Assembly: GCA_903889245.1 (NCBI GenBank)
Contig: CAISWQ010000020.1
Span: 1-64,000 of the forward strand
DNA: 64,000 nucleotides
Reading direction: 5' to 3'
Origin: an uncultured Lentisphaerota bacterium
GTDB taxonomy: Bacteria > Verrucomicrobiota > Kiritimatiellia > CAIQIC01
Shown here: one piece after another, positions 1 to 64,000 of the stretch
Layout: every line of letters starts with the position of its first letter
Numbering within the stretch: position 1 is the stretch's first letter
The notes under the pieces: model-generated
Database searches by the model: none
What the model saw: only the letters and a program-made list of their open reading frames with translations
Told to the model about the DNA's origin: nothing
Translations under genes and position numbers: made by a program

Positions 1-369
1 GCCGAGCGCGCCGCCCACGAGCACGAGGTAGAGCAGGTGGAATTCCTTCTGGCGCACCTGCACGTCGCGGCCGAGTAGCGTACCCGCGAACCCGACCAGC
101 GCCGCCAGCACGAAGCCGGTCGCGCTGACGCCATCGAGGCCGAGCGAGAACTTCAGGATGTCGCCGAGCCAGTCGTGCGTGGAGGCGAACTGCACGCCGG
201 TCTGCGCGCGGTCGAGCGCCGCAAACAGCACGAGGCTGGCGAGCAGCGTCAGGCCGGTCGTCAGTTGCGCGATCAGCCGGAACAGCCGGCCGGAGAATGC
301 CGGGACCGTCACGCCCGCGAGCGCCATCACCAGCGGCAGCAGTACCGTTATGACAAGCAGATCAGACAT
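1..369 (-). CDS. nuoM: NADH-quinone oxidoreductase subunit M, N-terminal part
   Basis: This is the 5' end of a gene that runs off the left edge; only about 123 residues are in the window. The protein opens MSDLLVITVLLPLVMALAGV, a hydrophobic helix, and carries the segment FSLGLDGVSATGF. That segment matches the lGvDGiS signature near the N-terminus of NuoM/NuoL/MrpD antiporter-type subunits. It lies directly downstream of nuoL on the same strand, the usual L-M-N order, which is why I call it M rather than N. NuoM is one of the proton-pumping membrane-arm subunits of complex I. The start is the ATG at 367-369, which sits in an AT-rich word repeat, and no clear Shine-Dalgarno sequence is visible. 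The first membrane helices are present; the pump core is outside the window. Confidence 0.85.
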   Translation of the reverse strand, partial: MSDLLVITVLLPLVMALAGVTVPAFSGRLFRLIAQLTTGLTLLASLVLFAALDRAQTGVQFASTHDWLGDILKFSLGLDGVSATGFVLAALVGFAGTLLGRDVQVRQKEFHLLYLVLVGGALG

Positions 370-417
370 AAAAAGTTATGATTTACGATTTAAGATTGAT
401 GATTTGAGGTCGTGAAA
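368..417. repeat. Word repeat (GATTTANGATT type)
   Basis: This AT-rich stretch is made of near-copies of the words ATTTACGATTT, AAGATTGATG and ATTTGAGG. It lies in the nuoL-nuoM gap and includes the nuoM start codon region. Similar text occurs at 7221-7296 and 13338-13385. Confidence 0.7.
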
Positions 418-418
418 T

Positions 419-476
419 TTCCTGTAGCGGCGGGCTATGCCCGCCGACGGCGACCACAGGTCGCCGCTACAGAAGC
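419..476. repeat. Composite GC-rich double hairpin
   Basis: There are two adjacent hairpins. The first is GGCGGGC-tat-GCCCGCC and the second is CGGCGACC-aca-GGTCGCCG, followed by CTACAG. A sister copy at about 5605-5652 has the same outer text but different stem and loop bases: GGCGGTC-tgc-GACCGCC, then CGGCGACC-gca-GGTCGCCG. It lies between nuoL and nuoM. Confidence 0.8.
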
Positions 477-491
477 GCTGTTCTGAAATTT

Positions 492-2330
<1,839 letters not shown>

Positions 2331-2406
2331 GGTTTAGCTTTGCCAATATTTTGCTCAGCCAAATTTTTGGCGCAAGCAACGTTAAATCTTTGGGGCTGTT
2401 GGTGCA

Positions 2407-4359
2407 TTATGGGCCTCTCATTTCCCCAAGAATCTGCACGGCTTTCCGATAAAAATCGGTCTCCTTGTGGAAACTAATCATTAACTCTGAGGTCGCCCTC
2501 GTTAGTGTGATGTACACAAGGTTCTGCTCCACTCGTTTCGACCACTTGCCCGCGCCAAATCTATCCATAACGACAATTGCGCAACGGTAGGTGAGCCCTT
2601 GCGAGCTAAAGGATGTCACAAGATTTACCGATGACTTACGGACTTTCTCGTATTGCTCCAAATCAGTCGGATCCGGTCGCGAGACAATGTATTGAGCATA
2701 TTGTCCGAAGGTCTTAAGCAATGTTGACTTCCAATACCGATGACTGAAGGCCACTCCGCTATCCCAAAAGCATTTGAGAATATGCTGGAGTAGTCCCTCC
2801 TTGTCTACGTTCCCTTGCTCGTCTTTCGCAGAATCGGACATAGGGTAAATGACAGCAATCTCATCAGGTGAGAAGCCGTCCTTCACCCATTCTTGGTACT
2901 TCGAGAGAATTTTCAGGGCACACGCAGCAGAATCTGCATTGAAGGCAACCGTCGGCAGTGGGCCATGCCGCACGCTGGCCAAACGGTGTGGTTCCTGCAA
3001 TGTGCGGACATACTTATCGGACATTTGGAGCGCGAACTGGCTAATTTCTGTGGTGTTTCGGTAGTTATTCGTTAAATGAACTTTGCGCTCAGGTCGTAAC
3101 CGTGTTCGATCATAGAAGCGTTCAGTATCATAGATGTTCTGTTCCGGATCCTCTACGAATACGACATTGCCGTTCTCACGGTCGTGAGTGGCGCATACGC
3201 ACATGACGATATGCGGATCGGGAAGGTTATGTCCTTCGTCTATCAGCATAAAATCAAACTGCTGCTCAATGTTCTCCTGATTGTCGGAAATAAATTTTGC
3301 AAATGCCTTTTCGTCCGGGAAATTGCCCTTCCGGGGCAGTGCTCTCCAAGTTTCCTCACCAAAGATGGTTCGGAACAGGTCGTAGTATGTGCCCACTAGA
3401 AATCGTGGGTCATCAAGGTTGATGGATCGGTGTAGAAGATTGTACCGAAACTCATCGATCAACTCTCGCTGGCGGCCGATATAGGCAACCTTTGTATCAG
3501 GGAGGCGCGCGAGTTGGGAAAACATGTGCTGAAGAAGAAGCGTCTTGCCGCTCCCAGCAACGCCTTCGATGATGAGATGGCCAGGTTTCTGAAAAACTTT
3601 GGACAGATACTCTGTTGCGATCTTCTCCTGCTCCTCGTCCATGCGAATAAGGGCGTCTTCGGAGCCAAGAGGAACCACCGTCTCTTGTACCATGCTGCTA
3701 ACTAGCGAGTCTTCATCATCCGGAGCGCCTAGCACGGTGCTCAAGTAATCTAATTCGGCCATATCGAGATAACTCGGAATATTCCGTTTTCTCATATTGC
3801 AGAGCTTGTTGACGGCTCTGTTCGGATTGACCAATAGCGACTCATCTGTAAAGTGCTCCCGGAACAGTGTCGAAGTAATTGGCAACCTAATGTCATCCAG
3901 ATTCACGTGAAGCGTAGCAAGCTTGTCGCGCCATTCCTGCTCAGAAATGAATGGTAAGCAGAGCGCGGTGTGGATCCCAAACTTGAGGAACTTTCGATGC
4001 TCACAGAGTTCGTTTCGTGATTCGCATTTTTCCTTGAGTAGGTATAAGCGATCCTTGAGTGCTTGCCCTGGATTCTTTTCCGTTTTCCCAGAGGTATGGA
4101 TAACGCGGTCAGGCGTGAGTCCCTGGATTTGTTCGACGCGCCAATCCTTGACCTCAAGCAGCAAAACGCCAACAGTTTTGTGGTGGACAACGAAGTCGAT
4201 TTCAGCCTCCTGACTTCGCCCAGTACAACGGTGCGTGTGAATGAGTTCAACATTTGTCCAGATCATGAATTCGTCAGGGAAGTGTTTCTGGAAGAAATCA
4301 AAGATGATGCGTTCGCCGTCACTCCGGCACCGATCACGGGGCATGATCATTTTCGCCAT
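2407..4359 (-). CDS. NERD-domain superfamily I helicase-like protein
   Basis: This is a 650-residue soluble protein with three visible parts. An N-terminal NERD (nuclease-related) domain covers about residues 10-120, with EAEIDFVV at 52-59 and LLEVKDW at 67-73 as the PD-(D/E)XK-like core. A P-loop GVAGSGKT lies at about 266-273, with a Walker B DEGH at about 374-377 and NYRNT near 432. A UvrD/Rep-type C-terminal motif YITLTRATSEL is present. It probably acts on DNA as an ATP-driven nuclease-helicase; such architectures are common in defence or repair islands, and the function here is inferred. I chose the ATG at 4357-4359 because AAGGAGG precedes it by six bases; a longer reading frame starts nine codons earlier without that site. 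It interrupts the nuo operon between nuoK and nuoL and is visibly AT-richer than its neighbours, suggesting acquisition. Confidence 0.85.
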   Translation of the reverse strand: MAKMIMPRDRCRSDGERIIFDFFQKHFPDEFMIWTNVELIHTHRCTGRSQEAEIDFVVHHKTVGVLLLEVKDWRVEQIQGLTPDRVIHTSGKTEKNPGQALKDRLYLLKEKCESRNELCEHRKFLKFGIHTALCLPFISEQEWRDKLATLHVNLDDIRLPITSTLFREHFTDESLLVNPNRAVNKLCNMRKRNIPSYLDMAELDYLSTVLGAPDDEDSLVSSMVQETVVPLGSEDALIRMDEEQEKIATEYLSKVFQKPGHLIIEGVAGSGKTLLLQHMFSQLARLPDTKVAYIGRQRELIDEFRYNLLHRSINLDDPRFLVGTYYDLFRTIFGEETWRALPRKGNFPDEKAFAKFISDNQENIEQQFDFMLIDEGHNLPDPHIVMCVCATHDRENGNVVFVEDPEQNIYDTERFYDRTRLRPERKVHLTNNYRNTTEISQFALQMSDKYVRTLQEPHRLASVRHGPLPTVAFNADSAACALKILSKYQEWVKDGFSPDEIAVIYPMSDSAKDEQGNVDKEGLLQHILKCFWDSGVAFSHRYWKSTLLKTFGQYAQYIVSRPDPTDLEQYEKVRKSSVNLVTSFSSQGLTYRCAIVVMDRFGAGKWSKRVEQNLVYITLTRATSELMISFHKETDFYRKAVQILGEMRGP

Positions 4360-4396
4360 TTGATCCCTCCTTCTGTGTCTAAACAAGATTCACAGA

Positions 4397-4513
4397 ATTT
4401 TTCCAAGGTTTGGAAACGGGAACCGGTGTTTTTTCCAAGCATTGGAAAAGTTAGGCGTGAAATTTTCCAATGCTTGGAAAAAACCGGTGTTTGGTTTTCC
4501 AACCTCTGGAAAA
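4397..4513. repeat. Phased palindrome array, 4 units
   Basis: Four copies of a TTTTCCAnnnnTGGAAAA palindrome start at about 4400, 4431, 4463 and 4495, giving periods of 31, 32 and 32 bp. The 12-13 bp between them are not conserved. A half-site (TTTGGAAAAG) follows near 4527. The array fills the gap between nuoK and the NERD-helicase gene. Confidence 0.9.
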
Positions 4514-4540
4514 CCGGCTGCGGGCTTTGGAAAAGTTGGG

Positions 4541-4849
4541 TCATCCTTTCAGGCTCCGCAGCAGGTCGGTGACGATGGTGGCGCGGCGGCGGAACAGGGC
4601 GACGATGATGGCGAGGCCGATGGCGACCTCGGCGGCGGCGATGGCGATGATGAAGGTGGCAAGGACCTGGCCCTCGGCGTGGCCGCCGTAGCGCGAGAAG
4701 GCGACGAGCGCGAGGTTCGCCGCGTTCAGGTTCAGCTCCAGCCCCATGAACACGAGCAGCGCGTTCCGGCGCAGGACGATGCAGGCGAGGCCGAGCGCGA
4801 AGAGCGCGCCGCTGACGGCGAGGTAGTGCTCGAGGCCGACGTGCATCAT
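4541..4849 (-). CDS. nuoK: NADH-quinone oxidoreductase subunit K
   Basis: The protein is 102 residues, the normal NuoK size, with three predicted membrane helices. Diagnostic text is LVFMGLELNLNAANL (residues 32-46), which includes the conserved glutamate of helix 2, and AAAEVAIGLAI (71-81), with the second glutamate. NuoK forms part of the E-channel linking quinone chemistry to the antiporter subunits. The start at 4849 overlaps the nuoJ stop as ATGA, so translation is probably coupled. An alternative ATG lies one codon inside. Downstream, the operon is interrupted by a palindrome array and the NERD-helicase gene instead of running directly into nuoL. Confidence 0.96.
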   Translation of the reverse strand: MMHVGLEHYLAVSGALFALGLACIVLRRNALLVFMGLELNLNAANLALVAFSRYGGHAEGQVLATFIIAIAAAEVAIGLAIIVALFRRRATIVTDLLRSLKG

Positions 4850-5352
4850 GGCTTCGTCTCCTTCCGCCCAAGCACGACGACGCCGATGGTCGCGGCGAGC
4901 AGGATGAGCGCGGTGACCTCGACGGGCAGCAGGTAGCGGGTGAAGACGGGCGTCATGACGTTTTCGAGCGTGCCCTCGAACCATTTTTCGGGGGCATCGG
5001 CGAGCGCGCCGGCGCGCTTGAGGACCGGCAGGAGCGCGGCGAGCAACGCGGCGACGGCGAGCGGCGCGCCGAGCCAGCCGAGCAGGTTGCCGTGCCACCA
5101 GCGGCGTTTTTCCCGGAAGTCGAGCAGCATGACGACGAACAGGAACAGGACCATGATCGCGCCGGCGTAGACGAGGATCTGGATCAATGCGAGGAACCAC
5201 GCCTCGAGCAGGAGATAAAGGCCGGCGAGGAAGATGAAGCCGAGCACCATGAAGAGCGCGCTGGCGACGGCGTCGCGGCTGATCAGCACCAGCACGCCGC
5301 ACAGCAGCAGCGCGAGGCTGAAGAACCAGAACATGGCGTCATACACAGTCAT
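4846..5352 (-). CDS. nuoJ: NADH-quinone oxidoreductase subunit J
   Basis: NuoJ is a membrane subunit of complex I. It has 168 residues with about five hydrophobic helices. LIQILVYAGAIMVLFLFVVM (about residues 57-76) is the strongly conserved NuoJ helix with its pi-bulge glycine region. The C-terminus has the usual LPVEVTALILLAATIGVVVL helix before a short charged tail. It starts at the ATG at 5350-5352. It is separated from nuoI by a 331-base gap filled with repeats, whereas nuoK overlaps its stop codon. Confidence 0.96.
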   Translation of the reverse strand: MTVYDAMFWFFSLALLLCGVLVLISRDAVASALFMVLGFIFLAGLYLLLEAWFLALIQILVYAGAIMVLFLFVVMLLDFREKRRWWHGNLLGWLGAPLAVAALLAALLPVLKRAGALADAPEKWFEGTLENVMTPVFTRYLLPVEVTALILLAATIGVVVLGRKETKP

Positions 5353-5432
5353 GATGAAACCTGAAAAAGAAACCGGAAACTTGAGACCTGAAAGCAGAAA
5401 ACAGAAAGCGGAAACCTGAAAGAAGAGAGGAG
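5353..5432. repeat. Word repeat (GAAACCTGAAA type)
   Basis: This A-rich low-complexity tract is built from variants of GAAACCTGAAAG and CAGAAAACAGAAAG. It lies immediately upstream of nuoJ. It resembles one half of the inverted word repeats seen at 51849-51909 and is related to the TTTCAGGTTTCAG text at 26122-26232. Confidence 0.7.
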
Positions 5433-5433
5433 A

Positions 5434-5655
5434 GCGCCGCGTGAGGTCACGCGGCCTACAACGGACCCGATCTTGTTGTAGGCCGGGTCACCGACCCGGC
5501 GGGCCCTGCTATAGCTTCCGTTGTGGGCGGGGTTTATAACCCCGCGAACCCAGCCCAACGTTGGCGCGGGGTTGCAAACCCCGCCCACAAAGAGGGGCCG
5601 GCTGTAACGGCGGTCTGCGACCGCCGACGGCGACCGCAGGTCGCCGCTACAGAAA
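5434..5655. repeat. Cluster of five GC-rich hairpins
   Basis: Successive perfect or near-perfect hairpins are GCCGCGTGA/TCACGCGGC (5436-5455), GCCGGGTC/GACCCGGC (about 5479-5498), GCGGGGTT-tat-AACCCCGC (5527-5545), GCGGGGTT-gca-AACCCCGC (5566-5584) and the double hairpin at about 5605-5652. The third and fourth face each other with TTGTGGGC / GCCCACAA ends, forming a larger cruciform-like unit. The rest of the 331-base nuoI-nuoJ gap is the word repeat before it; no gene is seen. Confidence 0.8.
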
Positions 5656-5683
5656 GCACTCCAACATTTGTTCTCGCGCGCGG

Positions 5684-6187
5684 TCATTTCTTCTTCCACT
5701 TGCAAATCGGGTCGTCGTGGATGCCACCGAGCTCCAGCAGCTTGTCCTTGTGGAACTCGAGCTCCGAGCGTTTATAGCCGGTGACGGCGAAATCCTGCTT
5801 CAGAAAAATCGCCTGCTCGGGGCAGACTTCCTCGCACTGGCCACAGTAGATGCAGCGGGTCATGTCTATGATGAAATCCTCGGGTTCCTTCTCGATCCTG
5901 GCCTCGGCGGGCGCGGAGTCGTCGCGGCGACCGGGGAGGACGCGGATGGCCTTGGGCGGGCAGACGAACTCGCAGAGCTGGCAGGAGACGCACTTGACCT
6001 GGCCGGCCTGGTTGCGGACGAGCGTCGGCGCGCCGCGGTACTTGCCGAGCAGCTTGAACTTTTCCTCGGGATACTGCCGCGTGAATTTCTTGCGCGGGAT
6101 GTGCTTCAGCGTCCGCCACATGCCGGCGAGGATCTGCGGCAGGTAGAGCCGGTCGAGCAGCGTGAGCTTGGGGCGGCGGACTTTCAT
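5684..6187 (-). CDS. nuoI: NADH-quinone oxidoreductase subunit I (two [4Fe-4S])
   Basis: The protein has 167 residues. Two ferredoxin-type clusters are complete: Cys66, Cys69, Cys72 and Cys76, then Cys112, Cys115, Cys118 and Cys122. Each has the CxxCxxCxxxCP spacing, and they hold N6a and N6b in the electron path from NuoG to NuoB. The N-terminus has an amphipathic segment (LPQILAGMWRTLKHI) that docks at the membrane. The start at 6187 overlaps the nuoH stop as ATGA. A lysine-rich tail (CKWKKK) ends the protein. A long repeat region lies between it and nuoJ. Confidence 0.97.
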   Translation of the reverse strand: MKVRRPKLTLLDRLYLPQILAGMWRTLKHIPRKKFTRQYPEEKFKLLGKYRGAPTLVRNQAGQVKCVSCQLCEFVCPPKAIRVLPGRRDDSAPAEARIEKEPEDFIIDMTRCIYCGQCEEVCPEQAIFLKQDFAVTGYKRSELEFHKDKLLELGGIHDDPICKWKKK

Positions 6188-7218
6188 GCGCCCCCCCGCA
6201 GGCCGAGCACGACGGCGGTGATGAGGATGTTGAGCAGCGCGAGCGGGAAGAGCACCTTCCAGCCGAGGCCCATGAGCTGGTCGTAGCGGAAGCGCGGCAC
6301 GGTCCAGCGGACCCAGATGAAGAGGAACAGCAGGCAGGCGGTCTTGGCGATGAAGATCGCGACGTGCGCCGCGCCGACCCACCAGACCTGCGCGGGCGCG
6401 TTCAGCGGCGCGAACGGCAGCGACCAGCCGCCGAGGAAGAGTGTCACCATCAGCATCGAGGCGACCATCAGGTTCGCGTATTCGCCGAGGAAGAACAGGC
6501 CGAACTTGAGCGAGCTGTATTCGATGTTGTAGCCGCTGACCAGCTCCTGCTCGGCCTCCGGGAAGTCGAACGGCGCGCGGTTGGTTTCGGCGAACATGCA
6601 GATCAGGAAGAGAAACGCGGCCAGAGGCTGCTGCCAGACGAGCCAGCCGTTGGCGGCCTGGTAGAGCACGGTCTGCGTCAGGTTCAGCGTCTGCGTCTGC
6701 ATGAAGATGGCGACGAGGCTCAAGCCGATGCAGACTTCGTAGGAGATCAGTTGCGCGGCCGAGCGGACGCCGCCGAGGAACGGGTACTTCGAGTTGCTCG
6801 CCCAGCCGGCGAGGACAATGCCGTAGACGCTGCACGCGCCGACCGCGAAGACGACCAACATGCCGGGGCCGATGTCGGCCAGCACACAGCTCATCGGGCC
6901 AAGGTTGCTGCCCCACGGCATCAGCGCCATCGTCAACAGCGCCGGCAGGAAGACCAGCGTCGGCGCGATGACGTAATAGACCTTGCGGACGTGATGCGGG
7001 ATGATGTCTTCCTTGAGGAACAGCTTCAGCGCGTCGGCCCACGGCTGCATGAGGCCGAACCAACCGGTGCGGTTCGGGCCGATGCGGTCCTGAATCCACG
7101 CGCAGACCCAGCGCTCCGCCATGACCGTGTAGGGCACGATCATGAACGTGATCACGAAGATTGCGAGGATCCTCACGATCACGAACACCCACTCTAAAAT
7201 GACGCCGTCCAAATGCAT
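6184..7218 (-). CDS. nuoH: NADH-quinone oxidoreductase subunit H
   Basis: The protein has 344 residues with about eight helices, as in the NuoH/ND1 family. Recognisable blocks are the early ERWVCAWIQDRIGPNRTGWFGLMQP segment (quoted in part: ERWVCAWIQDR, RIGPNR, GLMQPWAD), the helix-5 region with SELLA-like DFPEAEQELVSGYN, and FFLGEYANL. NuoH forms the quinone entry tunnel and the start of the proton channel. It starts at the ATG at 7216-7218. The gap to nuoG upstream is only a 65-base word repeat, and its stop overlaps the nuoI start. Confidence 0.97.
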   Translation of the reverse strand: MHLDGVILEWVFVIVRILAIFVITFMIVPYTVMAERWVCAWIQDRIGPNRTGWFGLMQPWADALKLFLKEDIIPHHVRKVYYVIAPTLVFLPALLTMALMPWGSNLGPMSCVLADIGPGMLVVFAVGACSVYGIVLAGWASNSKYPFLGGVRSAAQLISYEVCIGLSLVAIFMQTQTLNLTQTVLYQAANGWLVWQQPLAAFLFLICMFAETNRAPFDFPEAEQELVSGYNIEYSSLKFGLFFLGEYANLMVASMLMVTLFLGGWSLPFAPLNAPAQVWWVGAAHVAIFIAKTACLLFLFIWVRWTVPRFRYDQLMGLGWKVLFPLALLNILITAVVLGLRGGA

Positions 7219-7220
7219 CG

Positions 7221-7296
7221 CTGTCAGTCGTCAGTTGTTAGTTGTCAGTTGTTTTCCGCAAATCATAAATCTGAAATCGTAAATCATAAATCGCGG
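7221..7296. repeat. Word repeat between nuoH and nuoG
   Basis: Two kinds of word are present: GTCAGTTGTTAGTTGTCAG followed by AAATCATAAATCTGAAATCG. The second block overlaps the 3' end of nuoG; read on the minus strand, its GATTTATGA word supplies the last codons and the stop of nuoG. The same AAATCATAAATC words occur at 13338-13385. Confidence 0.75.
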
Positions 7297-8918
7297 CCTT
7301 CGCTGCCGATGTCTTCCCATGTCCAGCCCTTCAGGGCCGGGGTTTCATCCGCGAGCGCCGCGAACACTTTTCCAAGGCTTGGAAAGTCGGGGGCCGGTTT
7401 TTTCCAAGCCTTGGAAACCGCCGCCAGCAGGTTGCGCAGAATTTCCCATTCCGGCCGCGCCTGCCCCGGCGCGGCCAGCGCCGGGTTGATTTTTTGCACG
7501 CGGCCCTTCGCGTTGATGAACGTGCCGCCCTTCTCCGCGAACGAGACGCCGGGCAGCACGACGTGTGCGGCATCCGTCGTCGCGCCCGGCAGGATATCCA
7601 GCACGACGAGTAAATCCAGCTTCGCCAGCAGTTCCGCGCGAAGGCCCGCGGCAACCGCGTCTTCGCCCAGCACGAGCAGAGCCTTGATTTCGCCGCGCTC
7701 GATGCCGGCGGCGATTTCCGCAATGCGGCTGCCCGGCGGGTTGGCAGCAACTCCGGCGAGCTGCGCGCCGCGCATGTTCGGATTACGGTCGGCGTTGAGC
7801 AGGAAATTATCGGCGATATCGGTGCGCGGCACGCTGTCGAGCAGGCCGCTTTCCAAGGCTTGGAAAAGTTTGGCGAAGAGGAACAGCTCCTCGGTCGTCG
7901 CGCAGGCGGAGCCGAGGCCGGCGATCTTGCTGCCCGCGGCGCGAACAGCGGCGAGTCGCTCGGCGACGTGCGCGATGGCGTCGGCCCATGTCGCGTCCTG
8001 CCTGCCAAGCTGCGGCGCGGTCAGGCGGTCGGGGTCGTTGATGAACTTGTAGTTGAGGCGGCCGTAGTCGCACATCCAGCACTGGTTGATCGCGGCGTTG
8101 TCGCGCGGGGTCTGGCGGTAGACGACGCCCTCGCGCGACCAGATGGTCGTGTTGCAGCCGGTGGCGCAGTGCGGGCAGATGCTTGCGGTTTCCTTGAGGA
8201 ACCAGACGCGCTGGCGGAAGCGGAAGTCGGTCGAGGTCAGCGCGCCGACCGGACAGAGATCCACGATGTTGAGATCGTAGTTGGTCGCCGGCTCCCGGCC
8301 GGGATAGCTCGCGAGCGTCGAGCGGCTGCCGCGCTTGACGAAGCCGAGGCAGTCCTGCCCCGCGACGTCGCGCATGAAGCGGATGCAACGCGAGCAAAGG
8401 ATGCAGCGCTCGTCATCGAGCGTGATCTTTTCGTTGAGCACGACGCGCTTGGGCTTGTGCTCCTTCTCCTCGACGAAGCGGCTGCAACCCTGGCCATAGT
8501 CCACGGCGAGCTCCTGCAGGCGGCATTCGCCGGCCTGGTCGCAGATCGGGCAATCGAGCGGATGATTGATCAGCAGGAACTCCATCACGCCGCGACGCGC
8601 CTTGATGACGCGCGGGGTGCGGGTCAGCACGACCATGCCCTCGCTGACGGTGGTGTTGCACGCGATGATCAGCTTGGGGCCGAAGTTGACGCGCGGCTGG
8701 CCCTGCGCATCGAGCACCGGCTTGCGGTCGGGGCCGAGCTGCGGCAGACCGACCTCGACGAGGCACATGCGGCAGTTGCCCGCGATGGCGAGTTTCGGGT
8801 GATAGCAGAAGTGCGGAATCTCGATCCCCGCCAACCGCGCGGCCTCGATCAGATTGGTGCCCACCGCCGCCTGCACGGCGCGGCCATCGATCGTCAGGTT
8901 GACATTTTCCACGCTCAT
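7284..8918 (-). CDS. nuoG: NADH-quinone oxidoreductase subunit G
   Basis: The protein has 544 residues. The N-terminal [2Fe-2S] ferredoxin domain has Cys38, Cys49, Cys52 and Cys87. Next comes the His-Cys [4Fe-4S] region with CPICDQAGEC, then the CILCSRCIRFMRD ferredoxin-like clusters. Then CPHCATGC and CWMCDYGR begin the molybdopterin-oxidoreductase-like domain, which has lost cofactor in this family. It is short compared with the long proteobacterial NuoG because the C-terminal part is reduced. I placed the start at the ATG at 8916-8918, overlapping the ORF6N stop by one base; a TTG one codon upstream is less likely. Three copies of the TTTTCCAAGGCTTGGAAAA palindrome lie in frame (7368, 7400, 7849), coding FQALE, SKAWKK and FPSLGK. 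Confidence 0.95.
   Translation of the reverse strand: MSVENVNLTIDGRAVQAAVGTNLIEAARLAGIEIPHFCYHPKLAIAGNCRMCLVEVGLPQLGPDRKPVLDAQGQPRVNFGPKLIIACNTTVSEGMVVLTRTPRVIKARRGVMEFLLINHPLDCPICDQAGECRLQELAVDYGQGCSRFVEEKEHKPKRVVLNEKITLDDERCILCSRCIRFMRDVAGQDCLGFVKRGSRSTLASYPGREPATNYDLNIVDLCPVGALTSTDFRFRQRVWFLKETASICPHCATGCNTTIWSREGVVYRQTPRDNAAINQCWMCDYGRLNYKFINDPDRLTAPQLGRQDATWADAIAHVAERLAAVRAAGSKIAGLGSACATTEELFLFAKLFQALESGLLDSVPRTDIADNFLLNADRNPNMRGAQLAGVAANPPGSRIAEIAAGIERGEIKALLVLGEDAVAAGLRAELLAKLDLLVVLDILPGATTDAAHVVLPGVSFAEKGGTFINAKGRVQKINPALAAPGQARPEWEILRNLLAAVSKAWKKPAPDFPSLGKVFAALADETPALKGWTWEDIGSEGRDL
7368..7417. repeat. Palindrome array inside nuoG, 2 units
   Basis: The units start at 7368 and 7400, a 32-bp period, each 18 bp of TTTTCCAAGSCTTGGAAA. 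They are read in frame within nuoG and encode SKAWKK and FPSLGK around residues 500-518. Confidence 0.9.
7849..7868. repeat. Single palindrome inside nuoG
   Basis: CTTTCCAAGGCTTGGAAAAG is a perfect 20-bp palindrome in frame in nuoG, encoding FQALE. It has no partner at about 31 bp. Confidence 0.85.
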
Positions 8919-9508
8919 CAACGTCGTGCCTTGCTTCGGTTCACGCGATAGGTGCCACGCGACTCCGCTACGCCAAAGCCGATGCGCTTGCGCGGCGTCT
9001 CGGGCGGCTCGACGAGCTGTTTCATTTCGTCGAGCAGATGCAAGATGGCCCGCTCGTGTTCATCCAGACGCTCGGTCAGCTTGCGCTCCAGTTCGGTCAA
9101 TTTCTTCGCCAGCTCCTGATGACCAGCCAACGATTCGCGCATCTGCACGAACGCGCGGACAACGAACAGGCTCATCTGCACCGCCTGCGGACTGTTCAGC
9201 ATCGCCGCCGCCATGATCGCGCCGTGCTCGGTGAAGACGGAAGGTTGATAGCGCGCTCCGCCATGGCTCGGTTTGCCATCAGATCTTGAGGTCGCAAATT
9301 GCGACCTCAAGATTGCAACCTCTTGAAGATCAATCTGAAAAACAAAGTCTTCCGGGAACCTTTCCTGGTTCCGCTTGACGGCTTCGTTCAGGCGCTTGGT
9401 TGTCACGCCGTAGATTTCGGCGAGGTCGGCATCGAGAATGACGCGCCGGCCGCGCAACTGGAAAATACAACGCGCCACGCGATCAAGAGGGACAAGCGCC
9501 GAACTCAT
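8918..9508 (-). CDS. ORF6N-domain DNA-binding protein
   Basis: The 196-residue protein opens with IFQLRGRRVILDADLAEIYG (residues 15-34), the start of the ORF6N/KilA-N-type DNA-binding domain known from phage and plasmid regulators. RYQPSVFTEHGAIMAAAML near 87-105 is the second conserved block. The C-terminal half is charged and probably coiled-coil (KLTELERKLTERLDEHERAI). What it does in this operon is unknown; regulation is only a guess. It sits between nuoEF and nuoG with an ATGA overlap at its start and a one-base overlap at its end, so it is translated as an operon member. Its GC content looks like that of its neighbours, unlike the NERD gene, so any insertion is probably old. A perfect 15-bp-arm palindrome lies inside it (9283-9313). 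Confidence 0.85.
   Translation of the reverse strand: MSSALVPLDRVARCIFQLRGRRVILDADLAEIYGVTTKRLNEAVKRNQERFPEDFVFQIDLQEVAILRSQFATSRSDGKPSHGGARYQPSVFTEHGAIMAAAMLNSPQAVQMSLFVVRAFVQMRESLAGHQELAKKLTELERKLTERLDEHERAILHLLDEMKQLVEPPETPRKRIGFGVAESRGTYRVNRSKARR
9283..9313. repeat. 31-bp palindrome inside the ORF6N gene
   Basis: The arms ATCTTGAGGTCGCAA and TTGCGACCTCAAGAT are perfect over 15 bp around a single central base. On the minus strand it encodes ILRSQFATSR, a segment that is itself conserved in ORF6N proteins. The palindrome may therefore be a by-product of protein conservation or a real binding site. Confidence 0.7.
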
Positions 9509-11301
9509 TTGGCACCCCCGCCGGTGTTGCAGACTTTCTCGAAGTCACCGCGGAAATTTTTCAGGAAGGCCTTGATGGGCCAGGCGGCGGCCTCGCCGAG
9601 GGCGCAGATGGTCTGGCCGTCGATGTTGTCGGCGACGTCCTGCAACAGGTCCACATCCTCCGGACGGCCGCCGCCGGCGTGCATGCGGTGCAAAAGTTTT
9701 TCCATCCACAGCGTGCCTTCGCGGCACGGCGTACACTGGCCGCAGGATTCGTGGGCGTAGAACTGCGCGACGTTCAGCGCGTGGCCGACGATATCCTCGC
9801 CCTCCTCCAGCACGATCACCGCGCCGGAGCCGGCCGAGGAGCCCGCCTGCCGGATGGACTCAAAGTCGATCGGGATATCGAGGTTGCCGCCCGGCAAAAT
9901 CGGCATCGAGCTGCCGCCGGGGATGACGCCCTTGACCGGCCGCTCGTGCAGCGTGCCGCCGCCGATGTCGTGGATGAGCTGCCAGAGCGTGACCTTGCCG
10001 CTCTCGATCTCGTAGACGCCGGGCCGCTTGACCGAGCCGCTCAAGGAAATCAGCCGTGTGCCGGTGGAACGCGGGACGCCGAGCGCGTGGTACCACTTGG
10101 CGCCGTGCTTCACGATCAGCGGGACGTTGCAGAGCGTCTCGATATTGTTGACCACCGTCGGGCAACCGAACAGGCCGCGCACGGCGGGGAACGGCGGCTT
10201 GATGCGCGGGTAGGCGCGCTTGCCCTCGAGCGATTCGATCAGGCCGGTTTCCTCGCCGCAGATATAGGCGCCCGCGCCGCGGTGCAGCCAGATCTCGCAC
10301 TCGAAGTCGGTGCCAAGAATATTCTTGCCGACGAGATTCTGCGCGCGCGCCGCCTCGATCTCGCGCTCCAGCAGCGCCGCGCCGTCGGGAAATTCGCCGC
10401 GCAAATAGACATAGGCCACCTTCGCGCCGATCGCGTGGCACGTGATCAGGATGCCCTCGATGAGCAGGTGCGGATCGCGGTAGATGAGTTGCCGGTCCTT
10501 GAACGTGCCCGGCTCGCTCTCATCGCCGTTGCACACGAGATAGACCGGCTTGCCGGATTTGCGGTCGAGGAAGCGCCACTTCATGCCGCACGGGAAGCCC
10601 GCGCCGCCGCGCCCGCGCAGTTCGCTATCGGCGACCTCGGCGGTGATCACCTCGGGCTTGAGCGCGAGCGCCTTTTTCAGTGACTCGTAGCCGCCGGCCG
10701 CGCTGTAGTCGGCGAGCGAGCCGGTGTAACCGGGCTGGCTCATGTTCGCCATCAGCAGCCGCCGCTCGAGCGCGTGCGCGGGCCGCAGCGGCGCCAGCGC
10801 CTGCGACGGAATCGCGCCCGTCGCACGGATCTCATCCACGAGCGCGCACGCCTTTTCCGGCGTCATGTGCTCGAACAGCAGGTCGTTGATCATCATGGCC
10901 GGGCCGGAGCCGCACGCCGCGAGACACTCGACCGCCGCGAGCGTGAAGAGCCCGTCCGTCGTGACGGCCTCGAGCGGCGCGCCGAGCTTCTTTTCCAAGG
11001 CTTGGACAAGCGCGCCGCAGCCGCACTGCGCGCACGAGAGCGTACGGCAGACCGTGATATGGAACCGGCCGCGCGGCGCCTCGGAAAACATCGGATAGAA
11101 GCGGATCAGTTCCCAGACGTTGATCGGCTGCAAGCCGAGCTTCGCGGCGACCCACTCGACCTGCTCGTTGCCGAGGCAACCGCAATGCGCCTGCAGCAGA
11201 TGGAGCAACCACAGCACCGCCGCCCGCTTATGTTCGGGCGGGTAGTGCGCGATCAGCGCGTCCATCCGCTTTTCCAACTGCTCTGGAACCTGCAAACTCA
11301 T
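9505..11301 (-). CDS. nuoEF: Fused NADH-quinone oxidoreductase subunits E and F
   Basis: This is a single 598-residue frame. Residues 1-170 are NuoE: the [2Fe-2S] ligands Cys85, Cys90, Cys126 and Cys130 have the usual Cx4C...Cx3C spacing. From about residue 185 it is NuoF: the FMN/NADH site GRGGAGFPCGMKW at 230-242, CNGDESEPGTFKDR at about 257-270, and the N3 cluster ESCGQCTPCREGT with Cys520, Cys523, Cys526 and Cys566. There is no stop or obvious second start between them, so NADH oxidation and the N1a cluster reside in one chain. I chose the ATG at 11299-11301; the frame upstream is only translated palindrome repeat. A palindrome is also in frame in the NuoE part (QALEKK, residues 100-105). 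The stop overlaps the ORF6N start (ATGA). Confidence 0.95.
   Translation of the reverse strand: MSLQVPEQLEKRMDALIAHYPPEHKRAAVLWLLHLLQAHCGCLGNEQVEWVAAKLGLQPINVWELIRFYPMFSEAPRGRFHITVCRTLSCAQCGCGALVQALEKKLGAPLEAVTTDGLFTLAAVECLAACGSGPAMMINDLLFEHMTPEKACALVDEIRATGAIPSQALAPLRPAHALERRLLMANMSQPGYTGSLADYSAAGGYESLKKALALKPEVITAEVADSELRGRGGAGFPCGMKWRFLDRKSGKPVYLVCNGDESEPGTFKDRQLIYRDPHLLIEGILITCHAIGAKVAYVYLRGEFPDGAALLEREIEAARAQNLVGKNILGTDFECEIWLHRGAGAYICGEETGLIESLEGKRAYPRIKPPFPAVRGLFGCPTVVNNIETLCNVPLIVKHGAKWYHALGVPRSTGTRLISLSGSVKRPGVYEIESGKVTLWQLIHDIGGGTLHERPVKGVIPGGSSMPILPGGNLDIPIDFESIRQAGSSAGSGAVIVLEEGEDIVGHALNVAQFYAHESCGQCTPCREGTLWMEKLLHRMHAGGGRPEDVDLLQDVADNIDGQTICALGEAAAWPIKAFLKNFRGDFEKVCNTGGGAK
10991..11009. 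repeat. Single palindrome inside nuoE
   Basis: TTTTCCAAGGCTTGGACAA is a 19-bp copy of the palindrome with one decayed arm. It is in frame and encodes QALEKK on the minus strand. Confidence 0.8.
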
Positions 11302-11313
11302 TTCAAAATTTTC

Positions 11314-11426
11314 GTTTCCCAGGGATTGGATCCTCCCGCGGAGGATTTCCAAACCTTGGAAACTTTCACCATCAACTTTTCCAAGCCTTGGAAAATTCCG
11401 CCTTTCTTTTTCCAAGGCTTGGAACT
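11314..11426. repeat. Phased palindrome array, 4 units
   Basis: Units start at about 11314 (degenerate), 11345, 11377 and 11408, giving periods of 31, 32 and 31 bp. The array fills the nuoD-nuoEF junction (11302-11429) completely. Spacers are unrelated to each other. Confidence 0.9.
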
Positions 11427-11429
11427 TTT

Positions 11430-12662
11430 TCAACGATCACATTCGCCCATCACGAAATCGAGGCTGCCGAGGATCGCGGTCATGTCGGCGACCATGTGCC
11501 CGATGCACAGCTTCGGCAGCGCCTGCAAATTGACGAACGACGGGCCGCGGATCTTCAGCCGGTGCGGCACGCCGCCGCCGCGGCTGATGATCAGGAAGCC
11601 CAGCTCGCCCTTCGGGTTCTCCGCCGAGAAATAAATCTCGCCCGGCGGCGCGTTCACGCCCTCGGTGACGATCATGAAGTGGTGGATCAGCTCCTCCATC
11701 TTCGTCAGGACCTTTTCCTTCCGCGGCAAAAAGATTTTCGGGTCGTCCAGATGCCACGGCCCGTCGGGCAGATGGTCGGCAGCCTGATGGAGGATGCGGA
11801 TGCTCTGCCGGATTTCCTCCATGCGGACGAGGTAGCGGTCGTAGCAATCGCCGACGGTGCCGGTGGGCACCTCGAAGTCGAAGTCCCCGTAGGCGCTATA
11901 GGGCTGCGCCTTGCGGAGGTCGAACTCGACGCCGGAGGCGCGCAGGTTCGGACCGGTCAGGCCGAGATCGATCGCGTCGGCGGCGGAGAGCACGCCGATG
12001 TTCTTCGTGCGGTCCACGAAGATGCGGTTGCGCGTCAGGAGCCCATCGATCTCCTCCACCGTCGCGGGCAGGCCCTTGAGGAACGTGCGCAGCAGCGGCA
12101 GAAATTCCGGCGGCAGATCGTTCATCAGCCCGCCGATGCGCGTGTAGGCGGTGGTGAAGCGCGCGCCGCTGATGGTCTCGCACAGGTCGTGGATCAGCTC
12201 GCGCTGCCGCATCGCGTAGAGGAAGACCGTCATCGCGCCCACGTCCATCGCGTAGCAGCCGAGGCCGAGCAGGTGCGAGCTGATGCGCGCGAGCTCGCAG
12301 CAGATCACGCGGATATATTGGCAGCGCCTGGGCACATCCACGCCGAGCAGCTTCTCGACCGCGTAGGCGTAGGCGACGTTGTTCGCCAGCGGCGCGAGGT
12401 AGTCGAGGCGGTCGGTGTAGGGCAGGAACTGCGCATAGGTCATGTTCTCGGCGATCTTCTCATCGCCGCGGTGGAGGTAGCCGATGTCGGGCCAGAGGTT
12501 GGTGATCTCCTCGCCATCGAGCTCGAGCACGACGCGCAGCACGCCGTGCGTGCTCGGGTGCTGTGGGCCCATGTTGATGACCATGCGCTCGGCGTCCGGA
12601 TCGGCCGCCGTCTGTGCGCGCGCCGCGGAATCCGGCCAAGCCATGTCGCGAACGTCGGACAT
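11430..12662 (-). CDS. nuoD: NADH-quinone oxidoreductase subunit D
   Basis: NuoD is the 49-kDa subunit, with 410 residues. Near the N-terminus is MGPQHPSTHGVLR (about 31-43), the conserved quinone-pocket segment with its histidine. DIGYLHRGDEKIAE and the catalytic-pocket Tyr region around LPYTDRLDY follow. The C-terminus ends LDFVMGECDR, as is usual for the family. It is related to the [NiFe]-hydrogenase large subunit and forms the quinone site with NuoB. It starts at the ATG at 12660-12662, two bases after the nuoC stop. The frame continues upstream but only as an overlap with nuoC. Confidence 0.97.
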   Translation of the reverse strand: MSDVRDMAWPDSAARAQTAADPDAERMVINMGPQHPSTHGVLRVVLELDGEEITNLWPDIGYLHRGDEKIAENMTYAQFLPYTDRLDYLAPLANNVAYAYAVEKLLGVDVPRRCQYIRVICCELARISSHLLGLGCYAMDVGAMTVFLYAMRQRELIHDLCETISGARFTTAYTRIGGLMNDLPPEFLPLLRTFLKGLPATVEEIDGLLTRNRIFVDRTKNIGVLSAADAIDLGLTGPNLRASGVEFDLRKAQPYSAYGDFDFEVPTGTVGDCYDRYLVRMEEIRQSIRILHQAADHLPDGPWHLDDPKIFLPRKEKVLTKMEELIHHFMIVTEGVNAPPGEIYFSAENPKGELGFLIISRGGGVPHRLKIRGPSFVNLQALPKLCIGHMVADMTAILGSLDFVMGECDR

Positions 12663-12664
12663 GG

Positions 12665-13300
12665 TCAGATTTCCTCCACATGACCGGGATGTGCGGTCTT
12701 TCCATCGCGCTCGGCGGCGGTATCGGTGGCGCGCGGCTCGCGGTGCGGCGCGCTCACGGCGCCGATCCCGGCGACGAACGGACCACCCTCCTGCGGCGCG
12801 GACTCCGCGCGCCCCGCGTTCTGCGCCGTCGAGGGCAGCTCGGCCGGCAGGCCGGCGACCGGGAAATCTTTGCGGAGCGGAAAATGCGGATAGCCTTCCC
12901 ACATGATGATGCGCTTGAGGTTCGGGTGGCCGCGGAAAGTGAGGCCAAGCAAGTCGAACGCCTCGCGCTCGTGCCAGTCGGCCGTGCTCCAGACGGAGAC
13001 CACCGAGTCCACGGCCGCGTCGTTCTCCGGCACGCCGGTGACCAGGCGCAGGCGCTCGCGCCGGGCGATGGCATAGACCAGATAATGAACCTCGAAGCGC
13101 GGATCGCTGCCGAGATTATCCACGCCGGTCAGATCGGTCAGCATATCGAAGCCGCACCCGGTCTTCAGGAAGCGGCACACGTCCAGAATCTTGGCGCGTG
13201 GCACAACGACGCCGCATTCGCCGCGGAATTCCGGCTGCTCGCCGATATCTGCGCCGAATTGCGCTTTCAGTTTTTCAATGGTCTCGTTCACTTCGTTCAT
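12665..13300 (-). CDS. nuoC: NADH-quinone oxidoreductase subunit C
   Basis: This is the 30-kDa peripheral-arm subunit, with 211 residues. The signature is STADWHEREAFDLLGLTFRG (about residues 105-124), followed by HPNLKRIIMWEGYPHFPLRKDFP. This is the family's hallmark ending, where NuoC wraps on NuoD. After that come about 65 residues of low-complexity, Pro/Ala/Glu-rich tail without family similarity. It starts at the ATG at 13298-13300. It is separated from nuoB by a hairpin plus word repeat and nearly abuts nuoD. NuoC and NuoD are separate here, not fused as in E. coli. Confidence 0.96.
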   Translation of the reverse strand: MNEVNETIEKLKAQFGADIGEQPEFRGECGVVVPRAKILDVCRFLKTGCGFDMLTDLTGVDNLGSDPRFEVHYLVYAIARRERLRLVTGVPENDAAVDSVVSVWSTADWHEREAFDLLGLTFRGHPNLKRIIMWEGYPHFPLRKDFPVAGLPAELPSTAQNAGRAESAPQEGGPFVAGIGAVSAPHREPRATDTAAERDGKTAHPGHVEEI

Positions 13301-13305
13301 CCGCC

Positions 13306-13326
13306 GGGTCGGAGACCCGGCCTACA
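13306..13326. repeat. GC-rich hairpin in the nuoB-nuoC gap
   Basis: GCCGGGTC-gga-GACCCGGC followed by CTACAG is the same element, in inverted orientation, as the one near 5479-5498. It is also the same as the one at 22137. Confidence 0.75.
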
Positions 13327-13337
13327 GAAAATTTCCA

Positions 13338-13385
13338 TTCCTCAAAGCATCCATCATAAATCGGAAATCATAAATCCATCATCAC
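13338..13385. repeat. Word repeat in the nuoB-nuoC gap
   Basis: Words of the CATAAATCGGAAATCATAAA type are reiterated up to the nuoB stop. This matches the family seen at 368-417 and 7221-7296. Confidence 0.7.
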
Positions 13386-13948
13386 TCGCCCCGGATAATG
13401 ATGGGACCCTTCAATTTCCGCTCGTCCACCGGCGCGGGTTCGGGCGACCACAGGTTTTTGAACTGCTTCGACGCCTCGATTTTTTTCTGGAGCGTCATGA
13501 ACCCCTCCAGCAGCGCCTCCGGCCGCGGCGGACAACCGGAGACGTAAACATCCACCGGGATGATGTTGTCCACGCCCTGCAGCACCGCGTAGCTGCGGTA
13601 CATGCCGCCGGAACTCGCGCACGCGCCCATCGCGATGCACCACCGGGGCGTCGGCATCTGGTCCCAGATGCGCCGCACGAGGCCGGCCATCTTATACGTA
13701 CAGGTGCCGGCGACAATCATCACATCGGCCTGGCGCGGCGAGAAGCGCATGACCTCGGCGCCGAAGCGGGCGATATCGAAGCGCGCCGCGCCGCTGGCCA
13801 TCAGCTCGATCGCGCAGCACGCCAGGCCCATCGGTTGCGGCCAGCAGGAGCTTTTGCGGATCCAGTCGATCGCGGCATCGAGGCGCGTGACGATCACGTC
13901 GCGCTGTTCGAGGCGCGTATCGAAGGTCGTGGCCGCGTGACGCTTCAT
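13382..13948 (-). CDS. nuoB: NADH-quinone oxidoreductase subunit B
   Basis: NuoB carries cluster N2, which passes electrons to quinone. It has 188 residues. The N2 ligands are all visible: tandem Cys44-Cys45 (GLACCAIEL), Cys110 (MGACASSGG) and Cys139 ([10 protein letters not shown]), with spacing equal to the E. coli protein. The start at 13948 overlaps the nuoA stop as ATGA, giving translational coupling. The C-terminus (KGPIIIRGE) runs to the edge of a word repeat. Confidence 0.97.
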
Positions 13949-14382
13949 GCGCGCGGCTCCTGCTGCGGGCGGCTGCGCCACGACGCCCAGTCGAGCGCGC
14001 CGCTGCGCCACGCGTAGATGTGGCCCGCCTCGAGGATCAGCAAAAAGATCACGGCGACCGCGAGCGCGGCCCAGCCGAGGCCGCCGGCGCCTTCCGGCTT
14101 GATGAGCTTGCGGTAGAGCACACCCCACGCGATGAGGAAGACGACCTCGATATCGAACAGGATGAAGAGCATGGCGACGACGTAGAACTTCACGCTGAAG
14201 CGCGCGGGCGTGCCGGTGGTCGCGGGCAGGCCGCATTCATAGGCGCTGTCCTTGATCTCATTGTGCGTTTTGCGCGGGCCGAGGATGCTGGGGAACGTGA
14301 CGGCGATGATCGAAAACCCGATCGCCGCCACCACCATCGCCCCGAACGCGATGAACGGCCAAAAATGTTCCAGCGGATGCAC
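13945..14382 (-). CDS. nuoA: NADH-quinone oxidoreductase subunit A
   Basis: This is the first gene of the operon, with 145 residues and three membrane helices. The conserved loop reads [20 protein letters not shown] (residues 46-65), the NuoA/ND3 switch loop with its cysteine, followed by [19 protein letters not shown]. It starts at the ATG at 14380-14382. A 146-base divergent region upstream, shared with the alpha-galactosidase gene, should hold the operon promoter, but I could not pick a convincing -35/-10 pair. Confidence 0.96.
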
Positions 14383-14444
14383 GCGGCTGTGTCCTGAAAA
14401 AAGTTCGCCGGACTCTACCAGAAACCTCCTCTACTGCAACAGCC

Positions 14445-14481
14445 CACGCCGTGGAAATAATTCCGGCGTGTGCGTTCACAC
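14445..14481. promoter_or_regulatory. Two inverted repeats in the nuoA/alpha-galactosidase divergent region
   Basis: CACGCCGtgGAA-ataa-TTCCGGCGTG (14445-14470) is an imperfect inverted repeat with a two-base bulge. GTGTG-cgtt-CACAC (14468-14481) overlaps its end. They lie midway between the two divergent starts and could be an operator. This is inference from position and symmetry only. Confidence 0.35.
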
Positions 14482-14528
14482 ATCATTGCGGGCTTTCGTC
14501 CCGGCGGTGCGCGGGCTAGGATGCGGCC

Positions 14529-16595
14529 ATGAAAACATGTCGCGGTGGCTGGGGGCTGGCGCTGCTGCTGGCGGCGGCGCAGGCGGCGGAGACAGGACAG
14601 GCGGAGCTCAAGGGCTGCTACGCGAGGTGGGGCGCCACGGACCTCGTCATCGGCAACGCGCACATCGAGCGCGCGTGGAAAATCTCCAATGGCCTGCTCA
14701 CCGCCACCTCGTTCCGCGACAAGACCGCCGGCTGCGAGTGGCTCGCCAAGCCCGCGCCGCGACCCGCGCCCAGTCCCGGCGAAAATCTTCCGAAAGAGAC
14801 GCGCACCTCCGTCATCAGCGCGCAGACCGGCCGCGTCAATCCGGTTTCCGAGGAGGCGCTGATCGTCACGTTCCGCGCGACCGGCCGCGCGAGCTTCGAG
14901 CATCAGCTCCAGATTTTCCCGGCGTCGCGCGGCATCGGGATGGCCTTTGCCGCCAGCGGCGAGTGGGCGCCCGCGAAAGCCACAACGGAAAAAACCGCGG
15001 CCGTCGCCTCCGGTATCGAGGGCACGGGCGAGGCCAGGGTCGCGGCGGAGGGCGGCGACGCGCTGGAAATTTTCACCCTCGCGCCGCAGCACCTGCGCTT
15101 CGTGCAGGCGACGCTGATGGACCAGACCGATAATCACAACGAGCTGGCCTTCGAGCAGGAGTGGCTGCTGATGCCGAACGAGGCGCCGCTGAAACTGGCG
15201 GGCAACGTCTTCTACGTCGAGAATCCGCTGACCGGCGCGGGCCTCATCCTGCTCAAGCAGGCGCCGCTGCCGCACGCGCGCCCAGTCAAGGGCGGCACGG
15301 ATTGCGTCATCACGCCCAGCAAGCGCGAGGTGCGGCTGGCGGGGCAGGGCTATCCGTTCGTCGCGCTCGCCTACGTGGGCGGAACGGCGGGCCGCGTCGC
15401 CGCACTACAAGGCTGGCAGCGGCAGTTGCGCCGCTTCGATCCCGCGCGCGACGGGCTCTTTCTTTCCAACACATGGGGCGATCGCTCGCGCGATGCGCGC
15501 ATCAATGAGGAGTTCGTGCTCAAGGAAGTCGCGGCCGGCGCGCAGCTCGGCGTGGATATCGTGCAGGTGGACGATGGCTGGCAGAAGGGCCGCACAGCGA
15601 ACTCCGCCGCCGCGCGCGGCAAGGGCGTCTGGGACGGCTACTGGGCCGCCGACCCGCAGTTCTGGCTGCCGGACCCGCAGCGCTTCCCGCGCGGCCTTGC
15701 GCCGGTCGTGCAGGCCGCGAAAAGCCACAACATGAAATTCGGCCTCTGGTTCGGCCCGGACTCCAGCCACGGCATGGCCAACTGGGAGCGCGACGCCGGC
15801 CGCCTGCTCGACCTGCACCGGCAGGACGGTATTGACTACTTCAAGATTGATTCCGTCAAGGCGACCACGCCGGCGACCGAGCAGAATCTGCGGCGTTTCT
15901 TCGACCGCGTGCTGGAGCAGTCCGGCGGCCAGGTGGTGTTCGATCTCGATGTGACCGCGGAGATCCGGCCGGGCTACTTCGGCCTGCCGCACGTCGGTCC
16001 GCTCTTCGTCGAGAACCGCTACACCGACTTCCACCGCTACTGGCCGCACCAGACGCTGCGCAACCTGTGGAAGCTCGCGCACTATGTGGACCCGCTGCGC
16101 CTGCGGATGGAACTGCTCAACAACCGGCGCAACGCGGAAAAATATCCCGACGATCCGCTCGCGCCCGCGCGTTACAAGGCCGACGCGCTCTTCGCCGTCA
16201 CCATGTTCGCCAACCCGCTCGGCTGGTTCGAGGTTTCCAACCTGCCGGCCGATTACGTGAGCGAACTCAAGCCGCTTGTTGCCGCGTGGAAACGCGAACG
16301 TGCCGCCATGCTCGGCGGCACGCTGCTGCCGATTGGCGCCGCGCCCGACGGCGTCGCATGGACCGGGTTTGCCTCGGTCGCCGCCGACCGGCGTGGCGGC
16401 TACCTGCTGCTCTTCCGCGAAAACAATCCGCGCGGCGAGTGGCAGACGGAAGTGCCGCTGTTCGCCGCAGGCAGCTATCGCCTGACGCCGCTCGCCGGAG
16501 AAGGCCGCGCCGAACTGCACAGTAGCCAGCTCACGGCGCACATTCCCGCGCCGCTGCGCTACCTCTGGCTCCGCGTCGAGCGCGCCGGCGACTAA
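14529..16595 (+). CDS. Secreted GH36-type alpha-galactosidase
   Basis: The protein has 688 residues with a signal peptide (GLALLLAAAQAA, cleavage near 20-25). An N-terminal beta-sandwich of about 290 residues is followed by a TIM barrel. Barrel landmarks are LSNTWGDRS (312-320), IVQVDDGWQ (344-352), LWFGPDSSHG (406-415) and the predicted nucleophile Asp441 in YFKIDSVK. The C-terminal region is a beta domain. By family, it releases terminal alpha-galactose from oligosaccharides or polysaccharides outside the cytoplasm; exact specificity is not readable (GH27/GH36/GH31-like clan D). It is monocistronic, divergent from nuoA and convergent with the ABC permease, with a palindrome array between. 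Confidence 0.85.
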   Translation: MKTCRGGWGLALLLAAAQAAETGQAELKGCYARWGATDLVIGNAHIERAWKISNGLLTATSFRDKTAGCEWLAKPAPRPAPSPGENLPKETRTSVISAQTGRVNPVSEEALIVTFRATGRASFEHQLQIFPASRGIGMAFAASGEWAPAKATTEKTAAVASGIEGTGEARVAAEGGDALEIFTLAPQHLRFVQATLMDQTDNHNELAFEQEWLLMPNEAPLKLAGNVFYVENPLTGAGLILLKQAPLPHARPVKGGTDCVITPSKREVRLAGQGYPFVALAYVGGTAGRVAALQGWQRQLRRFDPARDGLFLSNTWGDRSRDARINEEFVLKEVAAGAQLGVDIVQVDDGWQKGRTANSAAARGKGVWDGYWAADPQFWLPDPQRFPRGLAPVVQAAKSHNMKFGLWFGPDSSHGMANWERDAGRLLDLHRQDGIDYFKIDSVKATTPATEQNLRRFFDRVLEQSGGQVVFDLDVTAEIRPGYFGLPHVGPLFVENRYTDFHRYWPHQTLRNLWKLAHYVDPLRLRMELLNNRRNAEKYPDDPLAPARYKADALFAVTMFANPLGWFEVSNLPADYVSELKPLVAAWKRERAAMLGGTLLPIGAAPDGVAWTGFASVAADRRGGYLLLFRENNPRGEWQTEVPLFAAGSYRLTPLAGEGRAELHSSQLTAHIPAPLRYLWLRVERAGD

Positions 16596-16598
16596 GCA

Positions 16599-16680
16599 TT
16601 TTCCAGGGATTGGAAAAGGGAGGGGGTCTTTTTTCCAAGGCTTGGAAAAATGGCGCAGCCAGCTTCCAATCCTTGGAAAA
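16599..16680. repeat. Phased palindrome array, 3 units
   Basis: Units start at 16599, 16631 and about 16662, with periods of 32 and 31 bp. The array lies exactly between two convergent genes (ends 16595 and 16682) and has T- and A-tracts at its hairpin feet. It could act as a bidirectional terminator here. Confidence 0.9.
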
Positions 16681-16681
16681 A

Positions 16682-19600
16682 TCACTCGTTGCGGAGCGCG
16701 GCGAGCAATTCGCCACGCAGCGCGGCGCGTGCGGCGAGCCATGTCCAGAGCAGGCCGCCGAGGGCGAGCCCGCCGAGTGCACCGGCGAGCAGGCCCCACG
16801 GCACCGCGTTCTGGCCGGCGCGCCACGCGGGCCAGACGGCGAGGATCGCCGCGACGAGGCCGAGCGCAAGGCCGAGGAAAATCAAAAGCCAGTGCTCCGC
16901 CAGCACCATCCGCTGCAGCGCGCGGCGGCGGAAGCCAAGCGCGAGCAGCAGCGCGAGTTCGCCGCGCCGCTCGAGGACGTTGCGCAGCACGACGAGCGCG
17001 AGGCCGAGGCTGCCGAGCACAAGGCCGAGTCCGCCGAGCGCCTGGAAAATCCCGAGGTAGGCGTTTTCCACCGCCATGAAATCCGCCAGCCGCCGCCACG
17101 CGGGCGTCACTTCCAGCCCGCGCTGCGCGAGTGCGCGCGTGAGCGTCGCGGCGACCTCGGTGGCGCGCGCCGGGGGCACATCGATCAGGAACGCGCGGTA
17201 GCCGCTGCTCGCCGGGAAGTGCGCGATGAAATTTTTCTCCGCCAGCAGCAGGCCGCCCTGCAGCACCGAGCTGTGCAGGATGCCGACAATCCGTAGCCTG
17301 ATCACGCGGCCGTGGTCGTCGGCCAGCGCCAGCTCGTCGCCGACCTTCCTGCCGAGCGCCCACGTCACGGTGGGTTCGTCGCCGACCACCGGCAGTGCGC
17401 CATCGCTCTCAACCTTTTCCAACCGCGACCAAGCCACGCCGGCGGTCTCGAAAGTGAACGCTTTGCGCTGCGCCAGCAGTTCCGGCTGTACGCCGTAGAG
17501 GCGCGGCTGCTGCGCGCGGTTGAGGTTGAGGCAGCTGGCGTCATCGCCCTCGCGGACGCGCAGCGGTACGAACGCGACGCCGGCGAGCTCGTTGGAGGCC
17601 AGCGCGAAGGTGTTGAGCCCGGCAGCGGTGTTGAGGTCGTCGTAGATCGGCAACGTCGACTGCGCGAAGAAGGCGAAGCCGCCGGTGCCGCCCGTGCGCG
17701 CCGCGTCCGGCCGCGCGTCTTGGTGGAAGGCGCTGACGGCGACGAGCAGGAAGACGCCGCTGGCTAGGACACTGATGACCGTCAGGCTGCGCCGCCGCCG
17801 GCGCGCCGCGTTGCGCAGGCCGACGCCTGCCAGCGTACCCGCCGCCCGCGCCGCGTTCGTCAGCCCGGCCAGCAGGCTCGCGGAGAAACCGAGGCCCGCG
17901 ATCAGCAAGCACGAGCCGGCGACGAAGAAAGTCTCCGCCGCCTGCTGATCCTGCCCGTGGCCGGCGGTTGCGAGCATGGCGATGGCGCCGGGCAGGAAGA
18001 CAAGGCCGACGATCAAACCTGTGTGTTGCCGCAGACGGCTGAACATCGAACACCGGACATCCAACATCGAACCTCGAAGGTCGGAGGAGTCTTCCAAGCT
18101 GCCGCCCGCGAGCAGCGAGGCCGGGGCGCGGCGCGTCTGGCTGCGCTGCACGAGCGCGAGCGCGCCGCCCGCCGCGAGCAGATTCAGACCGGCGCCGAGC
18201 GCGAGCGTGAGCGGCTCGGCGTGGTAGCCGAGCGGCAGCGCACCGGTCGCGCCGCGCCAGATGGTGGCGAGGCCGAGCAGGGTCAGGCGCGTGTAGGCTG
18301 CGCCGAGCGCGAGGCCGAGCAACGTGCCGAGCAGCGCGAGCGCGAAGCCCTCGCCCCATAGCAGGCGGCGGATCTGGCCGCCGCGCCAGCCGAGCGCGCG
18401 CAGCAGGCCGACCTCGGCATTGCGCTGCTCGAGGTTGAACGCGAACAGCAGCGCGGTCAGCAGCAACGCGGCGACGATCAGGAAGAAGCTGAAGCCGATG
18501 AAGAGCTGGCCGAAGTCCAGCGCCTGCCCGCTCGCCGCGAGCGCGGCGGCGCGGACTGGCACGAACGTCAGGCCAAGCGCCGCCGGATCGAGCTGCGCCA
18601 GCAGGTTCCTCGCCGAGAACTCGCGCGTCGGCAGGAGCAGCGCGGTCAGGTTGCCGAAGCGATTGCCCCACAGTTTCTGGCCGGCGGCGAGCGAGACGAA
18701 CGCCTTGGGCGTGCCGCGATACTCGTTCCAGTATTCCTCGTCCTTCGGCCGGATGCGGCCGTGATCGATCGGGATGCCGGGCTGCCAGTCGTTGCAGTTG
18801 TGGACTTCGGCGAGGCCGGGGAACGCGGGCATCCAGGTTTCGTCGCGCATCAGCTGCAGAATTTTGCCCACGCGGAACCTGGCCGAGGCCTCGCGCAGCT
18901 CGCGGCGGTCACCGATGACGAAGTAGCGCAGCGCGATCTCGTCGCCCACCTTCGCGCCGAGATCGCCGGCGAGCCAGGCGTTGAGCGCAATCTCGTCGTC
19001 ATGCAGTTCGGTGCCGGCGGCGGCGACGAACGAATAGGGCGTGGCGTGCTCGCCACAGCGCAGCTCGTTGACGAAGTAGGTCAGCACGCCGGCGGTGTTG
19101 CTGGAAAGTGATTGCACGGCACTAACGATGGCCGGCGCAAGGAAGACCTGCGGCGTGATCAGCTCGGTGGCGCCGGTTTCCTGCAGATGGCGCGTTTCGA
19201 GGTCAGCATCGGCCAGTTGCCAGTGGCGGCGCAGCACGGCCTCGGCGCCGGCGGTGGCATCGGTCAGCAGGATGTTCGCCTGGCCGGCGCGCTTGAGCTG
19301 CGCCTGCAGCGCGGCGAGCGGGAGGAAGAGCGAGGCCGGCGGCGTCTGGTCGGCGCGCAGGCCGAAGCGGCCGAAGTCGGCATCGCCCGCGATGGCGCGG
19401 ACGCGCAGGCGCAGCGCCACGGAGAGATCGCTGCGGCCGGAAAGTGGCACATCGCGCGAGACCAACGCGGGCTGCTCGACGCGGACGACGAGCGTCTCGC
19501 CCGCGCCGATGCCGAGCTGCTCGGCGAGGCGAGTATTGATGACGGCCTCATCCTCCGCAGCGCCTGCCAGAAGATTGCTCGTGGAGCCCATCCGCCAGAA

Positions 19601-19942
19601 CCGTTCCTCGACGCCGACGACCTGCGCGGCATTCGCGCGCGCGGAGCCATCGGGCAGCGTCGCCGTCCCACGCAGCAGGAGCAGCGGCGCGACGATGGCG
19701 TGGAGATCGGGCTGCAGCTCGTCGGCAAGCGCGGCGCGGAAGAAACGGTCGGGCGTGGCGAGCGCGAGCTGTGTCTGGCCGAGCCGCGCCAGTGCCGCGT
19801 GGCGCAGGCTGGCGCGGACGCTATCGCCGACCACCAGCGCGCCCGTCAGAATCGCGCCCGCCACTGCCACGCCCAGCAACACGCCGAGGTTCGTGCGCCA
19901 ATAGAAGCGCAGGCTGCGGAGGATGAGCGTGCCGAAGGTCAT
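16682..19942 (-). CDS. FtsX/MacB-type ABC transporter permease (double-length)
   Basis: The 1086-residue membrane protein opens MTFGTLILRSLRFYWRTNLG, the usual first helix of a MacB/LolE-type permease. Two large periplasmic regions alternate with hydrophobic clusters (around LFIGFSFFLIVAALLLTALLF and GLGLVLGSLGLALVVLRNVL, partial strings). This is a fused layout with extra helices. It should work with the LolD-like ATPase encoded just upstream, probably in envelope or lipoprotein-related transport; the substrate is unknown. I chose the ATG at 19940-19942; the frame extends further only through a palindrome array. In the middle (about 18039-18090) the coding text is a word repeat giving GSMLDVRCSMF, which looks like an in-frame insertion. 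Confidence 0.85.
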   Translation of the reverse strand: MTFGTLILRSLRFYWRTNLGVLLGVAVAGAILTGALVVGDSVRASLRHAALARLGQTQLALATPDRFFRAALADELQPDLHAIVAPLLLLRGTATLPDGSARANAAQVVGVEERFWRMGSTSNLLAGAAEDEAVINTRLAEQLGIGAGETLVVRVEQPALVSRDVPLSGRSDLSVALRLRVRAIAGDADFGRFGLRADQTPPASLFLPLAALQAQLKRAGQANILLTDATAGAEAVLRRHWQLADADLETRHLQETGATELITPQVFLAPAIVSAVQSLSSNTAGVLTYFVNELRCGEHATPYSFVAAAGTELHDDEIALNAWLAGDLGAKVGDEIALRYFVIGDRRELREASARFRVGKILQLMRDETWMPAFPGLAEVHNCNDWQPGIPIDHGRIRPKDEEYWNEYRGTPKAFVSLAAGQKLWGNRFGNLTALLLPTREFSARNLLAQLDPAALGLTFVPVRAAALAASGQALDFGQLFIGFSFFLIVAALLLTALLFAFNLEQRNAEVGLLRALGWRGGQIRRLLWGEGFALALLGTLLGLALGAAYTRLTLLGLATIWRGATGALPLGYHAEPLTLALGAGLNLLAAGGALALVQRSQTRRAPASLLAGGSLEDSSDLRGSMLDVRCSMFSRLRQHTGLIVGLVFLPGAIAMLATAGHGQDQQAAETFFVAGSCLLIAGLGFSASLLAGLTNAARAAGTLAGVGLRNAARRRRRSLTVISVLASGVFLLVAVSAFHQDARPDAARTGGTGGFAFFAQSTLPIYDDLNTAAGLNTFALASNELAGVAFVPLRVREGDDASCLNLNRAQQPRLYGVQPELLAQRKAFTFETAGVAWSRLEKVESDGALPVVGDEPTVTWALGRKVGDELALADDHGRVIRLRIVGILHSSVLQGGLLLAEKNFIAHFPASSGYRAFLIDVPPARATEVAATLTRALAQRGLEVTPAWRRLADFMAVENAYLGIFQALGGLGLVLGSLGLALVVLRNVLERRGELALLLALGFRRRALQRMVLAEHWLLIFLGLALGLVAAILAVWPAWRAGQNAVPWGLLAGALGGLALGGLLWTWLAARAALRGELLAALRNE
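18039..18090. repeat. Word repeat inside the ABC permease gene
   Basis: Reiterated words of the type AACATCGAAC / ACATCCAACATCG lie in frame in the permease gene. They encode GSMLDVRCSMF on the minus strand. The insert sits between a hydrophobic stretch ending LASGGSL-like text and GLIVGLVFLPG. Confidence 0.65.
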
Positions 19943-19954
19943 GCGCACCTCCGG

Positions 19955-20035
19955 TTTTCCAAGGCTTGGAAAAAGTTGCGGTGAAATTTCCAAGGCCTGG
20001 AAAAAATACGCGCAGCGTTTTCCGAAGTTTGGAAG
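19955..20035. repeat. Phased palindrome array, 3 units
   Basis: Units start at 19955, 19986 and 20018 (31 and 32 bp apart). They occupy the 100-base gap between the ATPase gene and the permease gene. Confidence 0.9.
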
Positions 20036-20042
20036 ATCCGAT

Positions 20043-20750
20043 TCAAGCAAGAACTCCATCGCGCAGTTCGAGGACGCGCGGGAGGCGGGCGGCGAGTTCG
20101 CGCGAGTGGGTGACGAGGACGAGGGCGACGCCTTCCTCGCGGTTCAGCTCCAGCAGGAGCTGGCCGAGGCTTTGTGCGTTGGCGTGGTCGAGCGAGCCGG
20201 TGGGTTCATCGGCCAGCAACAGCTTGGGCTGGTTGACCAGCGCGCGAACGACGGCGACGCGCTGACATTCGCCGCCGGAGAGCTGGGCCGGCCGGTGCGC
20301 AAGCCGCGCCTTGAGCCCGACGCGCTCCAGCAGGCGTTCCGCGCGCGCCAGCGCCGCCGACGTACGCAGCTCGCCCGGTGCGGTCAGTGTGGGGATCAGC
20401 ACGTTCTCCCAGACGGTGCACTGCGGCAGCAGATGGTGTTGCTGGAAGACGAACCCGATCTCGCGGTTGCGGACGGCGGCCAGCTCGTTCTCCTTGAGCG
20501 CGCCGAGGTCGCGGCCGGCGAACAGCGCGCGGCCCTCCGTCGGCCGGTCGAGCGCGCCGAGGATGTTCAGCAACGTGCTCTTGCCGGAGCCGGACGGGCC
20601 CACGATGGCGATGGCCTCGCCGGCGGCGAGCTGCAGGCTGACGCCGCCCAGCACGGCGACCGGTGCGCCGCCTCCGGGCGCGGGATAGGTTTTCCGGACA
20701 TGGTCCAGTTCAAGCAGAACATGGTTGATGGCTGATGGTTGATGGTTCAT
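20043..20750 (-). CDS. LolD/MacB-like ABC transporter ATPase
   Basis: The 235-residue protein has a complete ABC ATPase core: Walker A GPSGSGKST (51-59), Q-loop VFQQHHLL (101-108), signature LSGGECQR (157-164), Walker B LLLADEPTGSLD (177-188) and the switch histidine in LVTHS. DEPTGSLD is typical of the LolD/MacB subfamily. It energises the downstream FtsX-type permease. The start ATG at 20748-20750 overlaps the glycosyltransferase stop (ATGA). The first ten residues (MNHQPSAINH) are a translated word repeat, so the start codon appears to have been recruited from repeat DNA; the conserved domain begins at residue 11. Confidence 0.93.
   Translation of the reverse strand: MNHQPSAINHVLLELDHVRKTYPAPGGGAPVAVLGGVSLQLAAGEAIAIVGPSGSGKSTLLNILGALDRPTEGRALFAGRDLGALKENELAAVRNREIGFVFQQHHLLPQCTVWENVLIPTLTAPGELRTSAALARAERLLERVGLKARLAHRPAQLSGGECQRVAVVRALVNQPKLLLADEPTGSLDHANAQSLGQLLLELNREEGVALVLVTHSRELAARLPRVLELRDGVLA
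20721..20750. repeat. Word repeat at the ATPase start
   Basis: TTGATGG / CTGATGG / TTGATGG / TTCATGG words are reiterated across the start codon of the ATPase gene. The same kind of ATCAGCCATC / ATTAGCCATC words fill 53716-53797. Confidence 0.65.
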
Positions 20751-22042
20751 GGGAAACGGCTCCGAACTGATTGCAGAAGTAATTCGGTTTTCTGCGTCAT
20801 GGCGGCGCTGGAAAAGTTTTGGGCGACGGCGGCGCGGCCGGCGGCGCCGAGCTGGCGGGCGCGCGCGGGGTCGAGCAGCAGCGAACGCAGCGCCGCGGCG
20901 AGTGCGGCGGGATCATCCGGCTCGCAGAGCAGGCCGCCGCCGGTCGCGGCGAGCACCTCGGAAAACGCGCCGTGGCGCGGCTGGACCACCGGGACGCCGG
21001 CGGCGAGCGCCTCAATCACGTAAAGGCCGAAGGCCTCGCCGTAGGTCGCGGGCACGGAGAAAACGGAGAGGCTGCGCAGGAAGTCGGCCTTCGCCGCGCG
21101 GTCCAGGTTGGGCAGCCAGTCGACCGCGGAGGACTGTCCGGCGGCCGCGATTTTCGCCGCGAGCTGTTTTGCGAACGGCAGATCGCCGCCGGTCTGCGCG
21201 CCGGCGATGCGCAGCCGCAAACCGGGCACGGCCTTGTCCCTCTGGAGCAGGAGGAAGGCTTCCACAAGTGTCGCGAGCCCCTTGGTGGGATGCAGTCGCG
21301 CGAAGTAGCCGATGGTTGGCGTGGCAGGTGGCGTGGCGGCGGGCGAAAAATTTTCCACCGCAATGCCGGGGTGGATCACGGTGACGCGCGCGGCATCGAG
21401 GCCGAGGCGCGTGCGCATCAGTTCGCCGAAGTAGGCGCTGACGGCAATGAAGTGATCCACGCCGGCGGCACGCTCGGCGAGCAACTGCCACGCGGTCTGC
21501 CGATAAGCGTCCGACAAATCGTCGAGAAACGAGGCCTCGCCCTGCAGCGTGCAGACGACCGGGCAGCGGAATTCCTTTTTGAGCTGTGTGGCCATGCCGA
21601 CGAGCAGCGAGTTGGAGAGGCAGATGACGTCCGGCGGCGGCAGCGGACGCAGCCACTCGATCAGCCGGTCCAACTCGCCGGCCTGCCGGCCATCCTCGCC
21701 GCGCAGCATCGAGAGCGTGGACTCGCCGAGATCGCGCGCACTGGTCAGGCCGGCGAAGTGCGCGAGCTGGCGTAGCAGCACGGGCGAGCTGAACACGCGG
21801 TTGAGCCAGCCCGGCACGCGGCGCAGGCGCGGGAATTTTTGCGCGAGGTAGACGCTCAGGCCGCCGAGAAAGATCGGCGTATCCGGCGCGACGGCGGTTT
21901 CCTCGGCGACGAACGGCAGGTAGAGCGGCACCATCAGCGCGTCGTGGCCGCGCGCGCGCAGCGCGCGGACGAGCGCGTTATCGTGCAGGCAACTGCCGCA
22001 ATGGAAGTTGCCGGTGCCGGGCGTTAGCTGAAGCAGGCGCAT
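20747..22042 (-). CDS. GT4-family glycosyltransferase
   Basis: The 431-residue protein has a GT-B fold. The N-terminal Rossmann half starts MRLLQLTPGTGNFHCGSCLH with a Gly-rich acceptor-side loop. The C-terminal half has IGYFARLHPTKGLATLVEAF and the donor-binding EAFGLYVIEALAAGVPVV (the E-x7-E pattern). By family it is a retaining transferase using a nucleotide sugar to build surface glycans. I chose the ATG at 22040-22042 because it begins the conserved strand; in-frame starts lie further upstream without family similarity. Its stop overlaps the ABC ATPase start, so the glycosyltransferase, ATPase and permease form one transcription unit. Confidence 0.9.
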   Translation of the reverse strand: MRLLQLTPGTGNFHCGSCLHDNALVRALRARGHDALMVPLYLPFVAEETAVAPDTPIFLGGLSVYLAQKFPRLRRVPGWLNRVFSSPVLLRQLAHFAGLTSARDLGESTLSMLRGEDGRQAGELDRLIEWLRPLPPPDVICLSNSLLVGMATQLKKEFRCPVVCTLQGEASFLDDLSDAYRQTAWQLLAERAAGVDHFIAVSAYFGELMRTRLGLDAARVTVIHPGIAVENFSPAATPPATPTIGYFARLHPTKGLATLVEAFLLLQRDKAVPGLRLRIAGAQTGGDLPFAKQLAAKIAAAGQSSAVDWLPNLDRAAKADFLRSLSVFSVPATYGEAFGLYVIEALAAGVPVVQPRHGAFSEVLAATGGGLLCEPDDPAALAAALRSLLLDPARARQLGAAGRAAVAQNFSSAAMTQKTELLLQSVRSRFP

Positions 22043-22132
22043 AAACAAAACCATCCGATAGCCGAACCAAAAATCCCAAAGTAAGGCGGGAGACACGCAG
22101 GAGTGATGGATACAGGCCGTGAGGTTTTTGAT

Positions 22133-22200
22133 CGCGCCGGGTCGGAGACCCGGCCTACATCACGGAAAAGTTTGTAGGCCGAGTCTCCGACTCGGCGTCC
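22133..22200. repeat. Two facing GC-rich hairpins
   Basis: GCCGGGTC-gga-GACCCGGC is followed, in opposite orientation, by GCCGAGTC-tcc-GACTCGGC; both are flanked by GTAGGC/GCCTAC. The G-to-A change in one arm is matched by C-to-T in the other, a compensatory pair. The remainder of the 22043-22235 gap shows nothing else. Confidence 0.8.
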
Positions 22201-22235
22201 GTTTGAAGAGCTCCAGTGCTCCAGCGCTCCATGTT

Positions 22236-23345
22236 TCATTTCTTCGCTCCGAACGCGTACACGACGCCATCCTCGGCGCCGACGACGACGAGGCCGCCGG
22301 CGACGGCGGGCGAGGCGGTGACTTCGCGCCCGATTTCGTAGGCCCACAGTTGCTTGCCGGTGCCGAGCGCGAGCAGATAGAGGCGGCCATCGCCGGAGCC
22401 GACGAGCACCTTGTCGCCGGCGATGGCGGGCGAGGAATCCACGTCGCCCTGCGTCGGGAATTGCCAGTGCAGTTTGCCGGTGGCGCGGTCGAGACAGTAG
22501 AGCCGCCGGTCGCGGCAACCGAGCACGACGCGCGTATCGGTGACGGCGGGCGAGGAATAGAACTCGCCGTGGCCCTCGAACTTCCAGACCTGCTGCGTGG
22601 CGACGAGGTCCACGCACAGCACCTCGTTCTGGAACTGCGCGGCGTAGGCGCGGCCGCCGGCGAGCGCGGGCGAGCCGGCGACGTAGGCACCGGCCTCGAC
22701 GGCGGATTTTTCTACGCCGGTCGCAGCGTCGAGGACGTGCAGCATCCCGTCGCAGCCGCCGAAGATGACCTTGCCCTCGGCGAGGGCGGGCGCGCCGTTG
22801 ATGTAGTTGGAGGTATCGAACTTCCAGTCGAGTTTGCCGGTGGCGGCGTTCACGCTGTAGAGGTTGTAGTCGTAGCTGCCGAAGATGATGTGCACGGCGC
22901 CGGTCGGTGCAGCGCGGAACCAGTTGGCGCCGCCGAGAATTTTATCGTCGGTCTGGAACTTCCACTTCAGTGCGCCGGTGGCGGCGTCGAGCGCGTAGAG
23001 GAAGCCATCGCCAGAGCCGATATAGGCGACGCCCTCGAGCACGAGCGGCGCGGCCTCGATGCCATCGCCGGTTGCGAATTTCCATTTCAGCTTCCCGGTG
23101 GCGGCGTCGAGCGCGTAGAAATTTTTGTCGAGCGAGCCGAAGAAGACCGTGCCGCCGGCGATGGCGGCGGCGGCCTTGATCGGCGACGAGGTGCGGAACG
23201 TCCAGCGCGGCGCGAGCTTGTCGGGCAGCGCGGAGGAGGCCACGCCGCACAGCGCCGGTTCGCGGTGGAACATCGGCCAGTCGTCGGCCGCGGCGGCGGT
23301 CAGCGCGAGCAGCAGCGCCGGCACAAGATGGGTGAGGCGTTTCAC
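22236..23345 (-). CDS. Secreted PQQ-type beta-propeller repeat protein
   Basis: The 369-residue protein has a signal peptide (LVPALLLALTAAAA). About eight repeats of roughly 40 residues have the form GxVFFGSxDxxxYALDAATGKLxWKF, the PQQ/quinoprotein-like blade (BamB-like fold). Such secreted propellers often act as scaffolds or binding proteins; no catalytic residues can be read and no enzyme function should be assumed. The start is a GTG at 23343-23345 (VKRLTHLVP...), since no ATG precedes the signal peptide and the frame upstream lacks family similarity. It is the sole gene of its unit, divergent from the next. Confidence 0.85.
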   Translation of the reverse strand: MKRLTHLVPALLLALTAAAADDWPMFHREPALCGVASSALPDKLAPRWTFRTSSPIKAAAAIAGGTVFFGSLDKNFYALDAATGKLKWKFATGDGIEAAPLVLEGVAYIGSGDGFLYALDAATGALKWKFQTDDKILGGANWFRAAPTGAVHIIFGSYDYNLYSVNAATGKLDWKFDTSNYINGAPALAEGKVIFGGCDGMLHVLDAATGVEKSAVEAGAYVAGSPALAGGRAYAAQFQNEVLCVDLVATQQVWKFEGHGEFYSSPAVTDTRVVLGCRDRRLYCLDRATGKLHWQFPTQGDVDSSPAIAGDKVLVGSGDGRLYLLALGTGKQLWAYEIGREVTASPAVAGGLVVVGAEDGVVYAFGAKK

Positions 23346-23472
23346 GGTCGGTAATCTAACCAGCGTCCCCGCGCCGCGCAACCCGGCGGTTGCGGGCTTG
23401 TAATCGGCCGGCGTTTCTCCGTATGTTGCGCCACCCGCTTCCGGCAGGGGTCGGACGACGGCGGTAAAAGTC

Positions 23473-24870
23473 ATGGCACGCAAGGAACCAGAAACGCAGT
23501 CCGCCAAAACCACGGTGCCCACACAGGCCACGCCGGGCTGGTTGCGGCTTTTCATCGGCTGCGTTTTCGGCGTGGCGGCACTGTTTGCGCTCTGGGCCAT
23601 CAGTCTGATGGCCAGCCGCGAAAACGAGATCATGCGGTTCGCCGCCCAAGGTTGGGATAAGGTTCAACTGCTGAACACCAACCTGACTTTCGATACGCGG
23701 CTGGCCGTGGATGGTTGGGGTGCCTTCGGCGGCGTCGCGCGGCCGCTGACGCAGGCCGAGGTCATCGTTGCCAACAAAATCCGCTCGCTCTGGCACGCGG
23801 CCTTCATGACGCTGTGTGCGGGCGGCTTTCTGTGGCTGTTTGTGCTGGCGCGACCGCAGCGCGCCTGGCTCTACACGTGGGCAAAATGGGGCCTTGTGGC
23901 GCTCGTAGCCTGGGACTCCTGGATGTTGTCACGCTTCTATATCAAGACCATGCCGCTCGCCGCGCTCGATGAGAATGCGGTCATCACCCTGCTGAAGCAG
24001 GACCTGCCGGTACACCGCGTCGCCCTGGTGACACAGGATGGCTTCTACAACTGGTGGCTGACCTATGTCTTTCCCTATCACGGCATCCAGAGCGTGAACA
24101 TCACCCAGATGCCGCGCATGCCGGTGGACTACAAGCAGTTTCTGGACACGGTCGGCCGCAATCCGATTCGCTTCTGGCAACTCGCCGCCGTCGGCCATGT
24201 ACTCGCGCCGACCCAGGTCTGGGACCAGTTGCAGCGTGACCCGGCTTTGCGCGAACTGTTTGAACTGCGTCTCGCCTACAATGTGGAGCCCGGCCCCCAA
24301 GGCGCGGGTGTGCTCGTGCAGCCGGCCATGACGGCACGGGCGGGCCAGCATGTCGTGCTGCGTTTCAAACAACCCGGCCCGCGTTACGCGCTTTTTGCCG
24401 GCGCAGAAGCCTGCGACGACAAGGAGGCCCTGCGCCGTCTCGCCGATCCGACCGTGACCCCGTTCCAAAAAGTCTGGGTCGCGCCAGAGTGTGCGGCGCA
24501 GGTGCCCGTGTTGACCGGCCAGGGTTGGGTGGGGCAAGTCGAAGCGATCAGCTACCGTCCCGGCCGCTTCCACCTTAAAACCACCTGCGCCCAACCGGCC
24601 TTGCTGCGGGTGGCCGAAAAATTTGACAGTGACTGGAAAGCCTGGGTGGATGGCCAACCCGCGCCGCATCTACGCGTGGATTTCATTTTTCAGGGCGTCG
24701 TGGTTCCCGCGGGCATGCATGACGTGGTGCTGCACTATGCGCCCGCTGTCTGGCCGCTTTATATTCAATGGTCCGGCTTGGCGGTCTTTCTTGGCGCCGT
24801 GCTCTGGCTCTGCGTACCGTTCATCTGGCGCAAATTGAAAGGACCACCGGCGCCCACGGCGCTGGTGTAA
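23473..24870 (+). CDS. Membrane protein with YfhO-like C-terminal region
   Basis: The 465-residue protein is not assigned to a named family with confidence. Helices are at about 22-45 (LFIGCVFGVAALFALWAI), 114-135, 142-158 and 430-455. Between them is a large soluble region. The segment LLRVAEKFDSDWKAWVDGQP with FIFQGVVVPAGMHDVVLHY resembles the extracytoplasmic end of YfhO-type membrane proteins, which are involved in glycosylating cell-wall polymers. A basic C-terminus ends the chain. It lies directly upstream of a GT2 gene and a nucleotidyltransferase gene on the same strand, so a role in surface glycan assembly is a reasonable inference. ATG start; GC somewhat lower than its neighbours. 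Confidence 0.6.
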   Translation: MARKEPETQSAKTTVPTQATPGWLRLFIGCVFGVAALFALWAISLMASRENEIMRFAAQGWDKVQLLNTNLTFDTRLAVDGWGAFGGVARPLTQAEVIVANKIRSLWHAAFMTLCAGGFLWLFVLARPQRAWLYTWAKWGLVALVAWDSWMLSRFYIKTMPLAALDENAVITLLKQDLPVHRVALVTQDGFYNWWLTYVFPYHGIQSVNITQMPRMPVDYKQFLDTVGRNPIRFWQLAAVGHVLAPTQVWDQLQRDPALRELFELRLAYNVEPGPQGAGVLVQPAMTARAGQHVVLRFKQPGPRYALFAGAEACDDKEALRRLADPTVTPFQKVWVAPECAAQVPVLTGQGWVGQVEAISYRPGRFHLKTTCAQPALLRVAEKFDSDWKAWVDGQPAPHLRVDFIFQGVVVPAGMHDVVLHYAPAVWPLYIQWSGLAVFLGAVLWLCVPFIWRKLKGPPAPTALV

Positions 24871-24882
24871 GGAGCGCCGCCT

Positions 24883-25935
24883 GTGGCCGCCACTATGCCA
24901 GCCGGGCCGATGTTGAGCGTAGTGATCCCCACACTCGGCCGCGCGATCCTCGTCCAGACCTTGGAATCGCTCGCGCGCTGCACCGACATGGCGCAACTGG
25001 AGATCATCGTCGCCGGCAATATTCCCGATCCCGCCGTGGCCGCGGCGGTCGCGAGCCTGCAGGCGGCGCACCCGCAGATTCAGCACCTGCCCATCAGTTT
25101 TGCCAAAGGCGATTCCAGCGAGAAGAAAAACGCCGGCTGGCGCGCCGCGCGCGCCGGGCTCGTCGCGTTTCTCGATGACGATGTGATCGTCCAGCCCGAC
25201 TGGCCGCAGCGGATGCTCGAGCCGTTCCGCGAGGCGCGCGTCGGGTTGGTCAGCGGACCAAGCCTCGTGCCCGAGGCGCTGCCGCGCATGGCGCGGCTCG
25301 CCGGCCTCACGCTGGCCTCCAAGGCGGCCGGCTACGTCGCCGCGCGCTACACCGCCGGGCATCCGGACAACTTCGACGCCAAGTGGTCGAATCTGATCGG
25401 CTGCAACATGGCTTTCCGCAAGGACGTGCTCGCCGCGCTCGGCGGCTTCGACGTCGCGTTCTGGCCCGGCGAAGAGATGCTCGCCGCCTTTCGCGCCACG
25501 CAGGCGGGGCACACGCTGGTCTTCGTCCCGCGCGCCGCGCTGCAACATTTTCCGCGCGCCACCTTCGCCGGCTTCCTGCGGCAGATGTATGGCTACGGCG
25601 CGACGCGTATCCGCCTGATCCGCGCCGGCGTCGAGAACGAATGGACCACGCTCGTGCCCGCCGCGTGGGTCGCCTCGCTCGTCGTGCTCGGCCTCGCCGC
25701 GCTGGTGACGAAGTGGGCGCTCTGGCTGCTCGGCCTGAATCTCGCGTTCTACCTGCTCGCCGCGTTCGCCATCATGCTCATCAAGCTACGCGAGACCAAA
25801 CGCGTCGGCGACGCGCTGCTTTTCTTCCTTATCCCGTGCATGCACCTCGCCTACGGCTGGGCCGAGTGGGTCGAGTACTTCCGGCCCAACGCCGACTTGA
25901 GCGTCGGCAAAAAGGAGACTACGTGCAAGCCGTGA
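24883..25935 (+). CDS. GT2-family glycosyltransferase
   Basis: The 350-residue protein is GT-A fold. LSVVIPTLGRAILVQTLESL (about 11-30) is the nucleotide-binding N-terminus. AFLDDDVIVQPDW carries the metal-binding DxD-type motif, and ALGGFDVAFWPGEE supplies the acceptor-side acidic pair. Two or three C-terminal helices (about 255-310) anchor it in the membrane. The GTG at 24883-24885 is preceded by GGAG eight bases upstream. The ATG four codons in has poorer spacing, so I prefer GTG. It overlaps the next gene by 13 bases. Confidence 0.87.
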   Translation: MAATMPAGPMLSVVIPTLGRAILVQTLESLARCTDMAQLEIIVAGNIPDPAVAAAVASLQAAHPQIQHLPISFAKGDSSEKKNAGWRAARAGLVAFLDDDVIVQPDWPQRMLEPFREARVGLVSGPSLVPEALPRMARLAGLTLASKAAGYVAARYTAGHPDNFDAKWSNLIGCNMAFRKDVLAALGGFDVAFWPGEEMLAAFRATQAGHTLVFVPRAALQHFPRATFAGFLRQMYGYGATRIRLIRAGVENEWTTLVPAAWVASLVVLGLAALVTKWALWLLGLNLAFYLLAAFAIMLIKLRETKRVGDALLFFLIPCMHLAYGWAEWVEYFRPNADLSVGKKETTCKP

Positions 25936-26780
25936 TCCTCTGTGGCGGCAAGGGCACGCGCTTGAGCGCGCTCTATGCCGACCGCCCCAAGATTCTCGTG
26001 CCGATCGCCGGCCGGCCGTTCCTGCTGTGGCAGCTCGAATGGCTCGCGCGCGGCGGCGTCACGGATGTCCACCTCGCCGCCGGTCATCTTTCTGACGTGC
26101 TCGGCGCGTGGCTGGCGGAACAAGAAAGAGGACAGAGGACAGAAGTCAGGGGGCAGAAGTCAGGGGGCAGAAGTCAGGGGGCAGAAGTTTCAGGTTTCAG
26201 ATTTCAAGTTTCAGGTTTCAAGTTGCGAGGCACCCTCTCCACCGAGCCGGCGCCGCTGGGCACGGGCGGCGGGCTCAAGTTCGTCGAGCCGCACCTCGTC
26301 TCCGATCCCTTCCTCGTGTTGAACGGCGATAGCCTGATGCCGCGGCTCGCTTTCCAAGCCTTGGAAAAACAGCACGCCGCTTTTTCCAAGGCTTGGAAAA
26401 GCGCCGGCGCCGCCACGCTCGCCGTCACGCGCATCGCCGAGGCCGGCCGCTATGGCACGGTCGAGTTCGATGCCGTGCGCCGCATCACCGCGTTCCGCGA
26501 GAAGGCCAGCCGCAGCGAGGGCTTCATCAACGGCGGCGTTTATCTGATGGACCGCGCGCTCCTCGCCGCGCTCGAACCGGGGAAAAATATTTCCATCGAG
26601 ACCGACACCTTCCCGGCGCTCGCCGCCGCCGGCCGCCTGCAGGCCGTGGAGTTTCCGCAGCCGCTGCTCGATATGGGCACGCCGGAAGGCATCCGCGCGA
26701 TGGAAAGCTTCCTAGCGGCGGAATCAACCCAGCCCGCCGCCGTGCGCGTGGATGAGCAGCGCCACGGCGATACCCAGTAA
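25923..26780 (+). CDS. Sugar-1-phosphate nucleotidyltransferase (HddC/RmlA-like)
   Basis: The 285-residue protein opens VQAVILCGGKGTRL, the nucleotide-binding loop, and has PKILVPIAGRPFL. Further landmarks are LGTGGGLKF, LVLNGDSL and FINGGVYLMD. It should activate a sugar phosphate, perhaps heptose or hexose, for the neighbouring glycosyltransferases. The GTG start at 25923 has AAGGAG five bases upstream. Two repeat insertions lie in frame: a word repeat (26122-26232) encoding about 35 residues of RGQKSGGRSQGAEV / SGFRFQVSGF type, and a two-unit palindrome array (26350-26400) encoding FQALEK and FSKAWK. Whether the enzyme is still active is unclear, since both lie in probable surface loops. 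The last 57 bases overlap the convergent DUF212 gene. Confidence 0.85.
   Translation: MQAVILCGGKGTRLSALYADRPKILVPIAGRPFLLWQLEWLARGGVTDVHLAAGHLSDVLGAWLAEQERGQRTEVRGQKSGGRSQGAEVSGFRFQVSGFKLRGTLSTEPAPLGTGGGLKFVEPHLVSDPFLVLNGDSLMPRLAFQALEKQHAAFSKAWKSAGAATLAVTRIAEAGRYGTVEFDAVRRITAFREKASRSEGFINGGVYLMDRALLAALEPGKNISIETDTFPALAAAGRLQAVEFPQPLLDMGTPEGIRAMESFLAAESTQPAAVRVDEQRHGDTQ
26122..26232. repeat. Word repeat inside the nucleotidyltransferase gene
   Basis: Four near-identical units of the 14-bp word TCAGGGGGCAGAAG run into TTTCAGGTTTCAGATTTCAAG-type words. The unit length is not a multiple of three, yet the whole insert keeps the frame open and restores it before STEPAPLGTGGG. Confidence 0.85.
26350..26400. 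repeat. Palindrome array inside the nucleotidyltransferase gene, 2 units
   Basis: Units start at 26350 and 26382, a 32-bp period. They are in frame and give FQALEK and FSKAWK. Confidence 0.9.
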
Positions 26781-27176
26781 CAGGCCGGCGAAAACCTCCA
26801 GCGGCGTGTGCCCCAGCAATTCCGCGAGCTTGTGCGGCGGCAGGCGGTGGTGCGTCCGCATGGCCTCGAACATCTGGTTCAGGATGCGCGCCTGCAGGCC
26901 GGCGGCGCGGCGCACGCCCTGCGCGTCATACATGATGACGAACGTCACCAGCACCGTCACCGCGAACAGCGTGCTGCCAAGTCCATCGAGCACGCCGACC
27001 GAGGTGGCGACCGCGCACGCCGCCGCCGTGTGCGAACTGGGCATACCGCCGGGGCTGTAGAGGAACCGGAAATCGAACCGGCGCGTCCGCGCGGTGTTCA
27101 ACACCACCTTGATCAACTGCGCGATCAGCCAGGCGCTGATGCCGGCCCAGAACGTCAGGTTATGGAGAAAGTTCAT
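26724..27176 (-). CDS. DUF212 (divergent PAP2) membrane protein
   Basis: The 150-residue protein belongs to the divergent PAP2 family. Seen directly: RFLYSPGGMPSSHTAAACAV (about 38-57), which holds the phosphatase-like SSH motif, MYDAQGVRRAAG (about 82-93), and a histidine-rich LGHTPLEVFAGLLLG near the end. Three or four helices are predicted. By family it may be a lipid-phosphate phosphatase-like enzyme, but activity for this branch is not established. It starts at the ATG at 27174-27176. Its C-terminal codons overlap the nucleotidyltransferase tail by 57 bases in convergent orientation. Confidence 0.9.
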   Translation of the reverse strand: MNFLHNLTFWAGISAWLIAQLIKVVLNTARTRRFDFRFLYSPGGMPSSHTAAACAVATSVGVLDGLGSTLFAVTVLVTFVIMYDAQGVRRAAGLQARILNQMFEAMRTHHRLPPHKLAELLGHTPLEVFAGLLLGIAVALLIHAHGGGLG

Positions 27177-27210
27177 TGTTCAACTTCTTCTGTCACTTGT
27201 TTCTAAAATC

Positions 27211-27318
27211 CGACTCTTAATCGTACTCGTGCTCGTAATCCCAAACCCACACCCCAACCTCCCGCCCCAATTCTATTAAACCAAGCAGTAGAGATTACGA
27301 TTACGAGTACGATCAGGA
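27211..27318. repeat. Imperfect inverted word repeat
   Basis: Arms of about 24 bp (AATCGTACTCGTGCTCGTAATC and GATTACGATTACGAGTACGATC) face each other across roughly 50 bp. They sit in the gap between gltX and the DUF212 gene (27177-27331); no RNA gene is seen there. Confidence 0.7.
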
Positions 27319-27331
27319 TTATGACTCGACA

Positions 27332-28648
27332 CTATGCTTTGAATTTCTCCAGCGCCTTGTCCATCCGCGCCAGCGTGCGTTCCTGACCGAGCACTTCCAA
27401 TAGGTGGAACAGGCTCGGGCCGACCGCGGTGCCGGAGACGGAGACGCGGACGGGATGGACAAGATCGCCCATGCCGCAGTTGCGCGCGGTGCATAGCTCG
27501 CGCAGCGCGGCCTCGGTGCTGGCGGCGGTGAACTCCGCGAGCGCGGCGTAGGTGGCGCGCACCGCCGCGAGCGCCTCCAGTGCGCCCTCCTTCTTTAACC
27601 GCTTCTGCACGCTCTTCTCGTCGAACGGAAAATCCTCGGTGAAGAAATAACCCGCGTCGCCGATTTCGGTGAACAGCTTGATGCGCTCGGCCATCACATC
27701 GAGCACGCGGCCGAGATAATCGGCGGGCAGCGCCTCGCTCCACAGCCCGCGCTCCTGGAGCACGGCGCGGCACGCGGCCTCGCGCTGCTCGCGCGGCAGT
27801 GCGCGCATATACTCGCCGTTCATCCAGAGCAGCTTCACGAGATCGAACTGCGCGGCCGAGGACTGCACGCGGTCGAAGGTGAACAGCCGTGCCATCTCGT
27901 CGCGGCCCATCAGTTCGCGATCGCCGCCGGGCGACCAGCCGAGCAGCGCGAGATAGTTGAACAGCGCCTCGCCGAGATAGCCCTTCGCGCGGAAGTCGCC
28001 GACGTAGGCGGCGCCGTCGCGCTTGCTGTAGGGTTTGCCCTGCGCGTTGACGATCATCGGCAGGTGCGCGTACTTCGGCGGCGTCGCGCCGAGTGCGCGG
28101 AACAGCGCGACGTGGCGGTAGGTGTTCTCTACGTGGTCATCGCCGCGGATGATGTGCGTCACGTTCATGTGCAGGTCGTCCACCACGTTGGCGAGGTGGA
28201 AGACCGGCGTGCCGTCGGAGCGGACGATGACGAAGTCCTTCATGTCGGCGGCCTTCTTCGCGAGGTCGCCCTTGATCTCGTCATGGAAGCCCATGTCGGT
28301 GCCCGGCATGCGGAAGATGATGCACTCGCCCTTGCCCGTGCCGCCCTTATCCTCCTTATAGGCGTGGCCCGCCTTGAGCAACTGCTCGGCCGCGGCGAGG
28401 TGCGTGGCGGTCTGCGTGGACTGATAGACCGGCGTCTCGTCATAATTCAGGCCGAGCCACGCCATCGCGTCGAGCACGGCCTGCACCGCGGCGGGCGTCG
28501 AGCGCTCGCGGTCGGTGTCCTCGATGCGCAGCAAAAACTGCCCGCCCTCGTGGCGTGCGAAGAGCCAGTTATAGATGGCGGCGCGGATGTTGCCGATATG
28601 GACCTGCCCCGTGGGGCTGGGCGCGAAACGTGTACGGACCTGTGTCAT
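27332..28648 (-). CDS. gltX: Glutamyl-tRNA synthetase
   Basis: The 438-residue class I synthetase charges tRNA-Glu. The HIGH motif is FAPSPTGQVHIGN (8-20). ATP and glutamate contacts include LRIEDTDRERS (40-50). The KMSKS equivalent is KPYSKRDG (205-212). IIRGDDHVENTYRHV (166-180) is the usual tRNA-acceptor segment. The C-terminal anticodon-binding half is a little short but continuous to KALEKFKA. It starts at the ATG at 28646-28648; the frame extends 19 codons further without similarity. Discriminating versus non-discriminating type cannot be read safely. A five-unit palindrome array lies just upstream, between it and the AraC gene. Confidence 0.95.
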   Translation of the reverse strand: MTQVRTRFAPSPTGQVHIGNIRAAIYNWLFARHEGGQFLLRIEDTDRERSTPAAVQAVLDAMAWLGLNYDETPVYQSTQTATHLAAAEQLLKAGHAYKEDKGGTGKGECIIFRMPGTDMGFHDEIKGDLAKKAADMKDFVIVRSDGTPVFHLANVVDDLHMNVTHIIRGDDHVENTYRHVALFRALGATPPKYAHLPMIVNAQGKPYSKRDGAAYVGDFRAKGYLGEALFNYLALLGWSPGGDRELMGRDEMARLFTFDRVQSSAAQFDLVKLLWMNGEYMRALPREQREAACRAVLQERGLWSEALPADYLGRVLDVMAERIKLFTEIGDAGYFFTEDFPFDEKSVQKRLKKEGALEALAAVRATYAALAEFTAASTEAALRELCTARNCGMGDLVHPVRVSVSGTAVGPSLFHLLEVLGQERTLARMDKALEKFKA

Positions 28649-28697
28649 GGCGTTGCTCCGATCATGTGCGGCGCGCATCCTAGACGTCCCGCGCCGG

Positions 28698-28841
28698 TTT
28701 TCCAAGGATGGGAAAGGGGAGCCAGTGTTTTTTCCAAACCATGGAAAATCTCGCTGAAAATTTTCCGAGCCCCGGAAAAATTCGCGTGGCTTTTCCCAGG
28801 GTTTGGAACATCAGGCGGATTTTTTTCCAAGCCTTGGAACA
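28698..28841. repeat. Phased palindrome array, 5 units
   Basis: This is the longest array in the window. Units start at 28698, 28730, 28761, 28791 and 28823 (periods 32, 31, 30 and 32 bp). Centres and arms vary (for example TTTTCCGAGCCCCGGAAAA, with matching arm changes). The last unit overlaps the 3' end of the AraC-family gene and encodes its C-terminal VPRLGKK. Confidence 0.92.
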
Positions 28842-29734
28842 GCGCGGCCGGCGGCGCAGCGGGCGCGCCACGGCGCGGGCGCCAGGCCGGTGCTTTTCTT
28901 GAACTCCGACGAGAGATGGAACGGCGAGTGGTAGCCGAGGCGTCCGGCGATTTCCTTGATCGTCAGCTCCGAGTGGCGCAGCAGCTCCTGCACGCGGCGC
29001 AGGCGCAGTGCCTGCACATAGGGCTTGGGCGCAAGGCCGGTGTGCTGGCGGAAGCAGCGCCGGAAATGCGAGTAGCCCATGCCGAGTTGTTGCGCGAGCT
29101 GTTCCATGGGTGGCGGCTGCTCGCATTGTTCCATCAGGAGGATTTGCGCCTTGCGCATCAGCGCCTGCAGGCGCGCGGGCGTGCCGCCGCCGCGCTGCCG
29201 CGCAAGGCCGGCGAGCAGGGCCAAAATTTGCAGGCCGGTGGTCGCGAGCCGGCCGGAAAATTCCGCGGGCTGATGCTGTGCGAGCAGATGGCAGCGGTCG
29301 AGCAGCTCGGCCAGTTCCGGCTGCGGCCCCAGTGGCAGGACGGCGCGGCGCGGCTGGAACGCGGGCAACCGGCGCAGTTGCGCGAGCAGCGGGCCTTCGA
29401 GCTCGAGCCAGCTTTCCACCCAGCCGGTCTGCGGGTCCGGCGCGTAGCGATGCCAGACACCGGGCAGCAGCAGAAATACGTCGCCGGCGCCGATGCGCCG
29501 CCGGCCGGTGGGTTGCGACTCAAACCAGCCGCCGCCTTCCACAATCAGCACGACCTGCCAGACATCCAGGATCCGGCCACGCTGCCACGTCAGCCGGTGG
29601 TCGGCGGGATGCCGGGCCGCGCGCGGCGGATAGTCCGCGCCGGGTGGCACGCGCGTGAAGCCGGCGGCCGTCACCGCCGCGCCAAAGAGCGGCGCGGTGG
29701 CCGGCCGCGGCAGATACAGAAAATAGTCGCGCAT
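28811..29734 (-). CDS. AraC-family transcriptional regulator
   Basis: The 307-residue protein has an N-terminal cupin-like sugar-sensing domain (about 1-190) with GDVFLLLPGVWHRY and WVESWLELEG. The C-terminal double helix-turn-helix domain (about 195-295) has LAQQLGMGYSHFRRCFRQHT and IKEIAGRLGYHSPFHLSSEF, the classical AraC/XylS signatures. It probably senses a mono- or disaccharide and activates the divergent isomerase and GH106-like gene. The start at 29734 gives the natural N-terminus MRDYFLYLPRP. The final residues (AVPRLGKKSA) come from a palindrome repeat that has overrun the original stop. Confidence 0.9.
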   Translation of the reverse strand: MRDYFLYLPRPATAPLFGAAVTAAGFTRVPPGADYPPRAARHPADHRLTWQRGRILDVWQVVLIVEGGGWFESQPTGRRRIGAGDVFLLLPGVWHRYAPDPQTGWVESWLELEGPLLAQLRRLPAFQPRRAVLPLGPQPELAELLDRCHLLAQHQPAEFSGRLATTGLQILALLAGLARQRGGGTPARLQALMRKAQILLMEQCEQPPPMEQLAQQLGMGYSHFRRCFRQHTGLAPKPYVQALRLRRVQELLRHSELTIKEIAGRLGYHSPFHLSSEFKKSTGLAPAPWRARCAAGRAVPRLGKKSA

Positions 29735-29838
29735 AAAATGGTGGGCAGTTTTTATATGAAAATGAGCAGTTGCACAATTCCTGACGCGGCGGGCCGTGCC
29801 TATAGTGCGCCATCGCAAAGCAGCGGAAGGAATCCGGC
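29735..29838. promoter_or_regulatory. Divergent promoter region of the AraC regulator and isomerase
   Basis: This 104-bp region lies between two divergent starts. Rightward, TATAGT at 29801-29806 is a plausible -10, 32 bases before the isomerase ATG, with a weak -35. Leftward, TATAAA within the AT-rich stretch near 29750 is a plausible -10 for the regulator. GGAAGGA before 29839 is the ribosome site. No operator repeat was identified by eye. Confidence 0.35.
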
Positions 29839-31266
29839 ATGAAGACGAACGCGGTGAAGGTGGGTTTGTTTGGCATCGGTCTCGACACGTACTGGCCGCA
29901 GTTCAAGGGGCTGCGCGCCAGGCTCACCGGCTATCAGGCGGTGATCGGCAAACGGATCGCCGGCGAGGGCGTCACGCTGGTGGATGCGGGGCTGGTGGAT
30001 AGCCCGAAGCGGGCGCGCGCGGCGGCGGAGCTGTTCCGGCGCGAGGGCGTCGAGGTGATTTTCTTGTATGTGGCCACCTATGCGTTGAGCTCCACCGTGC
30101 TGCCGGTGGTCCAGCAGGCGCGCGTGCCGGTGATCGTGCTTAACCTCCAGCCGGTGCCGCAGCTCGACTACCAGAAGTTCAACGCGCTCGGCGACCGCGG
30201 GCTGATGACCGGTATCTGGTTGGAACATTGCCAGTCGTGCAGCGCGCCAGAAATCGCGTGCGTGTTCAACCGCGCGGGCATCGCCTATCACCTCGTCACC
30301 GGTCATCTGCAGGACGACGAGGCGTGGCGCGAGATCGCCGACTGGGTCGCCGCCGCCCGCGTCGCCGCCGCACTGCGCGGCAATCGCGTCGGCGTGCTCG
30401 GGCATTACTACTGCGGGATGCTCGATGTCTATTCGGATCTGACCCAGCAATCGGCGGCGTTCGGCAATCATTTCGAGCTGGTCGAGATGTGCGAGCTGCA
30501 CGCGCTGCGCGCGCGGGTGACCGGAGCGCAGGTCGCGGCCAAGCTCAAGGTGTTTCGCGCGCAGTTCGCCGTGTCGCCGGAATGCGCGGCGGCGGAACTG
30601 AAGCGCGCCGCCCGGACCTCGTGCGCGCTCGACGCGCTCGTGGCCGCGCACAACCTCGGCGCGCTGGCCTACTACTATGAGAGCGTGGAGGGGAATCCCT
30701 ATCAGGACATCGTCACCAGCGTCATCGCCGGCAACACGCTGCTCACCGGCCGGCATGTGCCGGTCGCCGGCGAGTGCGAGGTGAAGAACGTGCAGGCGAT
30801 GAAGATCATGGACCTGCTCGGCGCGGGCGGTTCGTTCAGCGAGTTCTATCTGGCGGATTTCAAGGACGACGTGGTCTATCTCGGCCACGATGGCCCCGCG
30901 CATTTTGCCATCGCCGAAGGACGGGTCGGGCTCGTACCGCTGCCGGTCTATCACGGCAAGCCCGGTAAAGGCCTCTCGATTCAGATGACTGTGAAACACG
31001 GACCGGTTACGCTGCTTTCCGTGGTGCAGGGCGCGGGCGGCAAACTTTCGCTGCTCGTGGCGGAAGGCGAGAGCGTGGCGGGGCCGGTGCTCCAGATTGG
31101 CAACACCAACAGCCGCTACCGCTTCAGCCTCGGCGCCAAGGCGTTCATGAACGCGTGGTCCAAGGCCGGCCCGGCGCACCACTGCGCGATTGGCGTGGGG
31201 CAGCGCGCGGCGCACATCGAAAAACTTGGCGCACTGCTGCGCCTGGATGTACAACGTGTCTGCTGA
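29839..31266 (+). CDS. L-arabinose/L-fucose isomerase-family protein
   Basis: The 475-residue protein has the AraA/FucI fold. Seen are GLFGIGLDTYWPQF at the N-terminus, an alternating alpha/beta region with VIFLYVATYALSSTVLPVVQ, and a C-terminal region with GNTLLTGRHVPVAGECEVKNVQAM and FSEFYLADFKDDVVYLGHDGP (partial strings). GECEVKNVQAM and the histidine in GHDGPAH are where metal ligands sit in the family. It probably isomerises an aldose (arabinose, fucose or rhamnose type) released by the co-transcribed glycosidase. It starts 11 bases upstream of the GH106-like operon partner's leader on the same strand and is divergent from an AraC regulator. Confidence 0.8.
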   Translation: MKTNAVKVGLFGIGLDTYWPQFKGLRARLTGYQAVIGKRIAGEGVTLVDAGLVDSPKRARAAAELFRREGVEVIFLYVATYALSSTVLPVVQQARVPVIVLNLQPVPQLDYQKFNALGDRGLMTGIWLEHCQSCSAPEIACVFNRAGIAYHLVTGHLQDDEAWREIADWVAAARVAAALRGNRVGVLGHYYCGMLDVYSDLTQQSAAFGNHFELVEMCELHALRARVTGAQVAAKLKVFRAQFAVSPECAAAELKRAARTSCALDALVAAHNLGALAYYYESVEGNPYQDIVTSVIAGNTLLTGRHVPVAGECEVKNVQAMKIMDLLGAGGSFSEFYLADFKDDVVYLGHDGPAHFAIAEGRVGLVPLPVYHGKPGKGLSIQMTVKHGPVTLLSVVQGAGGKLSLLVAEGESVAGPVLQIGNTNSRYRFSLGAKAFMNAWSKAGPAHHCAIGVGQRAAHIEKLGALLRLDVQRVC

Positions 31267-31277
31267 AAGGATGAACC

Positions 31278-34200
31278 ATGAAAATCAAAACTGGCTTGCT
31301 GTCCGCGCTGCTGCTGACCACCGCGGTCTTCGCGGCCGATGACCTGGCGAAGAATTTTGCCGCGCCGCCGCCCGCGGCGCGGCCGTGGGTCTATTGGTTC
31401 CCGCTCTCCGGCAATCTCTCCAGCAACGGCATCACCGCCGACCTGGAGGCGATGGCGCGCGTGGGCATCGGCGGCGTGCTCTATATGGAGACCGACCAGG
31501 GCACGCCGAAGGGCCCGGCCGATTTCGGCGGCCCGCAGTGGCGCAGCCTGATCAAGCACGCGACGACCGAGGCGCACCGGCTCGGTCTCGAAATCAACAT
31601 GAACAACGACGCCGGCTGGTGCGGCAGCGGCGGGCCGTGGATCACGCCGGAACTTTCGATGCAGCGCGTGGTGTGGACCGAAACCAGCCTCACCGGCCCG
31701 CAGCATTTCGAGGGCGTACTGCCGCAGCCGAAGGCGAACAAAGATTATTATGGCGACATCGCGGTGTTCGCCTATCCGACCCCGATGGAAAAAATTCCCA
31801 TCCCGGCGTTGAGCGGGCAGTCCTATGCGACGCGCCAGGAAATCCCGCTGTGCGCCACCTTTGCCCAGGCGCCCGCGGCCGCCGTCGTGGCGCGCGGCAC
31901 CATGCTCGACCTCACCGCCCACCTCGGCGCGGGCGGCAAGCTCGCGTGGGACGTGCCCGCCGGCAAGTGGACGCTGCTGCGGCTCGGGCATACGACGACC
32001 GGGAAGGATAATCATCCCGCGCCGCTCGCCGGGCGCGGGCTGGAGTGCGACAAGCTAAGCAAGGAGGCCGCGACCGTACACTTCAACGGGCTGATGCAGA
32101 AGCTGATCGAGGACGCCGGTCCGCTCGCCGGCAAGACGCTGGTCTCCACCCACATCGATAGCTGGGAAGTCGGCACGCAAAACTGGACACCGAAATTCCG
32201 CGCGGAATTCCAGCGGCTGCGCGGCTACGATCCACAACCGCTGCTGCCTGTGCTCGCCGGTTGCATCGTGGACAGCCTGGAAATTTCCGAGCGCTTCCTC
32301 TGGGACGTGCGCATGACCGCCAACGATCTGTTGATGGAAAATTATGCCGGCCGCTTCCGCGAGCTGGCGCACCAGCACGGGCTCCGGCTCTCGATCGAGG
32401 CCTATGACGCCTCGCCGTCGGAGGACTTGCAATACGGCGGGCAGGCCGATGAACCGATGGCGGAATTCTGGTCGTGGGACAAATTCGGCGCGGCCTATAG
32501 CTGCACGGAGATGGCGTCCGCGGCACACGTCTACGGCAAAAAAATTCTCGGCGCGGAGGCGTTCACCGCCACCGACAAGGAAAAATGGCAGGGCCATCCG
32601 GCGAACATCAAGGACCTCGGCGACTGGGCATTCTGCGAGGGCATCAACCGCTTCGTGTTCCACCGCTACGCCGCGCAGCCGTGGCTCAACTGCGCGCCCG
32701 GCATCTCGATGGGTCCGTGGGGCCTGCACTATGAGCGCACGCAGACGTGGTGGGAACAATCCAAGGCGTGGCACGCATATCTGGCGCGCTGCCAGTATCT
32801 GCTCCAGCAGGGGCTGTTCGTCGCCGACCTCTGCTTCCTCGTGCCGGAAAATTCGCCGCAGCGTTTCGTGTCGCCGGTGAAGGGCGGTCACGACCGGCCC
32901 GGTTACAACTTCGACGGCTGCCCGGCGGACGTCGTGCTCACGCGCATGAGCGTGAAGGATGGCCGCCTCGTGCTGCCCGACGGCATGAGCTACCGCATGC
33001 TCGTGCTGCCGCGCGTCGAGGTGATGTCGCCGCAGTTGCTCGGCAAGATCAAGGAGCTGGTCACCGCCGGCGCGACGGTCGTCGGCGCGCCGCCGGTCAA
33101 GGCGCCGGGCCTCGCGCATTTCCCGCAGAGCGATGCCACGGTGAAAAAACTCGCCGCCGAACTCTGGGGCGATGGCGCGAGGCCCGCCGAGCCGACCGAG
33201 CGGAAAATCGGCGCGGGCAAAATCATCTGGGGCGGTGCATTCCACACGCCGAAGTCCGAGCCGCAGGAACTCAAGAAGGTCGCGAATCTCGTGGGCGCCA
33301 GGTGGATCTGGTTCAACGAAGGCCAGCCCGCGCAGTCCGCGCCGACGGGCCATCGCTATTTCCGCCGCGTCTTCACGCTGGACGGACCAGTCCAGGCGGC
33401 GATGCTGACGCTGGCGGTGGACAATGTTTTCGAGTGCTGGGTCAACGGCAAGCGCGCGTGCGATGGCCAGAACTTCATGAACGCCACCGTCGCGAACATC
33501 GCGAAGCTGCTCAAGCCCGGCCAGAACATCATCGCCGTGGCAGCGGAAAATTCCACCGACACGCCGAATCCCGCCGGGCTGATCGGCACGCTGCAACTCG
33601 CACCGCGCAAGGGCAGGCAGCCCATCGTCATCGCCTCCGACAGCCAGTGGGAAGTGGCGCAGCACGTCGCCGCCGACTGGAAGACCGCGACTGCGGCGAC
33701 GAAAGGCTGGAGCGCGGCGCTGGAGCTTGGCCCGCTCGGCATGCCGCCGTGGGGCGACATCGCCGAGCCGCAGCCGGGCGCGGGCGGCGGCGATCCCACG
33801 CCGAACATCCAGAGCGTGATTCCGCTGCTGGCCAAGACCGGCGTGCCGCCGGACTTCAGCTTCAGTTCCGCGAACCCGGCGACCGGCGTGCGCTATATCC
33901 ACAAACTCATCGGCGACGCCGACGTCTATTTCGTCGCCAACAAAAATCCGCAGGATGCCGAGGCCGTCTGCTCGTTCCGCGTCGCCGGCAAGGTGCCGGA
34001 GCTGTGGCATCCCGATACCGGCCGCATCGAAACCGCGGCGGCGTTCACGCAGAAGGATGGCGTCACCAGCCTGCCGCTGCGCTTCGAGCCGAGCGGCTCG
34101 CTGTTTGTCATCTTCCGCAAGGACGCGGCGGGACTGGAGGCTGTCGCCACGCTCGCGCGCGACGGCCGGCCCGTGTTGCCCGCGGGCGCGGAGGCGGGCA

Positions 34201-35213
34201 CGCTCGTCATCACCAAGGCGCGCTACGGCGTGCTCGATGATCCCGCCGCGACGCGCGATGTGAAGGCCAAGCTGCAGCAACTGGCGGATGGCGGCGAACG
34301 CATCGTCCATGTCTCGGACCTGGCGAAGGGCGATGATCCCGCCTATGGCACCGTGAAGACGCTGGCGGTCGAGTACACCGTGAACAGCGCGCCGCAGACG
34401 CTCTCCGGCACCGATGGCCAGACGCTCCGCTTTGCCTACGCGCCGCTCCAGGAGCGCGCCGCCGGGGTGCAGCGCGACGCCGCCGGCCGCCTGCAAATCG
34501 CCGCCGCGCAGGCCGGCCGCTACGAAATCAAGACCGCCGCCGGCCAGTCCCTGACCGCCGACATCGCCGCCGTGCCCGCGCCGCAGGAAATTTCCGGCCC
34601 GTGGGACGTCGCCTTCGATCCCAAGTGGGGCGGCCCCGCCAAGGTCACGTTCGACAAGCTCACCGACTGGAGCAAGCGGCCGGAAGAGGGGATAAAATAT
34701 TATTCAGGCACAGCCATCTACCGGAAGAGCTTCGATCTACCGGTAGAGATCAGAGGTCAGATGTCAGCGGTCAGCCAGAGTGCCGCGACAAAATCTGACC
34801 TCCGACCTCTGGCTTCTGACCTCTCTCGCCGCGTCTTCCTTGACCTCGGCAAGGTGGCCGTAATGGCGGAAGTGAAGCTGAACGGCCGCGACCTCGGCAT
34901 CCTCTGGAAGCCGCCGTTCCGCCTCGACGTGACCGAGGCGCTCAAGGCGGGCGAAAACACGCTGGAGCTCAAGGTCGTCAATCTCTGGATCAACCGCCTG
35001 ATCGGCGACGAGCAGTTACCCGAGGACAGCGACCGCCACCCGAACGGCACACTGAAGTCGTGGCCGCAGTTCATCCTCGACGAAAAGCCCAGCCCGACCG
35101 GCCGCTTCACCTTCACCTCGCACCGCCTCTGGAAAAAAGCCGACCCGCTCGTCGAGTCCGGCCTGCTCGGCCCCGTGACGCTGCGGACCATCGTCACCGC
35201 CACGCCGCGCTGA
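31278..35213 (+). CDS. Secreted GH106-like glycoside hydrolase (alpha-L-rhamnosidase type)
   Basis: The 1311-residue protein has a signal peptide (LLSALLLTTAVFAAD). The N-terminus reads PWVYWFPLSGNLSSNGITAD and GIGGVLYMETDQG, typical of the GH106-like barrel. WCGSGGPWITPELSMQ, STHIDSWEVGTQNWTP and SIEAYDASPSEDLQYGGQ carry conserved acidic residues of the catalytic part. Beta-sandwich modules follow, ending in a GH2-like jelly roll (GPWDVAFDPKWGG... LGKVAVMAEVKLNGRDLG). By family it removes L-rhamnose or a related deoxysugar from complex polysaccharide. An in-frame inverted word repeat (34745-34826) interrupts the last module. It follows the isomerase by 11 bases, so the two form an operon. 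Confidence 0.8.
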   Translation: MKIKTGLLSALLLTTAVFAADDLAKNFAAPPPAARPWVYWFPLSGNLSSNGITADLEAMARVGIGGVLYMETDQGTPKGPADFGGPQWRSLIKHATTEAHRLGLEINMNNDAGWCGSGGPWITPELSMQRVVWTETSLTGPQHFEGVLPQPKANKDYYGDIAVFAYPTPMEKIPIPALSGQSYATRQEIPLCATFAQAPAAAVVARGTMLDLTAHLGAGGKLAWDVPAGKWTLLRLGHTTTGKDNHPAPLAGRGLECDKLSKEAATVHFNGLMQKLIEDAGPLAGKTLVSTHIDSWEVGTQNWTPKFRAEFQRLRGYDPQPLLPVLAGCIVDSLEISERFLWDVRMTANDLLMENYAGRFRELAHQHGLRLSIEAYDASPSEDLQYGGQADEPMAEFWSWDKFGAAYSCTEMASAAHVYGKKILGAEAFTATDKEKWQGHPANIKDLGDWAFCEGINRFVFHRYAAQPWLNCAPGISMGPWGLHYERTQTWWEQSKAWHAYLARCQYLLQQGLFVADLCFLVPENSPQRFVSPVKGGHDRPGYNFDGCPADVVLTRMSVKDGRLVLPDGMSYRMLVLPRVEVMSPQLLGKIKELVTAGATVVGAPPVKAPGLAHFPQSDATVKKLAAELWGDGARPAEPTERKIGAGKIIWGGAFHTPKSEPQELKKVANLVGARWIWFNEGQPAQSAPTGHRYFRRVFTLDGPVQAAMLTLAVDNVFECWVNGKRACDGQNFMNATVANIAKLLKPGQNIIAVAAENSTDTPNPAGLIGTLQLAPRKGRQPIVIASDSQWEVAQHVAADWKTATAATKGWSAALELGPLGMPPWGDIAEPQPGAGGGDPTPNIQSVIPLLAKTGVPPDFSFSSANPATGVRYIHKLIGDADVYFVANKNPQDAEAVCSFRVAGKVPELWHPDTGRIETAAAFTQKDGVTSLPLRFEPSGSLFVIFRKDAAGLEAVATLARDGRPVLPAGAEAGTLVITKARYGVLDDPAATRDVKAKLQQLADGGERIVHVSDLAKGDDPAYGTVKTLAVEYTVNSAPQTLSGTDGQTLRFAYAPLQERAAGVQRDAAGRLQIAAAQAGRYEIKTAAGQSLTADIAAVPAPQEISGPWDVAFDPKWGGPAKVTFDKLTDWSKRPEEGIKYYSGTAIYRKSFDLPVEIRGQMSAVSQSAATKSDLRPLASDLSRRVFLDLGKVAVMAEVKLNGRDLGILWKPPFRLDVTEALKAGENTLELKVVNLWINRLIGDEQLPEDSDRHPNGTLKSWPQFILDEKPSPTGRFTFTSHRLWKKADPLVESGLLGPVTLRTIVTATPR
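34745..34826. repeat. Inverted word repeat inside the GH106-like gene
   Basis: AGAGGTCAGATGTCAGCGGT on one side faces ACCTCCGACCTCTGGCTTCT on the other. Each contains GGTCAG/CTGACC-type words, about 80 bp in all. It is in frame and encodes EIRGQMSAVSQ...SDLRPLASDLS between SFDLP and RRVFLDLG. Confidence 0.8.
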
Positions 35214-35216
35214 AAA

Positions 35217-35297
35217 GTTTCCTGGCATTGGAAACGGAAACCGGGAATTTTCCAGGGCTTGGAAAATCGCACAGAAAATTTTCCAAGCCTTGGAAAA
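35217..35297. repeat. Phased palindrome array, 3 units
   Basis: Units start at about 35217, 35248 and 35279, with a period of exactly 31 bp twice. It begins four bases after the GH106-like stop codon. Confidence 0.92.
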
Positions 35298-35299
35298 TT

Positions 35300-35433
35300 T
35301 ATGACACAGAAAGCCTTTGACCGACCCTGAACCCCGTGCTTGAATAGCCGCGCATCAGGAGTGAGCCTGCGGTTGCGGGCTCTGCCAACCGGGGACGGGA
35401 TCCCACGGTGGCTGCCTGAAGGTCGGAACCTTC
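35300..35433 (-). pseudogene. Possible decayed C-terminus of an FGE/SUMF1-like domain
   Basis: On the minus strand, one frame reads GRARNRRLTPDARLFKHG and the adjacent frame continues GFRVGQRLSVS followed by a stop. Deleting one G from the GGGG run at the switch joins them as TPDARLFKHGFRVGQ. That is the type of ending (RxxRxxPDxRxxxxGFR) seen in formylglycine-generating-enzyme/sulfatase-modifying-factor proteins. Upstream of this the similarity fades. It overlaps the structured-RNA candidate, so the two readings compete. Inference from a short motif only. Confidence 0.3.
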
Positions 35434-35513
35434 TGGCGATGTGTCCCGCGCGTGGCGGGAAAACAAAAATCCCGTGGCGGACAGGCCAGCCTGATGCAGG
35501 TTGGCCTGTTTTA
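35341..35513 (+). ncRNA. Candidate structured leader RNA ending in a terminator
   Basis: Several helices nest without conflict. The closing helix is TCAGG (35355-35359) with CCTGA (35415-35419). Inside it are hairpin GAGCCTGC-ggtt-GCGGGCTC (35363-35382) and hairpin GCCAaCCGGGG...CCCaCGGTGGC (35384-35412). Next come GAAGGT-cgga-ACCTTC (35418-35433), TCCCGC-gcgtg-GCGGGA (35444-35460) and the terminator. No match to cobalamin, TPP, SAM or other well-known riboswitch consensus was recognised. It may be a free small RNA or an attenuating leader of the three small genes downstream. Confidence 0.45.
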
Positions 35514-35516
35514 TTT
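35481..35516 (+). terminator. Strong intrinsic terminator
   Basis: ACAGGCCAGCCTG (35481-35493), loop ATG, then CAGGTTGGCCTGT (35497-35509) form a 13-bp stem with one G-U pair, followed by TTTTATTTT. It lies 45 bases before the next start codon. It either ends the upstream isomerase/GH106 transcript or an RNA in the leader, or acts as an attenuator. Confidence 0.85.
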
Positions 35517-35528
35517 TCGCCGCGCCTG

Positions 35529-35555
35529 ATGCGTCGCAGAAAGGAAACGACGCAT
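35529..35555 (+). promoter_or_regulatory. Hairpin presenting the ribosome-binding site in its loop
   Basis: ATGCGTCG (35529-35536) and CGACGCAT (35548-35555) are perfect 8-bp arms. The 11-base loop CAGAAAGGAAA holds the Shine-Dalgarno sequence, and the 3' arm contains the first two bases of the start codon (ATG at 35554-35556). Confidence 0.6.
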
Positions 35556-35760
35556 GAGCACGCAGATCAGCATCCGATTGAATCCGGCGAACCCGGATCA
35601 CCACCTGTGGAACAACCACGGCACATGGTTTCTCCACTACACCCTCCACCGGCCCGACTTCACCAAGCAGCGGGTCCGCACCTCGCTCCGGACCGGCGAC
35701 CGTCGCGTGGCGCGGCGGCGCCGCGACGAACATCTCGCGCTGCTCGGCGCCGCCGCCTGA
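35554..35760 (+). CDS. Small protein resembling an integrase arm-binding domain
   Basis: The 68-residue basic protein is not assigned to a named family. The core NNHGTWFLHYTLHRPDF, then TKQRVRTSLRTGDRRVARRR, resembles the N-terminal arm-type DNA-binding module of tyrosine recombinases (a three-stranded GTWxxxY...xxRxSLxTxDxxxAxxR pattern). No catalytic domain follows. It could therefore be a stand-alone DNA- or RNA-binding protein or a remnant. It is the first of three closely spaced genes: its stop is 12 bases before the next start, with AAAGGAGG in between. The start is set by AAAGGA in a hairpin loop. Confidence 0.6.
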   Translation: MSTQISIRLNPANPDHHLWNNHGTWFLHYTLHRPDFTKQRVRTSLRTGDRRVARRRRDEHLALLGAAA

Positions 35761-35772
35761 AAGGAGGAAACG

Positions 35773-36366
35773 ATGGACACTATCCTGATTTCCGTGAAAG
35801 AGCCTCACGAGCCCGAGCTCATCAGCTTCCCGGCGACCAGCCTCTACTTGTTCCCGCGGCAGCCCGGCCGCACGGAGGACAACAGCGTAACGATCTGGCG
35901 CCAGCTGCGCGACCTGGTCTATGCGCGCTGTGGCGGCGAGGTCGCCCTGCTCGATCGCGACGGCCTCCTGTTGTTCTACCCCAACCATCACACGCCGCTG
36001 CTGGCGGCGCTGCTCACGGAGCCCGCGTTCTTCGACTTCCTGGAAACGCACGACTACGATGGGCGCGCCGTGCAACTCTTCTTCCACCACAGCTACCGCT
36101 GGAGCGGCCTGCCGTGGCGTCCGAAAACCGTCCTGGCGGCGGCGGAAGCTGCACGGGTGGCGCCCTTCAACCGGGCGTTGCAGCAGATGGGTCGCTACAC
36201 CGCCACGCCGCACCCTGTGCCGGAGACGGCGCCCCAGCGCCGCTTGCTTTGCACCACCGTTCCGCCGATGGACTGGTTCCTGAAAAAGGCGGCCACGCAC
36301 TTCACGCCGGCGGATGTGTGCGTTGAACAAAAGATCACCCACCACCTGAAGGAGAACTTTCCATGA
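35773..36366 (+). CDS. Unrecognised 197-residue protein
   Basis: I recognise no family. The protein is soluble and mixed alpha/beta by appearance, with no signal peptide or membrane helix. Visible features are an early hydrophobic segment FPATSLYLFPRQPG, an acidic DNSVTIWRQLRDLVYARCGG helix, LLFYPNHHTPLLAALL, and AVQLFFHHSYRWSGLPWRP with clustered aromatic and histidine residues. It ends KKAATHFTPADVCVEQKITH. AAAGGAGG seven bases before the ATG is a strong ribosome site. Its stop overlaps the next gene's start as ATGA, so the two products are probably made in a fixed ratio. Confidence 0.65.
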   Translation: MDTILISVKEPHEPELISFPATSLYLFPRQPGRTEDNSVTIWRQLRDLVYARCGGEVALLDRDGLLLFYPNHHTPLLAALLTEPAFFDFLETHDYDGRAVQLFFHHSYRWSGLPWRPKTVLAAAEAARVAPFNRALQQMGRYTATPHPVPETAPQRRLLCTTVPPMDWFLKKAATHFTPADVCVEQKITHHLKENFP

Positions 36367-36563
36367 TCACCACGGCTGATATACAGGCGGCCATCAAACG
36401 CGAATACGAAAAACGCGGACGGAAATATATCCACACCGAACTGCGCGAGACGCTGGGCGGCCACACGGGCTTGCTGGCCATCGGCCGGTTCGGTCCGCTG
36501 CGTTCGGCGCCTCCGCCCCAGCCGCCCGCCTCGGATTTCAAGGACACCGGCGCCAACATCTGA
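36363..36563 (+). CDS. Unrecognised 66-residue protein
   Basis: I recognise no family. The N-terminal part ITTADIQAAIKREYEKRGRK looks like an amphipathic basic helix. It is followed by a glycine-rich GGHTGLLAIGRFGP and a proline-rich tail APPPQPPASDF. It starts inside the stop of the preceding gene (ATGA) with AAGGAG upstream. Translational coupling and conserved-looking spacing support it being real despite its size. It is the last gene of the cassette; 86 bases later the DUF1080 gene begins. Confidence 0.55.
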   Translation: MITTADIQAAIKREYEKRGRKYIHTELRETLGGHTGLLAIGRFGPLRSAPPPQPPASDFKDTGANI

Positions 36564-36573
36564 CAACTTGCGC

Positions 36574-36602
36574 TTGCATCGGCGCACGCGGCGGCTTACA
36601 AG
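36574..36602 (+). promoter_or_regulatory. Candidate promoter of the DUF1080 gene
   Basis: TTGCAT (36574-36579), 17-base spacer, TACAAG (36597-36602). The predicted transcription start is about 40 bases before the ATG at 36650, where GAGGAAAGG provides the ribosome site. The match to consensus is moderate. Confidence 0.35.
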
Positions 36603-36649
36603 TCGCCCTCGTGCGCAGTGACCAGATAAACCTAGAGGAAAGGAATTCC

Positions 36650-37837
36650 ATGAAGAAGCAGTTCACCTTTGTCGCCGCCGCGCTGCTGCTCGGCGTGACG
36701 GCTCAAGCCAACACCGGCTCCGCCTTCTATGGCGATCCCCCCGACGCCACCCATCCGTGGGCCATCCATGACTGGAACCGCCCGCAGCCGCCGCGCGTCG
36801 AGCCGCTGCCCTACGACGCCGAGAAAGCCAAGCCGCCCGCGGGCGCCGTCGTGTTGTGCGACGGCACCGAGGCCACGCTGGCCAAGTGGGAATGCGACAA
36901 GCCCGAAGGCGGCGCGACCAAGTGGATCATCAAGGACGGCGCCTTCCAGTGCGTGCCGAAGTCCGGCTATGTCCGCACCAAGGAAAAATTCGGCGACTGT
37001 CAGCTCCACGTCGAGTGGTCCGCGCCCACGCCGCCGCAGGGCGAGAGCCAAGGCCGCGGCAACAGCGGCATCTTCCTGATGGGCGCCGTCGAATGCCAAG
37101 TGCTCGATAACTATGACAACGAAACCTACGCCGATGGTTTCGCGTGCTCCATCTATGGCATCCGGCCCCCGCTCGCCAACGCCCTGCGCAAGCCCGGCGA
37201 GTGGCAGCAGATTGACATCACCTTCCGCCGGCCCGTCTATGAGGGCGGCAAGCTCACGCATCCCGGTTTCATGACCGTCTATTGCAACGGCGTGCTCGTG
37301 CAGAACAAGACCCAGCTCGAAGGCACGGGCGGCCACCGCGCGCGCGCCAAGCCCGGCCCCTATCCCGACGTCGGCCCGCTCAAATTGCAGGACCACGGCA
37401 ACCCCGTCCGCTTCCGCAACATCTGGTACGTGGCGCTGCCGGCGCGCACCGCGGCCGATGACGAGGGCATCAGCGGCCCGCTCCCCGAGGAAGCCACCGC
37501 CGCCCAGCGCAAGGAACTCGCCGCCCAGGTCCGCGCCGCCGCCGCCCAGCTCGGCGACAAGCCCCTCGACCAGATGCTCCGCCTCGCCGAGTCGCTGATC
37601 TATGTGGCCGACGACGCGACCGCGAAGGATGTTTGCGCGCGCTTCTGCGCCTACGTCGCCGGCCTCCAGCAGCTCCCGAAGGCCAAACTCAACGACAAGA
37701 AGGACGACGTGAAGCGCGTCCGCAGCGCCTTCGACTACCTGATCAAGTTCAAGTGCTTCACGCCCGACTGTCCCGCGCGCGCCGACCTCGAAAAAATCGT
37801 CAAGGCGCAGGGTTGGGATAAAGAAAAGAAGAAATAA
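36650..37837 (+). CDS. Secreted DUF1080 (3-keto-disaccharide hydrolase domain) protein
   Basis: The 395-residue protein has a signal peptide (FTFVAAALLLGVTAQA). The DUF1080 concanavalin-like jelly roll covers about 60-265. Seen are VVLCDGTEATLAKWECD, WIIKDGAFQCVPKSGYVRTK, FGDCQLHVEWSAP, GNSGIFLMGAVECQVLDNYD and the closing PVRFRNIWYVAL. By family it acts on, or binds, 3-keto-glycosides in sugar catabolism. The C-terminal 120 residues are helical and charged, with no recognised domain. The ATG at 36650 is preceded by GAGGAAAGG; the frame upstream has no signal peptide. Monocistronic by appearance. Confidence 0.85.
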   Translation: MKKQFTFVAAALLLGVTAQANTGSAFYGDPPDATHPWAIHDWNRPQPPRVEPLPYDAEKAKPPAGAVVLCDGTEATLAKWECDKPEGGATKWIIKDGAFQCVPKSGYVRTKEKFGDCQLHVEWSAPTPPQGESQGRGNSGIFLMGAVECQVLDNYDNETYADGFACSIYGIRPPLANALRKPGEWQQIDITFRRPVYEGGKLTHPGFMTVYCNGVLVQNKTQLEGTGGHRARAKPGPYPDVGPLKLQDHGNPVRFRNIWYVALPARTAADDEGISGPLPEEATAAQRKELAAQVRAAAAQLGDKPLDQMLRLAESLIYVADDATAKDVCARFCAYVAGLQQLPKAKLNDKKDDVKRVRSAFDYLIKFKCFTPDCPARADLEKIVKAQGWDKEKKK

Positions 37838-37921
37838 GTTTCGGGGCGACGATGAAATGGAACCGGGCGGCGCGTGTGCGCCTCCCGGTTTTTCTTTTCC
37901 CCGGGAATCCGCCACCAGCTT

Positions 37922-38890
37922 TCAGCAGGGCTGCGCAGCGAGGCTGGTGGCGAGTTGCGCAAGGCGCGCCTTTTCTGCCGGCGTCAGCGCGGGCAGGTCC
38001 GTGGCGCGGAGCGCCTGGCGATAGGCCTCGAGACTCTTGCCGCCGGGAATGATTGTGCTCGTTGTCGGTTCATCCAGCAGCCAGCGCAACGCGAGCTGGA
38101 TCATGCCGCGCTGCGGCGTCAGCAATTCCTCGAACACGGCATAACGCGCGAAGTCACGCGCGACGGCCTCGCCGCTGCCGTAGCGACCACGGCGGATGTC
38201 ATCGGTGGCAAACCGCGGTGCGTGATGAAAATATGTTCCGCTCAAGCGCCCGCCCGCAAACGCGCCGCGCACAATGCCGCCCGCGCCGGTCGCTGCGAGC
38301 AGCGCGACGAGCGGGTCCGGCGGACTGACCAGGCTGCGCGGGAACTGCACAACATCGAGCACGCCGAGCCGCTGGAGCATTTCCGCCGACTCCACCTTGG
38401 CCGTCGAGAGACCGATCGCACGAACCTGTCCCTTGCGTTTGGCCTCCAGCAAAAACCTGGCGGCTTCCTCGGCCTCGCCGGGTTTGGGCGGCACATGCCA
38501 GAGATAAACGTCGAGGTAATCGGTCTGCAGCCGCCGCAGCGAGCCTGCGAGCGAAAACGGCAGGCGCCTGGCCGAGGCGTCCTGCATTCGTTCGCCGCGC
38601 GGCCCGACCTGCGCACCGAATTTTGTGCTGATGATCCAGCGGTCGCGCCGGCCCTTGAGCGCCGCGCCAACCCGCCGCTCGCTCTCGCCGTTGCCATATT
38701 GCTCGGCCGTGTCCACGAAGTTGATGCCGAGCTCGCCACACTGGCGGATCAGGTTGATGCAAAAATCGCCACCAAGATCGGGGTGGCCATCGGCCTGGCC
38801 ATCGAGCAGCAATGGTCCGCCGAGCTGCCAAGCCCCGATGCCGATTTCCGAAACCCGCAACCCCGTCCGGCCCAGCTCGCGATAGTTCAT
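37922..38890 (-). CDS. Aldo/keto reductase
   Basis: The 322-residue cytosolic NAD(P)-dependent oxidoreductase has the AKR barrel. It opens MNYRELGRTGLRVSEIGIGA. The catalytic tetrad is visible: Asp and Tyr in INFVDTAEQYGNGESE, Lys in IISTKFG, and His in YLDVYLWHVPP. The cofactor-binding C-terminus reads TSTIIPGGKSLEAYRQ. The substrate cannot be inferred. ATGATG offers two starts; I chose the second (38888-38890) because GGAG sits at proper spacing and the family start matches. The frame runs on upstream only through a palindrome array. Confidence 0.92.
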   Translation of the reverse strand: MNYRELGRTGLRVSEIGIGAWQLGGPLLLDGQADGHPDLGGDFCINLIRQCGELGINFVDTAEQYGNGESERRVGAALKGRRDRWIISTKFGAQVGPRGERMQDASARRLPFSLAGSLRRLQTDYLDVYLWHVPPKPGEAEEAARFLLEAKRKGQVRAIGLSTAKVESAEMLQRLGVLDVVQFPRSLVSPPDPLVALLAATGAGGIVRGAFAGGRLSGTYFHHAPRFATDDIRRGRYGSGEAVARDFARYAVFEELLTPQRGMIQLALRWLLDEPTTSTIIPGGKSLEAYRQALRATDLPALTPAEKARLAQLATSLAAQPC

Positions 38891-38953
38891 CATGGACTCC
38901 CGTGTGGCGACCGCCATTTGTAGCGGAAACTCCACAGGCTGTCGCGCCGTGAT

Positions 38954-39002
38954 TTTTCCAAGGCTTGGACGGCCGGGCGGTCCTTTTTCCAAGCCTTGGA
39001 AC
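38954..39002. repeat. Phased palindrome array, 2 units
   Basis: Units start at 38954 and 38985 (31 bp apart). They lie upstream of the aldo/keto reductase gene and inside its 5' open frame. Confidence 0.9.
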
Positions 39003-39024
39003 ACACGGTCGGTTCCGCCCGCGC

Positions 39025-39044
39025 TTGTCCGAATATTCCGACAA
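39025..39044. promoter_or_regulatory. 20-bp palindrome, candidate operator
   Basis: TTGTCCGAATATTCCGACAA is symmetric except at one mirrored pair. A TAAAAT hexamer follows at 39053-39058, and the zinc-ribbon/EIIA gene starts 98 bases after the palindrome. It is unlike the three repeat families, so a regulator site is plausible. The regulator is unknown. Confidence 0.4.
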
Positions 39045-39141
39045 CGGGGCTTTAAAATCGGGTTTGCATTCTGGCGCGCGGCTGCTACAACGGGCCGGAC
39101 AATGAACCAAGTCCTCCCGTTTTTCGACGGAGAAAGAACGC

Positions 39142-40032
39142 ATGGAAACCACAGAACAGAATGGCAATACTCTCAACGGCAGAAGGGCCAGCACTCACAA
39201 AACCATCAATGATCTCGTCCAGTTGCAGGAACTGCTGGTCGCCCGCGCGCAGCAGGCGGCTACCAATCCGCAGGCGCGGCTCGAACAGCTCGAACAGAAC
39301 ATCCAATCACTGTTCCAATCGCTGCCGCCGGACGTGGCGTCACGCTTCAAGCGCATTGAGGAGCGCGGTCCGCTCGCGATCGTGCCGATCGCCAACGGCA
39401 TCTGCAGCGCGTGCGGCATGTCGCTGCCGGTCAGCCTCGTCCACACGGTTCACAAGGCGGAGACCCTGCACCAGTGCCCGACCTGCGGGCGCATGATTTA
39501 TTACCGCGAGGCCTTCGCGCGCCGCGTGCGCCAGCCCGCGGCCAAGCGCGGCGAGCCGCCGAAGATTGGCATCGAGCGGTTCTCCTCGCAGGAGCTGATG
39601 ATCCCGCAGCTCGTCTCCGGCGAACGCGACGACGTGATCCGCGAGTTGTGCATGAAGCTGGAACACGAGGGTTTCGTGGATGACGGCAACAAGCTGTTCG
39701 AGGAGGCGCTCAAGCGCGAGGCCATCGTCAGCACTGCGGTCGAGAGCGGCCTGGCCTTTCCGCACGTCCGCGGCGTCGAGGGCGGCGGCCTGACGCTGGC
39801 GCTGGGCCTCGCGCCCAAGGGCGTCAAGTTCGGCAACGGCGCCAAGGGCGCAAGCAAGCTCATCTTCTTCATGGCCATCCCGACCGCCGCCAGCGCCTTC
39901 TACCTCAAGTTGCTCGCCGGCCTGGCGCGCACCTTCGAGAAGGAGGAGAACCGCAAGAAGCTGCTGGAGGCGACGACGCCGGAGAAGCTGTGGAAGACGC
40001 TGCTCAAGCTCACCAAGTCCACGATCCAGTGA
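39142..40032 (+). CDS. C4 zinc-ribbon fused to a PTS EIIA-type-2 domain
   Basis: The 296-residue protein has three parts. Residues 20-75 look like a helical coiled-coil. Cys88, Cys91, Cys112 and Cys115 (CSACG, CPTCG) form a zf-RING_7/DUF164-like zinc ribbon. Residues 145-295 form a PTS EIIA-fructose/Ntr fold, with the phospho-acceptor His208 in TAVESGLAFPHVRG. It probably receives phosphate from HPr or NPr-like proteins and regulates rather than transports sugar, because no EIIB or EIIC gene is nearby. The start ATG is preceded by GGAG. Its stop overlaps a GTG start of the next gene (GTGA), so the two are coupled. Confidence 0.85.
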   Translation: METTEQNGNTLNGRRASTHKTINDLVQLQELLVARAQQAATNPQARLEQLEQNIQSLFQSLPPDVASRFKRIEERGPLAIVPIANGICSACGMSLPVSLVHTVHKAETLHQCPTCGRMIYYREAFARRVRQPAAKRGEPPKIGIERFSSQELMIPQLVSGERDDVIRELCMKLEHEGFVDDGNKLFEEALKREAIVSTAVESGLAFPHVRGVEGGGLTLALGLAPKGVKFGNGAKGASKLIFFMAIPTAASAFYLKLLAGLARTFEKEENRKKLLEATTPEKLWKTLLKLTKSTIQ

Positions 40033-41180
40033 GCCGCGGGGCGCGGGGCGCGGCGCTGGTGGCCGCCGCGCTGGTGGCCGCAGTCATGCTGCTGCTGTTG
40101 CTCGTCCCGTTTCGCGGACACATCACGGGGTTTTTCCGCATCGGCGACGTGCGGCCCCCGGCCCCGGCGCTGGCCGGACGCGAGGTGCTCATCTTCCCCA
40201 AGCAGGCCGGCTACGACGGCCAATATTACCTGGCCCTCGCGCTCGATCCCGCGCTGCGCCAGCCCCAGACGCTCGCCGCGCTCGATCATCCGGCCTACCG
40301 CAGCCGCCGCATCCTGCTGCCGCTGCTCGGTCACGCGCTCGGGCTCGGCCAACCCGCCCTGATCCCGTGGCTGCTGCCGCTGATCAACGCCGCCGCGCTC
40401 GTCGCGCTCGTCTGGCTGGTGGGCCGCTGGCTGCACAGCGCCGGGCGCAGCGGCTGGCTGGGCCTGCTCGTGCTCGCGCTGCCCGGCGCGTGGGAGGCGC
40501 TCGCGCTGACCACGACCGACCTGCTGTGCAGCGCGCTCCTCTGCGCCACCTTGCTGGCGCTGCGCCGCGAACGGCCGGCGCTCGCCGCCCTCGCGCTGGC
40601 ACTGGCCGCGCTGACGCGCGAGACGGCGCTGCTCTACTGGGTGGCCATCCTGGGCGCGCTCGCCCTCGCGCGCCAGTGGCGCACGCTGCTCTGGCTGCTG
40701 CCCGCCGGGCTGCCGGCCGCGGCGTGGAATTTATTTCTGCTGCATCACGTCCCCGCCGGCACCGGCGGCAACGTCGTGCAGCTTCTTTTCGGCGCGCCCG
40801 GCGCCGGCTGGCTCCAGCGCCTGCGCTGGTGCGGGGAGAACGGCCTCACGGGAAAAAATCTGTTCGAGCTGTTCATCTTCCTGACGCTGCTCGCGGTGTG
40901 GGCCGTGCTGCTCTGGAATCTCTGGCGCGCGCGCGCCGACCGCGGCGCGTGGCCTGCTGCCGCCGTTGCGCTGCTGTTGGGCGGGATGTTCCTCTGCGCG
41001 CAGCCGTTTCTGCTCCGTTATCACATGGATTACAGCCGCGTCTTTCTTGACCTGACGCTGCTGTTGGTCTTGAGCCTCGCCTGGCCGCGCAGCGCGCGCG
41101 CGCCGACGCTGGCGGCGCTCGTGCTGCTCGGCCTGGGTTCGTGCGCCTTCCTCCTCCACTACGCCTTTGGCAAGGCGTGA
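40029..41180 (+). CDS. GT-C-like polytopic membrane protein (AZOBR_p60025-like)
   Basis: The 383-residue protein has about nine helices. The extracytoplasmic loop GYDGQYYLALALDPALRQ and the later ALDHPAYRSRRILLPLLGHA match the pattern of cell-surface glycopolymer formation proteins of the AZOBR_p60025 type, a GT-C-like group. ALTRETALLYW is a further conserved segment. It probably transfers a sugar from a lipid carrier at the outer face of the membrane. I chose the GTG at 40029, which overlaps the upstream stop (GTGA), since it starts just before the first helix. It is downstream of the EIIA fusion gene. Confidence 0.75.
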   Translation: MSRGARGAALVAAALVAAVMLLLLLVPFRGHITGFFRIGDVRPPAPALAGREVLIFPKQAGYDGQYYLALALDPALRQPQTLAALDHPAYRSRRILLPLLGHALGLGQPALIPWLLPLINAAALVALVWLVGRWLHSAGRSGWLGLLVLALPGAWEALALTTTDLLCSALLCATLLALRRERPALAALALALAALTRETALLYWVAILGALALARQWRTLLWLLPAGLPAAAWNLFLLHHVPAGTGGNVVQLLFGAPGAGWLQRLRWCGENGLTGKNLFELFIFLTLLAVWAVLLWNLWRARADRGAWPAAAVALLLGGMFLCAQPFLLRYHMDYSRVFLDLTLLLVLSLAWPRSARAPTLAALVLLGLGSCAFLLHYAFGKA

Positions 41181-41199
41181 ACCAGAAACGGCGCGCCAT

Positions 41200-41400
41200 G
41201 CCCGCCGTCCGGCGGTCACAGACCGCCGCTACCGCCTGAACAGCCTGTTCTTTTCTTGTGGGCGGGGCTATCCACACTTTTCTCTGCCGCGCGACTGACT
41301 GGGAGCGGCGGCTTTCCTGCCGCCGCACAGAAAGCCTCACGCCCGGCCCTTGCTCGCGTGGCTTGTTCTGCGGCGGTGAGACACCGCCGCTCCCAGTCGG
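41200..41400. repeat. Cluster of GC-rich hairpins
   Basis: GCCCGCCGtCCGGCGGTC-type and CGGCGGTC-aca-GACCGCCG hairpins (41209-41236) are followed by GGAGCGGCGG...CCGCCG and CGGCGG-tgagaca-CCGCCGCTCC (up to about 41396). It fills the convergent GT-C/bioF gap; no gene seen. Confidence 0.75.
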
Positions 41401-41464
41401 CAGGGGAATTGAAGCCAACTGCGGTTTGGCGGGCATGGCCCCGGCGCGCAACGGGCGAGCGGGT

Positions 41465-42598
41465 TTACGCCCGGCACACGCGCTGGAGAATTTCCACGGC
41501 GCGGGCGAGATCATCCTCGCTGTGCGCGAGCGTCACGGAGAGCCGCAGCCGCGCGGTGCCCTCCGGCACGGTCGGCGGGCGGATGGCGATGACAAGCAGG
41601 CCCGCCGCGCGCAATTTTTCCGCCAGCTCCAGCGCGCGCGCGTTCGCGCCAACCTGGATCGGGATGATCTGGCTCGCCGACTGCATCACGTCGAGACCGG
41701 CGGCGCACAACGCGGCGCGGAACACCGCCGCGCGGCGGAGTAGCTCGGCGCCCCAGCCGGGATTTTGCTCCAGCAGTTCGAGCGCGCCGAGCGCCGCGCC
41801 CACCGCGGCCGGCGGCGGCGCGGTCGTGTAGATGAAGGCGCGGGCGCGGTTGACCAGCAGCGCGCGCAGGGCCTCGGAGCAGGCGACGAAACCCCCGTAG
41901 CCGCCGAGCGCCTTGCTCACCGTGCCCATCGAAAGATTGACCGCCGACTCCAGCCCATGCGCGCGCACCAGGCCGCTGCCGCCGGAGCCGAAGACGCCGG
42001 TCGCGTGTGCCTCGTCCACGAGCAGCAGCGCGCCGTGCCGCTCGGCGACCGCCGCCAGCTCCGGCAGCGGCGCGAGATCGCCATCCATGCTGAAGAGCGA
42101 CTCGGTGACGACCAGCCGGCGGCGGCCGCCGGAATTTTTTTGCAGCAGTTCATCCAGATGCTGCGCATCGTTATGCCGGAAGCGCAGCAGCTCGGCGCGG
42201 GACAGCACGGCGGCGTCCATCAGGCTGGCGTGGACGAGGCGGTCGGCCAGCACCTGATCGTCGCGGCCGACGAGCGCGCCGAGGATGCCGAGGTTGGCGA
42301 GGTAGCCGCTGCCGAAGAGCAGCGCGGCGGGATAGCCCTTGAGCCGCGCGAGGCGGGTCTCCAGTGCCTCGTGCCACGCGGTGGTGCCGCTGACGAGGCG
42401 CGAGGCGGTCGCGCCCGCGCCGGCCGCGTGCAGCGCGCGCTCCGCGGCGGCGATCACCGCCGGATGGCGCGCGAGGGCCAGATAGTCGTTGCTGGAGAAG
42501 TTCAGCAGGCCGGACGGCGGCGCGGCAGCGCGGCGGAAGCGGTGGCCCTGCCGGAGCTCCTCGAGTTCGCCCTCGATCCAGTGTTCGCGCGGGTCCAT
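41465..42598 (-). CDS. bioF: 8-amino-7-oxononanoate synthase-like PLP enzyme
   Basis: The 377-residue alpha-oxoamine synthase opens with a substrate loop (NFSSNDYLALARHP, 33-46). It has ASRLVSGT (65-72), the PLP-phosphate region VLADRLVHASLMD (116-128), LVDEAHATGVFG (193-204; Asp195 and His198) and the Schiff-base Lys229 in MGTVSKALGGYGG. By family it condenses pimeloyl-ACP/CoA with alanine in biotin synthesis. Without other bio genes nearby, the related KBL (threonine catabolism) or a lipid oxoamine synthase is a possible alternative. It starts at the ATG at 42596-42598. Confidence 0.85.
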   Translation of the reverse strand: MDPREHWIEGELEELRQGHRFRRAAAPPSGLLNFSSNDYLALARHPAVIAAAERALHAAGAGATASRLVSGTTAWHEALETRLARLKGYPAALLFGSGYLANLGILGALVGRDDQVLADRLVHASLMDAAVLSRAELLRFRHNDAQHLDELLQKNSGGRRRLVVTESLFSMDGDLAPLPELAAVAERHGALLLVDEAHATGVFGSGGSGLVRAHGLESAVNLSMGTVSKALGGYGGFVACSEALRALLVNRARAFIYTTAPPPAAVGAALGALELLEQNPGWGAELLRRAAVFRAALCAAGLDVMQSASQIIPIQVGANARALELAEKLRAAGLLVIAIRPPTVPEGTARLRLSVTLAHSEDDLARAVEILQRVCRA

Positions 42599-42651
42599 GC
42601 GGCGCGGAGCCTAATCTTTTTTGCCGGTTTGCCAAGGCTTGATCCACAACA

Positions 42652-42679
42652 TTGCCGCCGGGGGGCTTTGTGCTATGTT
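42652..42679 (+). promoter_or_regulatory. Candidate extended -10 promoter of the HtrA-like gene
   Basis: TTGCCG (42652-42657), 16-base spacer, TATGTT (42674-42679), preceded by TG one base upstream (TGCTATGTT). The predicted start lies about 40 bases before the ATG at 42726. No envelope-stress-type motif could be read. Confidence 0.4.
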
Positions 42680-42725
42680 GAACGCGCCGGGCGCACCGGC
42701 GGTCTAACACCAAAACACCGAGGCT

Positions 42726-43856
42726 ATGATGAAAACAATTTTTCTGGCAGTGGCACTGGCGGGCGGGCTGGCGACGGGCGCGTGGGCGGCGCCGCAGGCC
42801 GCGCCGCCGGTGACGGTCGGCGGGCCCGGCGCGCTCAAGCAGTTCGGGCGCGACACCGCCGACATGGTCGAGCGCGTCATGCCCTCCGTGGTCGTCGTGC
42901 GGACCGAGTCGGTGGAATTTCACCTCGCCCGCGATCCCTACTACGGCCGCTGGTACAAGATTCCCGAACGGCTCGCGGGCCACGGCTCCGGCGTCATCAT
43001 CCGCAAGGAAGGCTATGTGCTGACGAGCCACCACGTGGTGAACGAGGCGCAGCAGATCCAGGTGGGCCTGCCGGACGGCACGCAGTTCGCCGCGAAGGTC
43101 GTCGGGCGCGACCCGATGACCGACCTCGCGGTGCTCAAGATCGAAAAGGCGAACGGCCGGGTCTTCGCCGCCGTCGAGGCCGGCGACTCCGACAAGGTGC
43201 GCGTCGGCGAATTCGCCATCGCCATTGGCTCGCCGTTCACGCTGCACAGCTCGGTGACGCTCGGCATCGTCAGCCAGAAGGGCCGCGCGGTGGGCATGCT
43301 GCCCTACGAGGATTTCATCCAGACCGATGCCTCGATCAACCCCGGCAACAGCGGCGGGCCGCTGGTGGATGTGGACGGGCGGCTGATCGGCATCAACGCG
43401 GTGATCCAGACGGCCAGCCCCTATGCGCAGGGCAACATCGGCATCGGCTTCGCGGTGCCGGTGAACCTGGCGATGCGCGTGGCGAAGGATTTGATCGAGC
43501 ACGGCCGCGTGCTGCGGCCGTGGATCGGCATCCAGATGGCCGAGCCCGACGAGGCCGAGGGCGCGCCCGTGCTGCGGCGCGGCCGCAGCCGCCTGACCGC
43601 GGAACCGGCGCAGACCAAGACCAACAAGGGCGTCTTCGTCGCCGAGGTGGTCAAGCAAGGTCCCGCCGCGAAGGCGGGCCTGCGCACCGGCGACCTCATC
43701 ACCGGCGTGGATGGCCAGAACGTGGCCGCCGTCCATGACGTGCAGAAGATCGTCTGGAAACGCGGCACCGGCGAGGCGCTGCGCGTCGAGGTCCTGCGCG
43801 ACGGCGCGAAGAAGACGATCGTCGTCACCACCGAGCCCATGCCGACGGGCAAATAG
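42726..43856 (+). CDS. HtrA/DegP-like periplasmic serine protease (S1C)
   Basis: The 376-residue protein has a signal peptide (FLAVALAGGLATGAWA). The trypsin-like domain has its catalytic triad intact: His103 (LTSHHVV), Asp133 (PMTDLAVLK) and Ser209 (NPGNSGGPLV). A single C-terminal PDZ domain covers about 290-372 (GVFVAEVVKQGPAAKAGLRT, then DLITGVDGQNV). By family it degrades or refolds misfolded envelope proteins. One PDZ makes it more like DegS/HtrA than DegP. Monocistronic. Confidence 0.93.
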   Translation: MMKTIFLAVALAGGLATGAWAAPQAAPPVTVGGPGALKQFGRDTADMVERVMPSVVVVRTESVEFHLARDPYYGRWYKIPERLAGHGSGVIIRKEGYVLTSHHVVNEAQQIQVGLPDGTQFAAKVVGRDPMTDLAVLKIEKANGRVFAAVEAGDSDKVRVGEFAIAIGSPFTLHSSVTLGIVSQKGRAVGMLPYEDFIQTDASINPGNSGGPLVDVDGRLIGINAVIQTASPYAQGNIGIGFAVPVNLAMRVAKDLIEHGRVLRPWIGIQMAEPDEAEGAPVLRRGRSRLTAEPAQTKTNKGVFVAEVVKQGPAAKAGLRTGDLITGVDGQNVAAVHDVQKIVWKRGTGEALRVEVLRDGAKKTIVVTTEPMPTGK

Positions 43857-43899
43857 GCCGCGCGGCGAGCAAGCCTGCCACCAAACCCGTCGGTGTCGG

Positions 43900-44218
43900 C
43901 CGCCTGCTTTAGTTCCGCCACTCCATTGGCGGAACGCTCCGGCAACAGAGTGCCGGAGCCACAGTCGCACAGCACACCTCTGCAAACTTTACCACCGCCC
44001 CGTCCGCGACACAGCCCACCGGCCTCCCACCAACCAACAACCAGCGGCCACAACCCCACTACCTGGCACCGCAAGGTAGTGGGGCCTGGTGATGCAGAAC
44101 AGGATGGAGCTGGGTTCCAAACACGCCCCTGCTTCGCGGGGTGGTGGCGGCGTGACACGCCGCCCTCCATGTGAGGCGTGGTGTTGCCGGGTCACTGATC
44201 CCCGGTGATTTTATTCCA
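43900..44218. repeat. Tract of mixed GC-rich hairpins
   Basis: Hairpins include TTCCGCCA/TGGCGGAA (43913-43934), the related CTCCGGCA/TGCCGGAG (43937-43960), CCCCACTACCt.../aGGTAGTGGGG (44052-44082) and GGCGGCGTgACACGCCGCC (44147-44164). Each has short loops and different stem text. This and the next element are all that can be seen in the 617-base gap 43857-44473. Confidence 0.75.
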
Positions 44219-44268
44219 GCAAGGCGACGATACCTCGTGGTTCTAGGTATTGCGGCGGCATGATACGG

Positions 44269-44424
44269 CAGACCACAGAGCTGTGGTCTGAAAAGCGAAC
44301 CGCCTTGTGCGGTGGGTTTGCGGTGCGATACCGCAAAGCTTTTGGAGTGCGCGGACGAGTCCGCGCTTTCGCCGCCGTGACACGTCTCGGCGGAATAAAG
44401 TGGCGACGTGTCGCCGCACTCCAA
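44269..44424. mobile_element. MITE-like element with nested hairpins
   Basis: TTTGGAGTGCG (44341-44351) and CGCACTCCAAT (44415-44425) are terminal inverted repeats. Between them lie GCGGAC/GTCCGC, GCCG...CGGC and GGCGAC/GTCGCC hairpins. Just before it are the perfect CAGACCACAG/CTGTGGTCTG (44269-44290) and TTGCGGT-gcgat-ACCGCAA (44318-44336) palindromes. No transposase is encoded. Confidence 0.55.
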
Positions 44425-44473
44425 TAAAAATCACCCTGGCGAAAACACCTTACCCGGTTTGGACCTTGGAGTT

Positions 44474-46003
44474 TTATGCCGCCCGCTTGGCTGCCGGCTT
44501 CGGCGCGGGCTTGGGTTCGGGTTTGAGCGCGGGCGGGTGCGAGGGCGGCGGGATGTTGGTGTGCAGTTCGAGCCCGTAGAGCTGCGCGAAGACCTGCGCC
44601 TGTTTCGCGAAATCGCCGCAGTAGAGGATCGGGTGCGGCCCGGCGTAGATGCTGCACACGTCGGGCACGCCCGCGATCTGCAGCAGCACGCGCGTCGCGC
44701 AGCCGCCGGTCGGCGGGCAGCCGGGCGAGGTCACGACCGTCCCGCGCCACGCGTCGAGCGTGTTCTTCTTGGTCTGGTATTTGAACACCGTCGCTGCCGC
44801 GCCGGCGGGCCACTGCACGTCGAGCGCGAGCGACTTGGGGAGCTGGTGGAAGAACGGGCGCAGCGCGTAGGGCGCGTCGGCGTTGGCGGCGCCGTGCAGC
44901 TTGGTGGTGCAGGTGCAGTGCGAGGCGAAGTAGAGGTTCCGCTCGGTATCGAACTCCGGGTTGTGCTGGAAGCCGCCGCGGCCGAAGAGGCTCGCGCCGA
45001 GCATCAGCGAGAGCGTCGCGTTCAGGTCGTTCTCGCAGCCGCACGGGACAAGCGCGCCGTTGTTGAGCGCAAAGCTCAAACACGGCTTGCGATGCTTGAG
45101 CATCAGGCACTGGATGGTGATCGCGTCGGCCTCGTGGCGGCGCAGCAGCTCGCGCACGGCGGCGTGCGCGCGGACGCCATCGAGGAACGCCTTCTCATCG
45201 AGATCGGTCACATCGCTCGCGCAGCGGCGGACGGCGCGCGCGAGTTGCGCCAGCTCCGGCGTCACGGCCGTCTTGTCGAAGAGGTCATTGAAATGTTCAG
45301 CGGGCACGCCGTGGATCGGCATCTCGAAAAAGTCCTCGCGGTCGTCGGCCTCCTTGGTGAGGCCACCGGAGACGCGCAGCAGCCGGCTCTGCGCGAGATG
45401 CGCCTTCGCATGGATGGCGCGCAGGCCGCGCTCGAGCGCGGCCCAGTTCTCCATGGAGTGTATATAATAGGTATGGGGCGCGGTGCGGAAATAGTCCGGC
45501 GGCAGCTGGTGGTTTGCGCCGAGCGCGTGATAAAGGATGATCGGGCCGGGGTAGGCGGCGAGGATCGGTTTGATTTTTGCGCTGAACGTATTCCAGAAGT
45601 TGATCAGCAGCAGTCCCTCCGGCTTGGTCTTCGCGACATCGGCCAGGAACGCTTCGACGCCGGCGTTGGTGCTGATGGGCTTGGGTTCCAGCGCGAGCTG
45701 CACATCGAGGCCGGTCGCGAGTTCGCGCAACCTGGCCAGGAACTTCTCCTGCTGCGCCTCCGGCTGGAACTGGTTGCCCGGCCATGTGGACCAGTGCTCC
45801 TTGCACCAACTGTCCTCGCACTTGCCGGCGAGCACGACCTCTTGCGAGGGATAGAAGAACGCGCCGCGGATCACCGCGGGCTTTTTCTTGCGCGCGACTG
45901 GCTCGATCACCGGCAGCGTGGCGCAGCCGAGCGGCCAGGCACTGCACGCGGCGGCGGCAGCGGCGGTTTTCAGGAATGAACGGCGGTCCTGCGTCAGATA
46001 CAT
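44474..46003 (-). CDS. Tat-signal protein of the FucI/AraA isomerase fold
   Basis: The 509-residue protein has a twin-arginine signal RRSFLKTAAAAAACSAWPLG at residues 7-26. The body matches the L-fucose/L-arabinose isomerase-like fold: KTKPEGLLLINFWN, CLMLKHRKPCLSFALNNGAL, CGCENDLNATLSLMLGASLF and YFASHCTCTTKLHG, with the CE-D and HC positions where metal ligands occur. The C-terminus is a Pro/Lys/Ala-rich tail (ALKPEPKPAPKPAAK). Export of a folded cofactor-bearing isomerase-like protein is unusual; the function is unknown. The ATG at 46001-46003 has AAAGGAG seven bases upstream. It follows the GH9 gene on the same strand. Confidence 0.75.
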   Translation of the reverse strand: MYLTQDRRSFLKTAAAAAACSAWPLGCATLPVIEPVARKKKPAVIRGAFFYPSQEVVLAGKCEDSWCKEHWSTWPGNQFQPEAQQEKFLARLRELATGLDVQLALEPKPISTNAGVEAFLADVAKTKPEGLLLINFWNTFSAKIKPILAAYPGPIILYHALGANHQLPPDYFRTAPHTYYIHSMENWAALERGLRAIHAKAHLAQSRLLRVSGGLTKEADDREDFFEMPIHGVPAEHFNDLFDKTAVTPELAQLARAVRRCASDVTDLDEKAFLDGVRAHAAVRELLRRHEADAITIQCLMLKHRKPCLSFALNNGALVPCGCENDLNATLSLMLGASLFGRGGFQHNPEFDTERNLYFASHCTCTTKLHGAANADAPYALRPFFHQLPKSLALDVQWPAGAAATVFKYQTKKNTLDAWRGTVVTSPGCPPTGGCATRVLLQIAGVPDVCSIYAGPHPILYCGDFAKQAQVFAQLYGLELHTNIPPPSHPPALKPEPKPAPKPAAKRAA

Positions 46004-46065
46004 GGCGAAGCTCCTTTCATCAGCAACATGCCGCGGAGTATAGAAACCGGCCTGCCGCTGGCAAG

Positions 46066-49000
46066 TTATTCCGGCCGGGCCGCGAGGTAACCCCACACGA
46101 GCACGTTGGGCGCCCACGTATCAATCACAAATTCGTTGGCGGAAACCAGCACCCACACGTCGAAGTAGGCCTCGGTCAGCGGCCAGCTATAGGCATCGGG
46201 CCAGATGAATTCGGGCCGGTTCACCAGGTGGAGGTTGATATCCCAGAAGCTGTGTCGCCAGTTGCCAAAGTCGGAGTTGCCGAACACGGTCAGGCCAGCC
46301 GGTACCGGCTGCCCGGTCGAGCGGGCGTCGAGTTCGAGCGGCACCCGCACGGGATTCGCGCCCAAGCCGGTCGTATAGACGAGGTTGTTCGGGTTGCAGC
46401 CGGACTGGAACTGGCAGGACTGTACCGCGCCCTTCAGGTATTCGGGCTTGCCGGTCAAGTAGTGCGCGCGCACGAGCTCCGTGCCGCCGGCCGTGCTGAA
46501 GAAGCCGGCGAACATCGGGCGGCCTGGCTCGCGCTGCGTGATGTTGAAGGCGTTGCCGGCCGCGTATTTCAGCGAGCGTTCCGCCAGCGCGATCACGCCG
46601 GCGCGCGCCCGCTCGCGCAGCTTCGGATCGGTCTTCGCCGCATCCATCCGCGCATAGAGGAAGACTTGGTCGCACTGGATGTGCCAGCCCCACGCGACGA
46701 TCTCCTCGCCCGCCCGCTGCAGACAGGTGTCCTGCAGGAAGATGTCGTGATAGGCCTTGTCACCGGTGAGGTCATAGAGCACCAGCGCGGCAAGGTTGCG
46801 GGCGTCGAAGGCGTCCCAGTAATCCTTCGGCTTCAGCGCCTCGCCGGCCGCGCGCTTTCTCGCGAGCGCGCCCTCCGCCCAGCGGAACGCGCGCAGCGCG
46901 CTATCCAGATAGGTTTGCGCCAACGCGGGATCGGATGGCTTAAGCACCGTCGCCGCGCGCGCGGCGGTGGCGGCGTAGAGCCACGAGTCGCGGATGTTGG
47001 GCGCCAGCACATAGCAGTGCTGCGTCGAGAGCCAGCTCACCTCGCCGGCGAGCGGATCGCCTTCGGTCTCGATGCCGAATGGGATGCCACCGTCGGGATT
47101 TTGCAGGCGGCGGAAGCAATCAATCTCGAAGAGCGCCTCGGTGATGATGTCCGGTACGCCCGCCTGCGGCGGGATGTTCAGCTTCAGCCTGTTGAAGTAG
47201 CCGGGGAACAGCTCGCACAGCTCGAGCTGCGCGAGCGTGGTGAGCATGTGCGTCACACGGCGCGGATTCCAATCGCCCGCGTCGTGGTAGCCGCCCCACG
47301 CGTTGGTGAGGGCCTCGCCGGTGTCGCCCTTGGCGATGGCCGCGTAGTTCTCGGACCCGCCCTTGGCGAATACATCGTGGGTGGTGCGCGTCACCACGGC
47401 GCCGGCGGCGGGATGGAAGTCGCGCGGCTTTTTGAAATCGGTGTAGGGCGGGCCCAGCTCGACGCCGCTGCGCTGGTTGAAGAGGCCTTTCATCTGGGTC
47501 AGGAACGCCTGCTCCCACACCGCCGGCCCGAGCTCAAAGGGATAGCTGCAGCCGATCCCTTCCACAAACAGGCGGTAGCGGCCCGGGGTGGTGAACGCGC
47601 TGAAGTCCATCCGGTAGACCGCGGTGCCGCTGTAGTTCTTCGGCGGCTTGACCCAGAGCGTTTCCTTGCCGGCGGCGGGCAGGATGCACTCGACTTTTCC
47701 GCTGAAGACGCGCGCGTTCGTCCGCTCGTCAATCAGCGCGAAGCCCAGCCCCTCGGCAAACGTGTACGCGCCGCCGGTGCCGAGCCAGATCGAGAGGAAG
47801 GCCCGCTTCACCGGATCGGTCGGCCGGTAGCCGATCTGGTTGACGTGGACCGACTCGCTGCGCACGTTCTCCAGGTCGGCCTTGAACGTCAGCTCGCGGT
47901 TCTGCACGTTCACAACCGAGAGCTTGATCGTGTAGGTCTTGCCGGCCTGCACGCGGGCCGGCAGCTTCAGATAAAGCTGGTGCCGCGTGGGATGCTGGCC
48001 GCCGGGCAGGACGACATCGCGCGGTGCGCTCTTGCGATAGACCGCGACCGGCGGCGTCGGCTGGGCAAAGGCGGGATCGTCACCCGAGTGGATCGCATAG
48101 TTCGCGGGCGTCTCGGTGATGAATTCCAGCAGCGGATCGCCCTCCAGCCGCTCATCGGTGAAGAACCAGTCGAGGTTCGGGCCTTGCAGCCGGCCAAGCC
48201 GCTTGCCTTTGCGCAGCAGCGTCGCATACGCCACCGTGCCATCGCGCCGCTTCTGCAGCCGCTTCATATCGCCGGCCTGCGGCTCATGCTTCGTCATCGT
48301 AGGCAGCACGGTGCGCTGCGCCTCGATCGTGAGCGCGAGCACGTCGGGCGCGACCAGCGAGACGTGCGTCACCTTGGGCGAGTTCGGCGAGGGATAGGCA
48401 TAGGCCCGGATTTTTTTCTCGCGCTCGCCGGCCAGTTTCGCCTGCTCCGCGGCGCGCTGTTGCGCCCGCTGCGCGGCCGCTGCTGCCTCGGTTTTGGCGA
48501 AGGCCTCGCGCTCCGCCAGCATCGCCGCATCGGGTTCCACGAGCGTGATGGACGCGAGCTCCAGGTCGAGCACGCCCTTCTGCCAGTCACCTTGGACCTT
48601 GAACTGGCAAATCTTCGGGAGGTTCAGCGGGCCGATGTGGTCTTCCTCGTCGCCGCGCTTGATGGTGTGCGGATGCGCGAGCGCGGCGGCACCGAGCGGA
48701 ACCACCGTGACGAAATTTTCCGATGGCGGCGGCAGCGGGAAGCGCCAGGTGGCATTGCGGCCCTCGGCATCAAGCAACTGCAACTGGAGCATCTTGGCGG
48801 TGTTGGCCGCGGTGGTTCGGAGCCGGAACGCCGGGCACAGATTGGTGTAGGCGCCCAAATCGTGCGGCTTGTTGACGCCGGCCCCGCCTTTTTCCGAGAG
48901 ACCCTTCAGCACCGCGCGTCCGCCGCCGACCTGCAGGTGGTCGCCCCACGCCTGGTAATGGAACTGAAACGGCGTTGTGAAGTCGGAGATCGTGTAACGC

Positions 49001-49101
49001 GCCCGGGCCTCCTCGGCGGCGGCGCCCCACGTGGTGGACAGGATGGCGAGACCCAACAGCATCGGCGACCAACGGCCGTTTCCATGCTTGACCAGTTTCA
49101 T
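46066..49101 (-). CDS. Secreted GH9 glycoside hydrolase
   Basis: The 1011-residue protein has a signal peptide (MLLGLAILSTTWGAAA). An N-terminal carbohydrate-binding-like beta domain (30-190) is followed by a charged coiled-coil linker (about 195-232, rich in AAAQRAQQRAAEQAK). A CelD_N Ig-like domain opens SVHVNQIGYRPTDPVKRA (417-434). The (alpha/alpha)6 GH9 barrel has the catalytic base region GGYHDAGDW (603-611), HIQCDQVFLYAR, a GCNPNNLVYTTGLG motif and a C-terminal VSANEFVID with the probable acid glutamate. By family it is an endo- or exo-beta-glucanase or glucosaminidase. It starts at the ATG at 49099-49101, 62 bases upstream of the FucI-like gene, probably co-transcribed. Confidence 0.88.
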   Translation of the reverse strand: MKLVKHGNGRWSPMLLGLAILSTTWGAAAEEARARYTISDFTTPFQFHYQAWGDHLQVGGGRAVLKGLSEKGGAGVNKPHDLGAYTNLCPAFRLRTTAANTAKMLQLQLLDAEGRNATWRFPLPPPSENFVTVVPLGAAALAHPHTIKRGDEEDHIGPLNLPKICQFKVQGDWQKGVLDLELASITLVEPDAAMLAEREAFAKTEAAAAAQRAQQRAAEQAKLAGEREKKIRAYAYPSPNSPKVTHVSLVAPDVLALTIEAQRTVLPTMTKHEPQAGDMKRLQKRRDGTVAYATLLRKGKRLGRLQGPNLDWFFTDERLEGDPLLEFITETPANYAIHSGDDPAFAQPTPPVAVYRKSAPRDVVLPGGQHPTRHQLYLKLPARVQAGKTYTIKLSVVNVQNRELTFKADLENVRSESVHVNQIGYRPTDPVKRAFLSIWLGTGGAYTFAEGLGFALIDERTNARVFSGKVECILPAAGKETLWVKPPKNYSGTAVYRMDFSAFTTPGRYRLFVEGIGCSYPFELGPAVWEQAFLTQMKGLFNQRSGVELGPPYTDFKKPRDFHPAAGAVVTRTTHDVFAKGGSENYAAIAKGDTGEALTNAWGGYHDAGDWNPRRVTHMLTTLAQLELCELFPGYFNRLKLNIPPQAGVPDIITEALFEIDCFRRLQNPDGGIPFGIETEGDPLAGEVSWLSTQHCYVLAPNIRDSWLYAATAARAATVLKPSDPALAQTYLDSALRAFRWAEGALARKRAAGEALKPKDYWDAFDARNLAALVLYDLTGDKAYHDIFLQDTCLQRAGEEIVAWGWHIQCDQVFLYARMDAAKTDPKLRERARAGVIALAERSLKYAAGNAFNITQREPGRPMFAGFFSTAGGTELVRAHYLTGKPEYLKGAVQSCQFQSGCNPNNLVYTTGLGANPVRVPLELDARSTGQPVPAGLTVFGNSDFGNWRHSFWDINLHLVNRPEFIWPDAYSWPLTEAYFDVWVLVSANEFVIDTWAPNVLVWGYLAARPE

Positions 49102-49147
49102 GGCGCGAACGCGTAACAGAAACCGGGCGCAGGGTCAAACGAGGACT

Positions 49148-49268
49148 GGTTTTGCCGCTTGCGGCGGGCAAAGCCGCACGGCTATCCTGCGCCGCAAGAC
49201 TGAAGGCGCCCTTGCGGGCGCGCTACGAAAGGCGCAAGGGCTGGGGGTTTGTAGCCCCGCCGTCAGGC
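49148..49268. repeat. GC-rich hairpin cluster
   Basis: The text has GGTTTTGCCGCTTGCGGCGGGCAAAGCC-like (quoted in parts: GCCGC-tt-GCGGC), GGCGCCC-tt-GCGGGCGC and GGCGCAAGGGCT words, then CCCCGCC-gtca-GGCGGGCG. It fills the divergent GH9/MscS region; the ribosome site TAAGGAAG follows at 49276. Confidence 0.6.
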
Positions 49269-49287
49269 GGGCGAATAAGGAAGCGAC

Positions 49288-50355
49288 ATGCAAAGCTGGA
49301 TTGATGTGACGTGGGCGAACAACGAGGTCTGGCGTTTCGGCGCGCTGGCGATCTGCGTGCTGGCGGCGCTGGTCTGCGGCCGGCTCATCCGTCGCGCCCT
49401 CCTCGGCACGGCGGCCCGGCACGCCGCGCAACCGGTCTGGGCCGCGACGCTGACCGCGGGCGCGCGGGTCTCCGTCTTCATCCTGTTCCTGCTCGGCCTC
49501 AACCTCGGTTTGAGCTTTTTACGCTTGGGCGACGCCGCGGCGGAGCTGGTGCGCACCTCCTACGGCGTGCTGATCACGCTCTCGCTGGCGTGGCTGGCGT
49601 GGCAGTTCGTCAACGTCACCGAGGCCTGGCTGCGCCGGCTCGGCGCGGGCGACCGGCGCGCCGACCAGATCCTCGCACCGCTGGTCCGCAACAGCCTGCG
49701 CCTCATCCTCGTGCTGCTGACGTTGTTGCAAATCGCGACGCAGTTGAGCGGCAAGCCGCCGTCTTCGCTCATCGCCGGCCTCGGCGTCGGCGGCCTCGCG
49801 CTCGCGCTCGCCGCGCAGGAGACCATCAAGAACCTGTTCGGCTCGATCGTCATCCTGACCGACAAGCCGTTTGAGCTCGGCGACGTGATCCGCGTGGACG
49901 GCCACGAGGGGCCGGTGGAGAAAATCGGGATGCGCTCGACGCGCCTGCGCACGGCGGACGGTTTCCTGGTCACACTGCCCAACGGCGAGCTGGCCAACAA
50001 AACGATCGTCAACATCGGCAAGCGCGGCAGCATCCGCCGGGTGCTCAACCTCTCGCTGCCCGACGGCACACCGCCCGCCCAGATGCAGCGCGCGCTGGAC
50101 ATCGTGCGGGAGATTCTGCGCGACCACGAGGGCCAGCGGCCCGACCTGCCGCCGCGCGTGCACTTCGCCGACATCACCAGCACCGCGCTCACGCTGCAGG
50201 CGATCTACTGGTTCCACCCGGCCAGCGACTACTGGGCCTACATGGCCCACGCCGAGAAGGTCAACCTCGCCATCCTGCAAAAATTCAGCGCCACGAACAT
50301 TGCGCTCGTTGCACCGACCGCCATCAATGTGATCAACGCCTCGCGTCCGGCCTGA
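49288..50355 (+). CDS. Small-conductance mechanosensitive channel (MscS family)
   Basis: The 355-residue protein has four hydrophobic helices in the first 165 residues. The pore helix TM3 is GVGGLALALAAQETIKNLFG (168-187), with the Gly/Ala packing that defines MscS. The beta domain follows with DKPFELGDVIRVDGHEG, VEKIGMRSTRLRT and LPNGELANKTIVN. By family it releases solutes on osmotic downshock in the cytoplasmic membrane. It starts at the ATG at 49288 with AAGGAAG upstream. Monocistronic. Confidence 0.94.
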   Translation: MQSWIDVTWANNEVWRFGALAICVLAALVCGRLIRRALLGTAARHAAQPVWAATLTAGARVSVFILFLLGLNLGLSFLRLGDAAAELVRTSYGVLITLSLAWLAWQFVNVTEAWLRRLGAGDRRADQILAPLVRNSLRLILVLLTLLQIATQLSGKPPSSLIAGLGVGGLALALAAQETIKNLFGSIVILTDKPFELGDVIRVDGHEGPVEKIGMRSTRLRTADGFLVTLPNGELANKTIVNIGKRGSIRRVLNLSLPDGTPPAQMQRALDIVREILRDHEGQRPDLPPRVHFADITSTALTLQAIYWFHPASDYWAYMAHAEKVNLAILQKFSATNIALVAPTAINVINASRPA

Positions 50356-50371
50356 CACAGCCGGGTGCCGA

Positions 50372-51766
50372 TTATTTCTGACCCTCGGTGATTTTTTCGG
50401 GGCCGGCGCCGGGCTGGGCGAGCTCCTCCAGCGGCCGGTCGAATTCCAGTTTTGCTACGAGCACGGTGTTGGCCAGCTCGTTCGCAGGCAGATTCCGCAG
50501 CCGCAAATAGGCCTTCTGTTCCTGGTGGTCGGCGGGTGTCAGGTTGCAGACGCACTCGATTGGCCGGCCGGTGTTCAGCAGCGTCGCGCGCTTGGGCAGA
50601 ACGTTGAACGGTTTCAGCTTCACGCCGTCGCCGAGCAAATCCTGGTTCATGTGGACGTAGAGCGTGCGGTCGCGGCGCGTCAGCATCACGGTGCGGTTGC
50701 TCGTCAGGTACGTCGCGGGCTGCACACCTTCGAGGCTTTCCTTGATCGTGCCGTACCACTGCCCGATGCGCCGCAAAATTCCCGCCGCCACCTCTGGCAT
50801 CTGGCCATCGGCCTGCGGGCCGACGTTGAGCAGATAGTTGCCGTCGCGCGCGAGGTAGCGGTCAATGCTGCGCTCGAGATGGCGGTCGGTGTAATAGTCC
50901 TCGTCGCGCCGGAAGCCCCAGCTCTCCATGCCCACCGACTGGCACGCCTCGGTCGGCCGGTCGAATGTGGCGGCGACGTCCTTCTCATAGTCGCGCTCCG
51001 GTGTGCCGAAGTCGCCCTCGTCGAAGCCGCGGTTGTTGATGACGGCCTTCGGTTGGAGCTGGCGGATCAGCGCGTTGATCGAGGGGTCCTTGTGCTTCGG
51101 CACGTTCATGTCCCACCAGAAACCGTGGATCTCGCCGTAGTTCATGCACAGCTCGCGCACCTGCGCCTTGAGGAACTCCAGGTATTTCTTCCAGTCGGGC
51201 GCGTCGCCGGCCTGCGGCGGCAGCTCGTGGTGCCGGCCCTCGTTCGGATAGTTCGGCTGGTTCCAGTCGGCGATCGAATAGTAGAGGCACAGCGGCACGC
51301 CGCGCTGGTGGCAGGCGTCGGCAAGCTGCCGGACGATGTCCTTGCCGTAGGGCGTGTTCATCGTGTTGAACTTAGTCTGCTGCGTGTCCCAGAGACAGAA
51401 GCCGTCGTGGTGCTTGGTCGTCAGGCAGATGTACTTCATGCCCGCGGCCTCGAGCAGGTCGAGCCACGCGTTGGCGTCGAACTTCACCGGGTTCCACTGC
51501 TGCGCGAGCTTCACGAACTCGGCGCGCGGCACGCGCGCCCGCCACTGGTGCTGCTCGTGCCAGCCGGGGATCGCATAGACGCCCCAGTGGACGAACAGCC
51601 CGAACCGCTTCTCGAAGAACCAGTCGCGCCCGTCGCCGAACCGCTTGATTGTTTTTGGTGCGCCGGATTTTTTCGCCTCGGCTTTGGCCGCGTAACTCGC
51701 GAGCGGCGCGAGGCCGGTGACCGCCAGCGCACCCGCGCCGGTCCTGATAAAGCTGCGACGGTTCAT
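50372..51766 (-). CDS. GH29 alpha-L-fucosidase with Tat signal
   Basis: The 464-residue protein has a twin-arginine leader RRSFIRTGAGALAVTGLAPL. The barrel has FGLFVHWGVYAIPGWHEQHQ, ICLTTKHHDGFCLWD and GFWWDMN, in which Asp219 is the predicted nucleophile. A C-terminal beta-sandwich follows (about 340-464). By family it hydrolyses alpha-L-fucosides, so it fits the fucose/rhamnose theme of the region. I chose the ATG at 51764-51766 with TAGGAG five bases upstream; a longer frame begins ten codons earlier. Monocistronic; a palindrome array precedes the gene. Confidence 0.93.
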   Translation of the reverse strand: MNRRSFIRTGAGALAVTGLAPLASYAAKAEAKKSGAPKTIKRFGDGRDWFFEKRFGLFVHWGVYAIPGWHEQHQWRARVPRAEFVKLAQQWNPVKFDANAWLDLLEAAGMKYICLTTKHHDGFCLWDTQQTKFNTMNTPYGKDIVRQLADACHQRGVPLCLYYSIADWNQPNYPNEGRHHELPPQAGDAPDWKKYLEFLKAQVRELCMNYGEIHGFWWDMNVPKHKDPSINALIRQLQPKAVINNRGFDEGDFGTPERDYEKDVAATFDRPTEACQSVGMESWGFRRDEDYYTDRHLERSIDRYLARDGNYLLNVGPQADGQMPEVAAGILRRIGQWYGTIKESLEGVQPATYLTSNRTVMLTRRDRTLYVHMNQDLLGDGVKLKPFNVLPKRATLLNTGRPIECVCNLTPADHQEQKAYLRLRNLPANELANTVLVAKLEFDRPLEELAQPGAGPEKITEGQK

Positions 51767-51795
51767 GGTGACTCCTATGGGTTTGCCGCGCGGCA

Positions 51796-51845
51796 TTTTC
51801 CAAGGCTTGGAAAATTTTCCAATCTTTTTTCCAAGCCTTGGAAGA
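51796..51845. repeat. Phased palindrome array, 2 units plus a half-site
   Basis: Full units start at 51796 and 51827 (31 bp apart), with a half-site TTTTCCAA at 51815. It lies upstream of the GH29 gene. Confidence 0.9.
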
Positions 51846-51848
51846 CTT

Positions 51849-52092
51849 TTTGAATGAGGAAAGCAGGAAGCCAGGAAAAGAAAACCTCCATTCCTGTTTT
51901 CCTGATTTCCAAATTCACTCTTCTTGCCGCATCCTCGCCCGCCTGGGCGCTCCGCTCAACAAAATCATGACGGCGTATGGCTGGCCGCGCTCTGACGAGC
52001 GCGGCTACTCAAGACTGGAAGACTTTTTGAATGTGGAAAGCAGGAAGGCAGGAAAAGAATTTCTCTGCTTCTGTTTTCCTGGCCTCTGACTT
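51849..52092. repeat. Inverted word repeats around a hairpin
   Basis: GGAAAGCAGGAAGCCAGGAA faces TTCCTGTTTTCCTGATTTCC (51857-51909). The same words recur at 52033-52092 after GAAGACTTTTTGAAT, which is itself repeated (51841 and 52018). The region between has CGCGCTC-tgac-GAGCGCG (about 51990-52008). The rest of the gap to 52287 shows no gene or clear signal; GAGGAAATAAG precedes the next ATG. Confidence 0.75.
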
Positions 52093-52287
52093 CTGGCCGC
52101 TGACCCCTTGCTTCCGCGGCACCTCCGCGCCAAGCTGGCCGTGACCGCACCGCCGCCCAACTCCAATCAGCCTCCGCCCCTGCCAACCTAAACCCGCCGC
52201 CCGCCATCGGCCTTGACCTTGCCGCCAGCTTATGACCACACTCCGCCGTGGGTAGGCTGCTAGTTAAATAGTAAATGAGGAAATAAG

Positions 52288-53592
52288 ATGCCGACACACT
52301 CGCTTGATTTCGACTATGGAGACAAGACCATTCAAGAGTTCGTCCTACTTTTTAAAAATGGACAATTAAATCTGGAGCCTGGCTTCCAGCGCTCTTCTGT
52401 CTGGACATTATCCGACAGAAAAAAACTGATTGAATCACTGTTGCAAAATTACCCGATACCGTCAGTCTTTCTCTACAAGCAGAACGATGACGGGAAATTA
52501 CGGTACGATGTGATTGACGGAAAACAGCGATTGGAAACCGTTTTAATGTTCCAAGGCGCAGGACATTTTCGCGGGTCGCGGTTTGATGTAAAGGCACGGC
52601 TTGGACCAGACGAAGGCGTCGAAGAATGGGATTGGTCGAGACTGCAAAATCGTGGTCATGAATACCGCTTGGCGGGGTACAAATTTCAGACGGTTGAAAT
52701 AACTGGAGATCTTTCGGACATCATAGACTTGTTTGTTCGGATTAATTCTACAGGCAAACGACTAACTGGTGCAGAAAAACGCCATGCAAGATTTTTCCGT
52801 AGCGACTTCCTTAAGCAAGCTGGACGCCTTGCTGAAAACAGGCAACGGTTTTTCCTCGAAAACCGGATTCTTTCGCCCGGCCAAGTCAGCCGAATGAAGC
52901 ACGTGGAACTTGTCTGTGAGTTGATGGCCTCATTACAGTCCCGAGGTCTGATAAATAAAAAGAAAGCACTCGACGGGATTATTGGTGGACAGGCCATAGA
53001 TTTGCGAACACTCCGTCGAGCGACTCAAGAAACCGTCAGAATTCTGAATCTCGTCAGGAAGGTATTCCCTGAAATACGCTCCACACGTTTTGCGAACTCT
53101 GCTGATTTTTATTCATTGTTTGTTTTCTTGTGGGAGCTAGACCAAGAAGGTTGCATTCTTTCGGATATCAAACGGAACCGGCAAGCACAGCGGCTTCTGG
53201 TCTGGCTGTCCAATGGTGTCAGCGAGGTACGTCAGCAGCAACGAAAGGCAGAAGGCGCAAATCCCGATCAGCGACTGTTTGCTGACTATTTACTCACTAT
53301 TCAAGGAGACACAGACAGTTTAGCGACCAGACAGCGCCGAGCTGAAATACTGAAACGAGTCTTCGGCGGGTTATTTGAAAAAAAGGATGAGCAACGCGGT
53401 TTCACAATCGAACAAAGAAGACTTCTGTGGCATTCAGAAGAACGGAAACGGTGTCCAGAATGTCGGCGTCCCTTAACGTGGATGAATTTTACGATTGATC
53501 ACATCAAGCCTCATGCTCTTGGTGGAAAATCGACTCTTTCAAATGCGGCTTTGATGTGTCGTTCCTGTAACTCAAGAAAAGGGAAACGATAG
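52288..53592 (+). CDS. DUF262-HNH endonuclease-like protein
   Basis: The 434-residue protein has an N-terminal DUF262 (ParB/GmrSD-like) domain, with EPGFQRSSVWTLSDRKKLIE (about 30-49), PIPSVFLYKQ and the signature DVIDGKQRLETVLMF (about 73-87), then LFVRINSTGKRLTGAE. The C-terminal HNH nuclease has CPECRRPL (Zn Cys pair), FTIDHIKPHALGGKSTLSNA and MCRSCNSRKGKR (second Cys pair and catalytic His/Asn). Such proteins are related to type IV, modification-dependent restriction enzymes. By analogy it may restrict foreign DNA; the target is unknown. It stands alone, is visibly AT-richer than its neighbours and is flanked by word repeats, which suggests acquisition. ATG with GAGG upstream. Confidence 0.88.
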   Translation: MPTHSLDFDYGDKTIQEFVLLFKNGQLNLEPGFQRSSVWTLSDRKKLIESLLQNYPIPSVFLYKQNDDGKLRYDVIDGKQRLETVLMFQGAGHFRGSRFDVKARLGPDEGVEEWDWSRLQNRGHEYRLAGYKFQTVEITGDLSDIIDLFVRINSTGKRLTGAEKRHARFFRSDFLKQAGRLAENRQRFFLENRILSPGQVSRMKHVELVCELMASLQSRGLINKKKALDGIIGGQAIDLRTLRRATQETVRILNLVRKVFPEIRSTRFANSADFYSLFVFLWELDQEGCILSDIKRNRQAQRLLVWLSNGVSEVRQQQRKAEGANPDQRLFADYLLTIQGDTDSLATRQRRAEILKRVFGGLFEKKDEQRGFTIEQRRLLWHSEERKRCPECRRPLTWMNFTIDHIKPHALGGKSTLSNAALMCRSCNSRKGKR

Positions 53593-53635
53593 TCTTTCTT
53601 CAACTAGGCTACCGAACCGTCTCTTATTCACACCT

Positions 53636-53716
53636 CGAATCCGCCCGCCTTGCGGCGGGGCTACAAGCGGCGCTGTTCTCGTCCAACGTCGTTTGTAGTG
53701 CGCTCGCGAGGGCGCT
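53636..53716. repeat. GC-rich hairpin cluster
   Basis: CCGCC-ctt-GCGGCGGGGC and GCGCTCGCGAGGGCGC-type hairpins, flanked by GCTACA/TTGTAG text, follow the DUF262-HNH gene. Confidence 0.6.
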
Positions 53717-53797
53717 CCGCTCTTCGCCATCAGCCATCCACCATTAGCCATCTTCCATCCGCCATCCCGCATCCCGTATCTCGCATCCCTCATCGTT
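53716..53797. repeat. Word repeat (CCATCAGCCATCC type)
   Basis: GCCATCAGCCATCCACCATT is followed by variants AGCCATCTTCCATCC, GCCATCCCGCATCCCG and TCTCGCATCCCTCATC. It runs almost to the stop of the GH106-like lipoprotein gene. Confidence 0.75.
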
Positions 53798-53813
53798 CTT
53801 CCCGCTCCCCGCC

Positions 53814-56800
53814 TCACTTCCGCTGCTTCAGCACGAACGGCTCGAATAGACCGTAGCCGACCGTGGCGTAGTCGGCGCCGGGCGGCGGCGTCTTGGGGCC
53901 GGTCTGGAACATGCGCGGCCAAGCGCTACCGAGGGGCTGTTTGCCGTGGTGCGGGCCGAGGGTGTTCTTGAGTGTGCCGATCACGGTGACCTCGATGGTG
54001 TTGACCCCGGGCTTGAATTGCTCCGTCACGTCGCACTCCCACGGCGGCACGCTCACGTAGCCGGCAACCTTCCCGTTCACGCTGACCTTCGCGACGCTGC
54101 CGTACCAGCCCGGCAACGCAACGGCATAGCGGCCGGCGGGCGCGGGCACCTCACACGCGGCGCGGTAGGCGACGCCCGCGCTATAAAACGGCTGGCCCTG
54201 TTCATTCCATTTGCCGAGCTGCAGCGGCTGGTCGGGCGCGATGACGAAGCCCGCGGCGGCCGGCTGTAGCGCGAAGTCGCCGAGCACATAGGCCGGCTCG
54301 ATCTCGTGGAAGATGGTGAACGGCGCGGCCTTGAGCGTGACGGTGTTTTCGCCCACGCGCGCGACGGCGGCGAGCGCGATCCGGCCGAAGGCCTTGTCGA
54401 GCCACCAGTCGCCCGGCTTGGCGTTGGCCGGCTGGCCGTTGCAGGTCACGGTGTAGAGGTCGGGCCGCTCGATCACGATGGCGAGGTTGGCGGGAACTTT
54501 CCCGGCGATGGTGAAGCGGTAGCTCGCCTCGAAGCCGGGGTTGTTGGTCAGCTTCTTCGCAATCAGCTCGTCCTTGAACTGCACCGCGCTGTCCCACGGG
54601 TTGCGCTCGAAGCCGTTCTTCTGGAAGGCGAACTGGTTGGCGTCATAGAAGTAGAGGTTCTTCCGCGTCTCGCCGCCGGCGCTGATGTCCACGTAGTCGA
54701 GCGTCAACACATTGGGCGCGATGCGTTGCGCGACCGGCGCGCCGTTCATGGCGAGCGTGGTCACCGTCTCCGCCGGCGCGGCCACCGGCGCGCGCGGCTG
54801 CTGCGGGAGGAATAGCAGCAGGCTGCCCGAGGGCGGCAGCGTGAAGCCGGCCGTGACGCCCGCCGCGGTTTTCGCGAACGGATAGGCGCGCGTCTGGCCG
54901 GTGTAAAGATCCCACTGCTCGACGCCGCCGGCCGCGACCTCCAGCGTGCCAGCCGAAGGCTGCTCGATGCTGGTGTTGACCAGCAGCAGCAGCTGGCCAT
55001 CGGCGAGCTGGCGGCGCTGGTGGAACAGGAGGCCCTTATCGCCCGCCTGCCGCGCGATGGCGAAGCCCGCGCTCTTCAGCATCCCCGGCAGCGCGGCCGC
55101 GTCCACCTGCCTGCCCAGCGCCACCGGTTGCTCCCGGGCTGCGCCATCTACGCGCGCGACCGGCGCGCCGCAGCGCAGCAGCGTGCCGCGGAACTTCTCC
55201 AGCAGCTTCAGCGTCGTGCCGTCGAGGTTCTCGACACTGGCGGGCAGAACCACCGTCTGGTAGCTGGCCTGGCCCACGACCAACTCCGCGCCGGCCACCG
55301 AGCCGTGGCGCGCGAGGATGTCTTCATCGCCGATGTCGTACTCGACCTGCGCCGTCTCCAGCGCCAGCAGCAGGTTGAAGAACTCATCACCGATGCGCTT
55401 GAGCTGGGCAGCGTTGCCCTGGTACATCCACGCGGTCGTCGTCGGCTCGAGCACCAGCACGCGGTTGACCTGCCGGCCCTGCGCCATGGCGCATGAGAGC
55501 CGCGCGAGGTAGCCGGCGTTGACGTGGTAGGCCTCCCACCACGGCTCGTGATAGCTGAACGACTGGGGATGGTCGCGCTTGCGCGCGCCGCGCAGCGTGA
55601 CGTAGGAGAGGTGCTCATCGAACAGGTTCACGCCGAGGACGCCGAGCCAGTCGCCGATGCGCTTCATGTCCTCGAAGCGCAGGTCCCAGCCGCCCGCGCC
55701 GTAGATTTCGCAGAGCGTGCGCGCGCGGCCGAGCTGGTTCGCCACGCTGCCGAGCTCGCGCACCATGCGGACGTTGCCGAACTGCGCGTGTGTATCCTCG
55801 CGGTACTGGTTCATCAGGCAGTCAATGCCCGGCGTCTGCTGCCACGCGGCCATCGCCATGTTGTCGGGCACGCCGGCACAATTCGGCCACGAGTGATCCC
55901 AGTAATGGCCGGTGAACGCCAAACCGTTTTTGGCGCACCACTCATAATAGGGCTTGGCCCAGCGCTCGATGAAGAGCGCGTTGCACGTACTGAAATAATC
56001 GTGCCGCACCCTGCGCCAGTCGCCGACCTCCTCCTTCAGGCACGGCAGGTTTTCGAGCAGGCTGTACCCGCAACGTTTTTGGAACTGCTGCGGCAGATCG
56101 GGTGTCCACGGCAGCCCGCCGGCCGGCACCAGCTCCGGCTCGTCGGTGAACGAACCGGGAATCCGCTTGCCGAACTCGCTGCCAACTTCGCGCCGGTAGG
56201 CCGCCAGCGTCACATCGAGGAATTTTTCCGTCACGCCCGGCATCATCAAGTCCACGTAGCAACGGTCGGCGTTCCAGCCGCGGTTGACCGCACGCAGGAG
56301 CGTCGCCACCAGATAGCGGCCCTGCGGCGACAGTTGGCCCGCGCGCGCTTCGCCGGAAACATCCGTGAACTTCTCGCCATCGAGGCGGAACACCGCCATG
56401 GTGTTCGTCGCCCATGCCGGCGCCTTCGTCTCCACCTTCAGTTGCAGCCCGCGCCCGCGCGACTCCGGCAGCAGCTCCGGCACCCAGCCGCCGGCGAACC
56501 CGGAGGGATAGGAATTCTCGTCGTAGATCCAACAGTTCATGTCGAGCCGCGCCGCCTCGTCGAGCGCGACCTTCCACAGCCGGAACCAGTCCGGGGAAAG
56601 ATAGGGCGTCATCAGCCCCGGCCGCGGGTGAATGAACACCTGCCTGACCTGCTGCCCCGCGAGGTCGCGCATCGTCTCGCGCACCTGCTGCTCGGTCAGC
56701 AGATCGTTCCAGACCCAGAGCGGCGCGGTGGCATATTCGCGCGGCGGCTGGGCGAAGAGCTTTTGCGCCGTCGCGGCAGCGGCGTTGCGCGGCGGCGCGC

Positions 56801-56861
56801 CCGGTGGCGTCGCGCAGCCGGCAAGGAGAACCAACATCAAACCGGCGAGGATTTTTTTCAT
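53814..56861 (-). CDS. GH106-like glycoside hydrolase, lipoprotein
   Basis: The 1015-residue protein has a lipobox signal (LAGLMLVLLAGCATPP), so it is probably anchored to a membrane. The catalytic part has APLWVWNDLLTEQQVRETM, QVFIHPRPGLMTPYLSPDWF, WIYDENSYPSGFAGG, GSFTDEPELVPAGGLPWTP and CEIYGAGGWDLRFEDMKRIG, the pattern of GH106-like alpha-L-rhamnosidases. GH2-like jelly rolls end the chain (GKVAGYVSVPPWECDVTEQF). By family it removes L-rhamnose-type residues. I chose the ATG at 56859-56861 with AGGAG upstream; a longer frame begins in a word repeat. Together with the GH106-like protein at 31278-35213 it gives two such enzymes of quite different sequence. Confidence 0.8.
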   Translation of the reverse strand: MKKILAGLMLVLLAGCATPPGAPPRNAAAATAQKLFAQPPREYATAPLWVWNDLLTEQQVRETMRDLAGQQVRQVFIHPRPGLMTPYLSPDWFRLWKVALDEAARLDMNCWIYDENSYPSGFAGGWVPELLPESRGRGLQLKVETKAPAWATNTMAVFRLDGEKFTDVSGEARAGQLSPQGRYLVATLLRAVNRGWNADRCYVDLMMPGVTEKFLDVTLAAYRREVGSEFGKRIPGSFTDEPELVPAGGLPWTPDLPQQFQKRCGYSLLENLPCLKEEVGDWRRVRHDYFSTCNALFIERWAKPYYEWCAKNGLAFTGHYWDHSWPNCAGVPDNMAMAAWQQTPGIDCLMNQYREDTHAQFGNVRMVRELGSVANQLGRARTLCEIYGAGGWDLRFEDMKRIGDWLGVLGVNLFDEHLSYVTLRGARKRDHPQSFSYHEPWWEAYHVNAGYLARLSCAMAQGRQVNRVLVLEPTTTAWMYQGNAAQLKRIGDEFFNLLLALETAQVEYDIGDEDILARHGSVAGAELVVGQASYQTVVLPASVENLDGTTLKLLEKFRGTLLRCGAPVARVDGAAREQPVALGRQVDAAALPGMLKSAGFAIARQAGDKGLLFHQRRQLADGQLLLLVNTSIEQPSAGTLEVAAGGVEQWDLYTGQTRAYPFAKTAAGVTAGFTLPPSGSLLLFLPQQPRAPVAAPAETVTTLAMNGAPVAQRIAPNVLTLDYVDISAGGETRKNLYFYDANQFAFQKNGFERNPWDSAVQFKDELIAKKLTNNPGFEASYRFTIAGKVPANLAIVIERPDLYTVTCNGQPANAKPGDWWLDKAFGRIALAAVARVGENTVTLKAAPFTIFHEIEPAYVLGDFALQPAAAGFVIAPDQPLQLGKWNEQGQPFYSAGVAYRAACEVPAPAGRYAVALPGWYGSVAKVSVNGKVAGYVSVPPWECDVTEQFKPGVNTIEVTVIGTLKNTLGPHHGKQPLGSAWPRMFQTGPKTPPPGADYATVGYGLFEPFVLKQRK

Positions 56862-56882
56862 GGCACGACTCCTGATGGAAAA

Positions 56883-56985
56883 GAAGAACTTAACGCAAAG
56901 ACGCAAAGGCAGGCAGAGGCCGCAAAGAATCCGTCTGGCTTTGCGTCTTCTGCCGGACTTTGCGCCTTTGCGTTAAAAATTCGCA
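56883..56985. repeat. Long imperfect inverted word repeat
   Basis: TTAACGCAAAGACGCAAAGG at one end and CTTTGCGCCTTTGCGTTAA at the other form arms of about 38 bp. Additional CGCAAAG words lie inside, and the spacer is only about 11 bp. It lies upstream of the GH106-like lipoprotein. Confidence 0.85.
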
Positions 56986-56991
56986 TCACGG

Positions 56992-57082
56992 TTTTCCCAT
57001 ACTTGGAAAACGCCCGCCTGTCCATCGCGATATTTTTCCAAGGCTTGGAAAATGCCGCGTGAAAATTTCCAAGCCTTGGAAA
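56992..57082. repeat. Phased palindrome array, 3 units, one 42-bp step
   Basis: Units start at 56992, 57034 and 57065, so steps are 42 and 31 bp. Both are near multiples of 10.5 bp (four and three helical turns). Confidence 0.9.
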
Positions 57083-57107
57083 GGGCACCCGCAGCCGGAG
57101 GCAGAGG

Positions 57108-60100
57108 TCAGGAGGCCTGTTTCAGGACGCGGCCAACTTCGCGGCTCAAGTCCACGCGGCGGTACGGCTTCTGGAGGTAGCCAGCCAGGCCCTCGCTGAA
57201 AAGCTGGGTGATATCGGCATCGCGCGTGAAGCCGGAGCAGATGATGATCCGCGCGTGCGGGTCGAGTCGGCGGATTTCGCGGAAGCAGGCCTGGCCGTTC
57301 ATCTCCGGCATCACCATGTCGAGCAGCACGACATTGATCTCGCCGAGGTGCCGGCGGTACTGCTCGAGGCCCTCGCGGCCGTTGGTGGCCGTGAGCACCT
57401 GGTAGCCCAGCGCCTCCAGCATGGTGGTGGCGGTCTGGCGGATGACGTCCTCGTCGTCCACCACGAGCACGGTGCCGAAGCCCAGCACCAACTCCTCGCG
57501 CGCCGGCCGCGCCACGGGCGCGGCGTCGGCGACCGGGAAATAGACGTGGAAGACGGCGCCATGGCCGGGTTCGGAATAGACGGTGATCGCGCCGTTGTGG
57601 TCGCGGACCGCGCCATAGACGGCGGCGAGACCGAGGCCGGTGCCGCGGCCGGTGGGTTTGGTGGTGAAAAAGGGCTCGAAGAGCCGCCGCTGCACCTCGG
57701 GCGCCATGCCGATCCCTGTGTCGCGCACGCTAATCTCAAGGTAGAGGCCGGGCTGGATTTTGAAGGGGCTGGCGCCACAGTAGGTTTGATCCAACTGGGT
57801 GTTGCGCGTGGAGATGGTCAGCGTGCCGCCATCCGGCATGGCGTCGCGGGCATTGAGGCCGAGGTTGAGGACGATGTTCTGAAGCTGCGAGGCGTCGCCG
57901 AGAACGGTGGTGAACTGCGCCTGCAACTCGCGGACGAGCTTGATGCGGCGGTCAATGCTGCGTTCGAGCAGCGCGCAGGCGTCGCCGATGCAATGGTGGA
58001 GGTCGAGCGGGACGGCCACGACCTTGCCCTTGCGCGAGAAGGCGAGCAGCTTCCGGGTCAGCTCCGCGGCGCGGCCGGTGGTACGCAGGATGAGGTCCAC
58101 GTATTGCCGCGCCTCGGCCTGTTCGGCCAGCTCCATGCCGAGCAGTTCCGCGGCGCTGGTGATGCCGCCGAGCATGTTGTTGAAGTCGTGGGCCACGCCG
58201 CCGGCGAGCGCGCCGATGGATTCCATCTTCTGTGACTGGAGCAGTTGCGACTCCACCTGCTGCTGGCGGGTGACATCGCGGAAGACGAGCACCACGCCCA
58301 GCGCGGCCGCCTGCTGCTCCTCGCGGATGGGCGCCGCGCTGCTGGCGATCAACCGCTCGCTGCCGTCGCGCGCCACGAGCAGCACGGGCTGCGCCGTGGT
58401 GATGGCCTGACCGGCACGCTGGACCTGATCCACCAGACTCTCCACCGGCGCGCGGGTCTCGGGATGCAGGAAGACCAGGGTGTCTTTCAGCGGCTTGTCT
58501 TGCGCCTCCATCTGCGGACAGCCGGTCAGTTCCTGCGCCACCCGGTTGAAGCGTTTGATGCAACCTTGCGCATCGGTGGAAATGACGGCATCACCGATGG
58601 AGTCGAGCGTGACCGCCAGATATTCCTCGCTGGCGCGCAGCGCGGCCTCGGTGCGCTTGGCCTCCGTCAGGTCGCGTATGATGCAGGAAAAATACTCCAC
58701 CTGGCCCGACGCATCATAGTGGGCCATGAGGGCCTGTTGCACGGGGATGTCACACCCATCGGCCGCCCGCAACCGTGTTTCGCCCTGCCAGTAGCCGCGT
58801 TGCACCGCCTGGGGCAGGGCCGTTTTCCACATCTGGTCCAGCATCTCCAACGGATGCAGGTCGGCAAACCGTTTGCTCTGGATGACGACTTCGGGCGGCC
58901 AGCCCAGCAGCCGGCGCCCGGCATCGTTGAGGTAGGTGAGCTGGCCGTCGGGCGCCATAGTCAGGACCAGGTTGGGCGCGGCTTCGAGGATGGCCGTCAG
59001 GCGCTCCGCCTCGGCCATCTGGGCCCTGACGGCCGACCGCATCAGGTCAAAACTCCGCGCCAACGAACCCAGTTCGTCCTGACGCCGGGTCGTGATCTGG
59101 CCGGCAAAACGGCCGGCGGCGACCTCCGCGCTGGCGCGCGTCAGGGCCTCAATGGGCTGGATGACGCGCGTCACGATGCGCCAGGCCAGCAAGCCGACCA
59201 ACAGGCTGACGGCGCAGGCCATGGCCAGCAGGAGGGCGACCATGCGCCAGTTCTGATGGGCGGTCTGCGCGTGGGAAATGGTCGCCAGGACAAAGCCGGC
59301 GATGCGGCCATCGTACTCAATGGGCTGGCCCAAGGCATCGAATTTCTCGCCCGCACTGCCTTGCAACGTCAGGACGGCGCTGGTGGTGCGGCACGCGGCC
59401 ACCGCCACCTCGGACGCGGGCGCGCCAAAGAGCTGCCTGCCGTTGGCGTCATAGATGGCAAAGCGTACGCCGGTTTCTTCGCCCAAGCTATCAAGGTCAA
59501 ATTTCAACGCCGGCGCTTGCAGGACGAACAGGCCGATCACTTCGCCCATTTTCACCTTGTCGCGCCCGGTCATTGTGTCGGCGCAGCGGCGGAATTCATA
59601 ACGCTTCTGCCAGTGCAACAGGCCGTTGTCCACCAGGAGTGCACAGGGTGCCAGCATGTCCGGTGTGTCGGGGAACAGTTGCAAGTTGGTGATCTCGCGC
59701 TCCACAAAACCGGCCGCGGGACAGAGCCGGTGTTTATCACCCTGTACTTGCACGATACCCCCCAGGGCATGGTCGTAGTAGAGCTGGAGCACAGGCGAGC
59801 CGGGGAAGGTCCGCGGGCTATAGAAGGCAAACCGGTTCAGTTGCAACTCCGGCCCTAGTTGCCGCACCGCCGGGATCATACGGAACGTGAAATAGGGTCC
59901 GGTGACCACCGAGAGGATGGCGTCGTTGAACAGCTCATCGGCGGCCACCTCGTTGTAGCGGCGGTCCAGGTCCTGGGCCACCTGCTCCACGCGACGCTGG
60001 ATGGCGGCCGCGGCAATGCGCAGGCGGTCGGTATTCTGGAGGTGATTTTGGCGCAGGTTGAACGAGATGGCGGCCAGGGCCGAGCACAACGTGGAGAGCA

Positions 60101-60164
60101 ACACGATGCCCACCGCCGAGAGCATCAGCTTGGTGTTCAGTTTTAGATGGGCCCAGTTCAACAT
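57108..60164 (-). CDS. Hybrid sensor histidine kinase/response regulator
   Basis: The 1018-residue protein has, in order: a transmembrane helix (about 12-34), an extracytoplasmic Cache-like sensor (40-303), a second helix (306-330), HAMP (331-384), PAS (386-505), PAS (512-635), HisKA with phospho-acceptor His659 in GGVAHDFNNML, HATPase (about 755-878; NARDAMPDGG, RDTGIGM, GTGLGL) and a receiver with Asp949 (VVLLDMVMPEMNG). No DNA-binding output is present, so phosphate probably passes on or acts locally. The start overlaps the solute-binding protein stop by one base (TGATG). The two are very likely co-expressed, suggesting the binding protein feeds the sensor. Confidence 0.92.
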   Translation of the reverse strand: MLNWAHLKLNTKLMLSAVGIVLLSTLCSALAAISFNLRQNHLQNTDRLRIAAAAIQRRVEQVAQDLDRRYNEVAADELFNDAILSVVTGPYFTFRMIPAVRQLGPELQLNRFAFYSPRTFPGSPVLQLYYDHALGGIVQVQGDKHRLCPAAGFVEREITNLQLFPDTPDMLAPCALLVDNGLLHWQKRYEFRRCADTMTGRDKVKMGEVIGLFVLQAPALKFDLDSLGEETGVRFAIYDANGRQLFGAPASEVAVAACRTTSAVLTLQGSAGEKFDALGQPIEYDGRIAGFVLATISHAQTAHQNWRMVALLLAMACAVSLLVGLLAWRIVTRVIQPIEALTRASAEVAAGRFAGQITTRRQDELGSLARSFDLMRSAVRAQMAEAERLTAILEAAPNLVLTMAPDGQLTYLNDAGRRLLGWPPEVVIQSKRFADLHPLEMLDQMWKTALPQAVQRGYWQGETRLRAADGCDIPVQQALMAHYDASGQVEYFSCIIRDLTEAKRTEAALRASEEYLAVTLDSIGDAVISTDAQGCIKRFNRVAQELTGCPQMEAQDKPLKDTLVFLHPETRAPVESLVDQVQRAGQAITTAQPVLLVARDGSERLIASSAAPIREEQQAAALGVVLVFRDVTRQQQVESQLLQSQKMESIGALAGGVAHDFNNMLGGITSAAELLGMELAEQAEARQYVDLILRTTGRAAELTRKLLAFSRKGKVVAVPLDLHHCIGDACALLERSIDRRIKLVRELQAQFTTVLGDASQLQNIVLNLGLNARDAMPDGGTLTISTRNTQLDQTYCGASPFKIQPGLYLEISVRDTGIGMAPEVQRRLFEPFFTTKPTGRGTGLGLAAVYGAVRDHNGAITVYSEPGHGAVFHVYFPVADAAPVARPAREELVLGFGTVLVVDDEDVIRQTATTMLEALGYQVLTATNGREGLEQYRRHLGEINVVLLDMVMPEMNGQACFREIRRLDPHARIIICSGFTRDADITQLFSEGLAGYLQKPYRRVDLSREVGRVLKQAS

Positions 60165-61591
60165 CAGTCGCCTTTTTGATAGACCTGTGTGCGGCCAACC
60201 GGCGTCACCACCAGGTCCGGAATGCCACCCGGATTCGCCGTCCGCTGGATGTGATAACCCTTGGCCGCCAACAAGGCTTCCTGGCGTTGCGCCGCGTCCA
60301 CCAAGCCCTGTTCAACGGTCTTGTGGCGCGTAATCATGGCGCCCAGTTCATCCTGCCAGATGGCGAGCAGGCTCATGTATTCCGGCGCCACCCAATAATC
60401 GTTGACGTTGCGCAAGGCCACCGAGAAGGCTGGATACCAGGGCCGTTGTTGCAGCCACCGCGGATCCTCCAGCACATCACGCCTGGCGCTGGGTGCCAGC
60501 CTGGCAAACTCCCACTGGGGCTCAAAGGTGTAAAACCATTCCAAAAACCGCCAGGCTTCTTCGATCTGTTTGGAGTAACGGCTGATGCCCAGCCCCTGCC
60601 CCCCCAGGCTGTATTCCCGGCGGAACCGGCCGTCACGTCCATGGGCGCCAGGCAGATTGGCGAAGCTCACGCGGTCGGCGACGGCCGACACTTTCGGGTC
60701 GGTGTTCATCTGGCAGAAAAAATACCACTGCTGGATCATGGCGACGCGTCCGAGCTGGAAGGCCTGGTTCACCTCGTTCCAGCCCCAGTTGGTACAACCC
60801 GGCGGGCCGTACTCGAACATTTTCAAATACATCTTGATCCCGTCCGCCGACGCCGGCGCATCGAGGTAACCGCGCACTTCCTTGGTTTGCGGGTTCCACA
60901 GCTCACCACCGTAGGACCAGAGGAAACAGTTGGCCGCCGAGCTGGCAAAGTCATACTCCCGCCCCGCCATTTGCGCCCAGCCATATAGGCCCTGCTGCGG
61001 CCGCGTGAAAAACTCCGCGATATCACGCACCTGCTGGTAGGTGTCCGGCACCTTCAGCTCATAACCGTATTTCTTTTTGAAAGCCGCCTGCTCGGCCGGG
61101 TTTTCAAAGAGATCCTTGCGGTACATCAGGCACAGGGTGTCCAGGTTGATCGGCAGCGCCCAGAGTTGCCCGCTGCCTTCGGGATACTCGCTGTAGAAAC
61201 GCAGATAACGCTCGTCGAAATCCGCCCGCTTGATCTTCGTGGATTTCGCCAGGCGGTCGTGTAGCGGCACGATGTTGCGCTGGCTGGCGAACTCCGGCGC
61301 CATCTGGCTATCCCAAAACAACAGGTCAATCCCGCCGGCCCCGCGCGTGGCAAACTCCGCCGCGATGGCTTCATGCCACTGTCCGCCGTAGGGCACGGTG
61401 ACCAGCGCGATTTCGATCCCGGTTTTTTCCGTGTAGGGTTTGGCCGCGGCCTGCAACGCATCGGTGACCGGCCCGGGATGCATCAGGACCAGCAACCGCT
61501 TGCAGGGCTCGGCCGCGCCGGCCAGAGGCAGCAACCCGGCGACCAACCCCGCGATGATTGTGCTCGTACTTGCCATCACCTTGCACCCCAT
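60164..61591 (-). CDS. ABC-type extracellular solute-binding protein
   Basis: The 475-residue protein has a signal peptide (STIIAGLVAGLLPLAGAA). The body is a class with maltose/sugar-binding fold: TDALQAAAKPYTEKTGIEIALV, IDLLFWDSQMAPEFA, LWALPINLDTLCLMYRKDLF and VNQAFQLGRVAMIQQWYFF are typical segments (partial strings). By family it binds sugars or similar solutes in the periplasm, but no permease or ATPase gene is adjacent. Instead it is translationally coupled to a sensor kinase, so sensing rather than uptake is inferred. I chose the ATG at 61589-61591; the ATG at 61574-61576 is an alternative, and neither has a strong ribosome site. Confidence 0.88.
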   Translation of the reverse strand: MGCKVMASTSTIIAGLVAGLLPLAGAAEPCKRLLVLMHPGPVTDALQAAAKPYTEKTGIEIALVTVPYGGQWHEAIAAEFATRGAGGIDLLFWDSQMAPEFASQRNIVPLHDRLAKSTKIKRADFDERYLRFYSEYPEGSGQLWALPINLDTLCLMYRKDLFENPAEQAAFKKKYGYELKVPDTYQQVRDIAEFFTRPQQGLYGWAQMAGREYDFASSAANCFLWSYGGELWNPQTKEVRGYLDAPASADGIKMYLKMFEYGPPGCTNWGWNEVNQAFQLGRVAMIQQWYFFCQMNTDPKVSAVADRVSFANLPGAHGRDGRFRREYSLGGQGLGISRYSKQIEEAWRFLEWFYTFEPQWEFARLAPSARRDVLEDPRWLQQRPWYPAFSVALRNVNDYWVAPEYMSLLAIWQDELGAMITRHKTVEQGLVDAAQRQEALLAAKGYHIQRTANPGGIPDLVVTPVGRTQVYQKGD

Positions 61592-61654
61592 ACCCACCAA
61601 CCACGTGCTTAGAGTAAAACATCAGGCCCCGTCCCGCCACAGAAATTTATGGGT

Positions 61655-61703
61655 GTTCCAAGGCTTGGAAAATTTCGACGCGGTTTTTCCAAGGTTTGGA
61701 AAA
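61655..61703. repeat. Phased palindrome array, 2 units
   Basis: Units start at about 61655 and 61685 (30 bp apart). They lie between divergent genes, with the aceE ribosome site GGAAGGAG following at 61735. Confidence 0.88.
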
Positions 61704-61747
61704 GTGCGGCAGGGTGTGCTAGTTTCGCCGCGCTGGAAGGAGTCACG

Positions 61748-64000
61748 ATGAGCGACGCGGAAAATTTCGAGGCCCAGGAAACCCAGGACTGGTTGGAATC
61801 GTTCAACGACCTGCTGGCGCGCGCGGGCACGGAACGCGCGCAGCGGCTGCTGCGCGAGCTGCAGACGCACGCGCAGCGCGCGGGCGTGACGATGCCGTTC
61901 TCGGCGAACACGCCCTACATCAACACGATCCCCGCGGACCGGCAGCCGCCCTATCCCGGCGACCGCGAGCTGGAGCGGCGCATCAAGAGCCTGATCCGCT
62001 GGAACGCGATGGCGATGGTCGTGCGCGCGAACCGCCGCGAGGACGGCATCGGCGGGCACATCTCGTCGTTCGCCAGCTCGGCGACGCTCTACGAGGTCGG
62101 CTTCAATCATTTCTTCCGCGCCAAGTCCGACCAGCACCCCGGCGATCTGGTCTTCATCCAGGGCCATGTCGCGCCCGGCATTTATGCGCGCGCGTTCCTT
62201 GAGGGCCGGCTGAACGTGGACCACCTCGCGAATTTCCGCCACGAGCTGCACGACAAGCCGGGCCTTTCGTCCTATCCGCATCCGTGGCTGATGCCGGACT
62301 TCTGGCAGTTCCCGACCGTCTCGATGGGCCTCGGCCCGATCCAGGCGATCTACCAGGCGCGCTTCATCCGCTATCTCGAGGACCGCGGGCTCGCGGCGCC
62401 GAGCAACCGCAAGGTCTGGGCGTTCCTCGGCGATGGTGAGACCGATGAGCCCGAGACGCTCGGCGCGATCACGCTCGCGGCGCGCGAGAAGCTCGATGAC
62501 CTGATCTTCGTGATCAACTGCAACCTGCAACGGCTCGATGGCCCGGTGCGCGGCAACGGCCATATCATTCAGGAACTCGAGGCGACCTTCCGCGGCGCGG
62601 GCTGGAACGTGATCAAGGTGGTGTGGGGCGGCGAGTGGGATCCGCTGCTGGCGCAGGACAAGCACGGCCTGCTCGTGCGCCGCATGGGCGAGGTCGTGGA
62701 CGGCGAATATCAGAAGTATGTGGTCGCCGGCGGCAAGTACATCCGCGACCAATTTTTCGGCAAGGATCCGCGCCTGCTCGAGATGGTCAGCCGGATGACC
62801 GACGACCAGTTACTCAAGCTGCGGCGCGGCGGCCACGACCCGGAGAAGGTCTATACGGCGTTCAAGGCGGCGGTCGAGTTCGAGGGCGCGCCGACCGTCG
62901 TGCTCGCGAAGACGATCAAGGGCTACGGCATGGGCGCGGGCGGCGAGGGCCGCAACATCACGCACTCGCAGAAGAAGCTCAACGAGGAGCAACTCCGGGA
63001 GTTCCGCAACCGCTTCGGCCTGCCGATCTCCGATGCTGATATTGACCAGCTCCCGTTCTACCGCCCGGCCGACGACAGCCCGGAGCTCAAGTATCTGCGC
63101 GCGCGCCGCACCGCGCTCGGCGGCTACGTGCCGCAGCGCTCGACCAGGTTCATCAGCGTCGCGCCGCCGGCGGCCGACCTGTTCACCGAGTTCGAGTCCG
63201 GCAGCGAGCGCGAGGTCTCCACCACGATGGTCGCCGTGCGCATCCTGACCAAGCTGCTCAAGGACCCGCAGCTCGGCAAGCTGATCGTGCCGATCGTCCC
63301 CGACGAGGCGCGCACGTTCGGCATGGAGGCGCTCTTCCGCCAGTGCGGCATCTATTCGCATCCCGGCCAGCTCTATGAGCCGGTGGATTCCGACAGCTTC
63401 CTCTACTACAAGGAGGCGAAGAACGGCCAGATTCTGGAGGAGGGCATCACCGAGGCGGGCTCGATGTCGTCGTTCATCGCCGCCGGCACGGGGTACAGCG
63501 TGCATGGCGTGAACACGATCCCGCTCTTCATCCTCTACTCGATGTTCGGCCTGCAACGCATGGGCGACCTTGTCTGGGCCGCCGCCGACCAGCGCACGCG
63601 CGGCTTCATCCTCGGCGGCACCGCCGGCCGCACGACGCTCGCCGGCGAGGGCCTGCAGCACCAGGACGGCAACAGCCACATCCTCGCGCTGCCCGTGCCG
63701 AACCTGCTCGCCTACGACCCGGCCTACGCCTACGAACTCGCCGTCATCATCCGCGACGGCATCCGCCGGATGTACGAAAAGGGCGAGGACGTTTTCTATT
63801 ACATCACCGTGATGAACGAGAACTACGCGCAACCCGCGATGCCCGCCGGCGCCGAGGAGGGGATTCTGCGCGGGCTCTACAAGCTGCGCGCCGCGCCCGA
63901 TCCCAAGGCCAAGCTGCGCGCGCAACTGCTCGGCAGCGGCGCGATCCTCAACGAGGCCGTCAAGGCCCAGGCGCTGCTCGCGGAGAAATTCGGCGTCAGC
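61748..64000 (+). CDS. aceE: Pyruvate dehydrogenase E1 component, homodimeric type, 5' part
   Basis: This is a 751-codon open frame that runs off the right edge (family length about 880-890). It is a cytosolic thiamine-diphosphate enzyme that decarboxylates pyruvate and acetylates the E2 lipoyl domain. Typical segments are NTPYINTIPADRQPPYPGD, SFASSATLYEVGFNHFFRA, FLGDGETDEPETLGAITLA (the GDG thiamine-diphosphate motif), VINCNLQRLDGPVRGNG, EGITEAGSMSSFIAAGT and GEGLQHQDGNSHI. This is the AceE (alpha2) type, not the PdhA/PdhB type. ATG at 61748 with GGAAGGAG upstream. Probably followed by E2/E3 genes beyond the window. Confidence 0.97.
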   Translation, partial: MSDAENFEAQETQDWLESFNDLLARAGTERAQRLLRELQTHAQRAGVTMPFSANTPYINTIPADRQPPYPGDRELERRIKSLIRWNAMAMVVRANRREDGIGGHISSFASSATLYEVGFNHFFRAKSDQHPGDLVFIQGHVAPGIYARAFLEGRLNVDHLANFRHELHDKPGLSSYPHPWLMPDFWQFPTVSMGLGPIQAIYQARFIRYLEDRGLAAPSNRKVWAFLGDGETDEPETLGAITLAAREKLDDLIFVINCNLQRLDGPVRGNGHIIQELEATFRGAGWNVIKVVWGGEWDPLLAQDKHGLLVRRMGEVVDGEYQKYVVAGGKYIRDQFFGKDPRLLEMVSRMTDDQLLKLRRGGHDPEKVYTAFKAAVEFEGAPTVVLAKTIKGYGMGAGGEGRNITHSQKKLNEEQLREFRNRFGLPISDADIDQLPFYRPADDSPELKYLRARRTALGGYVPQRSTRFISVAPPAADLFTEFESGSEREVSTTMVAVRILTKLLKDPQLGKLIVPIVPDEARTFGMEALFRQCGIYSHPGQLYEPVDSDSFLYYKEAKNGQILEEGITEAGSMSSFIAAGTGYSVHGVNTIPLFILYSMFGLQRMGDLVWAAADQRTRGFILGGTAGRTTLAGEGLQHQDGNSHILALPVPNLLAYDPAYAYELAVIIRDGIRRMYEKGEDVFYYITVMNENYAQPAMPAGAEEGILRGLYKLRAAPDPKAKLRAQLLGSGAILNEAVKAQALLAEKFGVS

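Follow-up and report, generated by a model that had tools for sequence, protein, structure and literature searches.

The complex I (nuo) operon of this uncultured Lentisphaerota bacterium carried, between nuoK and nuoL and on the same strand, a gene encoding a 650-amino-acid (aa) protein composed of a NERD nuclease domain and a UvrD-like SF1 helicase (positions 2407 - 4359, minus strand, of the 64,000-nucleotide stretch of DNA analysed, further referred to as the window). The original prediction had placed such a gene here, and both the open reading frame (ORF) and the Pfam identification of its flanks agreed with it. Proteins of this kind are known; what is new is the carriage within complex I operons. 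Judging from sequence features, we consider it somewhat probable that the gene was acquired horizontally, rides on the nuo transcript as a passenger and acts as a one-protein, DNA-targeting defence, within a wider habit of Verrucomicrobiota nuo operons to harbour cargo.

The nuoK-nuoL junction and the inserted gene

The insertion was flanked upstream by nuoK (4541 - 4846, minus strand; stop codon at 4541 - 4543), itself adjoining nuoJ (4846 - 5352, minus strand), and downstream by nuoL (492 - 2330, minus strand; ATG at 2330), all assigned with Pfam. The NERD-helicase gene, with its ATG at 4359 in a frame that extends open to 4386, was the sole gene of the nuoK-nuoL interval, which measured 2210 nucleotides (nt; 2331 - 4540, minus strand) versus 2 nt in two congeners. 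Its leader, from the nuoK stop codon to the gene (4360 - 4540, minus strand), contained palindromes in a phased array, as well as a ribosome site, GGAGG. At the insert ends, no integrase, transposase or long target duplication was found and at most 2 - 3 bases were common with the empty site, so that a classical mobile element or genomic island was rejected.

Three congeners, from lake metagenomes filed under Verrucomicrobia or Lentisphaerae (SCQF01000039, G001; CAIWHP010000119, G002; CAITZM010000187, G003), carried an orthologous nuo operon, with a nuoL identity of 89 - 91%. The empty site to be looked for in close relatives was present in two of them (G002 and G003), in which the nuoK stop codon is followed by 2 nt and the nuoL ATG. 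The same junction of G001 comprised 872 bases with an unrelated 155-aa ORF, which had no match in Pfam or PADLOC. A four-gene tree paired the present genome with G001 (81% support), the latter likely being its sister. Across the 76 of 80 nuoL loci in which the gap was measured, the remaining four being without nuoK, it did not exceed 200 bp in 70 and measured 645 - 1750 bp in six.

The NERD-helicase gene was found in one of 387 genomes of the phylum, namely its own (E ≤ 1e-20), and was absent from all three congeners, so that a conserved nuo operon member, which would have spoken against the original prediction, was rejected. Likewise, a search of 56 relatives' genomes retrieved it from its own genome only. 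Phage records contained no close relative, plasmid records yielded one match (Euhalothece plasmid pEu1, 23.5% identity), the GTDB and viral contigs gave no confirmed relative, and PDB sequences gave no match at E ≤ 0.1.

The gene was AT-rich, as had been predicted, with a GC content of 0.491 versus a mean of 0.655 (standard deviation 0.049) for the 37 window ORFs of at least 150 aa, a crude set that includes some wrong frames. Its GC3 was 0.56; that of nuoL, nuoG, nuoEF and nuoD was 0.86 - 0.91. Its composition was clearly deviant, contrary to a match with the genome average, and by GC it ranked second-lowest among 40 window ORFs. The lowest value (0.465) belonged to a single, type IV restriction-like gene (52288 - 53592), which encodes GmrSD_N and HNH domains and is adjoined by palindromes at 51798 - 51843. 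The low GC content, the single occurrence among 387 genomes and the empty site in two of three congeners together bear out the earlier view of an acquired gene of a defence-type family.

The strong ribosome site of its own that had been attributed to the gene was confirmed, as a well-spaced GGAGG precedes the start codon (AGAAGGAGGGATCAA-ATG). It had also been stated that nuoL lacks a clear ribosome site; this held true but carries little weight, because nuoG, nuoH, nuoJ and nuoM of the window lack one as well. The 180-bp leader showed no sigma-70-like promoter, the site counts in the region being at chance level; this would fit expression from the nuo transcript without demonstrating it. In G003, nuoL starts two bases past the nuoK stop codon and is preceded by AAAGGA, indicating that nuoL translation is probably coupled to nuoK in the empty state and that the insertion would sever this coupling. 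The present genome contained a second, diverged nuoL (46%). Such redundancy is not needed for tolerating cargo, because G001, itself bearing an insert, had no second nuoL at E ≤ 1e-100.

Pfam recognized the NERD domain at residues 14 - 115 (6.6e-10, passing the cut-off), as well as SF1-type helicase matches. The best match in the PADLOC library was C3a187 'NERD+UvrD' (2.1e-31), followed by RTasNERD-Hel (3e-13), Nhi (1.1e-11), AbiO (1.5e-11) and GajB (5.7e-10), and the PHROGs matches were DNA-helicase families; no full-length match to the defence library or to NCBIfam attained an equivalog cut-off. In an alignment of 13 rows, comprising the protein and 12 homologous ORFs originating from other genomes or, in one case, the Euhalothece plasmid, the NERD core was intact, with EIDF (acidic residue) and LLEVK (ExK) common to the homologues. 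Similarly, Walker A (GVAGSGKT), Walker B (LIDEG) and helicase motifs III - VI (EDPEQ, NYRN, TSFSSQGL, TRA) were present; one aligned row (L001) retained the NERD part and Walker A only. A single-sequence AlphaFold2 model was unusable (mean pLDDT 38).

Among the closest known systems, C3a187 (PDLC01087) resembles the inserted protein in its N-terminal NERD domain followed by an SF1 helicase, with an alignment starting at residue 13. It differs in that the protein matches in three partial stretches (best, 13 - 285 of 650) and, in the genome search, scored 79.5 bits (positions 16 - 464 of 559 aligned) versus 551 and 330 bits for true members; full-length examples occur in the phylum (G242 and G202). 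Nhi and AbiO also combine a nuclease and an SF1 helicase in one protein and are similar in the helicase core, but the match covers only about 90 residues of this core (best, 358 - 450) and the inserted protein is headed by NERD. Nhi has been characterized as a nuclease-helicase that is encoded by a single gene and responds to phage SSB (PMC12904381), and the NERD domain has been listed for both 'Mokosh type I' and 'Nhi-like' (PMC10952713). The likeness to Gabija resides in the UvrD-type core of GajB (5.7e-10), whereas the nuclease is fused here and no GajA is adjacent. RTasNERD-Hel, a partner of defence-associated reverse transcriptases, matches in the NERD domain, but no reverse transcriptase adjoins the gene; in both comparisons, the neighbours are nuoK and nuoL instead. 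Membership of Nhi, Gabija and the reverse transcriptase partners was therefore rejected, given the partial Nhi/AbiO match and the absence of GajA and reverse transcriptase beside the gene. Finally, the HEC and PDC candidates, being island or embedded defence genes, are likewise accessory genes of defence type that occupy an exchangeable site, but the site considered here is a gap in a core respiratory operon, devoid of integrase, tRNA and long direct repeats. A literature search, with most subscription journals falling outside it, retrieved nothing on defence systems in nuo (complex I) or other core or housekeeping operons.

Palindrome array and apparent turnover of cargo

The leader contained three perfect TTCCAANNNTTGGAA palindromes at a spacing of 32 bp (4401, 4433 and 4465; 4401 - 4479, unstranded), and a degenerate fourth copy, in phase, at 4497 - 4511. 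The window held 23 copies versus none expected, spread over 4401 - 61701, and the genome held 1339. Some copies were present in 34 of 56 relatives, ranging from 0 to more than 1300 per genome; the reversed control pattern gave no copies in all genomes except one. At the loci of the genus, 15 of the 16 gaps shorter than 130 bp between neighbouring copies measured 31 or 32 bp (the other, 99 bp). Such a distance corresponds to about three turns of B-DNA. Some of the palindromes fall within nuoG or in the region of predicted ORFs that encodes the N-terminus. Another family of repeats (CTGTAGCGGCGACCTG...), likewise palindromic, occurred at 5349 - 5705 and in other spacers, including nuoI-nuoJ and nuoL-nuoM of the genus. 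No paper on the TTCCAANNNTTGGAA palindrome was retrieved by the literature search, with the same exception of most subscription journals.

The inserts of both the present genome and G001 start past the nuoK stop codon with copies of this palindrome. The array spacer TTGGAAAACCAAAC was unique in G001, its single copy lying at nuoK-nuoL, and occurred in two palindrome-related places of the present genome, one of which is nuoK-nuoL. As the two inserts have this spacer in common, the cargo apparently turned over at a pre-existing spacer. The simplest reading of these sequences is that the array reached the gap in the common ancestor of both genomes and that the gene behind it was swapped later.

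Accessory genes in nuo operons of other genomes

A survey of 152 nuo regions consisted of 81 regions (80 loci, not all from Verrucomicrobiota, as for instance L049, L050, L054 and L056 fall outside, plus the window; 543 junctions, gaps of at least 330 bp) and 71 of 80 further regions (nine duplicates removed; 604 junctions, gaps of at least 400 bp). The operon of the window itself contained a second accessory gene, encoding an ORF6N protein (PADLOC candidate PDC-S05), between nuoEF and nuoG (8918 - 9508, minus strand). ORF6N was found at this junction throughout the genus, namely in the present genome, in L046, as a fragment in L047 and as two copies in L048; the congeners G003 and G001 carried it doubled and as a fragment, respectively. 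It was further found at nuoK-nuoL in L069, L088, L099, L109 and L263. A type II methyltransferase and a restriction enzyme occupied nuoK-nuoL of L098 (1e-74 and 1e-47), a methyltransferase (4e-59) and an unlabelled 219-aa ORF nuoI-nuoJ of L070, and a KilA-N gene (PDC-S22, 2e-128) nuoJ-nuoK of L267. HEC-01A and HEC-01B were present at nuoG-nuoH of Geminisphaera colitermitum TAV2 (L060, 604 - 2753; 3e-154 and 8e-74), a named organism and hence an easier test object than a metagenome genome. This restriction-modification, HEC-01, ORF6N and KilA-N cargo backs the general idea, put forward in the original prediction, of defence genes hidden in the nuo operon. According to PMC12988326, the PDC families are unvalidated candidates, being single genes that are often located outside known islands.

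Other cargo consisted of PDDEXK_3 genes (nuoEF-nuoG in L207 and L209, nuoK-nuoL in L234 and L220), 23S_rRNA_IVP genes (L219, L234, L235, L239, L259, L267, L108 and others), a Y1 transposase (Y1_Tnp; nuoH-nuoI in L055) and a cNMP-binding protein (L056). All labelled cargo was on the nuo strand, with the exception of a solute-binding protein in L253. Since the 23S_rRNA_IVP, PDDEXK_3, Y1_Tnp and solute-binding cargo is non-defence, a nuo location alone is no argument for defence.

The controls consisted of 40 atp regions with 309 junctions and 40 rpl regions with 805 junctions, taken from the genomes to which 50 of the 80 loci belong, of which 48 possessed atpA and 43 rplB. A 23S_rRNA_IVP gene was present in the ATP synthase operon of four of the 40 atp regions (L150, L151, L156 and L162), and because of this a nuo specificity for all cargo was rejected. 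For defence-type cargo, 21 chosen nuo-gap proteins were scanned with PADLOC versus, exhaustively, all control-gap ORFs of at least 85 aa, one of which (1/86) gave a weak match (SduA, 5.2e-8, unplaced to an ORF). PADLOC-type cargo was found in 13 of 152 nuo regions (the window, L046, L047, L048, L069, L088, L099, L109, L263, L060, L070, L098 and L267) versus one of 80 control regions (Fisher p 0.038), corresponding to seven events in 1147 junctions versus one in 1114 (p 0.038), the number and independence of the events being our judgement and the regions being related by descent. Before the SduA match was counted, these values were p 0.005 (regions) and p 0.009 (events). The excess of defence-type cargo in nuo gaps is thus suggestive, since independent events are few, descent inflates the region figure and the events were judged.

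Possible role of the NERD-helicase and its location

The domain order and the intact motifs suggest how the protein may work. A single gene with its palindrome-array leader would have been placed exactly between the nuoK stop codon and the nuoL start codon in the lineage of this species. Most likely, it is read on the nuo transcript and translated from its own ribosome site. The ATP-driven helicase motor would then load on invading DNA, track along it and unwind it, and the PD-(D/E)xK-type NERD domain would cut it, comparable with single-gene defence such as Nhi. The position would reflect a Verrucomicrobiota habit of placing co-directional accessory genes, several of them defence-type, in nuo gaps. 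We infer the acquisition route, the co-transcription, the nuclease and helicase activities and the defence role, the antiviral function being deduced from the domains.

The same domains could belong to a transferred helicase-nuclease for DNA repair or recombination without a defence role, as the SF1A motifs are common to UvrD, HelD and RecB-type enzymes and non-defence NERD proteins are known; SmdA of Staphylococcus aureus is reportedly a NERD protein outside defence. We regard this as unlikely, given that occurrence in one of four congeners and an odd composition are unlike a housekeeping repair gene, and that defence models give the best matches in the library. Quite unlikely is also a neutral or selfish passenger, recently arrived and on its way out of an operon whose gaps tolerate co-directional insertions. 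The many nuo gaps with small mobile-type genes lacking a defence label (IVP, PDDEXK_3 and Y1_Tnp) would fit such a passenger, as would the different cargo at the junction of the sister, pointing to fast turnover, whereas a frame and catalytic residues kept intact over 650 codons and a strong ribosome site argue against it.

That the operon position is itself functional, the gene modulating complex I or linking defence to the respiratory state, appears very unlikely: nearly all nuo cargo is co-directional and defence-type cargo recurs, but the cargo families are mutually unrelated and the gaps differ (nuoEF-nuoG, nuoG-nuoH, nuoH-nuoI, nuoI-nuoJ, nuoJ-nuoK and nuoK-nuoL). That the join is a chimera, created at the repeat array when this metagenome-assembled genome was put together, is highly improbable too. 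The left flank is an array of the 1339-copy palindrome, a typical place of misassembly, and the right junction lies 76 nt past the gene. This right flank is non-repetitive, though, and continues smoothly into nuoL, the ACCATG context being intact, and the separately assembled sister carries an insert at precisely this base, with the near-unique array spacer in both genomes.

Next to the preferred reading of the NERD-helicase as a defence gene carried on the nuo transcript, we tentatively propose, as a broader possibility, that the Verrucomicrobiota nuo operon, nuoK-nuoL foremost, is a recurrent, exchangeable berth for defence cargo of one or two genes on a strong housekeeping transcript, and that the helically phased palindrome array of the genus marks this berth and may aid exchange. 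Defence genes are usually searched for in islands, prophages and integrons. If the proposal is true, part of the immune repertoire of the phylum would reside in respiratory operons, out of reach of island-based searches, and if respiratory operons repeatedly hold such genes, scanning conserved operons for odd genes would reveal more systems, and such operons would also represent a natural setting in which the expression of defence tracks energy metabolism. The congeneric series, with two empty sites and two different cargoes, lends itself to testing directly how an operon can receive cargo and remain intact.

Follow-up and report, generated by a model that had tools for sequence, protein, structure and literature searches.

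The window analysed here, the first 64,000 nucleotides of contig CAISWQ010000020.1 from an uncultured Lentisphaerota bacterium (assembly GCA_903889245.1), carries many copies of a 19-bp palindrome, TTTTCCA-N5-TGGAAAA, which almost always has G or C at its middle position and lies in short arrays and, besides these, in lone copies within genes (all given below without strand). Five copies at steps of 32, 31, 31 and 31 bp (28698..28841) occupy the gap between an AraC-type regulator gene and a glutamyl-tRNA synthetase-type gene, the final copy overlapping the end of the AraC ORF. Four-copy arrays are found between the end of the nuoK-side gene and a NERD/helicase gene (4399..4513; steps of 32, 32 and 32 bp) and in the nuoD-nuoE gap (11315..11426). 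Arrays of three begin 4 bp past a stop codon with convergent genes on either side (16599..16680), separate an ABC ATPase gene from one for an FtsX-like permease (19955..20036), begin 4 bp past the GH106 stop codon (35217..35297), and combine steps of 42 and 31 bp, or four and three helical turns, at 56992..57083. Pairs of copies lie close to the 3′ end of the nuoG ORF (7368..7418), within an ORF with a nucleotidyltransferase domain (26350..26400; copies at 26350 and 26382), in a gap between co-directional genes (38954..39003), at the start of a fucosidase ORF in a divergent gap (51796..51845), and at 61654..61703, while the lone copies lie within the nuoG ORF (7849..7867) and the nuoE coding sequence (10991..11009). 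Several neighbouring features are of separate note. The NERD/helicase-like gene (2407-4386) sits between nuoL-type and nuoK-side genes as if inserted into the operon, with the palindrome array flanking it upstream, and an ORF6N-domain gene of an often phage-linked kind (8918-9508) lies within the nuo operon, with nuoG on one side and nuoEF on the other. A SAM-I/IV riboswitch (35347-35476) directly follows the GH106-side array, and a GmrSD-type restriction gene with an HNH domain spans 52288-53592.

An earlier, sequence-only reading had counted 37 palindrome copies in 14 places; a recount at its positions, weak copies included, was exact, and its array coordinates were all correct to within 1 bp. 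Exact matches to TTTTCCA-N(2-6)-TGGAAAA number 14 in the window and 0 in 100 dinucleotide shuffles. The genome-wide count that it had proposed gave 718-720 exact palindromes in the source genome (G000, 5.26 Mb) and 0 for a control pattern, and, with up to 2 mismatches allowed, 2,317 palindromes versus 12 for the reversed-control pattern; in sampled sequence, the motif had 382, 174 and 88 sites versus 0-4 with reversed or scrambled arms. Rfam families were tried as an identity for the arrays and rejected. The literature searched had the full motif string in no paper and yielded no relevant paper for the motif core, for Kiritimatiella, or for Kiritimatiellia together with nucleoid proteins. The phased palindrome arrays are real and strong and, in the literature searched, apparently undescribed.

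The spacing of the copies follows the DNA helix. Steps of mostly 30-32 bp, and once 42 bp, had been described for the window, and 385 kb of the source genome bear this out, with peaks at 31 bp (n=61) and 32 bp (n=35) and one step each of 33 and 42 bp. A scan of about 24 assemblies for array loci, which accepted any step of 21-43 bp, returned 101 adjacent steps of 21-23 bp, 216 of 29-32 bp and 7 of 41-43 bp, and none of 24-28 or 33-40 bp though these were permitted. Preferred steps overall are 21-22, 30-32, 41-43 and 52-53 bp, and other values are almost absent between these peaks, which fall at whole turns. The predicted 10.5-bp periodicity is thus present, and for steps <60 bp the Rayleigh R at this period is 0.86-0.96. 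Past about 60 bp the phasing is that of one complete, single-contig genome of 3.88 Mb (G083), sampled at 60 places, where steps cluster at 22, 31-32, 42, 52-53, 63, 73, 83, 95, 105, 116, 126, 146, 178 and 220 bp and R at 10.5 bp is 0.89 for steps <60 bp and 0.78 for those of 115-250 bp, for which the best-fitting period is 10.3. Degenerate copies beside strong ones in this genome peak at every turn up to 126 bp, and the DNA that separates them is unrelated; palindrome pairs within single ORFs are phased as well (R 0.85, n=43). Phasing at two, three, four, five and more turns was seen in unrelated families.

What lies between the palindromes is not conserved, as had been noted for the window. 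Spacers in G000 are 30% identical within the same array and equally 30% between different places, and since spacers sharing an array are no more alike than those from elsewhere, the arrays are not tandem duplications; the duplicated 31-bp unit that would have accounted for them was not seen. True local duplications do exist in some other genomes, for example with identical spacers ATCGTAAAAAAG, and a unit duplicated in tandem whose spacers have since decayed might be imagined for G000 too, but steps of 22, 42, 53, 73, 116 and 220 bp are also found with unrelated DNA between them, and we consider such an origin barely credible.

Serial hairpins in RNA, the other possibility raised at the outset, fare poorly. 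Terminators or stabilisers of mRNA 3′ ends would suit the bias of arrays to positions just past stop codons and the convergent gaps, which are occupied most often, and RNA of the five-copy array forms more stable folds than shuffled sequence does (z -3.7), mainly because the copies pair with each other. In two genomes (G004 and G005) the second palindrome upstream of the synthetase gene (L140, L141) lies inside a longer GC-rich stem beside a T-run, which may reflect the capture of a copy by a terminator. Yet the flanks of the palindrome are not complementary, leaving the stem to end at 19 bp, and no compensatory changes were found between the arms, a deviation in one being unmatched in the other; the hairpin is therefore not what is conserved. 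Palindromes also occur in divergent gaps and within genes, the 3′ side is AAAA and not a U-tract, and the stem followed by a U-tract at gene 3′ ends only that marks intrinsic terminators was not found. Nor does RNA predict a 10.5-bp phase, and we hold a role as RNA hairpins to be improbable.

Placement relative to genes was assessed with approximate calls from a home-made gene finder. By these, the arrays of G000 are strongly intergenic, with gap types near expectation by length, while in G083 single copies are mostly within genes; in co-directional gaps arrays lie nearer stop codons, with start codons avoided in G003 and G083. No origin or terminus bias was found along the G083 chromosome, the sites being spread round it. 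The copy in nuoE falls in a peptide conserved across all four species, with length unchanged (LVQALEKK; IFQALEKK or IFKALEKK in gapless orthologs), and 13 of the 16 testable in-gene sites of G083 likewise align gaplessly with an ortholog. In this small sample of 16 sites identity at the site is 0.46 versus 0.58 elsewhere and the gap rate 0.19 versus 0.07, the lower identity suggesting that the motif was kept at the expense of the protein sequence. These alignments indicate that in-gene sites arose mostly by substitution. Arrays persist at orthologous places while their copy number changes: the nuoD-nuoE gap holds four copies in G000 and two each in G003 and G005, and the region upstream of the glutamyl-tRNA synthetase-type gene holds five in G000 and two each in G004 and G005. 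Among loci that had been selected for arrays, small sets of neighbours recur, namely an aminotransferase, a YidD-domain protein and the phosphoglycerate mutase gene gpmI, which an array directly follows in four genomes (L062, L071, L132, L185). A binder regulating its own gene was sought through clustering of array-adjacent genes and rejected, the largest cluster being an artefact of ORFs that overlap arrays.

Miniature mobile elements resembling REPs, spread by RAYT or another transposase, are a further alternative. Like the present sites, REP/BIME elements are high-copy palindromes, mostly extragenic and often 3′ of genes, and REPs within genes are also known (PMC3733652). The many copies, mostly extragenic in G000, the lineage-specific centres, the gene 3′-end bias and a weak positive correlation between the numbers of Y1_Tnp genes and of sites (rho 0.31) all fit this account. 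Set against it, the source genome, with 718 exact sites, has 2 weak Y1_Tnp matches, and G151, with 63 sites, has 0, whereas G017, with 0 sites, has 21; a RAYT, whose co-occurrence with the repeats had been suggested as a check, is thus not required. In-gene sites mostly arose gaplessly, the arms are common to a whole class, steps track helical turns with random DNA between, and arm variation is uncompensated. None of the marks of a REP/RAYT system was found, be it a consistently accompanying Y1_Tnp transposase, a hairpin kept by compensation, or the GTAG/CGTC tag, which is absent from the column tables at positions adjoining the palindrome. The original judgement that the arrays are unlike ordinary REP elements stands, and a mobile-element origin appears quite unlikely.

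The palindrome is widespread within a single class. The three other genomes of the same genus have 104-445 exact sites and a sister genus 1-3; across the phylum, of which 388 genomes were surveyed, only one class has high counts, and outside it 4-7 copies occur in two genomes of a single family. The named records in which three-copy arrays occur bear the labels Kiritimatiellae, Lentisphaerae, Verrucomicrobia or Opitutia MAG, and from these we infer that the class is Kiritimatiellia. The arms TTTTCCA...TGGAAAA are constant and recur in many of its families, while the centre varies by lineage (AAGGCTT, AATGATT, ACGCCGT and others). A two-copy array also occurs at 3427-3476 of an 18.9-kb IMG/VR contig (L042), which could derive from a host genome or from a provirus of Kiritimatiellia.

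An odd-length palindrome of this kind looks operator-like, and the operators of an ordinary pathway regulator of LacI, TetR or CRP type therefore come to mind. ArgR and NrdR operators are palindromes in pairs, spaced by about two turns for ArgR and three for NrdR; they have few sites, however, and serve one pathway each, whereas here more than 2,000 sites adjoin unrelated genes, divergent gaps are not enriched, and arrays tend away from start codons. Particular binders were rejected on their distribution: LacI is missing from G003 and G034, TetR from G163, G339, G151, G351 and G257, and the CRP-type HTH from G257. We rate a pathway regulator as slightly less probable even than hairpins or mobile elements.

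We favour instead, with a probability of roughly 75%, operator arrays of a dimeric, oligomerising DNA-binding protein that would act genome-wide as a global regulator or nucleoid protein. At the level of DNA, whole-turn phasing in unrelated families, with random intervening bases, supports the initial suggestion of sites for dimeric proteins along a single helix face. Each 19-bp palindrome would bind one protein dimer; since sites are kept at whole turns (two, three, four, five and more), neighbouring dimers would share a helix face and could oligomerise, the protein extending along, wrapping or bridging the DNA, with cooperation from two turns to perhaps 20. Genomes carry from hundreds to about 2,300 of these sites, which lie both between and within genes, and this number and spread suggest a binder with an architectural or global regulatory function rather than one tied to a single pathway. 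Sitting less easily with such protein arrays is that they somewhat favour gene 3′ ends, a preference that does not necessarily follow from a purely structural role. More tentatively, and at clearly less than even odds, the arrays may amount to a sequence-specific chromatin found only in Kiritimatiellia, a phased lattice of thousands of near-identical putative dimer sites for an undescribed architectural protein, accepted in genes despite amino acid changes.

The closest parallels for a dimeric, oligomerising binder are the Lrp/AsnC (feast/famine) regulators, whose targets are odd-length semi-palindromes clustered two or three helical turns apart centre-to-centre and always seem to be clusters (PMC2995911; see also PMC10201364), and whose dimers act cooperatively and wrap DNA (PMC2995911, PMC10201364). 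Known Lrp sites, though, are degenerate, whereas the arms here are near-invariant, a genome can carry hundreds of sites, up to about 2,300, and the phasing extends over many turns. The leading candidate binder, if a doubtful one, is an Lrp/AsnC protein that is conserved within the class in single copy (in the source genome on contig C71) and resembles the PH1519 and LrpA structures. The two- and three-turn site spacing expected of Lrp/AsnC arrays is present, as is an Lrp/AsnC protein in every array genome tested, and in statistics that ignore phylogeny a single full-length Lrp/AsnC occurs in 34 of 34 site-rich genomes while 13 of 13 genomes lacking Lrp/AsnC are site-poor. Many site-poor genomes also carry one, however, and the DNA-binding helix fails to separate site-rich from site-poor genomes cleanly, being about the same within genus g14 in G088 (1 site) and G249 (122 sites); the recognition helix differs between the g1 and g2 proteins. 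That helix is, moreover, rather acidic, the HTH Pfam score is weak for G083, and the lrp gene is seldom flanked by sites. Autoregulation of lrp through the palindromes is not general and was rejected, a site lying near the lrp start in just four of six f5 genomes.

Helically phased high-affinity sites also nucleate bacterial chromatin formed by H-NS (PMC5418058), but H-NS recognises AT-rich motifs and the sites here are a defined 19-bp palindrome repeated at whole turns genome-wide. The arrays may function in the manner of Lrp site clusters or of the sites where H-NS nucleates. Nucleoid proteins in bacteria are for the most part loose in their sequence requirements, which makes the positioning of chromatin hard to read from DNA. 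In Kiritimatiellia, by contrast, the DNA itself shows the position and helical phase of apparent architectural sites throughout an entire, little-studied class, so that protein binding, DNA wrapping and any influence on nearby genes can be tested.
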